Assembly: GCA_024763075.1 (NCBI GenBank)
Contig: JANTGF010000010.1
Span: 16,944 to 80,943, forward strand
Source of the DNA: Bacteroidales bacterium
GTDB taxonomy: Bacteria; Bacteroidota; Bacteroidia; Bacteroidales; VadinHA17
DNA: 64,000 bases
Direction: 5' to 3'
Shown here: positions 1-64,000 of the stretch, piece by piece
Layout: every line of letters starts with the position of its first letter
How positions within the stretch are numbered: position 1 is the first letter of the stretch
Program-made: the position numbers and the translations under genes
The notes under the pieces: model-generated
Seen by the model: the letters and a program-made list of their open reading frames with translations, nothing else
What the model was told of the DNA's origin: nothing
Databases searched by the model: none

Positions 1-932
1 GCTGTATAAGCTCCTTTTATTCTGGCGTTCAGACTGAAATTGCCTGCTGCCTTAAGATCCTGATATTCTTTCAGATATAGTTCAGGGATCAAAGACAGAA
101 GGGATTCAAAACGATTGTTATCTGCACGGAATTCCAGATCCACACGGGGATCATCACCTGAAAGATCAACAGTGCCATCCAGATTCAGTTTCAACGCATT
201 TAATAAAAAAGATTGTTTTGTCAGGGTATATACCGAAAGGTCAGGATCTGCCTCCATACTGCCTTTCCACTCAAACTTTACCTGATTCAGCAATGGAATA
301 CCACCTGATTTGAAAAATACTGACTCAACTACATTATTTATCTGAATCCCTATTTTCTCCGGTCCGGCTTTTCCTGATGCCAGTAAATTCCAGTGTTGAA
401 GGGATGCGTACATTTTATCAGGGATGCTCCGGTAGGTTAAAACAGCATCTTTTATTTCAAATTTTTTAAGCTTTACAGTTAATTCTGTATCCTCCTGAAC
501 GGAATCCTGTGCCACAGATTCAGTCTCTTTCATAATATCCCAGTTTGGCTTTCCATTTTCAGGAATCATAAGACGGATCACCGGGTCTGACAAAGTAATT
601 TCCTTAATTTGGATTCCTGATTTTCTGAAAACCGAAAGCAAATCAATCCCTAACTTCAAACTTTTCAGGTTTAACAGTGTATCAGATTCATAATTATCCA
701 CACCTGAAATTGAAAGATCATCCACGCGCACTCTCAGATCGGGAAAAGAAGCTAACAAGCTTATTTTGAAATTCTTAAAATAAACCTTTGCATTCAGGTT
801 TTTGTTGATTCCGGTTGTAAAAACCTGCTTAATTTCTGCTTTAAAAAAAACAGGAATAATTGTCAGAATCAGAATTATAAGCAAGAAAAGGATGCTTAGT
901 GCTTTCAGAAATTTTTTAACCATTGTTTTCAT
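1..932 (-). CDS. AsmA-like family protein, N-terminal part, truncated by window edge
   Basis: Reverse strand is open from ATG at 932 (MKTMVKKFLKALSILFLLIILILTIIPVFFKAEI...) to the window edge. N-terminal TM followed by AsmA-type 'VYFKNFKISLLASFPDLRVRVDDLSI' text. Missing from the ORF track because it has no stop inside the window. Confidence 0.75.
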   Translation of the reverse strand, partial: MKTMVKKFLKALSILFLLIILILTIIPVFFKAEIKQVFTTGINKNLNAKVYFKNFKISLLASFPDLRVRVDDLSISGVDNYESDTLLNLKSLKLGIDLLSVFRKSGIQIKEITLSDPVIRLMIPENGKPNWDIMKETESVAQDSVQEDTELTVKLKKFEIKDAVLTYRSIPDKMYASLQHWNLLASGKAGPEKIGIQINNVVESVFFKSGGIPLLNQVKFEWKGSMEADPDLSVYTLTKQSFLLNALKLNLDGTVDLSGDDPRVDLEFRADNNRFESLLSLIPELYLKEYQDLKAAGNFSLNARIKGAYT

Positions 933-1057
933 GCGTATATCAGATACTTTACGGGGTACTTTAAAACTTTACGAAAGTATTTGATCAATAGTTTCGAAGT
1001 GTGATCCTTTTACAAAATGATGAAATTTATAATTCATTCATCCTATTGACAAATAAA

Positions 1058-2767
1058 TTAATTCAAAATTTCTCCAAGTGCAGAAAACAGGTCATTTTTA
1101 TTGATGGGTTTGGAAAAATATTTATTGAAACCCATCTCTTCAATCTTTTGTTTTTCATCTTCCATAGCGAAGGCAGTAATGGCAAAAACAGGCACTTCCT
1201 TATTCTTACTCCTGATATGCTCAAAAACCTGAATTCCATTTAGTTCCGGCATTTTTAAATCCAGAATGATAACATCGAAGTTTCTCTCTTTCTCAAACAG
1301 ATCCACGGCAATCCTTCCATTTTCCGCCCGGGCAATACTTATACCGGTAGGCTTAAACATTTCCTGGTATAATTTATAATTAAGTTCTTCATCTTCAGCA
1401 ATAAGTAATCGTTTACCTGCCCAGGGAGCATCTTTCTCCTCATCTTCTTTCTCAGGTTTACTTATATTTGCCACCTCTTTAAAAGGCAGATTGAAATAAA
1501 AAACAGAACCCTTTCCTTTTTCAGACTGTAGCCATATTTCACCATCCATCATCTCTACCAATTGTTTACTGATTGCCAGGCCCAGGCCTGTTCCCCGGTA
1601 TAATTTTTTTGTTCCTCCCTCCACTTTATAGAAGCGGTCAAAAATAATTTCCTGTTCTTCTTTGCTAATGCCTATCCCCGTGTCACTAACGAAAAATTGT
1701 AATTCCTGAAGTCCGGATCTCTTATATCCAAAAATCACTTTCCCGGAATCTGTAAATTTCAAGGCATTCTCAATGAGATTTGAAAAAATCTGTTTAAGAC
1801 GGAATGGGTCCATAATTATCTGATCAACAGTATTCTTATCCTGAATATCTAATTTAAGTTCAATATTATTTTTAAATGATTTTCCTTTCTCCGCTTCAAA
1901 ACTTTGAAGAATCTCCCTGAGTAAATTATTCAGGTCAAAGGTTTTATGAATGATTTTCCCCTGCCCCGATTCAATTTCTGACAGGTCAAGGATTTCATTT
2001 ATGAGACGCAATAATGTTTCACCGCTTTCATTAATAATTTTCACATAATTATCACGGGCCTCAGGATTGGTTTCATGAATAAGAAGCTGACTGAACCCAA
2101 TGATCCCATTCATGGGTGTACGTATTTCATGAGACATATTAGACAGAAAAGAGGATTTCAGCATATCAGATTGTTCTGCTTTTTCTTTCTCTTTAAGGTA
2201 ATAACTTTTTGTATAATAAATGAAAAAAGAGATGATCAGTATTATAGGTATCAAAAATGTTATATGATCAATGATTCTGGCTTTCTCACTCGGGTATGTT
2301 GAAATCACATCCGGATAAATCAACTCCAACAGCAACAGCAATATAATGGTAAGAGTGTACATGGAAATCATACCAACCAGCAAATTACCTCTGAAAAACA
2401 GTAAAATAAATATTAGGAGAGCAAAAAAGACATCCAAGACCGGACTTTTTGAGCCACCACTCTCAATCCAGAGAAGGGATAAAACAACCAGCATAAAAAT
2501 AAAAGAAGTGTACAACACAGGTGTATAAATCTTTCTGAACCGCGATAAATAATAAAAACCCGATAAAGTTATTCCAATCAGGCCTGGTAAAATAATAGCG
2601 GTTTTTGATAAGCCCATAGCAGCGTTTAATGCAACACTGTAGAGTGATACAGTTGCTCCAAACAGCATAAAAGCATTAAGGAATCTTTGTTCCATGATAA
2701 ATTCGGAGCGCGGACCCAGAAGCATGGTACCCCAGCTATGCAATTTATTCTTAATATTTGTTATCAT
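1058..2767 (-). CDS. Membrane-bound hybrid sensor histidine kinase with C-terminal receiver domain
   Basis: N-terminal TM helices, HisKA '[23 protein letters not shown]', HATPase '[18 protein letters not shown]...[16 protein letters not shown]', receiver '[14 protein letters not shown]...[13 protein letters not shown]'. Confidence 0.95.
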
Positions 2768-2915
2768 TTAGAGTCAAATTTTTAAAATCAGGTAAAAGTA
2801 ATAATTTTCTTTAGATGTAAAGAGAGAACTCTTACAATCCTCTTATTTAGTTAAAGGATATGGTTTTACAGTTTTGAGACCTTCGTTGTTGCAGGAAAAC
2901 CTGAATAGAAATTAC

Positions 2916-2946
2916 TTGACTAATTCATAAAAAATCCGTATATTTA
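2916..2946 (+). promoter_or_regulatory. Candidate Bacteroidetes-type promoter for the Memo-AMMECR1 gene
   Basis: TTG (2916-2918), 20 bp spacer, TATATTTA (7/8 match to TAnnTTTG), about 78 bp upstream of the ATG. Confidence 0.4.
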
Positions 2947-3023
2947 GGGGGTACTCATAAGAGATAATTTATTTTCTCTTTCATATGGAATTTGCATAAA
3001 TAGCAGTATATAAGTAATATATA

Positions 3024-4565
3024 ATGAAGTCTGTCATTCAGTTATCATGCATTTTGCTTTTACTGGCCGCTACGGCCTCTACATGCACTGCACAAAACCA
3101 ATCTGCCATGAAAAATAAAAATGTACAACCGGTTAACCGGCAAGCTGTTGTTGCCGGAAGTTTTTACCCTTCGGATCCTGTGGAATTAAGGTCAACTTTG
3201 GAAGGATTTTTCAAGAAAGCGGGGGAAGTAAAGCATCAGGGTAGTATCAGGGCGCTGATTTCCCCACATGCCGGCTATGTATTCTCCGGTTTTGTTGCTG
3301 CTTCAGCCTATCGTCAGCTTGACAGGGAGGCGGAGTATGAACATGTTTTTGTGATCGGTTCCAGTCATCATACCGGATTCTATGGTGCTTCTATTTACAA
3401 TAAAGGAAATTATGAAACTCCCCTGGGTGAGGTGGAAGTGGATACTGACCTCGCATCGAAGCTTATAAAGGATAATTCCTGCTTTACTTTTAACGAAGAA
3501 GCACACAAGAGGGAACACTCTCTTGAAGTGCAACTCCCTTTTCTGCAATACCGGTTAAACAAGCCTTTTAAGATCATTCCTATTGTTTTGGGTTCACAGA
3601 GTCCGGATGTTTCAGAAAAGATTGCTAAAGCCCTGGAGCCCTGGTTTACCGCAGGAAACCTGTTCGTTTTCAGCACTGATCTCTCTCATTATCCAACATG
3701 GGAAGAGGCCAATAAAGCCGATGCTCATACCATAAAAGGGATTTTGAGCGGCTCACCGGACCAGCTTCTTCGGGCACTCCAGGAAAATGAACAGGAGAAC
3801 TACCCGGGATTACTAACTAGCATGTGTGGCTGGCCTGCAGTTTTAAGTCTGCTGGATATTACAAGCAGCCTGGGCGGTTTTGGTTATCACAAAGCACTTT
3901 ACAAAAACTCGGGAGATACTCCCTATGGCAATCATCAGCGGGTGGTGGGCTACGTATCAGTAATTGTTACAGATGATAATAGTTCTGAAGAAAAAGCATT
4001 TCTTACAGAAAAAGATAAAAGAACGCTGCTTAAAATAGCAAGGAATACCCTTACGGAAAAGATCGTTTACAACCGTTTTTCCAAAATTGAAACCAAAGCT
4101 TTTTCTTCCACTCTCCTCACTCCTGCCGGAGCATTTGTAACCCTTCATACTGCTGAAGGGCAATTAAGAGGATGTATCGGCCGGTTTCAGCCGGAGATTC
4201 CCTTATTCAAAGTAGTAAAAGAAATGGCTATTTCCGCAGCATTGAATGATTACCGCTTTTCTCCGGTAAAAGCAGAAGAGATTCCTTCTTTGGATATAGA
4301 AATTTCCGTATTAACCCCTTTGAAGAAAATCAACAGCATTGATGAACTGCAGCTGGGGAAGGATGGTATTTACATCCGTAATGACGGACGATCCGGAACT
4401 TTTCTTCCCCAGGTAGCTGAAAGTACAGGCTGGAGTAAAGAAGAGTTCCTGGGACATTGTTCAAGGGATAAAGCCGGTTTAGGTTGGGATGGCTGGAAAG
4501 ATGCCGATTTATTTACCTATCAGGCAATTATCTTTTCAGAGAAAGAAATGGGGATAAAACATTGA
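3024..4565 (+). CDS. AmmeMemoRadiSam system proteins B and A fused (Memo-like + AMMECR1), with signal peptide
   Basis: N-terminal signal sequence 'MKSVIQLSCILLLLAATASTCTAQ'; Memo motifs 'ISPHAGYVFSGFVAASAY...VFVIGSSHHTG...STDLSHYPTW'; AMMECR1 motifs 'GAFVTLHTAEGQLRGCIGRFQP...ALNDYRFSPV...EISVLTPL'. Confidence 0.9.
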   Translation: MKSVIQLSCILLLLAATASTCTAQNQSAMKNKNVQPVNRQAVVAGSFYPSDPVELRSTLEGFFKKAGEVKHQGSIRALISPHAGYVFSGFVAASAYRQLDREAEYEHVFVIGSSHHTGFYGASIYNKGNYETPLGEVEVDTDLASKLIKDNSCFTFNEEAHKREHSLEVQLPFLQYRLNKPFKIIPIVLGSQSPDVSEKIAKALEPWFTAGNLFVFSTDLSHYPTWEEANKADAHTIKGILSGSPDQLLRALQENEQENYPGLLTSMCGWPAVLSLLDITSSLGGFGYHKALYKNSGDTPYGNHQRVVGYVSVIVTDDNSSEEKAFLTEKDKRTLLKIARNTLTEKIVYNRFSKIETKAFSSTLLTPAGAFVTLHTAEGQLRGCIGRFQPEIPLFKVVKEMAISAALNDYRFSPVKAEEIPSLDIEISVLTPLKKINSIDELQLGKDGIYIRNDGRSGTFLPQVAESTGWSKEEFLGHCSRDKAGLGWDGWKDADLFTYQAIIFSEKEMGIKH

Positions 4566-4589
4566 CATACGGTTAGTCAGAGACAATGC

Positions 4590-4745
4590 CTGAGATTTAA
4601 AATGCCTAGAATGCCTAAAATTCAAAATGCTTAGAATGCCTGGAATTCAAAATGCCTAAAATGCCTAAAATTTAAAGTGCCTAAAATGCCTAAACTGCCT
4701 AAAATTTAAAATGACTAAAATTAAAATTGTCTGAAATGTCTAACA
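4590..4745. repeat. Degenerate 9-bp-period tandem repeat (ATGCCTAAA)n
   Basis: Direct reading: aatgcctaaaatgcctaaaatttaaagtgcctaaaatgcctaaactgcctaaaat. Same family recurs near 45.0 kb, 45.4 kb, 48.3-48.5 kb and 50.4-50.6 kb. Confidence 0.8.
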
Positions 4746-4879
4746 TTTAAAATACTTAATATGAAAAATGAGTAAATGCTGTCGACTTATTTCTGTGATG
4801 TAAAAATGACTGCTCACTCCCTTATTATGAAATAATATTACGGTACTCTGCACCTCCTCATTCTCCCTTTGAGTCTTGG

Positions 4880-5115
4880 ATTTTTTCCGAAAACCAGCAA
4901 ACTTTTTCAGCAAACCCTTTTATTGTTCTTTTCAGAAACCAAAGGAACAATAGAAATCGCGAAACAGTTGAAATCTATGATTTCTTTACTGTTTCGAGCA
5001 TCCTCTTCCAAAGGAGTCCCCTTGGGAGAAAAACAAAGAAAATTAACAATATTCTGTTTTTCGGGACCATTGAAACCCACCAGAAACAAGCTCAACCAGC
5101 AAATAACCTATTTCC
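4880..5115. repeat. Structured palindromic intergenic element
   Basis: Two strong hairpins: TATTGTTC...GAACAATA (4921-4952) and CGAAACAGTtgAAATCtatGATTTctttACTGTTTCG (4960-4996). Confidence 0.6.
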
Positions 5116-5225
5116 GAGATTACCACTCCATTTTCAAATCAAACAATTTTCAAATTTTCAAATTGATTTTTTACCTTCTCTCCGTCACCCCGTCACTCTT
5201 TCAATCCTTCATCCTTCATCCTTCA

Positions 5226-5639
5226 TCACTCCCCATAAACCGTAACCACCAGTTCTCTGGGACCTCCGTAATTCCGGAATTCACAAAGATATATTCCCTG
5301 CCAGATCCCTATGTTCAGCCTGTGATTAGTAATCGGGATTGTTACAGAAGACCCAAGCAGGGAAGATTTTAAATGTGCTGGCATATCATCGGCTCCTTCT
5401 ATGGTATGCCGGTAAACCGGGTCATTCTCGGGGATCAGTTTATTCATAAAGGACTCAAAGTCATCCCGGACAGTAGGATCGGCATTTTCATTAAGAGTGA
5501 GTGCTGCAGAAGTATGTTTAATAAAAATATGGGCGATCCCGGTTTCAGGCAAGTCATCCAGATATTTTTCCAGGAAGGAACTGATTAAATGATATCCCCT
5601 GGGAAATCGTGGCAGTTTTACATTTACTTGTGTAACCAT
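5226..5639 (-). CDS. YjbQ/UPF0047 family (secondary thiamine-phosphate synthase-like) protein
   Basis: Motifs 'GIAHIFIKHTSAALTLNENADPTVRDDFESFMNKLIPE', 'HTIEGADDMPAHLKSSLLGSSVTIPI', 'GIWQGIYLCEFRNYGGPRELVVTVYGE'. Confidence 0.95.
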   Translation of the reverse strand: MVTQVNVKLPRFPRGYHLISSFLEKYLDDLPETGIAHIFIKHTSAALTLNENADPTVRDDFESFMNKLIPENDPVYRHTIEGADDMPAHLKSSLLGSSVTIPITNHRLNIGIWQGIYLCEFRNYGGPRELVVTVYGE

Positions 5640-5800
5640 AAGTCATTATATTTTAATAGATTGTAGCTTAGTCAGATTTAAAAATAGCAATAAACAAATA
5701 TACATTTTTTAGCATCTCATTCAATATAGAACATTAAACTATAACCAATTTTAATTAAATCCAACCGGGGAATTGGTTCTTTTTACAGGAACACTGGCAT

Positions 5801-5808
5801 TATTTTTG
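5801..5808 (+). promoter_or_regulatory. Candidate -7 box (TATTTTTG)
   Basis: Exact TAnnTTTG match about 40 bp upstream of the ATG at 5849. Confidence 0.4.
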
Positions 5809-5848
5809 CACCGAAAACCATGAAACCATTTCACTTTTTATTACCTTC

Positions 5849-6289
5849 ATGAGAACAATAACATTCATTCTGGTTTTTACTTTTATTGGACTTAGCTGTG
5901 AAAAAAATACTTCTTTACTGGAGTATACTTCAGAGAAAGTAAAATTTTATACTGATGCCGGCTCTTATCATGAAAAAGACAGCATTGATCTGTTCCTTGA
6001 AAATAATTCATCAAATGATCTGATCACAGGTCTAAGATGCGGACAATATCTTGAGATGGGATATCAAATGAAAGAGAAAGACGAATGGTCTGCTGAAAAA
6101 TATTTCTGGTATGCGCAACTGGATTGCCCGACCTTAATTGATACAATAGAGGCAAACAGTACATATAAATACACCTTTTCTGCCACATTGTTTGATACAA
6201 CGGGTACCTTCAGGCTTTTTCTTCCATACTATATTCCGGAAAAAGATACAAGTTTTACTGTCGTTTCAAATTCTTTTGATGTTTACTAA
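5849..6289 (+). CDS. Hypothetical lipoprotein (BsuPI-like fold possible)
   Basis: Lipobox-like 'FIGLSCEKN'; beta-rich small secreted protein. Confidence 0.7.
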   Translation: MRTITFILVFTFIGLSCEKNTSLLEYTSEKVKFYTDAGSYHEKDSIDLFLENNSSNDLITGLRCGQYLEMGYQMKEKDEWSAEKYFWYAQLDCPTLIDTIEANSTYKYTFSATLFDTTGTFRLFLPYYIPEKDTSFTVVSNSFDVY

Positions 6290-6843
6290 AAAATACAGGG
6301 AATAAACATCCGGGTATGTTTCATGTACTCCCTGTATTCATCGCCAAAATAATCCAGATTCTCAACTTCTTCCTGTTTTGCGGTTAAAAACAGAAAAAGA
6401 CTTGCCACCAACATAGTTGCTACTCCGGTTAAGGTAATGTTTTTAAAGAATGCTCCCCAGGCCAAAAATAACAGGGAGCTGTAAAGCGGATGCCGGATGG
6501 TACGATAAGCTCCTGTTTGGATAAGTTTTGCTGTTTTTTCAAAATCTTTTAATGACTTATCTGTACGCTGTAAATCCTTGTGACCCGATTTATGAAGCAA
6601 TAGAAATCCATGAATTGCAAGGAAGGCTGATCCAAAAAGAAAAATCCACGAAATGACCTGGTTCCAGCTAAAGGGGTTCTTAAACCAAACATCTGCGTTT
6701 AGTAAAATAATGATTGCAATGGTTTCAAATACAAAAAAACGATAAAAACCATGCGAAGAAAGCTTTTTGAGAGAGATCCTGGAAAACCACAAATTAAAAA
6801 TGGTGAACAGAACAAAAATACCGGCTTTCAAAAGAAGGTTCAT
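6286..6843 (-). CDS. Isoprenylcysteine methyltransferase-like / NnrU-like membrane methyltransferase
   Basis: TM segments plus 'LIQTGAYRTIRHPLYSSLLFLAWG' and 'EEVENLDYFGDEYREYMKHTRMFIPCIF'. Confidence 0.85.
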   Translation of the reverse strand: MNLLLKAGIFVLFTIFNLWFSRISLKKLSSHGFYRFFVFETIAIIILLNADVWFKNPFSWNQVISWIFLFGSAFLAIHGFLLLHKSGHKDLQRTDKSLKDFEKTAKLIQTGAYRTIRHPLYSSLLFLAWGAFFKNITLTGVATMLVASLFLFLTAKQEEVENLDYFGDEYREYMKHTRMFIPCIF

Positions 6844-7589
6844 TCTCTCAATTTTTCTAAATTCCGTATGGCAGTTTCTGATAAAAGGCTTATATCCACG
6901 CTACTCACAAACATGGTAAAACCTTTTTCCTTAAAGGGTATCAGGTACTCAGGGGAACCTCCGTAAATGGCCAGACGGATATTGGCCGAATTACACACCG
7001 CAGCAATCAAATCTATTGCTTCTACTACCTCCGGGTGGTTTACCTGACCGGCTTTTCCAAAACTGGAGGAAAGATCATAGGGTCCCACAAAAACAGCATC
7101 CACCCCTTTCACTTTTACAATATTTTCAATATGATCCAGGACGTCTTTGTGTTCAGCCTGCACAATAACTGCAGTTTCATTATTTGTATTTTGAACAGCT
7201 TCTTCAAAATTAAGACCATACATATTTGCCCTGGCAAGACCGATGCCCCTCACCCCCATTGGCGGATATTTAGCAAAGCTTACTATTTTTTCTGCCTGTT
7301 CAGCTGTATTAACCTGTGGAACGACTATCCCTTCTGTCCCAATATCCAGGGCTTTTTTAATGGTAGTTTCGTGGTGGTCGGGTATCCTGATTATTCCCGG
7401 ACAGGTACTTCCTGAAGCCTGGAGCAATCCGAGTATGGTTTTGAAGTCAAGCGGACTATGCTCCGCATCGATAAATAACCAGTCATAACCGGCCTTTGCC
7501 AGCATCTCAGGAATCTCTGGGCTGCCGAGCGTGATTCCCACACCATATAACAGTTCTCCGTTTAATAATCTTTTTCTGAAATTATACAT
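6840..7589 (-). CDS. HpcH/HpaI aldolase family (2-keto-3-deoxy acid aldolase-like)
   Basis: 'GYDWLFIDAEHSPLDFKTILGLLQA', 'KALDIGTEGIVVPQVNTAEQAEKIVSFAKYPPMGVRGIG', 'VDAVFVGPYDLSSSFGKAGQVNHPEV'. Overlaps the next gene by 4 nt. Confidence 0.95.
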   Translation of the reverse strand: MYNFRKRLLNGELLYGVGITLGSPEIPEMLAKAGYDWLFIDAEHSPLDFKTILGLLQASGSTCPGIIRIPDHHETTIKKALDIGTEGIVVPQVNTAEQAEKIVSFAKYPPMGVRGIGLARANMYGLNFEEAVQNTNNETAVIVQAEHKDVLDHIENIVKVKGVDAVFVGPYDLSSSFGKAGQVNHPEVVEAIDLIAAVCNSANIRLAIYGGSPEYLIPFKEKGFTMFVSSVDISLLSETAIRNLEKLRE

Positions 7590-7610
7590 TACACTTTCTT
7601 TAAAGCTTTA

Positions 7611-8123
7611 TTAAAACAATGTTATTCTTTCGAGTTTTAACAATCTTTTCTTAACTGCTAATCCTCCACCATAACCAACAAGGTCCCCCTTGCTTCCCAT
7701 GATACGATGACAAGGTATAATTATACCAATAGCATTTGCTCCATTTGCACCGGCAACTGCCCGAACCGCTTTTTCATTGTTTATATTTCGTGCCAGTTGT
7801 AAATATGTGGATGTAGTTCCATAAGACACATTCAATAAAGCACTCCAAACGCTTTTTTGAAAATCAGTCCCAACCATTAACAAAGGAATGTCGAATTCTT
7901 TCCTTTCTCCACCAAGATACTCATCAAGTTGAGTTTTTGTTTTTTCTATAATTTCATCGGGTTGTTCTACAAAATGTGCATTCAGGCCCTCCTTAATTCT
8001 ATCATCCACTATTTTCCTTAATTTTCTGTATCTAAAATCAAGCAAACAAAGTTTCCCATCAAAAGAGCCAATTATTAATTCTCCGATCTTAGTTTTGTAA
8101 TACTGAATGTTGATCCGGTTCAT
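7611..8123 (-). CDS. ogt: Methylated-DNA--[protein]-cysteine S-methyltransferase
   Basis: 'GTDFQKSVWSALLNVSYGTTSTYLQLA' and active site 'GANAIGIIIPCHRIMGSKGDLVGYGGGLAVKKRLLKLE'. Confidence 0.95.
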   Translation of the reverse strand: MNRINIQYYKTKIGELIIGSFDGKLCLLDFRYRKLRKIVDDRIKEGLNAHFVEQPDEIIEKTKTQLDEYLGGERKEFDIPLLMVGTDFQKSVWSALLNVSYGTTSTYLQLARNINNEKAVRAVAGANGANAIGIIIPCHRIMGSKGDLVGYGGGLAVKKRLLKLERITLF

Positions 8124-8155
8124 AAGATGTGTTTACAATCTCAATTTCATTCATT

Positions 8156-8219
8156 CTTTGATCTCCGAAGCTTTGGCGAAGGAGAATCTTTGATCTCCAT
8201 AGCTTTAGCGAAGGAGATA
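8156..8219. repeat. Tandem pair of 32-bp hairpin-forming units
   Basis: ctttgatctccgaagctttggcgaaggagaat followed directly by ctttgatctccatagctttagcgaaggagat; each has an ATCTCC/GGAGAT-like stem. Confidence 0.75.
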
Positions 8220-8281
8220 GCTTAGGAGGACTTCCTTTTTCCTTCTGCCTTTTTCCTTTTTCCTTCTTCCTTTGACTTCCG

Positions 8282-9307
8282 TTACCATTCAGGAGGCCAG
8301 TCAGAAAGCTTTTTAAAGAACATCAGGTCTTTGTAATAAGTCTTGGTTTTATCCTCGATCGCAAGCATTTCATCTGCTGTTAAAGGTTTGAATTCCTTTG
8401 CAATCCTAATATTTTCCTCCAGCTCAGGAATCTTGTCAATACCCACAATGATGGTACTTACAGGCAGGGTAAGAACATATTCCATAGCCTCTTTCATGGT
8501 AATGATCCCTCCATGGCTGAAAATCCGGTCACGCGCAGGAATCTTCATCCCCACAATTCCAATATTTTTTTCAACGGCTGTTGGTAAAAACTTTTCGATA
8601 AAAGGATTGTAATGCTTATCGGCGGCATTGATAGCAACCAGCGCATTATCAAAGGGATATCTTTCAAGCAATGTACGCATTACAACCGGATCTTCATGAC
8701 CGGTAATGCCAATGAACTTCACAACACCCTCGTCTTTTGCTTTTTGCATTGCTTTCAGTACACCATCATCGGCAAATATCTTATCCAGGGTATCAATTTC
8801 CCGGGCTCTGACGTTGTGTATTTGCCAGAGGTCAATATGATCGGTTTGAAGGTTCTTTAATGATTTCTCCAGATGCCGCATTGCACCATCGTAACTTCGG
8901 TCATGCGATTTGGTTGCAAGAAACACTTCTTTACGGCGGTGTTTCATTACTTTACCAATATACCGTTCACTGGTTCCCTGCATTTTTAGCTGATCTTCTC
9001 CCTTTGTGGCTCTTCCATAATAGGCAGATGTATCAATGTAATTTACACCCAGGTCGATTGCACGGTTAATAATTTCAACGGATTCTTTTTCTTTTCCGGG
9101 TGTTTCAATGGTTGCCTGTCCGCCCAGGCTGAAGAGGCTGACCATATACCCTGTTTTTCCAAGAGGCCTTTTAGGCATGGCCCCTCTTTTGGCAGAAGCT
9201 GCAATTAGATCAAAAGGGCTGATGTATGAAGCTAATCCCGCAACGGCAGTGGATGCCATAAGTTTCTTCAGGAACTCACGGCGTGTACGATAATCTTTTG
9301 TTGTCAT
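8282..9307 (-). CDS. Aldo/keto reductase with Tat-like signal
   Basis: 'RTRREFLKKLMASTAVAGLASY' Tat-like leader; 'RPLGKTGYMVSLFSLGGQ...GVNYIDTSAYYG...DLWQIHNVR...VKFIGITGH'. Confidence 0.93.
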   Translation of the reverse strand: MTTKDYRTRREFLKKLMASTAVAGLASYISPFDLIAASAKRGAMPKRPLGKTGYMVSLFSLGGQATIETPGKEKESVEIINRAIDLGVNYIDTSAYYGRATKGEDQLKMQGTSERYIGKVMKHRRKEVFLATKSHDRSYDGAMRHLEKSLKNLQTDHIDLWQIHNVRAREIDTLDKIFADDGVLKAMQKAKDEGVVKFIGITGHEDPVVMRTLLERYPFDNALVAINAADKHYNPFIEKFLPTAVEKNIGIVGMKIPARDRIFSHGGIITMKEAMEYVLTLPVSTIIVGIDKIPELEENIRIAKEFKPLTADEMLAIEDKTKTYYKDLMFFKKLSDWPPEW

Positions 9308-9392
9308 AATGAAATCTTTATTTTATTCTGCATAAATATATGAATTCCACAGGAGAATGCAAAAAAGATACTTTTAATTAAATCACTTTTTA

Positions 9393-9400
9393 TATATTTG
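9393..9400 (+). promoter_or_regulatory. Candidate -7 box for tRNA-Gly (TATATTTG)
   Basis: Exact TAnnTTTG match ending 14 bp before the tRNA 5' end. Confidence 0.55.
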
Positions 9401-9414
9401 CCAACTAAACTTTT

Positions 9415-9486
9415 GCGGGAGTAGCTCAGTGGTAGAGCATCAGCTTCCCAAGCTGAGGGTCGCGGGTTCGATCCCCGTTTCCCGCT
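9415..9486 (+). tRNA. tRNA-Gly (anticodon CCC)
   Basis: Cloverleaf read by eye: acceptor GCGGGAG/TTCCCGC, D-arm 'AGCTCAGTGGTAGAGC', anticodon stem-loop TCAGC-TTCCCAA-GCTGA, T-arm 'GCGGGTTCGATCCCCGT', discriminator T; CCA not encoded. Confidence 0.95.
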
Positions 9487-9508
9487 CTTTTTTCTCATTT
9501 TTTATAGC

Positions 9509-10129
9509 ATGATTATCGTAAATCCGAGACAAAACATGTTCAAAAAACTCACACTTATCTTCCTGCTCACAAGTATCTACACTATTACCAGATATATAGT
9601 ATTCGGAAATGTTTCTCCAATTCAAATGCCTGCTTATCTTTTAAATAAGTCTGTTGCATTGGCAACTGTAATTTTCCTTTTTCTGGCTGCTACTCAAAAC
9701 GGAAAAGATAAGGTTAAGAATATGAAGTTTTGGGGAACTGCATCTTTTCAAAGTGCCCTGATCCATATATTTCTATCGCTTGCCTTGTATTCAAAAGCTT
9801 ATTATCCAAAGTTCTTTGCGGTGAGCAAAATGAACCTGACCGGTGAGCTGGTGCTTATGTTTGGTGTACTGGCTACTTTCTTTTTCTGGCTTGTCCGGAA
9901 TACCCCATCGGATTTTTCCTATAGAAGATGGCTCCGGATATTCTCACTTATAATGATCTCCGGACATCTGGCAGCAATGGGACTGGGAGGCTGGCTGACA
10001 CCGGAGAAATGGCAGGGTGGTTTACCTCCTATCTCCCTGATTGGTTTTACTTTTACTATAATCAGCCTTGTATTCCTGTTTAAAAATAAAGGAATAAACA
10101 TTGTTGCAAACTCAAAAAATGATCAATAA
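9509..10129 (+). CDS. Hypothetical multi-pass membrane protein
   Basis: Several hydrophobic TM segments; start may be the internal ATG at 9536. Confidence 0.7.
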   Translation: MIIVNPRQNMFKKLTLIFLLTSIYTITRYIVFGNVSPIQMPAYLLNKSVALATVIFLFLAATQNGKDKVKNMKFWGTASFQSALIHIFLSLALYSKAYYPKFFAVSKMNLTGELVLMFGVLATFFFWLVRNTPSDFSYRRWLRIFSLIMISGHLAAMGLGGWLTPEKWQGGLPPISLIGFTFTIISLVFLFKNKGINIVANSKNDQ

Positions 10130-10571
10130 AAATAAAATACCTGAAGAACTCATTCCGCTTGTTGAAGAAAAGCTTCACGGACGAACCGATGAAATTAACT
10201 TTCCACCTCCCGTATTTGATACAATGCAAGGGGAAGTAATCGATTACAACATGGAAAAGGAAACTTTAACCTGCAGGTTTCCTGTTTTGCCTGAACATTT
10301 GAACCCTTACGGATACATGCAGGGAGGTATTATAGCCGCCGTGGTTGATAATACAATCGGCCCCCTGAGCTTACTGGTCTCCCCTCCTAACTTTACCCGT
10401 CATATGGAAATGAAATACGGAAAGGTTATTTCTCCTGATATGGGATTTATTTACGTAAAAGCCCGGTTTGTAGAAAAGAAAAAACGGATGTTATATTTTG
10501 AGGCGGTAGTAGAAAACGCAGAAGGAACAAAACTTGCATCTGCCAAATCCATTCACTGGGTAATTGATTAA
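10119..10571 (+). CDS. PaaI-family / hotdog-fold thioesterase
   Basis: 'LNPYGYMQGGIIAAVVDNTIGPLSLLVSPPNFTRHMEMKYGK'. Start chosen at MINKNK; the ORF track starts at 10101. Confidence 0.85.
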   Translation: MINKNKIPEELIPLVEEKLHGRTDEINFPPPVFDTMQGEVIDYNMEKETLTCRFPVLPEHLNPYGYMQGGIIAAVVDNTIGPLSLLVSPPNFTRHMEMKYGKVISPDMGFIYVKARFVEKKKRMLYFEAVVENAEGTKLASAKSIHWVID

Positions 10572-10629
10572 GCCTGGTTCAGTAGAGATAAGAAAAGAAA
10601 ATAAACCTGACTGCTTCTCAGTAACATAA

Positions 10630-10777
10630 TTAGTGTGTGTCCATAAAGTCGAGTGTTTGAACTTTAAAGTTTGAGATCAAGGCGTGAGAGAATTTTAAAC
10701 CGCAGTCCCGAGAATCGGGATGAGGATTTGAAATTTGAACAACAACGCAGATATCGGACTTTAAAGACAAACACTAA
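10630..10777. mobile_element. MITE-like element, about 148 bp, with terminal inverted repeats
   Basis: Left end TTAGTGTGTGTCCATAAAGTC versus reverse complement of right end TTAGTGTTTGTCTTTAAAGTC; internal hairpin CCCGAGAATCGGG; no ORF. Confidence 0.75.
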
Positions 10778-10855
10778 TTAAAGTCAGTTTTTGCCTTTCA
10801 AACAGAATATTGTATATTCGGGAAATGGGATATTTATAAATTCAAGGAAGACATT

Positions 10856-12553
10856 ATGAGACGGATATCAGAGTTCAACGGAATCAGGGTTAAGGCATAT
10901 TCAGGTACAACCGGGGTATTGCTGGCATTTAATGTGGATGATAACAAACGGGAAAAATTGTTGGGTTTTGCAATATCCCGTGAGATACGCAGCGGACGTT
11001 ATGAAGGGAGGATAGGATGGTTGCAGGGAATACTGGATTTTGCAGGTTCAACAAAAGGACGAGGAGAACTGATTGCTACCAATGTTGCGCCAATTCAAAA
11101 ATTCCGGTGGTCGGATTATGCTGTGTATCCCGGGACCAGATATGCCTACACAATTTATCCGGTTTACCGTATGGGTTCTTCACTGATTACTGCCTTTAAC
11201 AGGAGATTTTATCTGGAACAAGGTCCTAAAGTTGAAATAGAAACTCAGAATTTTAAAGGTGAAGATAGCATTATCTTTAATCGTGCTGTTGCCTCGTCCC
11301 AGGCTTTTTCCCGTCGTTTTCCTAAGCTGGACGAGGAAATCCAAAAGGCAAAAGAAGCGGGTACTCTGAGTTCCAAAACCCTGCCCCAAAGGGCATTAAA
11401 CTGGTTGTCAAGGGGACTTGTTGAGCAGATTGAATCATTTATTGAGGAAGCAAAAGATCAAAACTGGGCGCTGGACCTGGCCATTTATGAATATCACCTC
11501 CCACGATTGCACAAAGCTTTGGTAGCAGCCGGTGCACGTGGCGTTAAGATACGGGTATTGTACCATTCCAAAAAGAAAGACCCCGCAACTTCTGAAAATG
11601 AAAAATTACTCCATGATCCGGATATTCCCGGTGTGGAGTTGTTTCCGCGTACCACCACGGCCATTATGCATAATAAATACTTGATATTGAGTAAGGTCGA
11701 ACCAGATGGCAGCTACAAACCCAGAGCTGTATTGGCCGGTTCAACAAACTGGACGGAAAACGGATGTTACCGTCAGGCCAACGTGGTACACATTTCCCGG
11801 ACTCCTGCCATCCTTGAGAATTATTCATCAATGTTTGAAACCCTCATTGCAACAAGAACAAGCCGGAGGTCAACAAAAAGTGCCATAAACAAGTTCAATA
11901 AAATTCCCTCCTATCCTGAGCGTTTTGGCGGATTTTCACCCCGGTCAAACTTTACCGATATTCATGTCATAGCAAATCTTATATCTGATGCCAAACGGGA
12001 TGTCCTTTTTGCTACTGCCTTTAAGCTGCATGAAGAGGTGAGCAGCGCACTTCTTGGATCAGCGGATGATGCCATTCTCAGAATGGGCATTCAGAACTCT
12101 TCCAGTGCGAAAATAACGGGTATTCATCGTGACAGAACGGCTTTATTCACTGCTACGGCTCTCTTACCGGGAGGACTTGAGGGATGGCTAAAAGAGACAA
12201 CGGCAAAACAAAGAGGCAATATCCGTGTTCATACCAAAACGATTGTTACAGATGTAACCTCAGATACACCTTATGTCATTTCCGGTTCCCACAATTTTTC
12301 ATTAAATGCATCAAAAAATAATGACGAGAACTATCTGATTATCAGGAAAGATACAGATGTTGCCGATGTATATTTGTGTGAAATAATGCGGATTTACGAT
12401 CATTACCGGTTTCGCTTCAGTGCAAAAGAAAGAATCAAAGCAGGAAATCCTACAAAACCACCGGCACTCACTGGAGATAACAGCTGGACTGAGGAATATT
12501 TTACTCCCGGAAACCTTAAGAATATGGACAGGATCAGGTTTGCCGGACTATAA
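10856..12553 (+). CDS. Phospholipase D-like domain protein with two HKD-type motifs
   Basis: 'IMHNKYLILSK...VLAGSTNWTENG' and 'RVHTKTIVTDVT...VISGSHNFSLNASKNNDEN'. Confidence 0.9.
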   Translation: MRRISEFNGIRVKAYSGTTGVLLAFNVDDNKREKLLGFAISREIRSGRYEGRIGWLQGILDFAGSTKGRGELIATNVAPIQKFRWSDYAVYPGTRYAYTIYPVYRMGSSLITAFNRRFYLEQGPKVEIETQNFKGEDSIIFNRAVASSQAFSRRFPKLDEEIQKAKEAGTLSSKTLPQRALNWLSRGLVEQIESFIEEAKDQNWALDLAIYEYHLPRLHKALVAAGARGVKIRVLYHSKKKDPATSENEKLLHDPDIPGVELFPRTTTAIMHNKYLILSKVEPDGSYKPRAVLAGSTNWTENGCYRQANVVHISRTPAILENYSSMFETLIATRTSRRSTKSAINKFNKIPSYPERFGGFSPRSNFTDIHVIANLISDAKRDVLFATAFKLHEEVSSALLGSADDAILRMGIQNSSSAKITGIHRDRTALFTATALLPGGLEGWLKETTAKQRGNIRVHTKTIVTDVTSDTPYVISGSHNFSLNASKNNDENYLIIRKDTDVADVYLCEIMRIYDHYRFRFSAKERIKAGNPTKPPALTGDNSWTEEYFTPGNLKNMDRIRFAGL

Positions 12554-12690
12554 TCCTTTTTTCAACAAATTACTACATCTGATTCAAAAACAGGAATTCC
12601 GGGGAATTCTCACACCTGAAAATTATTTTAATCATTGGCAATTTTCATGAAAAAAAATAGTTTAATTTGAAGCAGGATGAACTCGAATAA

Positions 12691-15141
12691 ATGACTAAAG
12701 GGAATAAAATATATATCTTATTGATCTTCTGGCTTTTTGTACTCCGGCTATCCGGCCAGGAGAATCTGATCATTACAGGAAAAATAACCGATCCTTCGGG
12801 TAACCCCCTGTTTCCGGCAGATATTTCCATCCCCGGAACCGGACTGGGTTCTTCCACTTTAGAAGATGGAAGCTTTGAACTTAAAATTCCCTCCAGAGAC
12901 AGCCTTCACCTTGTTATTTCTTTTGTCGGATATGAATCAATAAACATCATACGCTCTGTAAATGGTCTGAGAACACTTGAAATATCATCTGTGCAGCTAA
13001 AACCGGTTGCAAGCAGGCTGGGTGAAGTAGAGGTAACCGGTATAAAAAACCGGGATGATGGTTTTACCAAATTATCCATGAAGGAGGTACAGATCATTCC
13101 AACAGTCTCCGGAAGTGTGGAATCCTACTTGAAAACATTGCCCGGTGTATCCTCCAACAATGAGTTAAGCTCTCAGTATTCAGTGAGGGGAGGTAATTTT
13201 GATGAGAACCTGATCTATATTAACGACATAGAAGTTTACCGGCCCTATCTGATTCAATCAGGCAAACAGGAAGGACTAAGTATCGTTAATTCCGACCTGG
13301 CTTCCACTGTACAGTTTTCAGCCGGTGGTTTTGATGCCTCATTTGGTGATAAAATGTCATCGGTACTTGATATCCGGTACCGGCAACCTACCTCTTTTGG
13401 CGGAGGTTTCAAGCTGAGTTTATTGGGAGGTTCTTTATTTCTGGAAGGGATCAGTAAGAATCATAAATTTACCTGGCTTACCGGTGTTCGTTTTAAAACA
13501 AATCAGTACTTAATTAAAAAACTGGATGTTACAGGTGACTATAAACCCAGATTCGGAGACCTGCAAACGTATCTTACCTATCAGATCAATGATAAATGGA
13601 AAATTGATTTCCTTGGAAATATTGCAGTAAACCAATACAATTTTATTCCGGAAGACAGAAGTACATCTTTTGGGACAGTTACCACAGCGGTACAATTGTA
13701 CGTACTTTTTAACGGGCATGAAACCGACCAGTTCAATACTTATCTCGGTGCCCTTACTGCCACCTACCGCCCCGGTGAGAATTTATCACTGAAATTTATT
13801 ACCAGTGCCTTCCAGACTGTTGAAGAAGTTACTTACGACATTGAAGGTCTCTATTCCCTGAATGAGCTCGACAAGGAAATCGGGTCTGAGAACCTGGGTG
13901 ACAGTATTATGAACATCGGGGTAGGACGCTTTGTCAGTCATGCCCGGAATAATTTTACAGCAAGAGTCATTGCTTTTGACCACAGGGGAAGTTACGTCAT
14001 GGATAAGCGGTCTATGCTACAGTGGGGCATAAAATATCAACTTGAGAATGTTAAGGACAAAACGAATGAATGGGAGATGGTAGATTCTGCAGGTTACTCC
14101 ATTCCTTACGATGGCAAAAAAGTAAATCTTGCGTATCGTTATTATGCTAATAATCAGCTAAATAATGGACGGGCTACCTCTTTTTTGTTGTATCACAGAG
14201 ATTTTTCCCTCGGAAATTCAGATATGATCATGGATGCGGGTGTAAGAACAAATTACTGGAGTTTTAACAAAGAATTTCTGGTCAGTCCACGAGTATCTTT
14301 CACACTTGATCCTAACTGGGAAAAGGATTTTACCTTCAGATTTTCAACAGGTTTTTACTATCAGCCCCCATTCTATAAGGAAATAAAAAACAGACAGGGA
14401 CAAATAAATCCGGATATACAGGCACAAAAATCCACTCATTTTGTACTTGGAAGCATTTATAATTTCAAGGCATGGAACCGGCCATTCCGGTTAACCACAG
14501 ATATTTATTATAAAAATCTGAGTCATCTGAATCCTTATAAGGTTGATAATGTGCGCATCTATTATACTGCTAAGAATAATGCTAAAGGATATTCCACCGG
14601 TATTGAGTTCAAGATCAACGGGGAATTTGTGAAAGGGGTGGAATCCTGGGCAAGTCTTTCAGTTATGCAAACCCGTGAAAAAATTACCGATGCACCTGAG
14701 GGAGAGGAACAACATAATTATTATCCCCGGCCGGCAGATCAACTGGTGAATTTTAGTCTGTTTTTTCAGGATTATTTCCCAAACAATCCAACATTTAAGG
14801 TGTATATGAGCCTGCACTACGGATCGGGTTTGCCTACCAGTCCACCCCAGGATGAAACCAATGAAAATTATTTCAGAATGCCTCCGTACCGGCGGGTTGA
14901 TATTGGCCTTTCGAAAATCCTGAAAGATGAAAACTCTACGATTGGGGACAGGGGGATTTTCAAGAATTTCAAAACAGCCTGGGTGAGTTTTGAGGTATTT
15001 AATTTACTGGGGATTAACAATACCATTTCATATACATGGATAACCACAGTGAATAATATGAACGGAATGGTGAATCAGTTTGCAGTTCCCAACTATCTTA
15101 CTTCCAGGAGGATAAATTTGAAACTTACCACTACGTTTTAA
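12691..15141 (+). CDS. TonB-dependent receptor with N-terminal carboxypeptidase-regulatory-like domain
   Basis: 'GKITDPSGNPLFPADISIPGTGLGSSTLEDGSFELKIP', plug 'LKTLPGVSSNNELSSQYSVRGGNFDENLIYINDIEVYRPYLI', C-terminal beta strands ending in aromatic F. Confidence 0.95.
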   Translation: MTKGNKIYILLIFWLFVLRLSGQENLIITGKITDPSGNPLFPADISIPGTGLGSSTLEDGSFELKIPSRDSLHLVISFVGYESINIIRSVNGLRTLEISSVQLKPVASRLGEVEVTGIKNRDDGFTKLSMKEVQIIPTVSGSVESYLKTLPGVSSNNELSSQYSVRGGNFDENLIYINDIEVYRPYLIQSGKQEGLSIVNSDLASTVQFSAGGFDASFGDKMSSVLDIRYRQPTSFGGGFKLSLLGGSLFLEGISKNHKFTWLTGVRFKTNQYLIKKLDVTGDYKPRFGDLQTYLTYQINDKWKIDFLGNIAVNQYNFIPEDRSTSFGTVTTAVQLYVLFNGHETDQFNTYLGALTATYRPGENLSLKFITSAFQTVEEVTYDIEGLYSLNELDKEIGSENLGDSIMNIGVGRFVSHARNNFTARVIAFDHRGSYVMDKRSMLQWGIKYQLENVKDKTNEWEMVDSAGYSIPYDGKKVNLAYRYYANNQLNNGRATSFLLYHRDFSLGNSDMIMDAGVRTNYWSFNKEFLVSPRVSFTLDPNWEKDFTFRFSTGFYYQPPFYKEIKNRQGQINPDIQAQKSTHFVLGSIYNFKAWNRPFRLTTDIYYKNLSHLNPYKVDNVRIYYTAKNNAKGYSTGIEFKINGEFVKGVESWASLSVMQTREKITDAPEGEEQHNYYPRPADQLVNFSLFFQDYFPNNPTFKVYMSLHYGSGLPTSPPQDETNENYFRMPPYRRVDIGLSKILKDENSTIGDRGIFKNFKTAWVSFEVFNLLGINNTISYTWITTVNNMNGMVNQFAVPNYLTSRRINLKLTTTF

Positions 15142-15179
15142 TTTACAGGTATATAATTGCTGACATGTAAATCCTTTTT

Positions 15180-16010
15180 TGGGGTTTGCCGTTCTATTCC
15201 GACGCTGCATAGCTGTGTTCTTTCTACGGAGCATTTCACTGCGCCGGGTTTCGTATTATATAATTTAACCCCGACTTGAAAGTCGGGGCTATATTACGCC
15301 CTTACAGGGCTGGGAGAATAATTTTGCCAAATAATATACCCAGGATATCGCTCGAATCCTTTCGCGTGATACCATAAACCATGAATAATAATTATTTTAT
15401 TAAATAATCATTTCCATTTAAAATTATCAACAAGACCAGGCAAATCACGTTTAAATTCCCCACCTCGCTGAGGAGGGGTGTCATGACGTATTCTGTTATG
15501 AAGGGGAGGTCCAGCCTGTGCGCAGGCCGGTTATCCCATCCGCTGCCGCTACCGCGCGAATCATTCGCGTGGTATTGTTTTCCATATACTACACTGGATT
15601 GTCCGGAGACGAATACAGATGTTACAATTGAAAAAGTTTTTCAATCTGGCGCTGCATTTCATAATTCTTTTACCAGGCATTTCATTGCGCCGGTTTTTCG
15701 TGTTTGCTTATACAACCCCGATGAAAGTCGGGGCTAAATTAAAATGCCCTTTCAGGGCCGAAAACATCCGGTATATCGCGCGAATACTTTCGTGTGATAC
15801 GATAAACCATGAATAATAAATATTTAACTAAAGAGTTATTTCCCATAAAATTATCCACCCCCGCTACCGCGTGAATTCTTCGCGTGGTATTGTTCTACAT
15901 ACCACACGCCGGAATGTCCGGTGATGAATACAGGTGCTACAATTGAAAAAATGTAACCCCGACTTGAAAGTCGGGGCTATAATATTACGCCTTTACAGGA
16001 CTGAATGCAG
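15180..16010 (+). repeat. Composite multi-hairpin repeat, locus I (about 2.5 iterations)
   Basis: Ordered modules: gcgctgcat...cattgcgccgg, CCCCGACTTGAAAGTCGGGG (15269-15288), GCCCTTACAGGGC, CCCCACCT..AGGAGGGG, gtcatgacg.., GCCTGTGCGCAGGC, TACCGCGCGAA..TTCGCGTGGTA (from 15550 and 15865), then repeated. Confidence 0.85.
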
Positions 16011-16079
16011 CAAATTTGTTTATTATATACGTACAACTACCACCATTTTTTCACAATCTAAGCGGAGTAATTATTTTAA

Positions 16080-17702
16080 TTATTTTTCTGAAAGCATATT
16101 GTTTATCACCTTCATCTCTGACAAAGGTTCAAAATCCGTTTTGTTTACCCAACCGGCCCGTGGATTTTCACCTTTCATGAAGCGGTTATAAAAATCCCGC
16201 TCGTTTTTATTGGCTGAAAGATATTCATCAAACAGGTGACCCTGTCCGAACATCCTCGGGTCTTTTTGGTCTTTTAGTTCTTTTATCAGTTGGGCTTCCA
16301 GTGTTTCAGCCTGTTTCTCAAATTCAGGTTTATTTATAAGGTTTATCATGCAATCCGGGTCATCTTTTATGTTGTACAGTTCTTTTCCCACACGATTGCC
16401 AAAACACAGATCCCAGTATGATGTATGGCCTTTTTCACGACGGTCAGATAAAATAAATGACTTCGTCGGGCTGCCGTCACAGTTAAGGTAACCGGTAAGT
16501 GGATCACCGGAGGGCCAGCGTGAAGTTTCAAAATTGATCACAAACAGAAAGTCCCCTTTTCTTATCCCACGAATGGGATATCCCCAATCATCGGGACGGC
16601 CAACATCATGCCGCTCTTTCCCTATCAGCACATGATCTCTTTCAGGTGAAATAACCTCACCATCTTTTGAAAAAAGAATATCAGTAAGACTTTTTCCCTC
16701 AATGGGTTTCATTTGAGAAGCCGCCTGTTCCACGCCTGCCAGCTCCAGAAAGGTCGGGGCAAAGTCAATAAAACTCACGAAATCCCGGATGAGCCTGCCC
16801 GGTTTTTTAATGCCGTTTTTCCACATGATGGCCAATGGCAGGTGATTTGAGTACTCATAAGCCTGACCTTTTATTCTGGGGAATGGCATCCCGTTGTCGG
16901 CTGTAACAACAATAATGGTATTCTCCAGCAATCCTCTCTCTTCCAGTACAGCCAGCATTTTTGCCAGATGGGAATCAAAATATTCAATCTCATAAGCATA
17001 ATCCAGCATATCTGTCCTGATCGTATCATTATCCGGCCAGAAGGCATATACCCTGTCTATTTCACTTATTTTCTTATTCCCTTTTTGGATCCCGCTTCCA
17101 TATTCATAACTTCGGTGTGGTTCAAAGCCACCGTACCAGAAACAAAAAGGTTTTCCTTCGGGATTATCGTCCAGGAAATCAATAAAGTTGGCAGCGTAAT
17201 CAATTTTGGAAATTCCTCTCGTTGGCGGGTTTAGTTTCTTTTCATTGTATGCTTTCCCGAGTACCGGGCGTTTCTTCCCTTCGTTGGTTAAAGCCACAAC
17301 CGGAGCCAGTCCTTTTGCCGTATAACCGGTATGGTAACCTTTTTCATCCAGGGTTTCCGCGTAAGTTCTGAATTTGGTTGGGAACAGGCACCAGTGATTA
17401 GCCGCCGCCTCCAGTTGCCAGGAATTCCGTCCTGTCAAGATACAGGAACGCGAAGGTGCACATTTTGCATTGGGTGTATATGCATTTGCAAAAAGCAAAC
17501 CCTCTTCAGCAACACGATCAAAAGCCGGGGTATTCACCCAATCGCATCCGTAGGCACCCATATGCTGAAAAGTGGCATCATCGGCAATACAAAAAAGAAT
17601 ATTTGGTTGGGAGACTTTGGTTTTTTTGTTCTGTGAGCAGGAAGAAAACAAAACAATAATACACAATAATAAAAATATTTTTATTACTCTTATATATCTC
17701 AT
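16080..17702 (-). CDS. Sulfatase (lipoprotein)
   Basis: '[10 protein letters not shown]' lipobox; '[32 protein letters not shown]', formylglycine motif CAPSR ('[14 protein letters not shown]'), '[12 protein letters not shown]'. Confidence 0.95.
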
Positions 17703-18395
17703 AATGTTTATTATATCTAATTTTACTCAATGATTACTTTAAGCCTTCATTCAATACTTATCCTGGTTTTTTCCTCCAAATGCTTTTAAACAATAAAGAT
17801 AATTAAATGTTTCACATCTGCAGAAATTTAATCATGCTCATTTTACAATAATTGTTGCCTTAATATTTTGGTAATTGTGAAAAAAGTAGTACTTATGCAA
17901 CAACACCAGTTATGGTAGATTAGGTTGCATGATCGAAATATTAGTTGGTAAATTCGGACTGAAGCCCAAAAATATAGCGAGCTTATAATCTCAGGCTCAA
18001 ATCAGAAGTTTTATGGTATATCGCAAAGGAGATATAGCTTGGAAAATTAGTTTTACCAACCTTGTTCTCATAAAGCTTTTGCGCATCGCCTTCGACAAGC
18101 CTATGGCGGCCGATGGGTTGTGAAGCTCATCTCTTTGGTCTTTGGTTTATGAATTTTCTTACGATCAAATTTTACCAGGAGATTGGAGGTTTTGATATAC
18201 CCCAAATTTGGTCCTGATTTGTGGGTATAAATCGGAGGTTAATTCCAGAATCCTGTTGGTCGGTACTCAATTTCCTTTCATCTGTCCATCGAGCAACTTT
18301 CCCCGATTTGGCAGGATCCATGCAGTTCACTTATTCCTGAATGAATAAAGTGGATTCATCTACCTTATTAAAAACAACAAACTTTATAAGCTGGC

Positions 18396-19862
18396 TTAAT
18401 TTCTGGGCGGCTTGGGTTTATTAATATTATGATCTTTCATATACAACTCTTTGTCATATATTTTCCCACCAACCGGCTCGTTATATGCCTCGAAAGCATA
18501 TTTTACCAGTTTCGTGAGTTGTCCAGGATTATCATCAGCCAGATTTTTCGTTTCTACAGGATCATTTTTCAGATTATACAACTCCCATTCAACGTCCTTC
18601 CCATCCTTCTTTTTATCCGGCACCTTAACAGCTTTCCAGTCACCCGATCTCACTGCCCAATGCCTGTCTGCCGTCCAAAACATGTATTCATGTTCTTTCT
18701 GCTTCCCCTCACCTGTTAGTGTTGGCAATATGGATAAACCATCACAATCATCAGGTATTTTAACATTTACTATATCAGCAATGGTAGCCATTACATCAGG
18801 GAAGTACCAAACAAAATCACTTTGGGAACCCGGTTTAATTTTACCCGGCCAACGCACTACCATCGGAATTTTGAGACCTCCTTCGTATACATTTCCCTTT
18901 CCGCCCCTGAATACCAGGCCTGTTTCGGGATTCATATTCGGACCAAAAATACCGTATGGAAACTCATCACTTTTAAAGTAACGCTGCCCCCCATTATCCC
19001 CGCATACAAAAACAATGGTGTTTTCATCAATATTAAGCTCTTTTAAAAGTTTAAATATTTCTCCAATTTGTCTGTCCGCTTTATAAAGCAATGCGGCATA
19101 ACGATTGGCATCATCTTTTCGCCATGAATGTTGAACTTTCCATGGTTTATCTTTAAAATGAAGATACGAAGGGTCATCTTCATCAATTCCCCATAATCCG
19201 TGAGGAGGTGTCCAGGGGAGGTAGCAGAAAAATGTTTTGCCGGCATTATCTCTTATAAACTTAACTGATTCTTCAAATATTTTATTCTGAGCCTGTGTTT
19301 TGCCTTTGTAATAGTAACCCTCATTGCCTTCAAGCATTACCTCCTTACTGTTTTTTATCAGATATTCCGGAAAATAACTGTGGGCATGCACCTGGTCGTA
19401 ATAACCAAAAAATATATCAAACCCGTGAGTTTCCGGGACCCCGAAAGTTCCACGATTTCCAATACCCCATTTACCAAATCCACCTGTTGTATATCCTGCG
19501 TTTTTCAACATTGAAGCAATCGTTTCTTCGTCAGACCGTATTGGTAACCCACCCGAATTCCCACGAACACTGGTATGGCCCATATGTTTTCCTGTCATTA
19601 AACAGGCCCGGGTTGGTGCACATACGGTAGCTCCTGCATAGGCATTTGTAAAAATCATCCCTTCCCCGGCCATTTTATCTATATTGGGTGTTTCCAGCTT
19701 CTTATTCCCCATGTAAGAGGGTTCAAAATAGCCCATTTCATCCAGCATAATATAAATGATATTTGGTTTCTCTTTTTCTTTCTGAACCGTTGTTGAACAG
19801 GAAAGAGATACCATAAGTGTAATTGCTGCTCCAATAATCATTAAACTCAGGACTTTTTTCAT
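18396..19862 (-). CDS. Arylsulfatase-like sulfatase (lipoprotein)
   Basis: 'PNIIYIMLDEMGYFEPSYMGNKKLETPNIDKMAGEG', CAPTR motif 'ATVCAPTRACLMTGKHMGHTSVRGN', 'VFVCGDNGGQ'. Confidence 0.95.
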   Translation of the reverse strand: MKKVLSLMIIGAAITLMVSLSCSTTVQKEKEKPNIIYIMLDEMGYFEPSYMGNKKLETPNIDKMAGEGMIFTNAYAGATVCAPTRACLMTGKHMGHTSVRGNSGGLPIRSDEETIASMLKNAGYTTGGFGKWGIGNRGTFGVPETHGFDIFFGYYDQVHAHSYFPEYLIKNSKEVMLEGNEGYYYKGKTQAQNKIFEESVKFIRDNAGKTFFCYLPWTPPHGLWGIDEDDPSYLHFKDKPWKVQHSWRKDDANRYAALLYKADRQIGEIFKLLKELNIDENTIVFVCGDNGGQRYFKSDEFPYGIFGPNMNPETGLVFRGGKGNVYEGGLKIPMVVRWPGKIKPGSQSDFVWYFPDVMATIADIVNVKIPDDCDGLSILPTLTGEGKQKEHEYMFWTADRHWAVRSGDWKAVKVPDKKKDGKDVEWELYNLKNDPVETKNLADDNPGQLTKLVKYAFEAYNEPVGGKIYDKELYMKDHNINKPKPPRN

Positions 19863-19909
19863 AAGTATTTATTTATATTGCAAATCAGGAGTTGGAAACT
19901 TTCCCATCA

Positions 19910-21253
19910 TTATTGTGATAAAATCATTACCTCTTTGGTAACTTCTTTTTCCCATTTATTAAGTTTCTCCTGAAGCATTATTACCAGATCGGTTTTTTTA
20001 TCAGCAAGATTATTAATTTCAGAGAGATCATCTTTCAGATTGTAAAGTTCAATCTTGTTCTGGGCAGTTTTTGTTTCCTGAATAATAAGTTTCCAGTCTC
20101 CATGTCTGATTGCCTTTACATGATGAAATCTCCAGAAAAGCGACCTGTCCGGCATATTGCCATTTTGTAATAATACATTTTTAAAGCTGATACCATCCAA
20201 CCCTTCCGGTGGTGTTCTTCCTGCAATATTTATCAGCGTTGGGAAGATATCCATACTCAGGATGGTTTCATCCGTCCGGGTGCCAGCGGGGATCTTTCCG
20301 GGCCACCAGGCAATGGCCGGAACCCTGTGGCCACCTTCATACAATTGGGCCTTCCATCCTCTGAGTGGTTTATTGTGTTTTCCATATTTTTTTACTCCCC
20401 CATTGTCAGAACAGAAAAAAACCAAAGTATTTTCAGATATATGTGCATTTTTGAGTGCCCGAATTATTCTACCTATGTCTTCGTCCATTACCTCTATCAT
20501 TTCTTTATAAATACCAGGAATACTGTCTTCCTGTATTGTCTTATTATGTGCTGCCTTCACGCCTACCTTTCTGAAAGGTTTGATGTGCCTTCCCTGGTAA
20601 GGATAGTGTGGTACTTCGTAGGGCAAATACAGAAAAAAAGGCTCATTTTTATGTCTGTTGATAAAATCAATGCCATAGTTAGTAAGCAAATCCGTTGAGT
20701 AACCTTTATCATCTTCTAAAACCGTATTTTTCCACCAGTCAAAATATCCTTCCTGATCGATGTGTGAGAAATAATCAATGTTTCCAGCGACATATCCTCT
20801 GAATTCATCAAATCCCTGATGAACAGGGTTATATTTTTCAGGATAACCCAGATGCCATTTCCCGAACATGCCGGTAATATATCCTGCTTTCTTCAATGCT
20901 TCAGCCATTGTTATTTCTTTTAAGTCCAATCCTACATTTCGATGATGGGCAGCAGTGATTACTCCCTCAATACCAACTCTTTGCTGATATTTACCTGTTA
21001 TCAGAGCTGCTCTGGTTGGACTACAAACCGCACCGTTGGAATGGTAATCGTTGAACTTCATTCCTTCCGAAGCCAGCCGGTCAAGATTGGGAGTATGGAT
21101 TGTCTGGCTTCCGTAACATCCGATATCTCCATAACCCAGATCATCCGCCATGATTAATATAAAATTTGGTTTTGTGTGATTCCTTGTGTTTGAACATGAA
21201 TTTGCGAAGAACCATGCGGAAATACATAAAATAATTATTAGAATCTGTTTCAC
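19910..21253 (-). CDS. Sulfatase (lipoprotein)
   Basis: 'PNFILIMADDLGYGDIGCYGSQTIHTPNLDRLASEG', CSPTR motif 'AVCSPTRAALITGKYQQRVGIEG', 'VFFCSDNGG'. Confidence 0.95.
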   Translation of the reverse strand: MKQILIIILCISAWFFANSCSNTRNHTKPNFILIMADDLGYGDIGCYGSQTIHTPNLDRLASEGMKFNDYHSNGAVCSPTRAALITGKYQQRVGIEGVITAAHHRNVGLDLKEITMAEALKKAGYITGMFGKWHLGYPEKYNPVHQGFDEFRGYVAGNIDYFSHIDQEGYFDWWKNTVLEDDKGYSTDLLTNYGIDFINRHKNEPFFLYLPYEVPHYPYQGRHIKPFRKVGVKAAHNKTIQEDSIPGIYKEMIEVMDEDIGRIIRALKNAHISENTLVFFCSDNGGVKKYGKHNKPLRGWKAQLYEGGHRVPAIAWWPGKIPAGTRTDETILSMDIFPTLINIAGRTPPEGLDGISFKNVLLQNGNMPDRSLFWRFHHVKAIRHGDWKLIIQETKTAQNKIELYNLKDDLSEINNLADKKTDLVIMLQEKLNKWEKEVTKEVMILSQ

Positions 21254-21256
21254 AAT

Positions 21257-22756
21257 TTAACGGGGTTTTGGTGATTTGTTTGGCATCCGGTTTCCTTTCC
21301 GGCTCAAACCGGAAAGCTTTTTTAAAGGGATGTCATAAAAAGATTTTTTAAGTACTTGATATTTTGGATTGGCATCTTCATCTGGGAGTACCTGAAGAAC
21401 AGCAGTGATTTTTTTCAAAACTTCCTTTATTTCCGGTTTATCACTATTGATGATGTTGTTTTCTTCACCAGGATCGGATGCAAGATCATACAATTCACAA
21501 ATCACTTTTGTTGTGTCTATATAAGCCTTGTACTTTTTATCCCGGATAACGCGATCTCTGAACGTAAAATAATTTTCAACTTTCCCATTTCTTATTATTG
21601 ACGGATGGGATCCCATAGCCATGATCCATCTTCTCTGTGAATCAAGCATCTTTCCAAGGATCAATGGAGCAAAGGACATCCCATCTATCGTATCTCTTTT
21701 TGGTATTCCTGCACCCCCGAGTTCAGCAAATGTTGGTAGCATATCGGGAAAGTCCACCAGGGCATCTGTAATTACCCCCCCGGGAACAATACCAGGACAA
21801 TTCACAATAAATGGAGCATTGATCCCATTTTCAGTAAGGTAGGTCTTCCCTCCCCTTACGGCCAATCCGTTCCGGTGACCTATAATACTTCCGGCCGTTC
21901 CGTTATCAGTTGTCCAGAACACAATCGTATGGTCTCTAATGCCAAGACTGTCAAGGGCATTCATTAATTTTCCCAGGAGAAAATCTGCATACCGGACCAT
22001 GGCTTTATGTTTTTCTGTTTTACCCCTTACATCCGGTTCGAGCGGCGTTGTGGTAAGAGGACCATGCGTTAAACACATGGGGTAATATATCATCATGGCC
22101 TGATCCTTGTTCTTCTTCATAAAGTCGATTATGAAGTCAGTAAAAATATCATCGCCAAATCTGCCTTCATAGGTTTTGCTGCCATCTTTCGTGTGAATAT
22201 ACGGATCCCAGTATCTTTTCTGACTGACTTTGATATTTCCACCCTCTCCACCTGTCCACATACAATATTCATCAAAGCCGTGTTGGACCATTATGTCAGG
22301 CTGTACCCTGAAATCACTGATTTGCCATTTACCGGCTGCACAGGTAACATAACCGGCAGATTTCATAACCCTGGCAAAGGTGTTGTACCTTTTTGGATCA
22401 AACTGGGCACCATGCCCCCACCGTGGAACATCAAAGTGATTAATCCATCCGTTTCTCCAGGGATACTGGCCTGTTAATAAAGCTACTCTTGAAGGGGTAC
22501 ACTGGGGCATGGAATAGGCATTAAGAAAACTCATGCCGGTAGTGGCCAGCTTATCAACATTGGGCGTTTGTACATCATCTGCACCATACTTGCTTACCCA
22601 TTCTTTACCCAGGTCGTCGACCAGAATATAGAGAATATTGGGTTTTGTTGTATCCGGCTTTTTCTTTTTGTTTGATGTACAAGCCGGAAAAATCATCAAT
22701 AACGACAAGACCGGAATAAACCATAATAATTTTACTCTTTTCGGTATTTTCCTCAT
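21257..22756 (-). CDS. Sulfatase (lipoprotein)
   Basis: 'PNILYILVDDLGKEWVSKYGADDVQTPNVDKLA', CTPSR motif 'MPQCTPSRVALLTGQYPWRNGW', 'VFWTTDNGT'. Confidence 0.95.
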   Translation of the reverse strand: MRKIPKRVKLLWFIPVLSLLMIFPACTSNKKKKPDTTKPNILYILVDDLGKEWVSKYGADDVQTPNVDKLATTGMSFLNAYSMPQCTPSRVALLTGQYPWRNGWINHFDVPRWGHGAQFDPKRYNTFARVMKSAGYVTCAAGKWQISDFRVQPDIMVQHGFDEYCMWTGGEGGNIKVSQKRYWDPYIHTKDGSKTYEGRFGDDIFTDFIIDFMKKNKDQAMMIYYPMCLTHGPLTTTPLEPDVRGKTEKHKAMVRYADFLLGKLMNALDSLGIRDHTIVFWTTDNGTAGSIIGHRNGLAVRGGKTYLTENGINAPFIVNCPGIVPGGVITDALVDFPDMLPTFAELGGAGIPKRDTIDGMSFAPLILGKMLDSQRRWIMAMGSHPSIIRNGKVENYFTFRDRVIRDKKYKAYIDTTKVICELYDLASDPGEENNIINSDKPEIKEVLKKITAVLQVLPDEDANPKYQVLKKSFYDIPLKKLSGLSRKGNRMPNKSPKPR

Positions 22757-22852
22757 TATTTTGATAAAATGGTTATTCCTTTTATTATTTTCAAAATTAC
22801 TAAAAGTTATTCATTGATCAAATTCAGCCTGAATATCCATCCAAAAATTCTC

Positions 22853-22860
22853 TACCTTTG
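22853..22860 (+). promoter_or_regulatory. Candidate -7 box (TACCTTTG) for tex
   Basis: Exact TAnnTTTG match 26 bp upstream of the preferred tex start at 22886. Confidence 0.45.
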
Positions 22861-22885
22861 GACCCTTATCAAAAATACAATTCAA

Positions 22886-25000
22886 ATGACTTTTTCAAAA
22901 TATATTTCAACCGATTTAAGTATCCCTGAAAACCAGGTCGAAAAGACTCTTGATCTTTTGCAGGAAGGAGCTACCATCCCGTTTATTGCCCGTTACCGGA
23001 AGGAAATGACCGGGAAGCTGGACGAAGTACAGATTGGAGAAATTAAATCGACATTTGATAAATATACAAAGCTTGAAAACCGAAAGGAAACGATCCTGAA
23101 AGCCATTGAGGGACAGGGGAAACTTACGGCTGAGCTTGAAGAACTGATCCTTAATTCCCGGGACATCCGGGAACTGGAAGATTTGTATCTTCCCTATAAG
23201 CAAAAACGAAAAACCAGGGCTGAAACTGCCCGGAAAAAAGGCCTGGAGCCTCTGGCGAAGATCATAATGGCACAAAGGGAAGCGAATGTTGAACAAAGGG
23301 CAGCATCCTTTGTAAAGGGCGATGTAAAATCAGCTGAAGATGCACTTCAGGGAGCCAGGGATATCATTGCCGAATGGGTGAATGAAAATAAAACGGCAAG
23401 GGAAATTGTCCGGTCGGTTTTTGAAAAGCAGGCAGTAATTACTTCGAAAGTGGCAAAAGGCAAAGTAGAAGAAGCTGCAAAGTATAAATCTTACTTTCAG
23501 TACGAAGAAAAATTAAAATATTGCAAATCACATCAGTTACTGGCCATCCGGCGTGCTGAATCGGAAGGTTTTCTGAAAGTAAGTATTCGTCCGCCACAGG
23601 AGTATGTACTGGAAAGATTGTTTCGTTTATTCATTAAAAATGATCTTTCGGGAAATATTGAAACGGCCATTACCGATTCCTGGAAAAGATTGCTGGCCCC
23701 TTCCATTGAAAATGAATTTGCTGTTTTATCAAAGGAAAAGGCCGATACGGAAGCCATTAATGTTTTTGCTGAGAACCTGCGGCAGCTCCTGTTGAGCGCT
23801 CCTCTTGGTGCGAAGCGGGTTCTTGGCATCGATCCAGGATTCCGTACAGGTTGTAAACTGGTTTGTCTGGATGAGAAAGGTGATTTGCTTCATAATGATA
23901 CAATTTACCCCCATCCACCGCAATCAAAGGACAAGCAGGCGATGCATAAAATCAGCTCCTTAATAGAGCAATACAAAATACAGGCCATTGCCATAGGAAA
24001 CGGAACTGCCGGCCGGGAAACAGAGAATCTGCTCCGGAGAATGCGTTTTAAGGATGATTTGCAGGTATTTATTATAAGTGAGGCCGGTGCTTCCGTTTAT
24101 TCAGCCTCTCCCCTTGCCCGTGAGGAATTCCCTTCATATGACGTTACGGTACGGGGTGCCATTTCCATTGGAAGAAGATTGATGGATCCTTTGGCTGAAC
24201 TTGTCAAGATTGAGCCTAAATCGATTGGCGTTGGCCAGTATCAGCATGATGTGGACCAGCAAATGCTGAAAGAATCCCTTGATCGTGTAGTGGAAAGTTG
24301 CGTAAATATGGTGGGTGTGGATGTCAATACTGCCAGCAGGCATCTGCTCACTTATGTTTCCGGTCTTGGGCCTACATTGGCACAAAATATTGTTGATTAC
24401 CGGAAAGAAAACGGATCTTTTAAATCAAGAGACGATCTGAAAGCAGTACCCCGCATGGGAGCCAAAGCATTTGAACAATGTGCAGGATTTTTACGGATAA
24501 AAAACGGTAATAACCCACTTGACAACAGTGCCGTACATCCGGAACGATATGCTCTGGTAAAGAAAATGGCAAAAAGTGTTTCTGTCCGGATAGCTGATCT
24601 TATAGGAAGCAAGGAGATGATAGACCGAATAGATATCCGAAAATTCACAGATGATCAGACCGGAATGGTAACGCTGAATGATATTTTGAAAGAGTTACTG
24701 AAACCGGGACTGGACCCACGTAAAAAAGTGAAAGTTTTTACATTTGCTGAAAACATCCGGAAGATCGGTGATTTGAAATCCGGGATGGAATTACCGGGAA
24801 TTATCACCAATATTACCAATTTTGGTGCCTTTGTGGATATAGGTATAAAGGAGAACGGACTCATCCACCTGTCCAATATGGCCGATGAATATGTTAGCAA
24901 TCCTGCCGATTATGTAAGACTCAACCAGCAGGTTACAGTTAAGGTGCTGGATGTGGATGTGGAACGAAAACGTATCGGACTTTCTCTGATCCAATCCTGA
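22886..25000 (+). CDS. tex: Tex family RNA-binding transcription accessory protein
   Basis: 'EGATIPFIARYRKEMTGKLDEVQI', YqgF-like 'VLGIDPGFRTGCKLVCLDEKG', 'GAISIGRRLMDPLAELVKIEPKSIGVGQYQHDVDQ', C-terminal S1 domain 'GIITNITNFGAFVDIGIKENGLIHLSNM'. Start revised from 22769. Confidence 0.97.
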   Translation: MTFSKYISTDLSIPENQVEKTLDLLQEGATIPFIARYRKEMTGKLDEVQIGEIKSTFDKYTKLENRKETILKAIEGQGKLTAELEELILNSRDIRELEDLYLPYKQKRKTRAETARKKGLEPLAKIIMAQREANVEQRAASFVKGDVKSAEDALQGARDIIAEWVNENKTAREIVRSVFEKQAVITSKVAKGKVEEAAKYKSYFQYEEKLKYCKSHQLLAIRRAESEGFLKVSIRPPQEYVLERLFRLFIKNDLSGNIETAITDSWKRLLAPSIENEFAVLSKEKADTEAINVFAENLRQLLLSAPLGAKRVLGIDPGFRTGCKLVCLDEKGDLLHNDTIYPHPPQSKDKQAMHKISSLIEQYKIQAIAIGNGTAGRETENLLRRMRFKDDLQVFIISEAGASVYSASPLAREEFPSYDVTVRGAISIGRRLMDPLAELVKIEPKSIGVGQYQHDVDQQMLKESLDRVVESCVNMVGVDVNTASRHLLTYVSGLGPTLAQNIVDYRKENGSFKSRDDLKAVPRMGAKAFEQCAGFLRIKNGNNPLDNSAVHPERYALVKKMAKSVSVRIADLIGSKEMIDRIDIRKFTDDQTGMVTLNDILKELLKPGLDPRKKVKVFTFAENIRKIGDLKSGMELPGIITNITNFGAFVDIGIKENGLIHLSNMADEYVSNPADYVRLNQQVTVKVLDVDVERKRIGLSLIQS

Positions 25001-25049
25001 GGATGTGGACTTTTAATCCGTGCCAGCAACTAACATACCAATTATTTTG

Positions 25050-25330
25050 TGAGGTTTGTCTTTCTGTTCCGGCGCTGCATAACAATTTTCTTTTATCAGG
25101 CATTTCATTGCGCCGGACTTTCGTGTTTGATCATGTAACCCTGACTTTCACGTCAGGGCTATAATATTACGCCCTTACAGGGCTGGGAGAAGTAATTTTG
25201 CCTAATCATATACGAATAAATTCCCCTCCTTTTTTCAAGGAGGGGTGGACGTCCATGTACGGATCTTTCCTTTTTATTGTAATTATAAAATGGACGGACG
25301 GGGAGGTCCAGCCCGTGTGCAGGCCAAAAA
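25050..25330 (+). repeat. Composite multi-hairpin repeat, locus II (single iteration)
   Basis: ccggcgctgcat...cattgcgccgg; CCCTGACTTTCACGTCAGGG (25139-25158); GCCCTTACAGGGC; CCCCTCCTTTTTTCAAGGAGGGG; cggggaggtccagcccgtgtgcaggcc. Confidence 0.85.
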
Positions 25331-25384
25331 GCACAAAACCTAAAACATAAAAAAACTTTGATTAATGCTTAGGTGGAAAGTAAT

Positions 25385-28294
25385 TCACTTTACAAAAGGT
25401 TCAGATATAATAATATTCTTCTTCCTCTCTTCCGGTGAAACATCCAGAGATTCTAATTTTCCATTTTTAACCACCCCTTCAAGAACTGTATTTTGAGGTG
25501 CATGCAATTTAAATTTCACATCCCAGGATTTTGGCCAGGCCGGTAGCAAGTATATTTTATCATTATCGTATTGAACCAGCATACGTTGCAAGGCAATCAT
25601 GGCAACAGAACCATGATCCTGGTCCGGTGTCCAGTCGTAATTTGGCCCCCAGTTTGTCGGGAAACGATAAGCTTTATTCCATGTATTGAAATTTATTGAA
25701 GTAAGCTTTGCCGCTTCCCCTGTTAAGCCCAGACAGGCAGCTTTAATGGCATTTTGCTGCCAGCCGCCTGTTACTTTTATCGCACGGTTTGCGAATGAAT
25801 GTAGTGCTATTTCCAGGCTGTCTTTGCCAACTCCGAATGTCCTGTATGGAAAAATCGCATACAACTCCGGATTCTCAACATTTTGTTTGCCACTGTACTT
25901 TTCTGCAGGAGCTAAAACAGTCTGTCCGTTTACCGTCTTCATTGGAATTTCAGGTAATTCACTTATTAATCTTTCCCATTGTTTTCGTTGTGATTTTGAA
26001 ACTTCAGTAGCAGGTAATTTTAGTAATTCCGAACAAACTTTATTAATTCCAACAATTTCAGGAAGCGGGTTTACCGCATTTCTGTATGTCTCCAGTGCCA
26101 TTGCCGGGTCAAAAAGTATTTTGCCTTTTTTATCCCTGCCCCAATGCTGATCAAAAAAAGTGATCACTTCCGAAACCACAGGAAGAAGTGTTTCTTTCAG
26201 AAAAGTCCCATTCCTGGTAAATGAATAGTAATCAAGCATCATAAGAGAAAGCTCCAGTCCGCTTTGCCAGTAATATCGGATATAGCGGTTTTCGGTCATT
26301 CCCAAAGGTAATTCAGAGCGGTTCCGGCCATAATTCACATCCGTATAAGTTCCCCAGAAGTACATGGTTTCCGGGAAAAAGGCGCCTTTATGATGATAGT
26401 AAGTTTGCGTTGCAAGTTCCCGGATTGGAAGTGCCTTCCTGTACATTTTAAAGAGTGGTTGCATCAGGTCAAAATCACCCGATTCCAGCATTGACCAGTA
26501 GGGCAATCTCGTATTTTGCCACCAGTAGGGTCCGCCCCATCTTCGATAATCTGCATCAAAATCTTTGAATTTTCCATTCAGGTTTTTTGTATCCACGGTA
26601 AAAATGCTGCCGTTAAACTTTATCGGAGAATTGCCACGGCCTCCGCAGGCATTTATATACCTTTGTAAAGCATAATTACGTGTGACATTGAAAACCGAAT
26701 CTTTTTTAAACTCATTCTTTGTTGTGATATGTATGTAACTTCTGTTCCAGAATGAATGCCACCATTTTTTATGATTATCATATCTTTCCTGTCTGGAAAA
26801 TGACTCAATTTTATCCGCATCCTGATTGATTTTTGAAATCCATTCTTTTTGAGTTTTTGTCTGGGAAGTAAGTGCATAAAGTGAAACGGAAAATTGCTTT
26901 ATGGATTGGGGTGTTTTTAATTGGTCTGGTGCCGTTTTTTTTAGTTGCCTGGATCGGATAAGCCCGCCAAAAGTACGGTACAACAGAGGATCCTTATTGT
27001 TTTTTGTATATTTTTCAAGACCCTGTAATTCAAGATTTTCTTTCCAGATAGAACGCATATTACGGTGCAGCCAGATAACACCGTCATTGTAATCAGGAAG
27101 AATCGTATCCTTCTCCACAAAACCCCCCGGGCCGTCTTTTCCATTTATTCCGTATGCTGAGTGCAACTCAGCATCACTGATAATTTGTCGGCGCTTCGTT
27201 CTCCAGGGTTCTGTACTTACAGTTGCTGAAACAGGAGTGTTACTTATTACATCCATCTCCACCACAGGATGATCAGCATCAACCCAGGTATTAATTGTAA
27301 CTCTGTTCTCCTTATTACCTGCAGTAATTTGAATTACACCTTCTTCTAAAATTAACTTCTGGACAAATGAATTACCGGAATTAAAAGGATTCGGTGAAAT
27401 TGACAGCCTGACTTTACCAATTTTCAGGAGGCGCCCATTTTCACTCCAGGAATCGGTTTTTGAGAGATAAAACAGTAAATCTCCATCTTTCTCAACCCAC
27501 AAATTGATTCCGATATCTCCGTTTCCTGCCGGCATGGAACCCATAGAGTTGAGTGAGGGTGTACGCCATATTACATTGTAATCAGGCAGTACCGGCAAGT
27601 TTGAATTTTGTTTCAGCTCACTCAGAATAAGCTTTATACATTGCTCACCCATTAATTTATATCCGGCCGGCTCCCAGTGGAAACGGTCGCCTTTGGATAA
27701 ATCAAGCCGGTTTTCAGCAAGCCCATATAAATCGTTCACAGGAATATTATATTTATTCATCACCTCTTTTGCCAGTCCGTTTCGTTTGACAATAACAGGA
27801 TTTATTTCTGCGTTCAGCTCAGGCTTGTCTCTCTCCATAACGGGAGTGATACTTGCCCAAATCAGTTTGGCGTTACCACAATTATCTTTTATGGTTTTTA
27901 CATATTTTTCCAAAAGAGGCACATAATCATCTTCCGGAATTCTGCCCTTTGGCCACCCATGCAATCCGATATTAAAGTGTATCACATCATACTTTCTGTA
28001 TTTAACAATTTTAGCCAGATCATCAAATAAAAACTTACTTTTAAGATGTATCGGGGTCAACCAATAATCCACATTGGCTTGTTCCCTCAATCCGGCAATT
28101 ATCGTGTTTTTATATCCGTTCATTACCGAATTACCAATTAATAAAACATTGGATAATTGTGGATTATAGGCTTTTGAAGGATAGAAATTCCAGGGACCCC
28201 CTTCAGAGTGCAAACCTAATTCTTCATCTGTTTGACCAATTGATGAAAAAAATATAAGTACAAAAAAGAGGAAAAGTATGCTTGGTTTTTTCAT
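25385..28294 (-). CDS. SGNH/GDSL hydrolase domain fused to DUF5703/GH95-like (alpha/alpha)6 glycosidase region
   Basis: N-terminal 'NVLLIGNSVMNGY...VIHFNIGLHGW...DRFHWEPAGYKLMGEQ' (SGNH blocks, D-x-x-H end); then 'VIWRTPSLNSMGSMPAGNGDIGINLWVEKDGDLLFYLSKTDSWSENGRLLKIG' (DUF5703-like) and a long alpha-barrel C-terminus. Confidence 0.8.
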   Translation of the reverse strand: MKKPSILFLFFVLIFFSSIGQTDEELGLHSEGGPWNFYPSKAYNPQLSNVLLIGNSVMNGYKNTIIAGLREQANVDYWLTPIHLKSKFLFDDLAKIVKYRKYDVIHFNIGLHGWPKGRIPEDDYVPLLEKYVKTIKDNCGNAKLIWASITPVMERDKPELNAEINPVIVKRNGLAKEVMNKYNIPVNDLYGLAENRLDLSKGDRFHWEPAGYKLMGEQCIKLILSELKQNSNLPVLPDYNVIWRTPSLNSMGSMPAGNGDIGINLWVEKDGDLLFYLSKTDSWSENGRLLKIGKVRLSISPNPFNSGNSFVQKLILEEGVIQITAGNKENRVTINTWVDADHPVVEMDVISNTPVSATVSTEPWRTKRRQIISDAELHSAYGINGKDGPGGFVEKDTILPDYNDGVIWLHRNMRSIWKENLELQGLEKYTKNNKDPLLYRTFGGLIRSRQLKKTAPDQLKTPQSIKQFSVSLYALTSQTKTQKEWISKINQDADKIESFSRQERYDNHKKWWHSFWNRSYIHITTKNEFKKDSVFNVTRNYALQRYINACGGRGNSPIKFNGSIFTVDTKNLNGKFKDFDADYRRWGGPYWWQNTRLPYWSMLESGDFDLMQPLFKMYRKALPIRELATQTYYHHKGAFFPETMYFWGTYTDVNYGRNRSELPLGMTENRYIRYYWQSGLELSLMMLDYYSFTRNGTFLKETLLPVVSEVITFFDQHWGRDKKGKILFDPAMALETYRNAVNPLPEIVGINKVCSELLKLPATEVSKSQRKQWERLISELPEIPMKTVNGQTVLAPAEKYSGKQNVENPELYAIFPYRTFGVGKDSLEIALHSFANRAIKVTGGWQQNAIKAACLGLTGEAAKLTSINFNTWNKAYRFPTNWGPNYDWTPDQDHGSVAMIALQRMLVQYDNDKIYLLPAWPKSWDVKFKLHAPQNTVLEGVVKNGKLESLDVSPEERKKNIIISEPFVK

Positions 28295-28335
28295 TGTCGA
28301 AGTTTTTGCAATTTTAGCCAGATAGTATTTTGTTT

Positions 28336-29676
28336 TTAACCCGCCTTAATTTTTCGAGTAATCTGCCTGTGCCATTTCACATCACTCCATATCCCTTTAA
28401 ACTGTGGATGTGTAAAGTTTGAGGTACAGATAAATTTATAGCCGTGCTTTACTGAGAGTTCAGTTGCTACTTCAGCAGCATATTTTATAAATTCCCATCC
28501 GGTTAATGGATGGTCCTGCCAGAAAACAGCACCCCAGCCTTCTGTATTTCCTACCGGAATATTGTATTTCTTACCCAGTTCAGCAGCTTTCCTGATCCTT
28601 TCTTCCATCCAGGTTGAAAGTTCTTCTTTATTGTCACTCCAGTAGCTCAAAACTTTTGCATAGGATTCTCCAAAATGCCTGTCTTTATCGCTTCGGAACA
28701 TGTTCAGACCGGAAACACCGGTTTTTGAATTAAAATCACCATTATGTGCAAACCAGAAATGGGGGTCAATAGCACCAAACTTTGAAAAGTCAATCTGAGT
28801 CCAACTGGTTGCTCCCGGCTGACTCACAAAAAACTTCAAATCCGGCCATTTGATTTTAAGTTTTGCAATAACGCTATCGATAAAAACCTGGTAAAATTCC
28901 TGTTGCAGAGGTGTAAACCGGTCATTTTTTCTTTTCATAAAAACTTCATCCGGAACGTTGGCCTCCGGGTTATTTTCCTTGAAGGTCTTCTCGTTGCTGC
29001 GTTGATTCATCTCTTTTTTAAACCACTCAAAACCATGCCAGAGCGGGTATTCATTCAAAAGGTCCACATAAATTATGTTTTCCAGGAGATCGTGATCATT
29101 GATAAAGGCCAGTGTTTCATCCCATGCCCTTACAAAGTCATCAATCCCGTTGAATTCAAGATTTCTTTTCGTTCCATGAGGCATAAACCATGTAGCCAGA
29201 CCAATGTAAATTTTTCGTTCTTTGCATTTTGATAAAAACTCAACCAGTCCTTCCCTTGGTCTTGAATGCATGGAAAACTGATTTCCCCAGTAAGAAGGTT
29301 TCCAGGTCTCTCTAATGTGAAAAAATTCCTCCTGAATATTCCCTTTACTGTCTGCAGCCACAAACTGAGGGAAACAATCCATCCGGATGGCATTGTATCC
29401 TCTTTCCACCAATCCATCCAGCACTTTGTCCCAGTCTTCAAAGTCACCTTGTTTATGGTGGCGCAACAGCCAGGTATAATCCCACATGGCAATGGCTACC
29501 GGTTTTTTCATTTTCATTAAGTCAGTAGGTCCATGATTTCCGGTGGAAGGATTTTGTAAATTGCATGCCGGAAAAAGGGAGGAAATCATCATTGCACCGC
29601 TTGCTGCTGCGGCGTTTTTGATAAAGTTGCGACGGTTAAATTTAGTATGTGCCATAATATTATGTAAAAAATCCAA
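28336..29676 (-). CDS. Cellulase-like TIM-barrel family protein, Tat-like leader
   Basis: 'FNRRNFIKNAAAASGAMMISSLF'; 'VAIAMWDYTWLLRHH...GLVERGYNAIRMDCFPQF...IIYVDLLNEYPLW...PVGNTEGWGAVFW'. Confidence 0.8.
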   Translation of the reverse strand: MDFLHNIMAHTKFNRRNFIKNAAAASGAMMISSLFPACNLQNPSTGNHGPTDLMKMKKPVAIAMWDYTWLLRHHKQGDFEDWDKVLDGLVERGYNAIRMDCFPQFVAADSKGNIQEEFFHIRETWKPSYWGNQFSMHSRPREGLVEFLSKCKERKIYIGLATWFMPHGTKRNLEFNGIDDFVRAWDETLAFINDHDLLENIIYVDLLNEYPLWHGFEWFKKEMNQRSNEKTFKENNPEANVPDEVFMKRKNDRFTPLQQEFYQVFIDSVIAKLKIKWPDLKFFVSQPGATSWTQIDFSKFGAIDPHFWFAHNGDFNSKTGVSGLNMFRSDKDRHFGESYAKVLSYWSDNKEELSTWMEERIRKAAELGKKYNIPVGNTEGWGAVFWQDHPLTGWEFIKYAAEVATELSVKHGYKFICTSNFTHPQFKGIWSDVKWHRQITRKIKAG

Positions 29677-29679
29677 GAT

Positions 29680-30966
29680 CTAGTTCTCTAAAAACCCATT
29701 GTTTACTTTCTGATACCATTCCACATTTTCCCAGTTATCCCAGTAAGGATGACTGAAATTCCATGGAGTGGTTCCCCAGAATCCGTAATCCGATGACAGT
29801 TGCATTCCTTCTTCGCACCAGTCATACAACCATTTCCATGTAAGATCCTTGTGATCCATATGCCACCATGGCCCCCAGGCTTCCGTGGTAACCAGCGGAG
29901 CTGCGATCTCTTCCGACCATTCCTTTGCCCATTTCAAACGGTTGTGCATGTCTTTCATCAGCATGGGCCTCACGGAATGCATGGTCTTGTTAATCCGGTC
30001 CATATAGTCTTTATAATTGTGCTCCCCACGGTCTTTTTTCAAGCCTCCAAATCCACTTCTTGAACTAAAGCGTTCGCTTTGAGTCATCCAGAAATGAAGC
30101 TCAAGTACATCAAATGTTTTCAGGTTCATTGCCCTGACTTCTTCCCAAAAACTTGTTAACGAAAAGGTAAACCGCAATTCCGGATATTTCCACTGAAAAT
30201 GGGTCAAAGTGGAGTTCATATAGTTTCTTACAAACTTCATTTGAGCATCATTCCATTTTAGCTTTCTAAAGCTATTCCGGACGCTCCCTGCAGCTTCCAT
30301 AGCCTCCGGTGCAGAACGGAGTTCTTTACTTTTTACCTGTCCCAAACGGTTCAATTCCGGGGCAACCGGACTGAAATAAGGAAACTCCTGATCAAAATCA
30401 ACATAAACCACATGACTCAGTAAATCGTTTTCTTTTAATAGTTCAAGAACTTTTTCCCAGGCTTTCCAGAAGTATTCCCTCCGGGTAAAATCTTTTCTGA
30501 TATCAGGAAACTCCGCTGCACCTTTTCCCCACGAAGAAAGAATAACAGAAATGTTTTTCTTTTTGCATACTTTCATGAACTCTGTTAATTCTGAAACAAC
30601 AGCATGTTTCCGGTCTTTGTCACTTGCCCCCCAGTTTCGCAAAGGATCTCCGGCAATGGTAACCATCTGCCCCTTATCTTCTAATTTTCCTATCACCAGG
30701 GGGAAAGCATCAATTCTTACGGTGTTGAATCCACGTTCAACCAGTTCGTCGCATACTTTATCATAATTTTCATATTCTCCGCCCGGATAATGTTTATTTA
30801 ACCAGGAATAATCCCACATGGCTATGGTTAATCTGGAAGGAGACAAGCCTGTACGCATGTCGTATGTCTCAGAATTGTTATGATCAGAGAAGTTTTCATG
30901 TTCATTGCAGCTGGTGATGAACAATACCATCATGCTAAGGAGACCTAAGAAAACGTATTTTCGCAT
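29680..30966 (-). CDS. Cellulase-like TIM-barrel family lipoprotein, paralog of the previous gene
   Basis: 'LTIAMWDYSWLNKHYPGGEYENYDKVCDELVERGFNTVRIDAFPLVI...VVYVDFDQEFPYF...PLVTTEAWGPWW'; lipobox 'LFITSCNEH'. Confidence 0.8.
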   Translation of the reverse strand: MRKYVFLGLLSMMVLFITSCNEHENFSDHNNSETYDMRTGLSPSRLTIAMWDYSWLNKHYPGGEYENYDKVCDELVERGFNTVRIDAFPLVIGKLEDKGQMVTIAGDPLRNWGASDKDRKHAVVSELTEFMKVCKKKNISVILSSWGKGAAEFPDIRKDFTRREYFWKAWEKVLELLKENDLLSHVVYVDFDQEFPYFSPVAPELNRLGQVKSKELRSAPEAMEAAGSVRNSFRKLKWNDAQMKFVRNYMNSTLTHFQWKYPELRFTFSLTSFWEEVRAMNLKTFDVLELHFWMTQSERFSSRSGFGGLKKDRGEHNYKDYMDRINKTMHSVRPMLMKDMHNRLKWAKEWSEEIAAPLVTTEAWGPWWHMDHKDLTWKWLYDWCEEGMQLSSDYGFWGTTPWNFSHPYWDNWENVEWYQKVNNGFLEN

Positions 30967-31138
30967 TTTTATGCCTTTTGAAGTTTTAAACTACGTAATA
31001 TAATAATTAACACCTGAATAAATGATCTTTGGTTTAGCTTTAGAATTCAGCCTAGGAAAATACTAAAAATATTTTAGAATTTCAGATTAATAATATTTTT
31101 CTTTATCTTACTCACAAATATTAATAATCAGTATCCCT

Positions 31139-33457
31139 ATGTACACTTTTATTAGAAAATCAGCACTTTTCGTATTACTTTATTTATTTATTTTCTTCTC
31201 CTCTCCTGCTGAAGGTTTCTGCCAGGAAAATCATTTGTGGAAAGCAGTTCCCGATCAGGTTTTTCTTCAGGAAACGGGACAAAAGATCCCGCTTGACAAA
31301 CCGGTTACATCCGTGGCAGTAATAAATGAGCAGTGTTATGTTGTAATTGGTGGCAAAATCAGTTTGCTACGAAATGATTCTTTTGCACCTGATCCCGACA
31401 CACCGGCAAATGTTAAAAAGCTAAAATCCGTAAATAATGAACTTTGGGCTCTTTCAACCGGGGGTATTTATCTCCTTAAGGAAAAGGGGTGGCAAAAAAT
31501 TGATGACAGGGAATTTGTGGATATATGCTTACATCTGGGCGCTCCCTATGCTGCTACCCGGAATGAAGTATATCGTTTCGACGGGGAAAAATTCAATGAT
31601 GTTAAACCGGAAGGTGGCTATCTTTCCAGTGATATTACCATGCTGATGGAAGATGGCAGCCAGGTGCTTGCAGATCCTGTACGTGTGGGTCCGGTTGACC
31701 AGATAGCTTCATTCAGCGGTACCTTGTTTATTCTAAGGCCGGGGAAATTGGTAGCCCTTGACGGGAAAGTTGTAAATCAGGACTTTGTTGACTGGGGTAC
31801 GCTTCCCTCCCCCAACACCCGGGATATGCTGAGTTTTGGAAGTCGCATTTTTGTTAGTACTAACAGGGGGCTGGGTGTGTTACGCGGTGCTGCACTGACC
31901 TCATTGAAAGGAAAAGACGGACTCCCTTTTGAAGAAACCACCTGTCTTGAAGCCGGTTTTGACAATGATATATGGATTGGCACTTCCAAAGGAGCCATTC
32001 GTATGCTCAGGAATGACTGGCATTATTTTGGAGCGGATCACTGGTTGCCCGGGGATAATGTGAATGATATTGCCGTTGGGAATAAGGTAGTATATATTGC
32101 TACGGATCATGGTTTGGGAATTATTCGGTATGAACCATATACTCTACTGAAAAAAGCATTGTATTATGAAAGATACATTGATGAATGGGGAATGAAGCGA
32201 CTTGGATTTATTCATACCCTGTACAAAAAAGGAGATGAATGGATCAGAGAGATCAGTGACAATGACGGAGGTCATACAGCACCTTACCTTGCTGCTATGA
32301 GCTATAAATATGCAGTTACCGGAGATGAAGCTGCCCGAAAGGAAGCAGTTGAATCTTTTAAAGCCATGCTCTGGCTGGAAAAGGTTACCCCGGTGGATGG
32401 ACTGGTAGCCCGCGCTATCTGGTCAACTACCGCCGATGCCGACAGCCGTAGTAAACATGGCTCTGGCGGATTACCTGCAAAATGGTACCCTTCGGATGAC
32501 GGGTTATGGTACTGGAAGGGAGATACATCCAGCGATGAGATTATTACTCACTTTTATTCTGTTTCAATCTTTCACGACCTGGTTGCCAAAGGCAAAGAGA
32601 AGAAAATGGCCGAACAACATCTTGCCAGGATAGCTACTTACATTATGGAAAACGGGTGGATGTTGATAGATATGGATGGAAAACCTACCCGCTGGGGGCG
32701 ATGGGATCCAAAATATTTACTCAGCCCTTATGGATATTACGACAAGGGTTTAAACGGGCTGGAAGCGATGACATTTGCAAAAACTGCTTATGCCTTAACG
32801 GGGGATGAAAAGTTTATGGAAGGATTTCAGCAACTGGTGGACTGGGGCTATCTGAATTACATCATTCGCCAGAAAAATACTTTTCCTCCGGAAGTTGTGG
32901 CCCCCTGGGATGATAACCTGGCTTTCCGGAGTTATTATACAATTCTTCGTTATACAAAAGATCCTGTATTAAGGTCAATATTTCTTCGCAGCCTGGAGCG
33001 GACATTTGAAGTGAAGCGAATGGAACATATTGGCTGGTTCAATTTCTCCTACGGAGCTTTAACCGGAAATGATTGTGAAGCAGACCGGGCAGCAAAGTTT
33101 TTACGGGAATGGCATTTGGATTGTATTGAATACAATTACCGTAACTCTTTCAGAGACGATTTGTACCCGGAAAAAGGTTATGTACCCTACCAGGGAGGAA
33201 CAAAAGCGATATCACCCAGGGAAACAAGCGTTAAAAGAGGAAGCCGTAGTTCTCTGGTGTATGACGGAGGAGCCAATGGAAAAAGGGTTATGGAACCTAC
33301 TGGCTTCCTTCGCGATTACTGGATGGGAAGATATTATGAGATCATTGAAGCTCCAACTGTAACTGAAACTTATCTGATATCCGTTCCCAAAAACAAAGAA
33401 AATAACACTATTGGAGCAAAGCCTTACGATGGTCCGGGCCGGCCAAAAATGTATTAA
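31139..33457 (+). CDS. Exported protein: N-terminal beta-propeller-like repeats plus C-terminal alpha/alpha-barrel-like domain; candidate carbohydrate-active enzyme
   Basis: Signal peptide; repeated 'LWALSTGGIYLLKEKGW', 'IFVSTNRGLGVLRG', 'IWIGTSKGAIRMLRNDWHYF', 'VYIATDHGLGIIRY'; C-terminal helical repeats with 'NDGGHTAPYLAAMSYKYAVTGDE' and 'TFAKTAYALTGDEKFMEGFQQLVDWGYL'. Confidence 0.65.
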   Translation: MYTFIRKSALFVLLYLFIFFSSPAEGFCQENHLWKAVPDQVFLQETGQKIPLDKPVTSVAVINEQCYVVIGGKISLLRNDSFAPDPDTPANVKKLKSVNNELWALSTGGIYLLKEKGWQKIDDREFVDICLHLGAPYAATRNEVYRFDGEKFNDVKPEGGYLSSDITMLMEDGSQVLADPVRVGPVDQIASFSGTLFILRPGKLVALDGKVVNQDFVDWGTLPSPNTRDMLSFGSRIFVSTNRGLGVLRGAALTSLKGKDGLPFEETTCLEAGFDNDIWIGTSKGAIRMLRNDWHYFGADHWLPGDNVNDIAVGNKVVYIATDHGLGIIRYEPYTLLKKALYYERYIDEWGMKRLGFIHTLYKKGDEWIREISDNDGGHTAPYLAAMSYKYAVTGDEAARKEAVESFKAMLWLEKVTPVDGLVARAIWSTTADADSRSKHGSGGLPAKWYPSDDGLWYWKGDTSSDEIITHFYSVSIFHDLVAKGKEKKMAEQHLARIATYIMENGWMLIDMDGKPTRWGRWDPKYLLSPYGYYDKGLNGLEAMTFAKTAYALTGDEKFMEGFQQLVDWGYLNYIIRQKNTFPPEVVAPWDDNLAFRSYYTILRYTKDPVLRSIFLRSLERTFEVKRMEHIGWFNFSYGALTGNDCEADRAAKFLREWHLDCIEYNYRNSFRDDLYPEKGYVPYQGGTKAISPRETSVKRGSRSSLVYDGGANGKRVMEPTGFLRDYWMGRYYEIIEAPTVTETYLISVPKNKENNTIGAKPYDGPGRPKMY

Positions 33458-33512
33458 AAATAAATAACAAATAAATACTTCGTAGATCAGGAATAATTAA
33501 ATTTATAAATAA

Positions 33513-34100
33513 ATGAAAGCAAGTATTCTGGATGGTTTAGGAAAAGGTGATATTGCAATGAATAACATTCATAAAATGATTATCCATGAACTCATGGAAA
33601 TTGAATGGAAGGTTGAATCTTTTATTTTACACGATATGAAAATCACCCATTGCCTGGGTTGTTTTGAATGCTGGATGAAAACTCCCGGAATATGCCGGTT
33701 CGATGATGCCGGGCGAAAAATTGCCAAAAGCTTTATACAAAGTGATCTGGTTATTTTTCTAACGCCGGTTACTTTTGGCGGCTACTCTTCAGAGTTGAAA
33801 AAAGCGCTGGACCGGATTATATGTCTTGACCTTCCGTTTTTTAAAAGATATAACGGAGAAGTTCATCATAAAATGCGGTATAAAAAATATCCGGGTTTCA
33901 TGGTGGCTGGTATTTTGCCGGAAGCAGATCCGGAAAGTGAACGAATATTCAAAACCCTGGTTGAACGGAACGCACTCAACTTTTTTCCTCCTGCTCATGT
34001 CAGTGGGTTCATATACAGATATCAAAGTCAGGAAGAAATCCAGAAAACGATCAACACACTTCTTGGCGTTACAGAAACAATCACATCAATAACAAACTAA
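33513..34100 (+). CDS. Flavodoxin-family NADPH-dependent FMN reductase-like protein
   Basis: 'KITHCLGCFECWMKTPGICRFDD' and 'SDLVIFLTPVTFGGYSSELKKALDRI'. Confidence 0.85.
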   Translation: MKASILDGLGKGDIAMNNIHKMIIHELMEIEWKVESFILHDMKITHCLGCFECWMKTPGICRFDDAGRKIAKSFIQSDLVIFLTPVTFGGYSSELKKALDRIICLDLPFFKRYNGEVHHKMRYKKYPGFMVAGILPEADPESERIFKTLVERNALNFFPPAHVSGFIYRYQSQEEIQKTINTLLGVTETITSITN

Positions 34101-34104
34101 GGCA

Positions 34105-34785
34105 ATGAGAACAAAAAAGCAGGCACTACTCCTGGTCGGAAGCCCCGGAAAAGAGAACAGTACATCTGCATCACTGGGTACCTTCTTAATTGAAAAATTA
34201 CAGGATCATGGATTTAAAACAGATGTTCTTTTCATCTATAAATCAATCAGGCAGGATGATAGCAAAAGAGCTTTACTGGGAAAGGTTCGTCAGGCGGATG
34301 TAGTTGTGATTGCATTTCCTCTGTATGTTGATTCCCTGCCCTATCTGGTTGTCAAATCACTGGAAATCATTGCAAAAGACAGAAAAGAGAAAATACCAAA
34401 AACGGAACAAAGTTTACTTTGCATCGTAAATAACGGGTTTCCAGAAGCAAGTCAGAATGATACTGCAATTGCCATATGCCACAGATTTGCCGCTGAAACT
34501 GGTTTTAAATGGGCCGGAGGTCTTGCTCTGGGAGGCGGAGGTGCTATAGGAGATAAACCATTATCCGGTATTAAATCCAGGGCAAGGAATGTCATAAAAT
34601 CACTGGAAATTACTGCGAATTCCTTAAATTCCAGAGTACCTTTGCCTCAGGAAGCCATCACATTAATGGCAAGACCTATCGTTCCAAAGTGGCTTTACCT
34701 TTTAATTGCCACGATTGGCTGGAAGAAAACAGCGAAAAAATTTAACACACATAAAAATTTATATGACAGGCCATTTTTAAGTTAA
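34105..34785 (+). CDS. Flavodoxin-fold NAD(P)H-dependent oxidoreductase-like protein
   Basis: 'ALLLVGSPGKENSTSASLGTFLIEKL', 'ADVVVIAFPLYVDSLPYLVVKSLEII', 'GFKWAGGLALGGGGAIG'. Confidence 0.8.
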   Translation: MRTKKQALLLVGSPGKENSTSASLGTFLIEKLQDHGFKTDVLFIYKSIRQDDSKRALLGKVRQADVVVIAFPLYVDSLPYLVVKSLEIIAKDRKEKIPKTEQSLLCIVNNGFPEASQNDTAIAICHRFAAETGFKWAGGLALGGGGAIGDKPLSGIKSRARNVIKSLEITANSLNSRVPLPQEAITLMARPIVPKWLYLLIATIGWKKTAKKFNTHKNLYDRPFLS

Positions 34786-34855
34786 ATTAAAAAATAAGAC
34801 TTGGATTTTCATTAAAATTTTAGTACTTTGGTATAATCATCAACACTCACCAATT

Positions 34856-35527
34856 ATGGAAATCCATAAAATAAAATCAGGCATCACCAATTGCTACATA
34901 ATAGGTGATAAAAGCAAGGTTCTTATTGATACCGGTATGCCAGGTGAATTTGATAAGTTTAAACAGAGCCTGAAGGATTTGGATATTGCTCCGGAACAAA
35001 TTTCATACCTTATTATTACCCATGGCCATTGGGATAATATTGGGAATGCCAGTAAGATAAAAGACTTGACAGGTGCAAAGGTCTTGGCGCATAAAAACGA
35101 CAGGGAACTAATTGAAGAAGGCAGAAAATTCATTCCTTCCGGCGTTACAAAATGGGGCAAAATCTTACGGCCCCTTTTAAATCTGATGATTAAAAAATTC
35201 TCCATGGAACCCACACAGGTGGATATTGAAATTAATGATGAGGATTTCTCCCTGGAAAAATTCGGGGTAAAAGGCAGGATTCTGTTTACTCCGGGCCATT
35301 CTCCCGGTTCTGTATCAGTTTTACTTGACACAGGAGAAGCTTTTGTGGGTGACATGGCCATGAATGCTCTTCCTTTGACCATCTGTCCGGAACTTCCTAT
35401 TTTTGCAGAAGATTTGGCTGAAGTAAAAACCAGCTGGGAAAAACTGATAGCCAAAGGTGCCACAACCATCTATCCTGCCAATGGTGATGCTTTTTTGATC
35501 AGTAAAATATCTGATAAAATAGCTTAA
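34856..35527 (+). CDS. MBL-fold metallohydrolase
   Basis: 'VLIDTGMPGEF', 'LIITHGHWDNIGNASKIK', 'ILFTPGHSPGSVSVLLDTGEAFVGDM'. The zinc motif reads HGHWDN where HxHxDH is typical. Confidence 0.93.
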   Translation: MEIHKIKSGITNCYIIGDKSKVLIDTGMPGEFDKFKQSLKDLDIAPEQISYLIITHGHWDNIGNASKIKDLTGAKVLAHKNDRELIEEGRKFIPSGVTKWGKILRPLLNLMIKKFSMEPTQVDIEINDEDFSLEKFGVKGRILFTPGHSPGSVSVLLDTGEAFVGDMAMNALPLTICPELPIFAEDLAEVKTSWEKLIAKGATTIYPANGDAFLISKISDKIA

Positions 35528-35585
35528 ATAATTTTAAACAACAATCTGAATTTGTTTACAAACAGACCTGATTCATGAGACCGGG

Positions 35586-36656
35586 ATGACAAAGAATACA
35601 AAAAAAAAATACAAGAAAATCCTGATCTGGAACTTTTCAGGTACCGGTAATGCCCGTTTTTCAGCAAACTATATTGCTAAAACTGCACGAGAGGCCGGAT
35701 ATCATCAGGTTTCTGTATATAACATCGCAGATAAGCAACAGGATTATTCTGAAATTCAAAACAATTGTCTTATTGGCTTTTGTTTCCCGACGCATGGCTT
35801 TAACGCACCCCCAATTGTCCTGAAATTCATCTGGAATTTTCCAGGGAGAAAAGCAGATGTTTTCCTCCTGAACACCAGAGCAGGCATGAAATTCTTCAAT
35901 ATTCATACACCGGGTATCGGTGGCCTTGCTTTATGGTTACCGGCACTTATTCTTCTGATAAAAGGCTATAATCCCATTGGTTTCCGTCCCATTGATTTGC
36001 CCTCAAACTGGATATACCTGCACCCTGGACTGAACTCTAATGCCAAACAATTTATTCAAAACCGCAGCAGTATAACCTTGAGGAATTTTACGCATAAAAT
36101 TTTAAAAGGAAAGTCCGTCTTGAACGGATGGCTCTGGTTTCCATTGGATATCATGCTGGTACCCATTTCCCTGGGATATTATTTATATGGCCGTTTTGTG
36201 CTTTCTAAAACATATTTTGCAAGCTATAAATGCACCAATTGCGGACTTTGCATTAGGAATTGTCCGGTCGGTGCTATAAAATATGTAAATAACCGGCCCT
36301 ACTGGACTTTCAGCTGTGAAAGCTGTATGAGATGTATCAACCATTGCCCAGAGAGAGCCATCGAAACAGCTCACGGATACTCCTTTCTAATCTGGTGGTT
36401 GGCCTTTTCCATTGTTCCCATGTTCATTTTAAATGGATTGTTAAAGTATCGTATTATTAGTGCTGAATTATACCATGAACATTATAGTTTGCTGTTTAAT
36501 ATTATAACTTTCATTTTTGGATTCATCATTTTCTTTTTTGGTTATCTGATCCTTCATCAGCTTCTCCGGGTAAGGATACTAAACAAATTGATTACATTTA
36601 CATCCTTTACCCGGTTTAAGTTCTGGAAAAGATATAAAAATGAATATCCGGTGTAA
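35586..36656 (+). CDS. EFR1-type fusion: flavodoxin domain + 2x[4Fe-4S] ferredoxin + C-terminal TM helices
   Basis: 'KILIWNFSGTGNARFSANYIA' flavodoxin; 'YKCTNCGLCIRNCPVGAIKYVNNRPYWTFSCESCMRCINHCPERAIETAHGY'; C-terminal hydrophobic segments. Confidence 0.92.
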   Translation: MTKNTKKKYKKILIWNFSGTGNARFSANYIAKTAREAGYHQVSVYNIADKQQDYSEIQNNCLIGFCFPTHGFNAPPIVLKFIWNFPGRKADVFLLNTRAGMKFFNIHTPGIGGLALWLPALILLIKGYNPIGFRPIDLPSNWIYLHPGLNSNAKQFIQNRSSITLRNFTHKILKGKSVLNGWLWFPLDIMLVPISLGYYLYGRFVLSKTYFASYKCTNCGLCIRNCPVGAIKYVNNRPYWTFSCESCMRCINHCPERAIETAHGYSFLIWWLAFSIVPMFILNGLLKYRIISAELYHEHYSLLFNIITFIFGFIIFFFGYLILHQLLRVRILNKLITFTSFTRFKFWKRYKNEYPV

Positions 36657-36689
36657 AAAGCTATAAATAACATTAAAGAAAAGAAAATA

Positions 36690-37382
36690 ATGACTGTAAT
36701 TGTTCATACCCCTACCTCAGATCTTAAAAGCAGTTTAGACTTTTATAAAAAACTGGATTTTTGTGTAATCTCTGAAAAAAAACCTTTGCTTGTCTCTGAC
36801 GGGAAAGTGCAAATTGAAATTAATCCTGACAGGTTTGCCCGTGCAGGAATAACATTGTACAGAGAAGGCCTGAAAACCGGGCTGGATGACTTAAAGAAGA
36901 TTTCAACCATTCTTGAAACACAGGATGGTTATTTGCTGAATGCTCCCAGTGGAACATGGGTCTATCTTAAGGAAACAAAAGATTCTAATGATTTCAATAC
37001 AGTAGATGTATGCACCTCTGTATTAGGCAATTTTTCCGGAATAAGCATAGAAACCATTGCCTTTGATCAATCTGTGAGTTTTTGGGAAATTTTAGGTTTT
37101 CAGGTGATCATGGGTTCCAGACAGGAAAGCTGGATAAGCCTGAAAAACGAAAATGGGTTTATAATAAGTCTGATGAAAGCGCTTACCTGTCCACATTTAT
37201 TCTTCAACCCCTCAATGACATATTTTAACGGTAAGAATAATCTGTCCGTAATTAAAAAGATAAGGGAGCTGGAAGTTCCCATAACAGAAGAGATTACACA
37301 GTTTAATCCAGATGGGATAGCGGATAATATTCTTATCAGAGATCCCGGCGGACTGGCTTTTTTTATTTTTAATGATGGATAA
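36690..37382 (+). CDS. VOC/glyoxalase-fold protein (two modules)
   Basis: 'IVHTPTSDLKSSLDFYKKLDFCVISEKKPLLVSDGKVQIEINPDR' and second half 'FDQSVSFWEILGFQVIMGSR...ILIRDPGGLAFFIF'. Confidence 0.85.
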   Translation: MTVIVHTPTSDLKSSLDFYKKLDFCVISEKKPLLVSDGKVQIEINPDRFARAGITLYREGLKTGLDDLKKISTILETQDGYLLNAPSGTWVYLKETKDSNDFNTVDVCTSVLGNFSGISIETIAFDQSVSFWEILGFQVIMGSRQESWISLKNENGFIISLMKALTCPHLFFNPSMTYFNGKNNLSVIKKIRELEVPITEEITQFNPDGIADNILIRDPGGLAFFIFNDG

Positions 37383-37392
37383 ATTAAAGCAC

Positions 37393-38065
37393 TTCTACCG
37401 CGCGAATCCCTTCGCGCGGTAATTTGCAAGTGTTACAACAGAAAAACATTTTCATTCCGGTGCTACATAGCCTTATTTTTCTGTCGGGCATTTCATTGCG
37501 CCGGGGTTTAGTATTGGATCATATAAACCCCGACTTGAAAGCCGGGGCTAAATTATTACACCCTTACAGGGCTGGGAGAAGAATTTTGACTAATCATATA
37601 CGTAAATTTCCCCTCCTTTTTTCAAGGAGTGGTGTCATGACGGAGTACGTCATGACGAGGAGGTCCTGCCCGTGTGCAGGCTGGTTTTGGCTGCTGCCGC
37701 GCAAATACCTTCGCGTGGTAATTTTCTATATACCACATACTGAATTGTCCAGGGACGAATGCAAGTGTTCCAATAGAAAAATTTTTTCATTCCGGCGCTA
37801 CATAGCATTGTTCTTTTTCCTGGCATTTCATTGCGCCGGGGTTATGTATTTGATTATGTAACCCCGACTTGAAAGTCGGGGCTATAATATTACGCCTTAC
37901 AGGGCTGGGAGAAGAATTTTGGCGAATCATATACGTAAAATTCCCCTCCTTTTTTCAAGGAGGGGTGTTATGACGGAGTACGTCATGACGGGGAGGTACG
38001 GCCTGGGCAGTTGCCAGTTTCTTTAGCTACCGCGCGAATCCCTTCGCGTGGTAAAGCTCAACATA
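37393..38065 (+). repeat. Composite multi-hairpin repeat, locus III, first part (two full iterations plus start of a third)
   Basis: TACCGCGCGAATCCCTTCGCGCGGTA at 37396; equivalent modules at 37695 and 38028 (spacings 299 and 333); CCCCGACTTGAAAG[T/C]CGGGG at 37528 and 37862; GTCATGACGgagtaCGTCATGAC; CCCCTCCTTTTTTCAAGGAGGGG. Confidence 0.9.
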
Positions 38066-38278
38066 GGGTTTGCTGAAAAAGTTCAGAACATGCCATATAC
38101 GAAGCTGCAAGGTAAAGCTGAGCCGTAGCAATGAAGTAGATGGTATGTTATGGGCTAACAATAGTAAAAAATGCAAGATTTTTAGTAAAAACCTATAATA
38201 AATCTGGCATTTGGAATGAAATACGCACTTTTATATAATTGATTATTGGAAGTTTAAGTGTTTTTCAGCAAACACTTC
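38066..38278. mobile_element. MITE-like element, about 213 bp, inserted inside the composite repeat
   Basis: Ends GGGTTTGCTGAAAAA and ...TTTTTCAGCAAACACTTC (inverted); flanked by ATA on both sides (38063-38065 and 38279-38281); interrupts the conserved 'gtggta...acataccacacgctggattgtcc' order seen in other copies; no ORF. Confidence 0.75.
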
Positions 38279-38330
38279 ATACCACACGCTGGATTGTCCA
38301 GGGACGAATGCAGGTGTTACAGGGATGGTC
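38279..38330 (+). repeat. Composite multi-hairpin repeat, locus III, remainder after the MITE insertion
   Basis: 'ataccacacgctggattgtccagggacgaatgcaggtgttaca', equivalent to 15899-15940 and 37731-37770. Confidence 0.85.
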
Positions 38331-38525
38331 CGGCCCAGGGAACAGACCACAAGTCAGGAGGTGACCCTGAATCACCTCCTGACTAAAAAACATGCCCGTT
38401 TCATACAATATTCCAATTATTTCATCATATATGGTTCTTATGAAAAGGTTTTTTGATTACTTTCGTTTCAAAACAGAAAAAGAAACCATTTCTATCGTTT
38501 TTCAACTAAAATACTTTCTACCAAC

Positions 38526-40895
38526 ATGAAAAAAAACCTATTTATCCTGCTGGCCGGAATATTCATTCTAATATCCTGCAATGAAAATGAAATTACCCTG
38601 AAACAGCCCGATGTAAAATTATGGTACACACAGCCTGCCACAAACTGGCTTGAAGCAATACCGGTGGGAAACGGACGCCTTGGAGCCATGGTATTCGGGG
38701 GTACTTACCGGGAAAGAATCCAGCTAAATGAAGAAAGTATCTGGGCAGGTCAACCCCTGAACAACAACAATCCGGAAGCACTGAAACACCTCGACAAATT
38801 ACAACAACTATTGATTTCCGGAAAGGTGGAGGAAGCTTACAAACTGGTTGGAAAGTACTATATCGGTACGCCCCCCAGGGTTCGTTCCTATCAGCCTGCC
38901 GGAGATATTATAATCATTTCCGACAGCACAGGTCCCATTACAGGCTTTAAAAGAGAATTAATACTGGAGACTGGAATTGCCCGGACTACATACAAAATCG
39001 GGAATACAAAGTACATCAGGGAGGTTTTTGCCTCCGCCCCTGACAATATTATTGTGATTCATGTAAAAGCTGAAGGACCGGGAAAAATAGATTCTGAGAT
39101 ATTCCTTAGCCGTGAAAAAGATGCCACCGTTTCAGTTCAGGGAAACAACCAACTGGTAATGAAGGGGCAGATCATGGATGCACCTGACCCCCAATCAGGC
39201 CCGGGTGGAAAACATATGCGTTTTGCTGAAATTCTAAAAGTAAAAAACCCGAAAGGCACCGTTTCAGCTGGTGATACAAGCCTGACAATCAGGGATGCCA
39301 AAGAACTAACCCTCTGTTTCACAGCAATAACGGATTATGATTCAAAAACACTGGGTTTTAACAGAAATATTAATACTGAAAATGAATGCAGGAAGATACT
39401 TGAGCAGGTAGAAGGCAAAACATATGAAAAAATCCGGTCAGATCATATCAGAAACCATGCTGCTTTGTTCAACAGGGTAAGCCTGAAGCTTCCTGAAACA
39501 GAAATATCATTACTATCCACAGATCAGAGATTGGAAGCCATTAAACAGGGAAAGAGCGATCCTGCATTTGCAGCTCTCTATTTTCAGTATGGACGGTACC
39601 TGCTGATGGGAAGTTCCCGCTCTCCGGGAGTTTTACCGGCAAATCTGCAGGGTGTATGGAATGATAAGTTCAAAGCTCCATGGAATGCCGATTTTCATAC
39701 CAATATCAACCTGCAAATGAATTATTGGCCTGCTGAGATTGGTAATCTTCCGGAATGTGTTACCCCCTTAAGTCATTTTATGCATCAACTCAGGGCTCCC
39801 GGAGCACGCACTGCAAGTGAAATGTACGGCGCAAGGGGATGGACTTTCCATCACCTGACTGATCCCTTTGGCAGAACAGGTGTAATGGATGGACCATGGG
39901 GCGCAACACCCATGGATGGACCCTGGATGACCTTCCCTCTCTGGAGACATTATGAATACACCCTGGATACAACTTACCTGAAGGAAACAGCCTACCCTTT
40001 GATGAAAGGAGCAGCTCAGTTTGTTATGGATTTCCTGATTGAAGATAAGGAAGGCCATCTGGTCACCGCTCCTTCCAGCTCACCGGAAAATGCATATTAT
40101 ATCCCGGGAACAGACAGGAAGTCGGTTTTGACCTATGCTTCAACCATGGATATTGAAATAATCACTGCATTGTTTCATAATACAATTAAAGCTACGGAAA
40201 TTCTTCAAAGGGACCAGGAGTTAAAAGATAGTCTCACAAGCATTTTAAAGCAATTACCCCCCCTGAAGATTGGAAAAGACAGCACTCTGCAGGAATGGAT
40301 AAAGGATTACCGGGAGGTTCAGCCGGGACACCGGCATATTTCTCATTTACTGGCTTTGTATCCATTAAATCAGATTAGTCCCGATAAACCGGAACTCTAT
40401 GAAGCCGCAAGAAAAACCATTGAAAGGCGTCTGTCACATGGAGGCGGCCATACGGGCTGGAGCCGTGCCTGGATCGTTAATTTTTATGACCGGCTGCATA
40501 TGCCGGAGGAAGCTCATAAACATTTGATGCTGCTTTTCAGGAAATCAACTCTTTCGAACCTTTTTGATACCCACCCGCCTTTCCAGATTGACGGGAATTT
40601 TGGCGGTGCCGCCGGAATTGCTGGAATGCTTTTGCAATCACAGGAGAATCAGATACGCATCCTCCCTGCCCTCCCTGCTGAATGGGATCATGGACAGGTG
40701 AAAGGCCTGAAGGCCCGCGGTAATTTCACCATGGATATTACATGGGAAAATCATCAGTTAAAAGAACTCAGGATAGAGTCTTTTGGAAATTTACCCTGTA
40801 AAATTATTTACGGAGATCACGAAGTTTCTTTTGATGCAAAAGAAAACGAATTATACGTTTTTAATGAAAATCTGAAATTGATAAATAAAAATTGA
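38526..40895 (+). CDS. GH95-family glycoside hydrolase (alpha-L-fucosidase/galactosidase type), lipoprotein
   Basis: 'LWYTQPATNWLEAIPVGNGRLGAMVFGGTYRERIQLNEESIWAGQPLNNNNPEALKHL', 'NLQGVWNDKFKAPWNADFHTNINLQMNYWPAEIGNL', 'GHTGWSRAWIVNFYDRL'. Confidence 0.96.
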   Translation: MKKNLFILLAGIFILISCNENEITLKQPDVKLWYTQPATNWLEAIPVGNGRLGAMVFGGTYRERIQLNEESIWAGQPLNNNNPEALKHLDKLQQLLISGKVEEAYKLVGKYYIGTPPRVRSYQPAGDIIIISDSTGPITGFKRELILETGIARTTYKIGNTKYIREVFASAPDNIIVIHVKAEGPGKIDSEIFLSREKDATVSVQGNNQLVMKGQIMDAPDPQSGPGGKHMRFAEILKVKNPKGTVSAGDTSLTIRDAKELTLCFTAITDYDSKTLGFNRNINTENECRKILEQVEGKTYEKIRSDHIRNHAALFNRVSLKLPETEISLLSTDQRLEAIKQGKSDPAFAALYFQYGRYLLMGSSRSPGVLPANLQGVWNDKFKAPWNADFHTNINLQMNYWPAEIGNLPECVTPLSHFMHQLRAPGARTASEMYGARGWTFHHLTDPFGRTGVMDGPWGATPMDGPWMTFPLWRHYEYTLDTTYLKETAYPLMKGAAQFVMDFLIEDKEGHLVTAPSSSPENAYYIPGTDRKSVLTYASTMDIEIITALFHNTIKATEILQRDQELKDSLTSILKQLPPLKIGKDSTLQEWIKDYREVQPGHRHISHLLALYPLNQISPDKPELYEAARKTIERRLSHGGGHTGWSRAWIVNFYDRLHMPEEAHKHLMLLFRKSTLSNLFDTHPPFQIDGNFGGAAGIAGMLLQSQENQIRILPALPAEWDHGQVKGLKARGNFTMDITWENHQLKELRIESFGNLPCKIIYGDHEVSFDAKENELYVFNENLKLINKN

Positions 40896-40905
40896 TGTAT
40901 TACCT

Positions 40906-42525
40906 ATGAGAAATATACTATTTACCGCAATTATCTGGTTTATGACAATCCTTATTCAAGGATGTACACAAAAACCTCCGGAACAAAAACGCCCAAACAT
41001 TCTATTTGCCATCAGTGATGATCAATCTTTTGAGCATACAAGTTTTAAGGGCTGTAAATTCATTCAAACTCCGGCCTTTGACAGAATAGCAAAGGAAGGC
41101 GTATATTTCTCCAACTGCATTGCCGGTTCTCCGGGTTGCGCACCATCCAGAAGCTCTATTGTAACAGGTCGTTATCACTGGCAAAATGAACAATCCGGAC
41201 AGCATGCATCCTCCTGGATGAAAAAATACGTCCCGTTTATCGACCTTTTAAATAATAACGGGTACATTACAGGCCGTACAGGTAAAGGAGTAGGACCCTT
41301 CTATTATGCACGCAATGACCAGGATTCCTTGTGGCGGAAAACGAATGCCGGGGGAATTGAACACAGCAGAATTAACCTTAAAGATGAAACTGAAGATCAA
41401 TATGCAAAAGGCATTTCCAAAAGAGATTATTTTGAGAATTTTAAATATTTCATGGAGAATGTCAGGGGAGATAAACCCTTTTTCTTCTGGTATGGTGCAT
41501 ATGAGCCCCATAGGGCATATGAAAAGGATTCCTGGAAGCGGATGAGTAAGAAGCTGAAAGATGTGAATGTACCCGGTTTTCTTCCGGATGATGTCTTGAT
41601 CAGGGGCGACATCCTGGATTATGCCGTCGAAATAGAATGGTTCGATCTTCATCTTCAGCGGATGCTGGAATACCTGGAAGAGACAGGAGAACTTGATAAT
41701 ACCATTGTTATTGTAACCTCAGATAACGGAATGCCTTTCCCGCGAGCAAAAGCTAACTGTTTTGAGTATGGCGTCCATGTTCCCTTTGCAGTGCGGTTTC
41801 CAAAAAGTTTTCCGGGAGGAAGAATAGTGGATGATCCTGTTGGTTTTGCAGATATTGCACCTACTATTCTGGAAATAACCAAAACTTCTTCCAAAGGAAT
41901 GTTGCCTGTTTCCGGAAAAAGCTTTTTAAATCTTCTGAAATCTAAAAAACATGGACATATTGATCCTTCACGCGAATTTTCACTGGCAGGAAGGGAGCGC
42001 CATTCTTCATCAAGATACCGGAATTGGGGGTATCCGCAAAGGGTGATCAGGAATGAGAACTACATTTATATATGGAATATAAAACCGGACCGCTGGCCGG
42101 CAGGTGCTCCCCAAAAGTATGACCCGAAAAACCCCGGCGTTTTGTTGCCCATGTATGGACTGGATAAAAACGGGAAATTCATTCCAGATGCGGCATTTAC
42201 CGATATAGATGACTGTCCTTCCAAGACTTTTTTAATTGAAAATCATGGAAAAAGGGAAATCCATCCTTATTTTGATATGGCAGTTGAAAAAAGACCTGAA
42301 TTTGAGCTTTATGAACTTATTAAAGATCCATATTGCCTTAATAATTTGGCTGGAAAGGAAAACTACAGGGAAATCGAAAGCAAAATGAAAAATGAATTAA
42401 TGGAGGGACTGAAAAGCACAAAAGATCCTCGTGTAGTTGGGCCGGATAAGGAAATTTTCGATAGTTACAAAAGATATTCACGCATGAGGACTTTTCCTGA
42501 ACCTGATGGATTAGAACAAAAATAA
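40906..42525 (+). CDS. Sulfatase (lipoprotein), similar in architecture to 16080-17702
   Basis: 'PNILFAISDDQSFEHTSFKGCKFIQTPAFDRIAKEG', CAPSR motif 'GCAPSRSSIVTGRYHWQ', '[11 protein letters not shown]'. Confidence 0.95.
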   Translation: MRNILFTAIIWFMTILIQGCTQKPPEQKRPNILFAISDDQSFEHTSFKGCKFIQTPAFDRIAKEGVYFSNCIAGSPGCAPSRSSIVTGRYHWQNEQSGQHASSWMKKYVPFIDLLNNNGYITGRTGKGVGPFYYARNDQDSLWRKTNAGGIEHSRINLKDETEDQYAKGISKRDYFENFKYFMENVRGDKPFFFWYGAYEPHRAYEKDSWKRMSKKLKDVNVPGFLPDDVLIRGDILDYAVEIEWFDLHLQRMLEYLEETGELDNTIVIVTSDNGMPFPRAKANCFEYGVHVPFAVRFPKSFPGGRIVDDPVGFADIAPTILEITKTSSKGMLPVSGKSFLNLLKSKKHGHIDPSREFSLAGRERHSSSRYRNWGYPQRVIRNENYIYIWNIKPDRWPAGAPQKYDPKNPGVLLPMYGLDKNGKFIPDAAFTDIDDCPSKTFLIENHGKREIHPYFDMAVEKRPEFELYELIKDPYCLNNLAGKENYREIESKMKNELMEGLKSTKDPRVVGPDKEIFDSYKRYSRMRTFPEPDGLEQK

Positions 42526-42580
42526 GACTTAAATATTATTTTATTTTTGACCTTTCCGGGTGTTATTCAGCAGACCCGAA

Positions 42581-43972
42581 TTACCAGGCTCCGGCTCTCT
42601 CCTTTTCCACTTCTTCAATTGTTTTTGCAAGGGGTTTTCCTAGTAAGCGGGCACCCGTTTCCGTAATCAGGAAATCTTCCTCGTTCCTTAATCCTCCAAA
42701 ATTCCGGTATTCCTCAATCTTTTCATAATTTAGAAAAGCTGCAAAACGATTTTCCGATTTCCACAAATCTATCAGCTGAGGAATAAAATAGATGCCGGGT
42801 TCAATGGTCAGGACAAAACCGGGTTCCAGTTTACGTCCAAGCCGAAGGGATTTCAGGCCAAACTGTGTGCTTTTTGCTTCATTATCATATCCAACATATT
42901 GTTCACCAAGGTTTTCCATATCATGCACATCCAGTCCCATCATATGTCCCAGACCGCAGGGAAAGAACATCGCATGAGCACCTTTCTCCACTGCTACATT
43001 TACATCCCCTTTTACAAAACCAAGCATTTTCATTCCCTGCATCATGGTACGGGCCGACTCAAAATATACCTCTTTGAACGGAATTCCGGGTTTTAACATG
43101 GAAATTGCTTTTTCATGGGCATCCAGGGCCACCTGATAGATTTCTTTTTGCCGGGTGGTAAAAGTTTTCCCTACGGGAAAGGTGCTGGACAAATCACCGG
43201 CATATCCCATTGGTGTTTCAGCCCCTGCATCGAGCAGTAGCATTTGGCCTTCTTTTATTCTGTTTCCATGATAATGGTTGTGCAGTGTTTGTCCGTTTAT
43301 GGTGGCAATTACCGGAAATGAAATGGTTCCGTCGGTTGCCAGGGCAATGCGTTCCACTTCCGCTGCAATTTCTGCTTCCAGCATTCCGGGCCGGGTCATC
43401 CGCATGGCTGCAAGATGCATATCTACAGAAATATTTACTGCCTTTTCAATCTCTGCAATTTCCTCGTCCGATTTATAATTTCGTTGTTTTATAACCGCCA
43501 TATCCAGCTTCAACGATGCTTTGTCTTCTGATTCACCCGGGGCAATCCTTAGCCATTCCATGAGATTAATTTTAGTTTCATCCCGGTACGGAGGAAGAAA
43601 ATGAATGACTCTCCCTGCTTGCTGTGCATTCTTCAGATCATCAGCTAACTGGTTTAATTTTAACGAATTCTTAATACCTGAACTTTCTGCCCGGCTTCTT
43701 ATCGTAGGCTGGTCGCCCATCCAAACAATATCATCAATGGTGTAATCATTACCGTACAGGGTTTCTTTCCCTGTTTCCGTATCCAGTAAAATAGCAAGGT
43801 CAGGGTGGCTGATACCGGAGAAATACAGAAATGTACTGTCCTGCCTGAAACGAAAAGTATTATCGGTATAATTCATCGGACTTTCTCCGTTTCCGTTAAG
43901 AAGGATTAATCCGTTTTCCACATCCTTCATCAGTTGTGCCCTTCTTTTAATATAGGTTTCTTTTGCAAACAT
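42581..43972 (-). CDS. Aminopeptidase P family (Xaa-Pro) metallopeptidase
   Basis: N-terminal AMP_N 'MFAKETYIKRRAQLMKDVENGLILLNGNGE'; metal motifs 'LLLDAGAETPMGYAGDLSSTFPV', 'CGLGHMMGLDVHDME', 'VLTIEPGIYF'. Confidence 0.95.
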   Translation of the reverse strand: MFAKETYIKRRAQLMKDVENGLILLNGNGESPMNYTDNTFRFRQDSTFLYFSGISHPDLAILLDTETGKETLYGNDYTIDDIVWMGDQPTIRSRAESSGIKNSLKLNQLADDLKNAQQAGRVIHFLPPYRDETKINLMEWLRIAPGESEDKASLKLDMAVIKQRNYKSDEEIAEIEKAVNISVDMHLAAMRMTRPGMLEAEIAAEVERIALATDGTISFPVIATINGQTLHNHYHGNRIKEGQMLLLDAGAETPMGYAGDLSSTFPVGKTFTTRQKEIYQVALDAHEKAISMLKPGIPFKEVYFESARTMMQGMKMLGFVKGDVNVAVEKGAHAMFFPCGLGHMMGLDVHDMENLGEQYVGYDNEAKSTQFGLKSLRLGRKLEPGFVLTIEPGIYFIPQLIDLWKSENRFAAFLNYEKIEEYRNFGGLRNEEDFLITETGARLLGKPLAKTIEEVEKERAGAW

Positions 43973-44196
43973 AGTTTTGTTTTTTTCCGAAAGATAGGGA
44001 AATAATTAGAAATGAAATTATAAATTCATCTCCATACTTCTATGTCCATAAAATTAGAAAACAATCCATTATTTATATATTTTCATTTGAATTTATATCT
44101 TTAACAGCATTATTGGGTTGATTTCTCTTCGTAGTAGATGGATTGAAATGACAGGAAATTTAATTTCAGATAAAACAATTTATAACAGGTTCCAGG

Positions 44197-44745
44197 ATGG
44201 TTAAATACATTGCATTTCTCAGAAGCATTAATGTTGGCGGGAAGAACATTATCCGGATGGAAGAACTCCGGAAGATTTTTGCATCACTGGGCTTCTCAGA
44301 TGTAAAAACATATATTCAAAGCGGAAATATTATTTTTAAAGGCAGCGAAAAGAAAGTAAATGATATAAAGGAAAAAATTGAATCGGGTCTTGAGAGGCAC
44401 TTCGGACATCATGTGGATGCCATGGTCAGAAAATTTGACGAATTACAAAATATGGTAAAAAAAAGTCCATTTAATAAGCTTATTGTAGACCAGGATACTA
44501 AATTTTACGTTTGTTTTTTCAGGGAGGAAACTGACAGGCTACCAGAATTGCCTCTGATAAAGCCCAAAGAAGGCCTGAATTTGATAAAATCAGGAAAAAA
44601 AGAAGCCTGGGTCATCAGTTACAGAACAGGAAAAATGTTTGGTTTCCCCAATAATTTTATTGAAAAGGAATTTGGAGTGGTTTCCACTGCCAGGAACTGG
44701 AATACAATTGTTAAAATGGTTAACAGAGAATCAGATAATAGATAA
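44197..44745 (+). CDS. DUF1697 domain protein
   Basis: 'YIAFLRSINVGGKNIIRMEELRKIFASLGFSDVKTYIQSGNIIF...EKEFGVVSTARNWNTIVKM'. Confidence 0.95.
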   Translation: MVKYIAFLRSINVGGKNIIRMEELRKIFASLGFSDVKTYIQSGNIIFKGSEKKVNDIKEKIESGLERHFGHHVDAMVRKFDELQNMVKKSPFNKLIVDQDTKFYVCFFREETDRLPELPLIKPKEGLNLIKSGKKEAWVISYRTGKMFGFPNNFIEKEFGVVSTARNWNTIVKMVNRESDNR

Positions 44746-45481
44746 CAATTTACTGATAACAGGAACCAAAAACCAAGAATCAAATATCAGGAGAAGTCAG
44801 AAAGAACAGAAGGCAGAAGGCAGAAGTAAAAGGTAAGAAGGAAGGAAAATAGCAATTTGAAAATTTGATGATTTGATAATTTGAAAATGAGGTGGTAATT
44901 ATACTGAATAAATTGTCCGCTGGCTGAGCTTGTCGAAGTCAGAAAGGCGGAAAGAACAGAAGTTACATTTTCATTTTAAGTATTTTAAATTTTAGGCACT
45001 TTAGGCATTATCAATGGTCATAACAAAAATATTAAATAATGAATGTTAAATGAAAAATGAAAAAGTTAATTACTCCATAGGTGTAAAATATTTGTAGTCT
45101 ACCCAACCATAAATTGTAAAAAAGTGCCGTAGGTACGGCATGATCATAGAAGAAAATAAAAGGATGATTGTAAAGGCAAAACGTTGATCGATGAGTGATA
45201 AAGGATGAATTAAATTCAATTAACAAGAAACAAGAGACAAATTGGGATCCGAAGGTGCAGGGTACCGTAATATTATTTTATTACGAATGATCAAAGAAAA
45301 AATATTGAATTTCGAACACCGAATGATGAAGGAAGGGTAGAACAAAAGGCAGAAGGAAGAGTCAGGGAGTTCATTCCTTAATCATTATCAATAAATAAAA
45401 CCAATTAAACATTAATTCATTTTGGCATTTAAGCATTCACTCATTTAAGCATAAAAGCATTTATTCACTTAAGCATTAGAA

Positions 45482-45970
45482 ATGAAAATCATTAAAAAAA
45501 ATCTGTTTTTTCTCATATCAGTCCTGATTATTAGCATTTCCCCCGGATACAGTCAGGCACAAACCAAAAACGACAGTACAATGAGTAAATCAAACGAAGA
45601 ATGGAAACAATTGCTTACTCCCATGCAGTTTCATATTTTAAGGGAGAAAGGAACCGAACGTCCTTTTACAGGTGAATATGAAAACCTTTTCGAAAAAGGA
45701 AAATATTATTGTGCAGCATGTAATAATTTCCTATTCGACTCAGATAAGAAGTACCATTCCGGTTGTGGATGGCCAAGTTTCAGTGATGTTACCAGGAAAA
45801 ATATCATTCTGAAAGAAGATAACAGTCTTGGGATGCACCGTACAGAGGTTCTTTGTGCAAAATGCGAAGGGCATCTGGGACATGTTTTCAATGATGGACC
45901 TCCCCCAACCCATCTGAGATATTGTATAAATTCCGCTTCCCTGAAATTTGTACCGGATAAGGAAGAATGA
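45482..45970 (+). CDS. msrB: Peptide-methionine (R)-S-oxide reductase with signal peptide
   Basis: '[31 protein letters not shown]', '[38 protein letters not shown]'; N-terminal signal peptide. Confidence 0.96.
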
Positions 45971-46031
45971 GGTAATGAGATAATGATTTAATTGGAAGCT
46001 GGTTTGAAACGGCTATTCAAATATAAAAAAC

Positions 46032-48230
46032 TCAATTTTTGATCATTGTTATTTTACTCAGGCCAGGAAGTAAACCGAGTGTTTCAGTTGTGGGTTTCAC
46101 CGGAAGATCATCCTGCAATACTTCCCATTTCCTATACTTGACCGGAATCACAAATTTACCCGACATGTTTGATGGAAGCTGAATGATGTATTCCTCCTGA
46201 TCATTCAAAGCTTTATATTTTGCATAAACAGCTCCCCGGATTGTCGGAACCTTGATTTTTGATTGGTTTAACCTGCCTAATTGTGGTTTGATAATTACCT
46301 GCGAGAAACCGGGTTTAAGCGGACGAATGCCCCAGAGTCCCCTGGGAATGATATTTGCAGGAGCTGCTCCCCATGCATGATTCCAGTCTGCATTTGGTTT
46401 GTATTTCATATCCCAGGCCTCCATCGTAATAGTTAAGCCGGACCGGATCATATTATACCAGCTTCTGTCATTGGTGGAAGTCAGAAGCTCCAGGGCATAA
46501 GCTTCTTCTCCTGCATAATAAAGTCCTTCCAGAAGATACTGGGCCCCGTAAACACTACATGCCATTCCCCTGGTTTTAATAAAGGTCACGACTGTAGAAA
46601 TATATTTTTCGGGAACCAGGCCAAATGCCAGAGGCATCATATTTCCATGCAAAGACGAATGATCCGAGTTTTCCCCATCCACATAAATTCCACTGTTTTT
46701 GTTAAGAAGTTTCGCATTGATGGAGGTTTTTACCTGCCTGGCTTTCTGCTGATAAAAAAGGGAATCCTGCTTTTTTTTAAGAAAACCGGCAATTTCTGCC
46801 ATTTGCAGCAGGTTTTTGTAATGGAATGCATTCACAACCGTATTGATTTCTGTCATATCATAACCGTCTCTTTCTCCTTCAGGTGTGGCCAGCTTCCATC
46901 CTGTATCTTTTTGTGCCGGAGGCCAGTCCACCAGGTCATTCATTCGGGCTTCCGAATTTGAGAAACCCAGTTTCTTCATCAATTCCCTGCTCACATTTCT
47001 TGAAGAAATCAACCCATCAGACCGGGCAAGTCCGGTTAAAGTTTTATATTTCAAATTCTCATAATAGTTCTTTAAAGATTCAGTGTTTCCCGTATAAATA
47101 AAATCGTTATAAAACATGGGAACGGTATGAAGAATCCATTCAGTGGGCCAGGTAGGATGTGTCATAAAATATTCATTGGTTCTTCGTGCCATCGAATATT
47201 CCCGGTCCACACAATAATGGCCCAGCTGATTTATATACGCATCCCCTTCGTAGGGAATCCGTTCGCGGTCCCCATCTACATAAAGTCCTGCAAAAGAGGT
47301 AGCTTTTATGCTGTATTTACAAAGATCCCATATTTTATTAAGCAGGGTATCTGACGAAGTAAAGAAGGCAGCATCATCGTCAAAATAGTGGAAATATGCA
47401 TTCTGCCAGATATCAACCAATTTTCTGTCGGGGTTTATTCCTTCAATTTCACAATAGCGAAAAGGCATAACAATTCCCATAGTATCCGGAAGCAGGACTG
47501 CAGCACCACTTGTATTCCTTTTATTCCTTTTCGGGAAAACAATATATTGCTGTTTTCCTTTCTTAACACGCAGGATAATTTTCTGATAACGAAGGGAACC
47601 TGGTGGTGAAGTATCAATGTGATGCATTGCAGAAAGCTTTTCACCCAGATGTATAATAAGTGTGTCATCTGATTCTGAAGTTAATACCAGGCTCAACTGA
47701 CCAAAAGCATCTTTACCGAAATCAATAAAATAACTCCCTGAACCTGTTTTGATTATCGTTTCCGGTTTTATCCTGATTCTCTGTGTATTGTTTGAAGTCG
47801 TCTGATACCCCCGGATCATTCCTGTCCGAAAAGCCTGAATATCTGAATATGGAGAAGGCTCAGGATCATCTTCCCCCCAAACCCTCACCATCCAGTAATA
47901 GGAAGTAGTGTCATCAAGTGTTGCTGGTCCGTTGTGTTCAATTTCAACAGAATTTTTATCAATTACCCTTCCACTATTCCAGACATCCGCATCCTGCTTT
48001 TCAAGCTTTTCAATAGAAGTGGCAACCAATATCTGAAAAGCGGATTGCTTTTTTATATTTTCAGGAACTATCCAGGTATATTCCGGCCTGTTATCCAATA
48101 TGGAAACTTTTTCAGGCTCCCGTATAAATTCAACCATTAATCCTGTGGGCTTTGGTTTATCTGGTTTGCCCTGCAGAAGAAAAAACAGTGAAAAAAAGAC
48201 AAGTATTTCAGGATATTTATAAAATCTCAT
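46032..48230 (-). CDS. GH78-like alpha-L-rhamnosidase
   Basis: 'RPEYTWIVPENIKKQSAFQILVATS', 'LYVDGDRERIPYEGDAYINQLGHYCVD', 'WNHAWGAAPANIIPRGLWGIRPLKPGFSQVIIKPQLG'. Confidence 0.93.
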   Translation of the reverse strand: MRFYKYPEILVFFSLFFLLQGKPDKPKPTGLMVEFIREPEKVSILDNRPEYTWIVPENIKKQSAFQILVATSIEKLEKQDADVWNSGRVIDKNSVEIEHNGPATLDDTTSYYWMVRVWGEDDPEPSPYSDIQAFRTGMIRGYQTTSNNTQRIRIKPETIIKTGSGSYFIDFGKDAFGQLSLVLTSESDDTLIIHLGEKLSAMHHIDTSPPGSLRYQKIILRVKKGKQQYIVFPKRNKRNTSGAAVLLPDTMGIVMPFRYCEIEGINPDRKLVDIWQNAYFHYFDDDAAFFTSSDTLLNKIWDLCKYSIKATSFAGLYVDGDRERIPYEGDAYINQLGHYCVDREYSMARRTNEYFMTHPTWPTEWILHTVPMFYNDFIYTGNTESLKNYYENLKYKTLTGLARSDGLISSRNVSRELMKKLGFSNSEARMNDLVDWPPAQKDTGWKLATPEGERDGYDMTEINTVVNAFHYKNLLQMAEIAGFLKKKQDSLFYQQKARQVKTSINAKLLNKNSGIYVDGENSDHSSLHGNMMPLAFGLVPEKYISTVVTFIKTRGMACSVYGAQYLLEGLYYAGEEAYALELLTSTNDRSWYNMIRSGLTITMEAWDMKYKPNADWNHAWGAAPANIIPRGLWGIRPLKPGFSQVIIKPQLGRLNQSKIKVPTIRGAVYAKYKALNDQEEYIIQLPSNMSGKFVIPVKYRKWEVLQDDLPVKPTTETLGLLPGLSKITMIKN

Positions 48231-48311
48231 AATTTATTTTCATTAAAGGAAATTTATACAGAAACATATTTTCTTCCGTTTGGTATTAAGTCATATTTAA
48301 TCTGTAATTAA

Positions 48312-48480
48312 GAAATGTCTAAAATACTTAGAATGCCTAAATTGCCTAAAATTAATACTGTAATATGTAAATCTTTTATTTTTATTTTGGAATTTTAAAT
48401 TTTAGTTCATTTTGAATTAGGAAATGCCTAAAATACTTAGAATGCCTAAAATGCCTAAAATGCCTAAAATTAATACTGTA
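48312..48480. repeat. Dimeric repeat, 109-bp period, containing ATGCCTAAA arrays
   Basis: gaaatg[t/c]ctaaaatacttagaatgcctaaa at 48312 and 48421 (offset 109). Confidence 0.85.
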
Positions 48481-48503
48481 ATTCGATCCGTCAGTTTCTG
48501 CTC

Positions 48504-48540
48504 TAATTCTAAGATTTCTCAGTCATACTTCCTTCGAAAT
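48504..48540 (-). repeat. Dispersed repeat shared with 59798-59833
   Basis: Reverse complement ATTTCGAAGGAAGTATGACTGAGAAATCTTAGAATTA; near-identical to the copy at 59798. Confidence 0.85.
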
Positions 48541-48565
48541 GAAAAAATAGTAAGGCCATAATATA

Positions 48566-50350
48566 CTAAGTTCCCGAGGATAATATCCAGTTCACCAAAC
48601 CCTTTTTCTCAATGATTTCCATCAACTTATCCGGAAGGGCAGCAAATTTATAAGCCTTCCCGTTTCTGCTTAATAAACCTTTCTTCAATACTACTTCTAC
48701 CCTATCGCCTGTCTGGTAATCGTTCACAAAATCCGGTTGAACAATCAAAACCAGACCCTGATTCACTGCAGAACGGTAAAAAATACGGTTTACAGACTTT
48801 ACGATCACTGCTTTTACCCCGGCATAAGCCAGTCCTACAGAAGGATGCTCGCGGGAACTTCCACAACCGAAATTCTCTCCTGCAATAACTACATCGCCTT
48901 CTGCCAGATTTTTCGAAAATTTCTCATCGAATCCTGCAAATAAATGAGGCAGAATGGTTTCCGGTTCCGAGCTGAGCACTTTATAGGTAAGATTGCCGGC
49001 AAACATCTGATCTGTATTCAGGTTGTCAATATCGCTGTAATTCCATATTTTTCCGGTTTTCCGGTTTTCTCCGGCAGGAATAACCACTGTAGCACCCTGT
49101 TCAATATCATACGGATATTTATCTTTATGCTTCCCGCCTCTGGGATCGGTAATTACACCGGTAATGGCCGAAATGGCAACGGTTGCCGGTGAGGCAAGAA
49201 AAACTGAAGCATTCAGATTCCCCATCCGTCCTTTAAAATTCCTGTTTGATGTGGAAATTACATTATATCCGTCTGCAGGAATTCCCTGTCCTGTTCCCAG
49301 ACAGGGTCCACAGGAAGGACTTAATACATTCGCTCCGGCTTCCAGCAATGTCTGAATGACACCCTCTTCCATGGCCTGCATGTATATCTTTTTGGAAGCT
49401 GGAGTAACCAGTAATTGGAATCCCTCTATTACCTGTTTTCCTTTTAGAATTCCGGCGGCTTCCTGCAGGTCTTCCAGCCGGCCATTGGTACAGGTACCTA
49501 TCAGACCCTGATTTAAAGGAGTGCCCTCCACATCTGACAAGGCCTTTACATTATCCACATGATGAGGAGCTGCCACCAAAGGAAACACTTCGTTAAGATC
49601 AATGGAAATCTCTTTCACATATGTGGCTCCTTCATCTGCCCATACACCTTCCGGTTTCTGTTGGCCATAAAAATCAGCCAAAACTTCATCCGGTGGGAAA
49701 ACCGCATTTTTTGCACCCATCTCCGAAGCCAGGTTTGCCAGTGTCATTCGTTGTGAAATACTCAGGGTCTTTACACCCTCCCCATGATATTCAATTGACA
49801 TGTAATTGGCACCGGCAGAACCAATCATTCCGATTATCCATAAAGAAAGGTCTTTGGCATAAACACCCACATTCAGTTTTCCGGTCAGATTGATCTTTAA
49901 AGTTTCCGGAACCCTGAACCAGGTCTCTCCTCTTTTCCAGATGCCTGCAGTTTCCGTACGGTCAATTCCTGCGGCAAAAGCATTAAAAGCACCCGCTGTA
50001 CAGGTGTGGCTGTCACTTCCAACAATCAACATTTTCGGACGTGCATGGTAAGACATGATCTGATGACAGATGCCCTTTCCAGCATCATAAAATAGCTGAA
50101 TACCTTTTTCCTTTACCAGATCGCGGATGGCCTGGTATTGTGTTGCAAGCTTTGCAGTAGTTGGAGGTGCATTATGATCGAGAACAATCAGCAGACGTTC
50201 CGGATTTTTAATCTGCTCCCCTCCCATCTTTTCAAATGTTTTATAAATGCTTGCGCTGTTATCATGACTCAAAATAATATCCGGCTGACGGAAAACAATG
50301 CTGCCTGCCGGAGCATTAAATATTTTCTCTGCGAAGGTTTTTTTATTCAT
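48566..50350 (-). CDS. Aconitase/LeuCD-superfamily hydro-lyase, large and small (swivel) domains fused
   Basis: 'LIVGSDSHTCTAGAFNAFAAG', Fe-S ligands 'GTCTNGRLED' and 'SPSCGPCLGTGQG', swivel 'VVIAGENFGCGSSREHPSVGLAYAG'. Confidence 0.92.
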   Translation of the reverse strand: MNKKTFAEKIFNAPAGSIVFRQPDIILSHDNSASIYKTFEKMGGEQIKNPERLLIVLDHNAPPTTAKLATQYQAIRDLVKEKGIQLFYDAGKGICHQIMSYHARPKMLIVGSDSHTCTAGAFNAFAAGIDRTETAGIWKRGETWFRVPETLKINLTGKLNVGVYAKDLSLWIIGMIGSAGANYMSIEYHGEGVKTLSISQRMTLANLASEMGAKNAVFPPDEVLADFYGQQKPEGVWADEGATYVKEISIDLNEVFPLVAAPHHVDNVKALSDVEGTPLNQGLIGTCTNGRLEDLQEAAGILKGKQVIEGFQLLVTPASKKIYMQAMEEGVIQTLLEAGANVLSPSCGPCLGTGQGIPADGYNVISTSNRNFKGRMGNLNASVFLASPATVAISAITGVITDPRGGKHKDKYPYDIEQGATVVIPAGENRKTGKIWNYSDIDNLNTDQMFAGNLTYKVLSSEPETILPHLFAGFDEKFSKNLAEGDVVIAGENFGCGSSREHPSVGLAYAGVKAVIVKSVNRIFYRSAVNQGLVLIVQPDFVNDYQTGDRVEVVLKKGLLSRNGKAYKFAALPDKLMEIIEKKGLVNWILSSGT

Positions 50351-50370
50351 TTGATTATGGTTAATATTAA

Positions 50371-50584
50371 ATGCCTAAAATACTTAGAATGCCTAAAATT
50401 ATAAAATTGGTACCGTAAAATAGAAAACTCTTATATTTCATTTTGGAATTTTGAATTTTAGTTCATTTTGAATTAAGAAATGCCTAAAATACTTAGAATG
50501 CCTAGAATGCCTAAAATTATAAAATTGGTACCGTAAAATAGAAAACTCTTATATTTCATTTTGGAATTTTGAATTTTAGTCATT
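50371..50584. repeat. Dimeric repeat, 109-bp period, containing ATGCCTAAA arrays (second locus)
   Basis: atgcctaaaatacttagaatgcct...ttataaaattggtaccgtaaaatagaaaactcttatatttcattttggaattttgaattttag, units starting 50371 and 50480. Confidence 0.9.
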
Positions 50585-50596
50585 TAAAATTTCTTC

Positions 50597-52411
50597 CTAA
50601 AACAATCCCCCGTTTTGATAAATTTCCAGTTGGATCTCGGAAAACGGAACAATCTTTTCATGCTTTCCGTTTTCCAGATTGGTAATCTGGCCTTTTACCA
50701 GATCCACCTGAATCCTATGTCCTGTTTTTAGGTCCAGGGATTCCAGATTACTATACCGGAGGATCGGGAAAGCTGCATTTATGGCATTCCTTTCATAAAT
50801 AGCACCAAAAGATTCTGCCAGTACTGCCTGAATTCCCAAGGATTTAAAACAGTCCACTGCCTGTTGCCGGGAACTGCCACTTCCAAAATTCTTTCCCGTT
50901 AGAACCATATCACCCTTTTGGGCTTTTTGGGCAAAATCAGTAAAACCCTCCAGGTTGTCAAAAGTATATTTTCCCATCTCTTTCGGATCAACAATTGACA
51001 GATAACGATTATGATAGATCATGTCCGTATCAATGTCATCTTTATCAATAACCCAAACCCTGCCCTCCAAAATATGTGGTTTGTTTTCTTGTTGCGAAGA
51101 TGTATGTTTTGATTTAATTGCATCCCTGTGCGCACCATCGGAATAATGAAAAACTTCCGGTTTATCGGGGATATGTTCTTTATCTGTAATATACCCTGCA
51201 AGAGCTGATGCGGCCACAGTTGCAGGGGATGCCAGATAGACTTCTCCCTTCCCCTGTTTACCCGGGAAGTTCCGGTTTCCCGTGCTAACCGTAATCTCCC
51301 CCGGGCCGTTCTGTCCGACCTGGCCTGCAGCACAACCGGCGCAACCAGCATTTGAAACCAGTGCCCCTGCATCCTTAAAAATTTTTATCAGTCCCTCATC
51401 AAGGCATTTCATCCAGACCTGGTCAGTAGTAGGAACAATTTTCAGTACCACTCCCGGTGCGACTTTTTTGCCTTTTAGAATGGAAGCCACTTCCCTCATA
51501 TCTTCTATTCTGCCATTGGTACAACTTCCAACGAAAGCCGAATCTATCTTCACTTTTTTCAACTGACCTACTCCAATCGTATCATGTGGTTTCCCCGGAC
51601 GTGAAACCATCTGCTTAAATGAAGATGCATCCAGTTCTTTCTCAAACGTATAAGTAGCATCATCATCGGCTTTTACCACTTTAAAAGAATGCTTTGCTCT
51701 TGCTTTACAATACGCTTCAATTTCATCATCCGGTGTGAATAAAATTGCAATTGCTCCCATTTCGGTAGCCATAGAAGAAATGGTGATACGATCGCTTAAA
51801 GTCAGATTTTCTATCTCTTCACCGTAAATTTCCACCGCATAACCGAGAAGTGTGTTTGCACCAAAAACAGAAAGTAGGTTCAGAGCAATATCTTTTGCCT
51901 CAATATCACCTGGGAATTTTCCTTTCAGAACTATTTTCACGGTTGAAGGAACTTTAAACCACACCGATCCCTTACTCCAGGCCACGGCAATATCCCGGTC
52001 GCCCATACCCTGTCCAAAAGCACCTACGGCACCAATAATGTTGGCATGTGAATCGGTTGATACGGCCGTTGCTCCCGGGTAAACCAGACCTTCCTCCATC
52101 AGGAGGTGTGTACCGATTCCGGAGTTGATATCGTAAACTTTTAAATCATGTTCCCGGGCAAATATCCGGCAAAATTGCTGATTTCCGGCATACTTCTGGT
52201 CCGATCCGGTTGGATTTGTATCAAAAGTAAAAAAAGTTTTATCCGGATCATGGATACTGAGATCGTGTTCCCTTATATTTTTAACCACATTGGGCCCCCC
52301 AAAATCACGTGCAACCCTTGCATCTATTTCCACATCCACAATTTCTCCGGGATAAACTTCCCGTTTCCCCGAATGCTGAGCTAGTATTTTTTCTATTATG
52401 GTTTTTCCCAT
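50597..52411 (-). CDS. Aconitase/LeuCD-superfamily hydro-lyase, fused, divergent paralog
   Basis: 'AVSTDSHANIIGAVGAFGQGMGDRDIAVAW', Fe-S ligands 'GSCTNGRIED' and 'NAGCAGCAAG', swivel 'LTGKNFGSGSSRQQAVDCFKSLG'. Confidence 0.92.
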   Translation of the reverse strand: MGKTIIEKILAQHSGKREVYPGEIVDVEIDARVARDFGGPNVVKNIREHDLSIHDPDKTFFTFDTNPTGSDQKYAGNQQFCRIFAREHDLKVYDINSGIGTHLLMEEGLVYPGATAVSTDSHANIIGAVGAFGQGMGDRDIAVAWSKGSVWFKVPSTVKIVLKGKFPGDIEAKDIALNLLSVFGANTLLGYAVEIYGEEIENLTLSDRITISSMATEMGAIAILFTPDDEIEAYCKARAKHSFKVVKADDDATYTFEKELDASSFKQMVSRPGKPHDTIGVGQLKKVKIDSAFVGSCTNGRIEDMREVASILKGKKVAPGVVLKIVPTTDQVWMKCLDEGLIKIFKDAGALVSNAGCAGCAAGQVGQNGPGEITVSTGNRNFPGKQGKGEVYLASPATVAASALAGYITDKEHIPDKPEVFHYSDGAHRDAIKSKHTSSQQENKPHILEGRVWVIDKDDIDTDMIYHNRYLSIVDPKEMGKYTFDNLEGFTDFAQKAQKGDMVLTGKNFGSGSSRQQAVDCFKSLGIQAVLAESFGAIYERNAINAAFPILRYSNLESLDLKTGHRIQVDLVKGQITNLENGKHEKIVPFSEIQLEIYQNGGLF

Positions 52412-52510
52412 TATTTATTTATATGAAAATTTATAAATCTTACCGGCATCCCAAACTTAATGTTCAGAACGTCCGGCAAAGATTATAAAAAAACTTTAAT
52501 GACTAAGATA

Positions 52511-53698
52511 TTAAGTGAGATTTTCAATGATCACGGCTGAAGCGCCACCTCCACCATTACACAGAGTTGCGAGTCCGTATTTTGCATTATTCTGCTTCAA
52601 CACATTCAAGAGTGTAACCATGATCCTGTTTCCTGATGCGCCAATGGGGTGGCCAAGCGATACTCCGCCGCCATTTACATTCACCTTTTCCGGATCAATT
52701 TTCAGTTCTCTCATGGCTGCAATCACCACTACTGCAAAAGCCTCATTGATTTCAAAATAATTTATAGCACTCAAAGAAAGATTTGCTTTTTTAAGCACCT
52801 TTTCAATGGCTTTCACGGGGGTTGTGGTAAACCATTCAGGGGCCTGAGCGGCATCTGCATAGCTCACGATCCTTGCAAGAGGCTTCACACCCAGTTCTTC
52901 TGCCTTTTTACCACTCATCAGCACCATGGCAGAGGCTCCATCGTTTATGGTAGAGGCATTGGCAGCAGTTACGGTACCGTCTTTCTGAAATACAGGCCTC
53001 AAAACCGGAATCTTATCAAAATTTGTCCTTGTATATTCTTCATCCCTATCCACGATAATCGGATCTCCTCTTCTTTGCGGTATTTCCACTGGGACAATTT
53101 CTTCTTTAAACAATCCATTCTCAGTAGATGCTCCGGATTTTTTATAGGACCGGACGGTAAATTCATCCTGTTCTTCCCTGGATATTTTCATATCGGCGGC
53201 ACATATCTCTGCGGCATTTCCCATGTGAAAATCATTATACACATCCCAAAGACCATCTTTTATCATACCATCTACTATTTTTCCGTGCCCCAGTTTATTC
53301 CCTGTCCGGTACTTTTCAACATAAAAAGGTGCATTTGACATGCTTTCCATGCCACCGGCAACGACAATTTCATTATCGCCCGTTTTTATGGTCTGGGACC
53401 CGATAATAACTGTTTTCATTCCGGAAGCACAAACCTTATTTACAGTGGTACATGGAACCGAATCAGGAATACCTGCCTTAATGGCTGCCTGCCTGGCTGG
53501 AGCCTGACCCACATTTGCCGTTAGCACATTCCCCATATACACTTCGTCTACATCCTCAGGATGAATACCAGCTTTCTCAACAGCCGATTTTATTACCCTG
53601 GCACCCAGTTCTGGTGCTTTTAATCCGGAAAGGCTGCCTAAAAAACTACCAATAGGTGTACGGACAGCCGAAACAATGTAAATGTCATCTTTATTCAT
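52511..53698 (-). CDS. Acetyl-CoA C-acyltransferase (thiolase)
   Basis: 'VSAVRTPIGSFLGSLSGLKAPELG', 'TTVNKVCASGMKTVIIGSQ', 'NVNGGGVSLGHPIGASGNRIMVTLL', 'GLATLCNGGGGASAVIIE'. Confidence 0.97.
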   Translation of the reverse strand: MNKDDIYIVSAVRTPIGSFLGSLSGLKAPELGARVIKSAVEKAGIHPEDVDEVYMGNVLTANVGQAPARQAAIKAGIPDSVPCTTVNKVCASGMKTVIIGSQTIKTGDNEIVVAGGMESMSNAPFYVEKYRTGNKLGHGKIVDGMIKDGLWDVYNDFHMGNAAEICAADMKISREEQDEFTVRSYKKSGASTENGLFKEEIVPVEIPQRRGDPIIVDRDEEYTRTNFDKIPVLRPVFQKDGTVTAANASTINDGASAMVLMSGKKAEELGVKPLARIVSYADAAQAPEWFTTTPVKAIEKVLKKANLSLSAINYFEINEAFAVVVIAAMRELKIDPEKVNVNGGGVSLGHPIGASGNRIMVTLLNVLKQNNAKYGLATLCNGGGGASAVIIENLT

Positions 53699-53872
53699 AT
53701 CTTATAATTTTAGTTAGATTACGAATTTATAAAAATGATTTCACAAACTTGCCTGAATTGAAAAGTTTATTTAAGAAAAATCAATAAGATTTAAACCTTG
53801 ATATGCATAATTTAAGAAAGCATTAAAGTTTCAGACAATTATGTTATTTTTGCATTTCAGAAAACGATAAGA

Positions 53873-56173
53873 ATGAAGTTATCCGGCAATAAACCCAGGG
53901 AAGGTAATTTTATCATTCAATACAGATGGTGGATTATCTCCTCAACTATACTTATTACATTGGTTTTTGCATTCCTCCTCCCCAGGGCTGAAATGGATCC
54001 TGATGTGGATCACTATATTCCACAAAGTATGACTTCACGGATAAATACACAGAAGATTGAAGAGATTTTCGGTGGGGATGAAATACTGATGGTTATTCTG
54101 GAGACAGATGACATTTTAAATAAGAAAACACTGGAAAGGATTCAAACAATAACGGAAGAATTTGAAAGTCTTTCCGGTGTTAAAAAAGTCATCTCCCTCA
54201 CGAATTCGAAGGATCTGAAAGGAGAAGACGGAATGATGATCGTTGATCCTGCCGTTCCCGAAATCCCTGAAACTTCAGAAGGATGGTCTTCTTTACGGAA
54301 GGAGATAAAAAAGAACAAACTTGCAATGAATGTTGTGGTTTCTAAGGATTTTACCCTGTCGTCCATTGTTCTTATTCTGGATAAGGATATCAATAAGAAT
54401 GAAATTGTGCAGAATGTGAACAGGGTCCTGGTGGATAATCCCGGAGGTGAAAAAGTATTGTTGGGAGGGATGCCCTATATTGCCGCTGTTGTATCCAAAG
54501 CGATGAGTCATGATATACTGGTACTTATGCCACTTGGGCTGGTTATTATGCTGGTGATGCTCTATTTCTTTTTCAAACAAAAAAGAGGAGTAATACTTCC
54601 TTTCTCTGTAGTAGTTATGTCCATCATCATTGCTATGGGAATGTTTCCACTTTTTGGATGGAAAATCTCTATAATTTCGGTTTTACTTCCTGTAATCTTA
54701 ATTGCGGTAGCAAATGATTACGGTATTCACCTTGTGGCCAATTACCAGGAACTGGCCAAGTTTGAAGGCATTAAAGCCAATCCGCTGAAGTTGTCCATCA
54801 GGATCTATCAAAATTTGAAAAGACCGGTTTTTATTACCGGGTTAACCACCATAGCCGGTCTTTTAAGTTTGCTGTCACACCGTATGATACCTGCCCGTCA
54901 ACTTGGTATATTAGCTGCCATAGGCGTTGCAGTGGCCCTTATTATGAGTTTACTGTTTATTCCGGCTATACTAAGTTTTATGAAAAAACCTCTCACAGGG
55001 AGAAAGCTGAATACGGTTAAAAAAGATGTAGTAGATATCTTTTTGTCGTGGCTGGGCCGGTTGATCGCACGTTTTCCCGGAAAGGTTTTGATTTTTTCTC
55101 TTTCAATCACTGTTATATCAGGTATTGGTATTATTTTTCTCAGGGTTGACTCAAATGTGGTAAATTTCTTTCCTAAAAATCACCCCATACAAGTAGGTTC
55201 AAGAATTATTGATGAAAATTTTGGAGGAATACAAACCCTCTCACTATTGGTTGAAGGAGATTTAAAAGATCCTGACCTGTTGAAAAGAATGAACAGTTAT
55301 GAAGAAAAAATAAGCAGGGTCCCCGGAGTTGGAAGTGTAACCTCTCTCAGCGATGTTATTAAGGAGATCAGTAAAGTTTTAAATGATAAAGGAACCCCTG
55401 AATATGATAAAATACCGGCCAAGAGGGAGTTTGTTGCGCAGTATCTTGGTTTGTACGCCATGAACGGTGATGAATCGGATTTTGAACAGTTGGTGGATTA
55501 TGATTACCATTACGGTCGCATTATAATTACTTTAAACAATATTGACAATCAATCTGTTAAAAGAGTAATTGAAAATACAGAGAAAATCACCAAAGGGGAC
55601 CCAAACATAAAAATTTTAGGAGGAAGCGCCTACATTAATCTTGAGATGGCTGATCTGGTTGTGAAAGGACAATTATACTCGCTTTTACTGGCGATTATAA
55701 TTATAGGCGGATTGGTAAGCCTTATTTTCAGTTCGCCTACAGCTGGTTTTATAACCATGATACCCATTACAATGGCGGTTCTTTTTCTTTTCGGGATAAT
55801 GGGATTCTTTGGGATCAGGCTGGATATTGCCACTGCTATGCTGTCTTCCATGATGATTGGTATCGGAGTGGATTATACCATACATTTTTTGTGGCGTTAC
55901 AAGGTGGAAAGAGCCGGCAGGCTTAATCCGGGAGAAGCCGTACGTAAAACACTGGAGACTACGGGAAGAGGAATCCTGTTTAACGCACTTTCCGTAATCA
56001 TTGGTTTTTCGGTGCTGATATTTTCAAGTTTTCCACCTATCCGGTTTTTTGGTTTTCTGATTCTTTTATCTATCATTGCATGTTTATCCGGAGCGTTTCT
56101 GGTAATTACAGGAATACTAATCATCTGGAAGCCGGCTTTTATGGAACCCAAAGCTGATATTCCACTTAAATAG
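53873..56173 (+). CDS. MMPL/RND-superfamily transporter
   Basis: Two sets of TM clusters with large soluble loops; 'VANDYGIHLVANYQEL', 'SSMMIGIGVDYTIHFLWRY'. Confidence 0.93.
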   Translation: MKLSGNKPREGNFIIQYRWWIISSTILITLVFAFLLPRAEMDPDVDHYIPQSMTSRINTQKIEEIFGGDEILMVILETDDILNKKTLERIQTITEEFESLSGVKKVISLTNSKDLKGEDGMMIVDPAVPEIPETSEGWSSLRKEIKKNKLAMNVVVSKDFTLSSIVLILDKDINKNEIVQNVNRVLVDNPGGEKVLLGGMPYIAAVVSKAMSHDILVLMPLGLVIMLVMLYFFFKQKRGVILPFSVVVMSIIIAMGMFPLFGWKISIISVLLPVILIAVANDYGIHLVANYQELAKFEGIKANPLKLSIRIYQNLKRPVFITGLTTIAGLLSLLSHRMIPARQLGILAAIGVAVALIMSLLFIPAILSFMKKPLTGRKLNTVKKDVVDIFLSWLGRLIARFPGKVLIFSLSITVISGIGIIFLRVDSNVVNFFPKNHPIQVGSRIIDENFGGIQTLSLLVEGDLKDPDLLKRMNSYEEKISRVPGVGSVTSLSDVIKEISKVLNDKGTPEYDKIPAKREFVAQYLGLYAMNGDESDFEQLVDYDYHYGRIIITLNNIDNQSVKRVIENTEKITKGDPNIKILGGSAYINLEMADLVVKGQLYSLLLAIIIIGGLVSLIFSSPTAGFITMIPITMAVLFLFGIMGFFGIRLDIATAMLSSMMIGIGVDYTIHFLWRYKVERAGRLNPGEAVRKTLETTGRGILFNALSVIIGFSVLIFSSFPPIRFFGFLILLSIIACLSGAFLVITGILIIWKPAFMEPKADIPLK

Positions 56174-56198
56174 TAGTTGCAAACATTGCTTTTAAATT

Positions 56199-57008
56199 AT
56201 GAGAAAATATAGCCAGACATTTATTTTGTTATTATTCATTGTCTTGCTGCCTGTTAAAATGGCTGCTCAAAAAGAAATCTTTGCAAAGGAGATCATGGCG
56301 AAAAGCCTTGAAACAGGAAAATTTGCAGAACTTGATATGATTTCTGTTTTCAAGACACTGGATAAAAAGGGACACGAGAAAACGGGAAAAGTCAGAATTC
56401 TTTCCAAATCACCGGCAAAGGAAAAACTGGATAAAAGAAGGATCAGCATCGTTGAACCCGATGAAATGAAAGGAACGCATATCCTTATTTATGACTACAC
56501 TGACAAACCCGATGAGATGTGGGTGTATATGCCTGCATTGAAAGAACCCAGAAAGATTGTAAGCAACAAAATGACAAAAAGCTTTATGGGTTCAGAGTTC
56601 ACCCTAGGTGATATGAGTGTTCCCCGGGTTAGCGACTTCAATTTCAAGTTATTAAAATCAGACAAGGTAGATGGTGCAGATTGTTGGGTAATTGAATGTA
56701 TCCCGGTAAATAAAACCGTACAAAACAGGATTAATTACAGCAAAGAAATATTGTATATTGACAAATCTCATTACATCACCAGAAAAGGTGAGTTTTTTGA
56801 TAAAAAAGGCAAGTTGGTTAAAAAGCTGAGTGTTTCGGATATTAAAAAAATTGATCCTTCAACCAATGCATGGATGGCCTTACATATGGCCATAGAAAAT
56901 GTTCAGACAGGCCGGAAGTCTGAAATAAAAATGGAAGATATAAATGTCCACCCTAAACTTAAGGATGATTTATTTACCGTTGAATCGCTTCAGAAGGTCG
57001 AAGAATAA
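56199..57008 (+). CDS. Outer membrane lipoprotein-sorting (LolA-like) protein
   Basis: Signal peptide; 'VRILSKSPAKEKLDKRRISIVEPDEMKGTHILIYDYTDKPDEMWVYMPALKEPRKIVSNKMTKSFMGSEFTLGDM'; 26 bp after the MMPL gene. Confidence 0.9.
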   Translation: MRKYSQTFILLLFIVLLPVKMAAQKEIFAKEIMAKSLETGKFAELDMISVFKTLDKKGHEKTGKVRILSKSPAKEKLDKRRISIVEPDEMKGTHILIYDYTDKPDEMWVYMPALKEPRKIVSNKMTKSFMGSEFTLGDMSVPRVSDFNFKLLKSDKVDGADCWVIECIPVNKTVQNRINYSKEILYIDKSHYITRKGEFFDKKGKLVKKLSVSDIKKIDPSTNAWMALHMAIENVQTGRKSEIKMEDINVHPKLKDDLFTVESLQKVEE

Positions 57009-57411
57009 AGTTGAATCATTTGATTGGGCTATTGAAGTGCTTTGATCTTATCTTATCTTATCTTATAATTATCCGGATAGACGCTTACCTGATTTATTAC
57101 CAGATTGTTTCCCCCGTTTTTCAGGACTTATCAGTCCGAAGCTTTGAAAATACCCGGCAAAAAAGTGAGAAAAAACTATCCTTTACAATTCGAATGAAAG
57201 AATATTTTGCCTACTTTTGCATTCAACTAAACCGAAACTCTGTATAATATACCTTGAATAAGCCATTCGTTTCCAATGGCTGAATCCGGCTTTGGTCTTG
57301 TTTTATTATTGGATTTAAGGAAAACCTTTGACCCGGTATTAACCCTGGATTAGAAAAACCAATACTGGGCCGGTTACAGAAAAGTGTTTGTATAAATTGA
57401 CCTGATGATGT

Positions 57412-58497
57412 ATGAAAATAAAAATAATTCTGATCAGCTTTCTGTTTACATGTAATCTGTTTGCACAGAAAGAACATGTGAAAGTTTTTCCGTTCAAATC
57501 GGCAGTTATCGAATATAAATATGAAGCTGCGCTGGGTGGTACACACATTAAATATATTGATGACTATGGTTACAAACAAGCCGATTATATCAAAAAGGAA
57601 ATCCACTTTGGAGATGAAACAGAAAAGAAATACGAAACCATAATTCTGATTGGGGAAAAAGCATATACCATAGATTTTCAGGACTCCACGCTTGCTGTTG
57701 GAAGAAATGCAAGTTACGGATACTACATTCAGTATCAAGACCATACATGTACAGAAGTTTCAGAAGCACTGTTTACTTCAACAGAAGGCTGGAAATTTGA
57801 GGGTAAAACGGTATTCCTGGATAAGGAATGTAAAATCTGGAGGGCCGGTAATAATACACAGTTAACCTGGAAGGGTGTTCTGTTAAAAAGTGAGATCAAT
57901 TTTATGATAATGATGGTTGAAAAAGCCATAAATATTAAAACTGATATTGATATTCCTGCAAACAAATTCGAAATACCCCAGGGTTTTAAGTACATATCTT
58001 CTGATGTGTACCAGGGATTTTCAGGTTTGAAACTGAATTTTGACAAAACCACATCAAATTCTGAACCAAATCGTAATGGTCTTACAGTTACTTTTAATTC
58101 AGCTGATCTGGAAGCTTGCGATAATTTCACATATTTTTCTGAGAATGGAGAGAGAATCCTAATCAAAGGTGTAAACGATTATAATAAGATTGATCCCTTG
58201 ATCATTAACTCTCAGAAAGAAGCCTTATCATCTGAAGAAGTCGCATTACTCCCTGCTGGAACCCTGATATTCAAAACAGCAGTTGGCTATCCGGGAAAAA
58301 TGCAGATTAAAGATATTAACAAAGACGGTTTCGAATACAGGTATGTGGTATTTAATCATGAAGGAACAATCAGGTCCTTTTCAGACGGTACCCAAAACGG
58401 GCTTTCTGAAGATTTTGACATAAGACCTGACAAGGATAATTATAAATTAATAATAAAACCCAAAGACAAGGCTGAAGCTTTTGTTTTGGGCTGGTAA
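57412..58497 (+). CDS. Exported hypothetical protein
   Basis: Signal peptide 'MKIKIILISFLFTCNLFAQ'; no recognised domain. Confidence 0.75.
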   Translation: MKIKIILISFLFTCNLFAQKEHVKVFPFKSAVIEYKYEAALGGTHIKYIDDYGYKQADYIKKEIHFGDETEKKYETIILIGEKAYTIDFQDSTLAVGRNASYGYYIQYQDHTCTEVSEALFTSTEGWKFEGKTVFLDKECKIWRAGNNTQLTWKGVLLKSEINFMIMMVEKAINIKTDIDIPANKFEIPQGFKYISSDVYQGFSGLKLNFDKTTSNSEPNRNGLTVTFNSADLEACDNFTYFSENGERILIKGVNDYNKIDPLIINSQKEALSSEEVALLPAGTLIFKTAVGYPGKMQIKDINKDGFEYRYVVFNHEGTIRSFSDGTQNGLSEDFDIRPDKDNYKLIIKPKDKAEAFVLGW

Positions 58498-58520
58498 CAA
58501 ACAAAATAAAACTATTAAAC

Positions 58521-59732
58521 ATGAAAAAAACAAAATCATTATTATTTGCTTTATTAATCGTCAATGTTGGTTTAAGTGCAAAGGATATATCAATAACCGG
58601 GGAATGGCTTCTGACAAAAGTCGAAATGGGAGACAAAACAGAAGAAGTTTATCAGGTAGTTAAATTTAAGGATGATGGTTATGCCGAGATGCAGGGTAGC
58701 GTATTTGGATCATATAATTACGATGCAAAGGCAAAAACTCTTACAATTGAGTCTGAAATGATAAAAGAGTTCGCGGGAAAATGGAAAGTTTTAAAAAGTA
58801 AAAAAAAGGAAATGATTCTTGAATCAGAGAAAAGCAGGATCTATTTTGTAGAATATGATCAGGAAAAAATAAATCTTGACAATGAAAAGTCTGGATTTTT
58901 GGGTGTATGGAAAATGAATTATGATGATGCCGACAATTATTTTAGTTTCAATAGTCCTGATAAATTGAAGATAATTACAGTTACTCCCGGAAGTTACAGT
59001 ACAGGCAGTGGCACCTGGATGTATGACTCAAATGACCAGACTCTTCTTATGGTGATTCGTGGTCCGCTAAAAGGCCGTAATAAAGTGAAAAATATTACGG
59101 AATCAGCTTTTGTTCTGGAAAAAAACGGACAAGAATACAGTGCGCTCAAAATTGACCAAAATGCGAAAAACAGGGAAAAACCGGATTTTACTCCGGATGA
59201 TATTTATGAAACCATGGATAAAAATGAACCGAATACCTTAATTGAGAATGTCAAGTTCTCATGGAACAATCCCGACGCAAAGATTTCATATTTGAAAAAT
59301 GTCAAGGCATTGCATTACATCCATTCTTCCTTACTAAAAGGACTTGATAGTTTTATAGATGAAGAAGTTACGGCAAATGTTTCTTTTGATGAAGATAACT
59401 ATCAAATAAATATGGATGAAGTATTTGATGGTATTTCTGAAGCGGAAAGTGAACCGGACAATGTATTTTTTCCGGTAAAATTCCTGAATGACTATCGTGT
59501 AACAGGAGAAAAAGAGATTACGGTACCGGCAGGAACTTTTAAATGTGTTGTAATTGAAGCCGTGGATAGTTTTGATGCCCGGTACAGGTTATATATGATA
59601 AAAAACCGGCCCGGGGTTTATGCAAAGATTATTCTATCAAAAGATGATTTTGGTGAAGAAGTATTCGACAAGTATGAATTGTCAGAAATTGACGGGGATT
59701 TCAAGGACCAAAACAATAAGGAAGCTCATTAA
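58521..59732 (+). CDS. Exported hypothetical protein (lipocalin-like N-terminal part possible)
   Basis: Signal peptide; 'ITGEWLLTKVEMGDKTEEVYQVVKFKDDGYAEMQG'; second half contains 'FPVKFLNDYRVTGEKEITVPAGTFKCVVIEAVDSFDARYRLYMIKNRPGVYAKI'. Confidence 0.75.
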   Translation: MKKTKSLLFALLIVNVGLSAKDISITGEWLLTKVEMGDKTEEVYQVVKFKDDGYAEMQGSVFGSYNYDAKAKTLTIESEMIKEFAGKWKVLKSKKKEMILESEKSRIYFVEYDQEKINLDNEKSGFLGVWKMNYDDADNYFSFNSPDKLKIITVTPGSYSTGSGTWMYDSNDQTLLMVIRGPLKGRNKVKNITESAFVLEKNGQEYSALKIDQNAKNREKPDFTPDDIYETMDKNEPNTLIENVKFSWNNPDAKISYLKNVKALHYIHSSLLKGLDSFIDEEVTANVSFDEDNYQINMDEVFDGISEAESEPDNVFFPVKFLNDYRVTGEKEITVPAGTFKCVVIEAVDSFDARYRLYMIKNRPGVYAKIILSKDDFGEEVFDKYELSEIDGDFKDQNNKEAH

Positions 59733-59797
59733 AACAAAAACACAAAAAGTAATCAATAACGAAACTACTGTTAAGTCAATTATATTATGACGTTACT

Positions 59798-59873
59798 ATT
59801 TGAAGGAAGTATGACTGAGAAATCTTTGAATTAAAGGAGATTTCTCTCCATCGTTCCTCAGGTTCGAAATGAC
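59798..59873. repeat. Palindromic dispersed element
   Basis: GAGAAATCT (59817-59825) / AGATTTCTC (59838-59846) stem; left arm shared with 48504-48540. Confidence 0.8.
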
Positions 59874-60372
59874 AGATTAAATTTGACTTGACACTACCAT
59901 ACTTGAGTTTATCAATAACGGTCGTTTATCAATAAACCAAACACCGGAGGGGAATTCTTTCATTGGAGCTACAATAAGGAATAGAATACAATTACCATGG
60001 TTTTTGGAGAGAAAGTTCAGGAAATGAAAATCATTAAAGTAAAGGACAAGGAAATGGAATTGCAAAATGATAAGATGAGCTATTATTTTGAAAATATCCC
60101 TGAACTTCAGGCTCTTATTTCTAATATTTGTGTATTATTCTGCAAGAAATTACAAAATACAAATGATAAAAAACAAATAAATCCCAATGGGAACATTCAA
60201 AATTCAAAACAGATTTCGTATTTATTATTTTAAAATTTGAGATTTATTTGAATTTTGATTTTTGCAAATTGTTTTTTCTGTTTTATCCTGGTTAGGTAAA
60301 TCCGGTTTTTTTTCTTAACTTATCAGCGCTTAAGGCTCAAAGGTATATTTCAATTTATCTAATAAAGAAGCT

Positions 60373-62136
60373 ATGGAACAAGAAGACTTTTTCAAAAAGA
60401 TCATTTCAAACCCGCTTGCACAAACTTTTTTGATTTATGTCAGTGGTGGCTGGGCTGTACTGGAAATGGCAGATTATTTCATCAGCAATTACAACCTGAA
60501 TGACAGGATCAGAGATGTGATTTTGGTTATTCTTCTAATAGGTTTTCCTGTTGCCATTTTTTTTACATGGCTTTTCAGCAAGGAAAAGAAAGAGAATACA
60601 ATTCGTAATGTTTGGAAAATCAGATTGAAGAAACCCTGGTTTTCCATTCCGGGTACATTCGTACTGATTTTGCTTTTATTTTTTACCTCACGGTTTGTGT
60701 ATCTGAACGAGACCAGTCTGTCCAAAGCAAGAGAAACAAGTAGCCTGAATTCCAGGAATATGGCAGAAGTTTCCCTGGCGGTATTGCCCTTCAGTAATTA
60801 TACCGGTGAAAAAGACCAGGAATGGCTGGTGGAAGGGCAACATGAAACATTAATAAATGAATTATCAAAAATAAGTCCGGTAAAACCTCTGCGGATCATC
60901 TCACGACACACAGTAAATGCCCTGAAAGATTCGGAGAAGTCAATTACTGAAATGGCAAATGAAATAGATGTTGATTTCCTGGTAGAAGCATCGGTTCAGG
61001 GTTCCGGTGACAACATCATACTTCAGCTGCAATTGATACAGGCTTTTCCGAAGGAAAGTATTATCTGGGCTCAATCATTTACAAGCAATGTCTCTGACAT
61101 ATTACGATTGCACAGCAATATCGCTGCCCTGATTGCTCAGAAAATTAATCTGGATCTTTCTCCGGAGGAAGAACAACAGATCCTGGATCAACGGCAGGTT
61201 AATCCGGAATCATACAAGGCTTACCTCAGGGGCATGTACCAATTGAACCAGCTCACCCCTGAATCAAAAGAGAAAGGCCTGGAATTTCTTCATGAAGCGG
61301 TCAGAATTGATCCCGGGGAGCCTTTTGCATATGCCGGACTGGCCCTTGGATACCTTGAAATTGCACATGGGCCGCTGGATACCGGCGATGCTCTGACAAA
61401 AGCTGAAGCCGCAGCCTCACAGGCAATAAAACTCGACTCAACGATGGCAGAAATTTATGCAGCATTGGCAGAAGTTTATCTTTATAAAACCTGGGAATTT
61501 GAAAAGGCGGAAAAGAATTTTAAAAAGGCCCTTGAACTAAATCCAAATCTGGCACTAACGCATTATCATTATTCATGGGCTCTGTATCTCTTCGGGAGAA
61601 TGGAGGAAGCGATTCATGAGCATTTGCTTGCTAAAAAATATGATCCTTTCAATCCCTTGCATTCAGCATGGCTGGGTTTATTGTACATGTATGACGGGCA
61701 ATACGAAGAAGCTGAAAAAGTTACGCTGGAGTCAATGGAAATAGAAAAAGATTATTCTGTTGGATATTATGTCCTTGGCAGGATCTATCTGGAGACAGGA
61801 AGGACAGAAGAGGCTATAGAAGCTCACAAAAAACTTGCTGAGTTATATCCATGGTGGAAATCGGCACTTGGGTACACCTATGCCCGACTGGGTCAAATTG
61901 AAGAAGCAAAAAAAATTAAGAAAGAAATTATTGAATCCGGTGTCAACAGCTGGAAAGCTAACGGACTTTTACACATTAGTGCGGCACTGGGTGATAATGA
62001 TGAAGCATTCAGGTGGTTAAATTATGAACCCCATCATGCTTTTACAGCATGGGTAGGTGTTATGCCTGAATATAATAACTTGCATGATGATCCCCGTTTT
62101 GATGTTTTTTTGAAAAAACTCAATCTGCCAAAGTAG
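60373..62136 (+). CDS. TPR-repeat membrane protein with TolB/CadC-like N-terminal region
   Basis: Two TM segments, 'SLAVLPFSNYTGEKDQEWLVEGQHETLINELSKI', followed by multiple TPRs ('ALAEVYLYKTWEFEKAEKNFKKALELNPNLALTHYHYSWALYLFGR'). Confidence 0.88.
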   Translation: MEQEDFFKKIISNPLAQTFLIYVSGGWAVLEMADYFISNYNLNDRIRDVILVILLIGFPVAIFFTWLFSKEKKENTIRNVWKIRLKKPWFSIPGTFVLILLLFFTSRFVYLNETSLSKARETSSLNSRNMAEVSLAVLPFSNYTGEKDQEWLVEGQHETLINELSKISPVKPLRIISRHTVNALKDSEKSITEMANEIDVDFLVEASVQGSGDNIILQLQLIQAFPKESIIWAQSFTSNVSDILRLHSNIAALIAQKINLDLSPEEEQQILDQRQVNPESYKAYLRGMYQLNQLTPESKEKGLEFLHEAVRIDPGEPFAYAGLALGYLEIAHGPLDTGDALTKAEAAASQAIKLDSTMAEIYAALAEVYLYKTWEFEKAEKNFKKALELNPNLALTHYHYSWALYLFGRMEEAIHEHLLAKKYDPFNPLHSAWLGLLYMYDGQYEEAEKVTLESMEIEKDYSVGYYVLGRIYLETGRTEEAIEAHKKLAELYPWWKSALGYTYARLGQIEEAKKIKKEIIESGVNSWKANGLLHISAALGDNDEAFRWLNYEPHHAFTAWVGVMPEYNNLHDDPRFDVFLKKLNLPK

Positions 62137-62228
62137 TAATATTGGTTGAGTTCCGTACTAAATATTAGTTATTAAATCTCCGGAGGTATCCATGTCCTTT
62201 GGACGATGGATAGTCCTGGATTCGCTTG

Positions 62229-62600
62229 TTAGCTCATAGCCATGATCATACCTCCAAAATAGGGCATCAGCCATATAAACCATACAACCAGACTGAAGCG
62301 ATGAAATTTACGTCTGAGTTCCTGATTATCTTTACGTATAACAGTTGTTGCCCATATGGCATGAGCCAGCATCAGCCATAGAGCGATTTGTCCGGTAAGT
62401 GTATGGGAATCCCACAAGGTAAAATGCCCTTTTGCCAGCAGGTGCATCAAAAAAGTTCCGGTCACATCAAATGAAAAACCAATCCAGAATGTAACAACAT
62501 GCCAGGGTTTCAAAAATTTGGCCAGACGTTCGGCCCATACTCCCAAAGAATAGAACAGAAGGGCCAGGGTTATGAATATGGTGGAAAAGATGAATAACAT
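62229..62600 (-). CDS. Small membrane protein of the TIGR03987/HsmA-like type
   Basis: 4-TM hydrophobic profile; 'FWIGFSFDVTGTFLMHLLAKGHFTLWDSHTLTGQIALWLMLAHAIWATTVI'. Start moved to the ATG at 62600, downstream of the tandem repeat. Confidence 0.7.
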   Translation of the reverse strand: MLFIFSTIFITLALLFYSLGVWAERLAKFLKPWHVVTFWIGFSFDVTGTFLMHLLAKGHFTLWDSHTLTGQIALWLMLAHAIWATTVIRKDNQELRRKFHRFSLVVWFIWLMPYFGGMIMAMS

Positions 62601-62700
62601 AAATACAAGATACAAGAAACAAGAAACAAGATACAAGAATCAAGAAACAAGATACAAGAATCAAGAAACAAGATACAAAAATCAAGAAATCACGAAACAG
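62601..62700. repeat. 21-bp tandem repeat (acaagatacaagaatcaagaa)n
   Basis: Direct reading of 4-5 imperfect units immediately 5' of the 62229-62600 gene. Confidence 0.85.
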
Positions 62701-62914
62701 ATGAAATGCTGATATTTGCAGATTTCCGGGACAAGATTCAAGAATCAAATAATATACTTAAATCTCTGACCAAATATAGCAATAAAATGCAAGTTTTCCT
62801 TACAAAGATAATAGTGATGGTACCAATTTGTACAGGGTGAAATTTACCATTCTGGCATTTTCATAAATTCTCCTCAAAGATTTTTTAATTTTGACATTTT
62901 GGAATTTTAAATTT

Positions 62915-63856
62915 TTATTGGTACAATCTGATCCAGTCAATTATAACTTTTACCGGAAGATCATCCGGATCAATTTCGCCGACCCAGCCTCCTCCCAGTT
63001 GCTGGTCAAGCATTACATAAAATGGTTGGTCAAACGGCCATTGGGCGCTGTCAACGCCTTCTAATTTAGGATATTCATAAGTTGTTTTTCCGTTGATCGT
63101 ATAAACCAGTTTATCGGGATACCACTCCAAACCAAAAGTATTAAAAGTATCAGGATTGAATTTCCCCTTAGCATAATATGGCGGGTTTTGTCTCTGTTTC
63201 ATTTCAATGGTCCAGTGTGAATGCGTGGTTTGATACACAGAATCTTCGTAATTCAACCGTTCCATAATATCAATTTCCCCGTTCCGATGCGGCAGAGTAT
63301 CATAAATCTCTTTTTCGGAAAGCATCCAGAATGCAGGCCAGGATCCTTTTGCAGCCTCCAGTTTTGCATGGATTTCAACTTTACCATATTGAAATGCAAA
63401 TTTCCTTTTACTTTTGACGGCTCCCTGAAGATAAGGTCTGGGATCTGCAATTGTATCGGGATTTACAATTCCATACAAAATCAGCTTCCCGTTTTCAAAT
63501 TTATACAGGTCATCATCTCCCGAAGTATAACTAAAACAACTGATATTCTTAATATCTTTCCATTTCTCTATACTATCCACCCACTCCTTTTTTGTTAATC
63601 CGAAATCAGCATCTGTAAAACGGTTTATTTTTGTCCATTTGCCTGTATCCAGTACCGGACTATTAAATTCATCGGACCAGACAAGCTCCCAGGCATCTTT
63701 ATCATGCTGGCGACCGTCTTTCTGCACATAAATATATCCGTCAACCAGTTTGTATGGTTTTTGATCACACCCGGCTGTGATCAACATCAAAAAAAATATT
63801 AAACTGATAAAATGATGATAGAAATTTTTATTACTCATAATGTAGATTTTAAACAT
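62915..63856 (-). CDS. GH16-family glycoside hydrolase
   Basis: 'WELVWSDEFNSPVLDTGKWTKI', catalytic block 'GEIDIMERLNYED', 'FGLEWYPDKLVYTINGK', C-terminal 'PVKVIIDWIRLYQ'. Confidence 0.94.
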   Translation of the reverse strand: MFKIYIMSNKNFYHHFISLIFFLMLITAGCDQKPYKLVDGYIYVQKDGRQHDKDAWELVWSDEFNSPVLDTGKWTKINRFTDADFGLTKKEWVDSIEKWKDIKNISCFSYTSGDDDLYKFENGKLILYGIVNPDTIADPRPYLQGAVKSKRKFAFQYGKVEIHAKLEAAKGSWPAFWMLSEKEIYDTLPHRNGEIDIMERLNYEDSVYQTTHSHWTIEMKQRQNPPYYAKGKFNPDTFNTFGLEWYPDKLVYTINGKTTYEYPKLEGVDSAQWPFDQPFYVMLDQQLGGGWVGEIDPDDLPVKVIIDWIRLYQ

Positions 63857-64000
63857 TTATTTCTTTATGAAATCAATTATTCTTTTCGCTTTCTCCTTCC
63901 CGATTCCTTCAATATTACAAAACTCACTCTCAGGGGTATTCATTATTCGTTCGATAGATTTGAATTCATTTAACAGGCGGGTTGCCAGAACAGGCCCAAC
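63857..64000 (-). CDS. C-terminal helix-hairpin-helix region of an ERCC4/HhH-type DNA-binding protein, truncated by window edge
   Basis: Reverse strand reads VGPVLATRLLNEFKSIERIMNTPESEFCNIEGIGKEKAKRIIDFIKK*; two HhH motifs. Not in the ORF track because it runs off the edge. Confidence 0.75.
   Translation of the reverse strand, partial: VGPVLATRLLNEFKSIERIMNTPESEFCNIEGIGKEKAKRIIDFIKK

Follow-up and report, generated by a model that had tools for sequence, protein, structure and literature searches.

A composite repeat in the genome of a Bacteroidales bacterium carries, at positions 25139-25158 of the window (the whole 64,000-nucleotide stretch of DNA that was analysed, part of contig 10 in an assembly of 4.59 Mb and 197 contigs), a hairpin whose two arms differ from those of other copies by a matched pair of base changes. 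Is the pairing of this hairpin, referred to here as module C, conserved, and if so, what conserves it? As described below, the stem covaries, and identical or homologous hairpins are located at the genes of Y1 transposases. The reading we prefer, to which we assign a probability of roughly 0.7, is that module C, together with the adjacent module D, would be a REP-like hairpin, one of several dispersed copies of the end, folded as single-stranded DNA, of a subclass-1.2-like Y1 (HUH) transposase element.

Organization and genomic setting of the composite repeat

The composite repeat is represented by ~70 BLAST pieces across the genome. In the module map of the genome its order is constant, A-X-B-C-D-E-F-G, and the units, of ~330-390 bp each, are arranged in tandem. 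Three clusters lie in the window, all on the + strand. The first (15200-16030; modules B, C, A, G and X in order) and the second (25067-25327) are both situated between convergent ORFs, while the third (37395-38330) consists of tandem units with a spacing of ~333 bp. Among the 22 clusters flanked by genes on both sides, with simple ORFs serving as gene calls, 12 have convergent neighbours, 10 co-directional and 0 divergent; every one of these clusters is located 3' of at least one adjoining gene.

The module C sequences and coordinates given in the earlier note are correct. In the second cluster, module B (25069-25116; CCGGCGC...GCGCCGG) is followed by the compensated form of module C, CCCTGAC-TTTCAC-GTCAGGG (CCCTGACTTTCACGTCAGGG; 25139-25158) and, 12 nt 3' of the latter, by the module D hairpin GCCCTTACAGGGC (25171-25183). 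The first cluster has CCCCGAC-TTGAAA-GTCGGGG (CCCCGACTTGAAAGTCGGGG) at 15269-15288 and 15957-15976, as well as a copy with a 2-nt deletion that brings the stem down to 6 bp (CCCCGATGAAAGTCGGGG; 15716-15733); its D modules are GCCCTTACAGGGC (15298-15310), GCCCTTTCAGGGC (15746-15758) and GCCTTTACAGGAC, which has one disrupted pair (15989-16001). In the third cluster, CCCCGACTTGAAAGTCGGGG is found again at 37862-37881 (CCCCGAC-TTGAAA-GTCGGGG), and the copy at 37528-37547, with module D as ACCCTTACAGGGC at 37560-37572, contains GCCGGGG. The change in this last copy had been described as G-U-tolerable; on the + strand it is in fact an uncompensated A.C mismatch (pair 6), and it reads as G.T on the - strand only. 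Module A hairpins of the same cluster are TACCGCGCGAATCCCTTCGCGCGGTA (37396-37421) and TACCGCGCGAATCCCTTCGCGTGGTA (38028-38053), the second of which has a standing G.T pair. Across the genome, pair 3 divides module A into two subtypes, C-G being replaced by T-A in a double change.

Several other repeats were seen. Short-repeat arrays resembling AATGCCTAAAATT are located at 4585-4775, 48307-48530 and 50363-50580 of the window, a direct repeat of ~80-95 nt at 48271-50580, and tandem ACAAGATACAAGAAACAAG repeats at 62591-62702. Module E (CCCCTCC..GGAGGGG) is also present in contigs of two other genomes, G019 and G026 (L038, L057 and L097-L100), where the composite is absent and where the module forms, in places, inverted pairs ~50 bp apart. 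A search for a Y1 gene in G019 found none.

Variation of the module C stem within the genome

Module C copies were gathered with a sequence-only profile of modules B-C-D that made no use of structure; a profile of module D alone is too short to find copies, and the B-C-D alignment was used instead to score it. Exact CCCCGAC-N{4,8}-GTCGGGG sites number 27 in the 4.59 Mb genome, compared to 0 for the reversed control pattern. Most of the 46 C slots have CCCCGAC/GTCGGGG, and ~6 have CCCGGGG/CCCCGGG or close forms, the type carried by all five aligned copies of the sister species (G001). CCCTGAC/GTCAGGG, the form with the matched change seen at 25139-25158, is real and recurrent, and fills 7 of the 46 slots.

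In the 41 distinct rows of the module C alignment, 92.7% of the cells are paired, as opposed to 82.5% after shuffling, and cells changed on both sides amount to 28 vs. 7.4 (0 of 500 shuffles as high); slid alignments reach 53% paired at most. It should be noted that the CCCGGGG type is one register off the CCCCGAC type, so that misalignment accounts for the majority of the 12 cells that count as 'unpaired' at one pair. Covariation beyond shuffles is also seen in stem A (12 both-side cells vs. 4.3) and stem D (12 vs. 1.5), while stems E, G and X show no covariation beyond shuffles.

The seven CCCTGAC copies probably stem from a single change that spread. Within the CCCYGAC type, the count of compensatory against stem-disrupting changes in this genome comes to ~1 compensated event vs. 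~4 plain mismatched copies, which does not make a strong case, and consequently the genome on its own cannot settle whether pairing is conserved. The proof of conserved pairing is the wider comparison of sequences presented in the next section.

A possible alternative to stepwise compensation, which we hold only tentatively, is that separate REP types were exchanged into the slot as whole hairpins by recombination or insertion. The form of C is unlinked to the D background, CCCTGAC being found with both main D types; CCCGGGG occurs in the sister species as well as in some copies of this genome; and CCCCGAC is independently resident at Y1 genes (see below). Against such exchange, CCCTGACTTTCACGTCAGGG differs at only 3 sites from the inverted form of this genome, CCCCGACTTTCAAGTCGGGG, and the composition of one copy (CCCCGACTTTCACGTCAGGG, L073) is as expected for a one-arm intermediate, both of which are predicted by stepwise change. 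The exchange of hairpins is, in any case, partly compatible with a REP-like hairpin of a transposase.

The hairpin at Y1 transposase genes

We searched 395 genomes of the class with CCCCNNCTTGAAAGNNGGGG, in which four N are left free. Among the matches listed from outside this genome, 13 of 13 are complementary at the free letters, and four stem types are represented; the reversed control returned 0. The match at locus L177 of genome G126 is an exact 20-mer on the 5' side of a Y1 transposase gene (intact, 144 aa), at a distance of ~50 nt, and this locus (L177/L205) belongs to a distant Bacteroidetes genome of a different family. The orthologue of the L177 gene on contig 21 of our genome is 81% identical over 106 aa and frameshifted, with the identical hairpin (CCCCGACTTTCAAGTCGGGG) 52 nt upstream; the surrounding DNA is ~78% identical between the two genomes, and the 20-mer is unchanged. 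A relative in genome G044 has CCCCACC-TTGAAA-GGTGGGG-CTAA on the 3' side of the gene, and three more copies of the CCCCACC hairpin are solitary in that genome. The cognate hairpins are low-copy in G044, G018 and G008, unlike those of classical REPs.

Four Y1 genes are found in the genome, all different and none repeated. The Y---Q--HH signature takes the forms YIQRQEKHH, YIANQEEHH and YIKNQDQHH here and YIQNQETHH in L177, and the WQ (W-Q) motif of subclass 1.2 is present. The proteins belong to Pfam PF01797, and the nearest solved structures in the PDB are ISHp608 and its relatives. Three full-length proteins score above the cut-off of the NCBIfam IS200/IS605 model, while the scores against NCBIfam REP_Tyr_transpos, 23-36 bits, fall below its cut-off of 80. 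Judged by sequence, the proteins are of the Y1/IS200 type with the signature of subclass 1.2, the subclass being assigned by motif match alone. Because the contig 21 gene is frameshifted, or else misassembled, an intact cognate is absent from the evidence of the genome itself. In the sister species, an assembly that is 80% complete, the sole Y1 match is weak and 2.6-like.

A search for relatives of the L177 protein yielded 80 loci, mostly from Bacteroidota. The homologous 5' hairpin was examined in 8 sequences, aligned with MAFFT beside the conserved GGCTTTAGCCATTAA while ignoring pairing: 89% of its cells are paired, and its covariation is 0.375 vs. 0.140 shuffled (0 of 500 as high). For the homologous 3' hairpin, which has a CAATT tag, 14 sequences were compared: 99.1% of the cells are paired, a percentage biased upward as the set was picked after a hairpin scan, both-side cells number 21, and the covariation is 0.587 vs. 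0.126 shuffled (0 of 500); slid alignments give at most 47% paired. Among 35 distinct genes of this type from relatives of the genome, a hairpin is present upstream of 21, downstream of 19 and on both sides of 14, compared to 0.6, 1.1 and 0 in the shuffled control. For 29 ordinary genes of the window, the respective numbers are 1, 4 and 0. Some Y1 genes have no hairpin detectable by the scan.

Furthermore, 12 of 50 Y1 genes have within 160 nt on their 3' side a twin layout, consisting of a larger hairpin, a linker of 9-15 nt that often starts with CTA, and then a small hairpin; shuffled sequences give 0. Modules C and D (25139-25183) share this layout. Separately, locus L238 has three tandem copies of TTATCCCCGACATnAATGTCGGGGCAATT with 64-nt spacing, 0-300 nt 3' of a Y1 gene, and at L094 (8150-9100; G000:C84) an intact Y1 gene with a twin hairpin on its 3' side stands among repeated CATCCCGGAGGGATAGAAT and AATGCCTGAGATATATAAG units.

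Taken together, the complementary free letters in other genomes, the both-side changes in module C and the covariation of the 5' and 3' hairpins indicate that pairing is conserved, as the earlier note had suggested, and far beyond the single covarying pair on which that suggestion was based.

Other modules and other Y1 transposases

Module A resembles hairpins that surround a Y1 gene of G044 (L165, 792-867 and 1491-1518; the gene is subclass-2.6-like): they share its unusual G.T pair and differ from it by two pairs that are compensated. The likeness is supported by eye; the nhmmer comparison of module A with Y1 flanks is not significant (E 0.11). In addition, a 33-nt hairpin, AGTCAGGGGATGACT-nnn-AGTCATCCCCTGACT, directly follows module D in some composites of the genome (copies at L062:2741, L068:10519 and 11006, L071:19199 and L082:268; in the sister species at L130/L163), and it flanks the sole, subclass-2.6-like Y1 match of the sister species. 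In the L082 copy, AGTCAGGGGGTGACT..AGTCACCCCCTGACT, A-T is changed to G-C, again on both sides. Since module A resembles hairpins at a 2.6-like gene and the 33-nt hairpin flanks another, the composite looks like a mosaic of hairpins from several Y1 transposases. When models of the modules were compared with Y1 flanks, module A alone gave a lead; the matches of modules B and X and most of those of module E were weak or due to chance, and these were set aside.

It seems fairly probable that Y1 transposases of subclass 1.2 in Bacteroidota, described as REP-less, each have their own coevolving hairpin set, and that, in this genus, the hairpins of several unrelated Y1 transposases have been joined in a multi-hairpin unit that propagates as a mosaic.

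Maintenance of pairing

Y1 (HUH) transposases are a class of enzymes that read folded single-stranded DNA. Under the preferred reading, a Y1 transposase or a relative would recognise the hairpin in this form, and selection for recognition would maintain pairing: stem letters would change only as matched pairs, while the loop and linker would be left to drift. The hairpins would also be mobilised by the transposase. Those of this and apparently at least one other Y1 subclass would have been built, in this genus, into the ~330-bp unit, which sits in gaps 3' of genes, is duplicated in tandem and would swap modules among copies. The absence of clusters between divergent genes also counts in favour of this reading. 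Against it speak the frameshift of the contig 21 gene, the CCCGGGG form and weak Y1 match of the sister species, the low copy number of the cognate hairpins in G044, G018 and G008, and the Y1 genes at which the scan found no hairpin. RNA function or cruciform-templated correction, to which the pairing had previously been attributed, are possible causes but not the best supported ones; the hairpin sits at the ends of Y1 genes.

If the hairpins worked as RNA 3' of genes, in transcription end or mRNA protection, selection on the RNA fold would keep the pairing. The gene neighbourhood of the clusters, always 3' of one gene or more (12 of 22 convergent, 0 divergent), agrees with this, as does the G.T pair of module A, which is tolerable on the + strand only and is kept in 30 of 32 copies of the genome and in most copies of the sister species. 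However, module C mismatches show no strand preference, being G.U-tolerable on the + strand in some copies and on the - strand in others. Module C is followed by CTAAATTA, with no T run, and at gathering score no Rfam repeat family was matched, the sole match in the window being a tRNA. An RNA function also leaves unexplained why the same 20-mer and homologous hairpins lie beside Y1 genes, and we consider it unlikely.

Least probable is a purely mutational origin, in which cruciform extrusion or template switching copies one arm to the other and thereby makes matched changes in one step: it could operate alongside selection, and the loop inversion of TTGAAA to TTTCAA in two copies of the genome and the apparent one-arm intermediate CCCCGACTTTCACGTCAGGG speak for it, but the lasting G.T pair of module A indicates that mispairs are not generally erased, which, together with module C mismatches that favour neither strand, argues against pervasive correction to perfect palindromes, and covariation is missing from stems E, G and X.

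Comparison with known systems

For REPIN hairpins, changes on one side that compensate for those on the other, and stem residues that alternate yet stay complementary, have been described (PMC3116915, PMC3733652), and stem mismatches impair cleavage in the group-3 TnpA-REP systems that were tested (PMC8266576). According to Quentin et al., subclass 1.2 generally lacks the typical terminal structures of IS200, and its REP entry is 'no' (PMC6006769). Compensatory change in REPs is therefore already known; what is new is the occurrence of hairpins at a subclass published as REP-less (PMC6006769). For palindromic repeats of Bacteroidetes in particular, our literature search returned nothing specific, only general REP papers. 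A widespread, uncharacterised group of HUH transposases hereby gains candidate DNA substrates, and natural variants with compensated stems are available by the dozen. The comparison also shows how the letters of a hairpin, one that is probably read in single-stranded form, can vary while the shape is kept, and how arrays may be assembled from the REP-like parts that belong to different transposases.

The repeat resembles the REP/REPIN systems with TnpA-REP/RAYT in that short extragenic palindromes are both dispersed and grouped, and the same palindrome is found at a Y1 gene (PMC3116915, PMC3733652, PMC8266576). Unlike in REPs, which have GTAG/GT[AG]G or CGTC at the foot, most copies of module C read TTAG or ATAG in front of CCCC on the - strand, GTAG occurring in a single copy. 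With 27 exact sites and additional variants, the copy number is lower than that of classical REP families, and the protein, in contrast to REP-associated (class 2) transposases, is subclass-1.2-like and under the NCBIfam REP cut-off. With TnpA-Y1 subclass 1.2 it shares the Y---Q--HH signature, the W-Q motif, low copy number and occurrence in Bacteroidota (PMC6006769), but most of the genes here, unlike in the published description of that subclass, carry covarying hairpins (PMC6006769). A Y1 HUH transposase with subterminal hairpins is also the hallmark of IS200/IS605 (subclass 1.1; IS608, ISDra2), from which the present case differs in having no multiple near-identical copies of a whole element and in hairpins that are dispersed without the gene. 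Finally, the regularly spaced tandem mosaic arrays of extragenic palindromic units are reminiscent of the BIMEs (REP mosaics) of E. coli, whereas the modules here apparently derive from transposases of different subclasses and follow one fixed order.

Follow-up and report, generated by a model that had tools for sequence, protein, structure and literature searches.

A chain of ordered hairpins in a Bacteroidales genome is probably a composite of repeats associated with Y1 transposase-type and DUF559 endonuclease genes

What is a series of different hairpins that recurs in a fixed order between genes of a Bacteroidales bacterium: a structured RNA, a group of terminators or a mobile DNA element? 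The question is raised by the window analysed here, a stretch of 64,000 nucleotides, in which an initial annotation had described hairpins A to H as a tandem composite repeat with units starting at 37396, 37695 and 38028. The hairpins, their fixed order and these starting points are as stated there when checked against the sequence, whereas the count of three tandem units needs amending: the chain at 37396-38321 comprises two full units plus a fragment (Table 1). Unit 1 lacks the H hairpin, of which just the tail is kept, and hairpin G is degenerate in unit 2. The third unit runs from hairpin A through a separate 206-bp insert (38068-38273) to H; this insert is unrelated to the chain, splits A from the last H and carries 13-bp perfect terminal inverted repeats (GTTTGCTGAAAAA / TTTTTCAGCAAAC). 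A 19-bp end match of the insert is found again at 4900-4918.

When folded as single-stranded DNA, the region 37393-38055 yields a z of -8.2, with none of 20 dinucleotide shuffles being equally stable. A scan of the chain region for promoter-like and terminator-like sites found no excess over chance, a single E copy being terminator-like by score, on the minus strand. The 145-aa open reading frame that spans the repeat (37424-37861) was judged spurious and set aside because it is filled with hairpin repeats. Besides, a strong separate hairpin (AGTCAGGAGGTGA..TCACCTCCTGACT) lies 3' of the chain at 38352-38384 of the window, and similar GTCAGGGGGTGAC hairpins come after chains at two other loci (L055, L042).

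Table 1. Features of the hairpin chain and of the related loci, in window positions.
Feature	Position	Strand	Description
Locus I	15185..16010	+	degenerate tandem chain, convergent neighbour genes; RF01687 match 15269-15311
Locus II	25063..25324	+	single B-C-D-d-E-f-G unit, convergent neighbour genes; RF01687 match 25140-25184
Hairpin A, copy 1	37396..37421	+	TACCGCGCGAA-TCCC-TTCGCGCGGTA
Hairpin B, copy 1	37457..37504	+	CCGGTGC ... GCGCCGG
Hairpins C and D, copy 1	37528..37573	+	full-length, sub-threshold RF01687 match, 29 bits, E 2e-4
E-F-f module, copy 1	37610..37666	+	DUF559-associated hairpin element without its gene
Hairpin G, copy 1	37667..37681	+	GCCCGTGTGCAGGC
Hairpin A, copy 2	37695..37720	+	
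Hairpin H, first copy with stem	37739..37774	+	
Hairpin B, copy 2	37792..37839	+	
Hairpins C and D, copy 2	37862..37906	+	sub-threshold RF01687 match, 29 bits, E 2e-4
E-F-f module, copy 2	37943..37999	+	
Hairpin A, copy 3	38028..38053	+	
Hairpin H, last copy	38286..38321	+	unrelated insert between A and H

The same order had also been reported for two further loci of the window, and the chain is indeed present at both, although locus I is degenerate and locus II consists of one unit that lacks A and H and has a longer insert in place of F. Across the 4.6-Mb genome, 71 BLAST pieces and module maps place the order B-C-D-d-(A)-E-F-f-G-A-H in about 29 clusters, and this order is therefore not due to chance. 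Since clusters often lie at contig ends in this fragmented assembly, their number is a lower bound. All of them are intergenic, with chain copies in both orientations relative to the adjacent genes, and by our own tally of the 21 clusters with both neighbours assigned, 12 have convergent neighbours, 7 co-directional and 2 divergent ones. Many copies have hairpin B as their left edge, abutting unrelated flanks, and their right ends vary between D, G and A; at partial loci, B-C or B-C-D stands alone (L058, L063). Neither terminal inverted repeats bounding the repeat unit nor, on module maps inspected by eye, any evident target duplications of the unit were found.

Chain copies are on average about 77% alike, and their similarity therefore does not support recent movement, while the slightly greater likeness of copies within a locus (0.80, compared with 0.77 between loci; permutation p 0.02) fits an old, mixed duplication. 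In a sister species (G001) the chain order is the same, but the C and D stems differ completely. A search of that species found no clean empty site for the chain; one orthologous gene end there is without it and has a different neighbour.

The initial annotation had named covariation as a check on this structure, and covariation is found in the B-C-D core. In an alignment of 41 cores (37 belonging to this genome, 4 to the sister species), the two species together present 36 double-change cells against a shuffled mean of 7.3, and 94% of cells pair, whereas sliding the partners leaves no more than 53% paired. C stems occur as CCCCGAC..GTCGGGG, CCCTGAC..GTCAGGG and CCCGGGG..CCCCGGG, and D stems as GCCC..GGGC, GTCC..GGAC and GCTC..GAGC. 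Compensatory changes thus preserve the pairing of C and D, and the hairpins are under selection for pairing. Hairpin B varies hardly at all among these cores and therefore provides little information there.

A covariance model of the B-C-D core (R1), built from the chain alone, was then used for the search of relatives that had likewise been proposed; the E-values of our covariance models are rough, given their short calibration. R1 matches were present in 32 of 148 relatives, representing 24 of 74 genera, where the stem sequences are unrelated, and two of them adjoin Y1_Tnp (PF01797) genes (L180, L166). On 39 Y1 loci, R1 yielded 27 matches at E <= 0.01 by our count, typically in inverted orientation to the left and right of the gene, among which L166 and L180 are not independent because they had been found through R1. 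Among 80 independently collected Y1 loci, taken from named genomes, 50 were matched at the same threshold, and 72 of the 79 matches lay within 400 bp of the gene. The adjacent matches in this set were arranged as 29 upstream on the minus strand and 14 downstream on the plus strand, versus 5 and 4 in the remaining arrangements. None of 35 control loci (DUF559 and other genes) was matched at E <= 0.01, and IS200-type Y1 loci without the Y---Q--HH motif (L097-L103, L105) gave no R1 matches. Several relatives (L119, L180, L166, L218, L265 and others) thus have a Y1 gene with these repeats on its flanks. An alignment of 100 gene-side R1 matches contains 452 double-change cells against 123 when shuffled, the alignment being fitted to the model.

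Nearly all repeat-bearing Y1 genes encode an HUH motif together with Y---Q--HH, the signature of TnpA-Y1 "subclass 1.2", whose members are described as generally lacking typical IS200 terminal structures (PMC6006769). The profile of this family matches transposase structures of ISHp608 and ISDra2 with E about 1e-17. The genome under study has four diverse Y1 genes, and no intact one with matching hairpins was found in it. At L033 (G000:C21:22945-26181) the assembly shows a broken Y1 reading frame, with an exact reverse complement of hairpin C upstream; a full chain copy is located a few kb from this gene. At L031 (G000:C84:14938-18279) an intact Y1 gene lies between tandem copies of another chain, made of six different hairpins, and the same hairpin order surrounds the Y1 gene at L106 and L107, which come from other genera. 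Meanwhile, a single genome (G112) contains three different Y1 genes, each adjoining a tandem array of its own in which two to four hairpin types alternate (L131-L133). Ordered chains of different hairpins around such genes are therefore common in the group.

Part of the core had already been catalogued under another name. At gathering score, an Rfam search of the window returned just a tRNA, and it was a permissive search that brought up RF01687; further permissive matches, to ncr1175, RsaE and anti-hemB, scored far below their cut-offs and were dismissed as chance. The C-D pair is RF01687, Acido-Lenti-1, with which it shares a length of 46 nt, two hairpins and a conserved CUA linker. The window copies match it over its full length at 27.9-30.5 bits, below the 37-bit gathering cut-off, and chain copies elsewhere in the genome exceed that cut-off: of 34 genomic matches, 15 reach it (up to 46.2 bits), and 12 of these 15 are chain copies. 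A match to a described repeat, which had been named as an outcome that would refute the proposal, was obtained in part: C-D matches a family already catalogued, although one to which no function had been given. The original publication presented RF01687 as a probable RNA occurring in Acidobacteria and Lentisphaerae (PMC2864571), and a 2026 paper, calling its function little known, still reads it as a possible regulator (PMC13298647). Whereas it is listed as an sRNA, the motif here belongs, in another lineage, to a larger repeat and lies beside transposase-type genes, a setting that points to a DNA site.

When 40 Y1 loci were searched at gathering score, RF01687 accounted for every one of the 29 Rfam matches, a count that is biased because 20 of the loci had been chosen for their R1 matches; 20 DUF559 loci gave none. 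An unbiased comparison, independent of R1, came from 60 genomes in which RF01687 and PF01797 were searched separately: 10 of 83 gathering-level RF01687 matches lay within 500 bp of one of the 100 Y1 genes, where 0.06 would be expected. Outside the Bacteroidota, gathering-level RF01687 matches beside Y1 genes were also observed in records from Verrucomicrobia, Deltaproteobacteria, Phycisphaerae and Kuenenia (L265, L272, L269, L256, L290).

The E-F-f module is a different element, namely a set of hairpins that flanks genes for DUF559 proteins, which are Vsr-like PD-(D/E)XK endonucleases (PMC12907096), and that is present in the chain without such a gene. In family relatives, E occurs alone or as inverted pairs, and the layout of the chain's own module, CCCCTCC..GGAGGGGTG-hairpin-CGGGGTGGT, flanks DUF559 genes (e.g. 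L209, L196, L195). A looser E-F-f motif was detected both upstream and downstream of 13 of 21 DUF559 genes, compared with 4 of 134 control windows. A second model (R2), built from the chain's E-F-f copies, gave 14 matches below 1e-5, at 5 of 30 DUF559 loci, and one strong match on the 39 Y1 loci; taken with the R1 results, the two models thus separate the Y1 and DUF559 gene families. The DUF559 literature that we found describes no flanking repeat of the E-F-f kind, and no description of such hairpin chains was found in the literature searched.

With B-C-D associated with Y1 genes and E-F with DUF559 genes, the chain is a composite of two enzyme-associated hairpin families; the assignment to enzymes covers these two parts but not hairpins A, G and H. 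Most probably, it is a non-coding, non-autonomous DNA element resembling REPs and BIMEs, in which B-C-D serves as a single-strand hairpin site for Y1 enzymes of subclass 1.2 and E-F-f is the DUF559-associated part. It shares with the REP/BIME repeats of TnpA-REP (RAYT) REPtrons short palindromes in many intergenic copies, with REPtrons the inverted pairs of sites around a single HUH Y1 gene, here seen in relatives, and with BIMEs the composite tandem arrays. The enzymes concerned, however, carry Y---Q--HH, whereas those of REPtron class 2 carry Y---NP, so the system would be REPtron-like in its working without being a member of class 2. The GT[AG]G guide at the hairpin foot is absent, the consensus before C being TAACCCCGAC, with no GTAG. 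A further difference from REPtrons is that each unit strings different hairpins together in a fixed order, with a module added from another enzyme's element. In this sense, the view that the locus is "not a simple REP array" holds in detail, although its parts are REP-like families joined together. As for IS200/IS605 elements such as ISHp608 and ISDra2, the Y1 enzyme is homologous and hairpins likewise adjoin the gene, but here the gene copies are few and diverse in each genome, and inverted hairpin sets on both sides take the place of the asymmetric left and right IS ends.

How such an element might spread can be modelled on E. coli TnpA-REP, which acts on its own REPs (PMC8266576). Where a strand becomes single-stranded, for example at a replication fork, C and D would fold, and a Y1 enzyme supplied in trans would cut and rejoin the DNA beside the folded pair. 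The B-led segment would thereby be copied or moved to another intergenic site, and recombination between A hairpins or between whole units may generate tandem copies. The earlier suggestion of a non-autonomous mobile element gains support from the inverted placement of B-C-D around Y1 genes and from the presence of E-F around DUF559 genes, whereas the movement itself is what we infer. A bolder reading, to which we give an even chance, holds that Acido-Lenti-1 is a DNA site, not an RNA, of an undescribed REPtron class (subclass 1.2), that DUF559/Vsr-like genes form a second REPtron-like system, and that both have fused and spread as a unit in this genus.

The explanation that comes nearest is a weaker form of the same composite: B-C-D would be the REP unit of a Y1 enzyme, with E-F, G, A and H as neighbouring repeats nested by chance and duplicated together. 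That E-F is a separate element, standing alone in family relatives, is in keeping with this, as are the partial loci and the somewhat greater likeness of copies within a locus. Yet one composite order recurs at about 29 loci and also in the sister species, a pattern that calls for the composite itself to have dispersed rather than for repeated chance nesting; this leaves the account rather unlikely, although it deserves serious consideration. A structured non-coding RNA or 3'-UTR module, comprising either C-D or the whole chain, was the other possibility raised by the initial annotation and agrees with the Rfam label and the published view of RF01687. The strong covariation would suit it, and so would the frequency of convergent neighbours and rarity of divergent ones, since read-through transcripts would then include the chain; but covariation in a palindrome is expected equally of a DNA site, promoter-like and terminator-like sites remain at chance level, and chain copies point either way relative to neighbouring genes. 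Because the same motif is inverted around transposase-type genes, a DNA-level site fits better, and we consider the RNA reading improbable.

Doubts are somewhat greater about ordinary terminators or mRNA-stability hairpins at gene ends that were spread by segmental duplication only. The preference for convergent intergenic positions and the one terminator-like E copy are what such hairpins might show, but terminators are not in excess, have no need of a fixed order of different hairpins and would not predict the flanking of two unrelated endonuclease genes; this makes the proposal quite improbable. A classical MITE moved by a DDE transposase is the most implausible of these accounts: the copies are dispersed, short and non-coding, as it would require, but the unit is without terminal inverted repeats of its own or target duplications evident by eye, its right ends vary, and the enzyme beside the core is of the HUH/Y1 type.

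On the composite-element reading, cognate repeats would be assigned to a group of HUH enzymes that has been described as generally without them, and RF01687, listed without a function since 2010, would gain one that can be tested. The E-F-f module suggests that Vsr-like endonucleases, too, have a REP-like repeat partner. Finally, the chain would illustrate how hairpin elements of separate origin become joined in a single unit that disperses.
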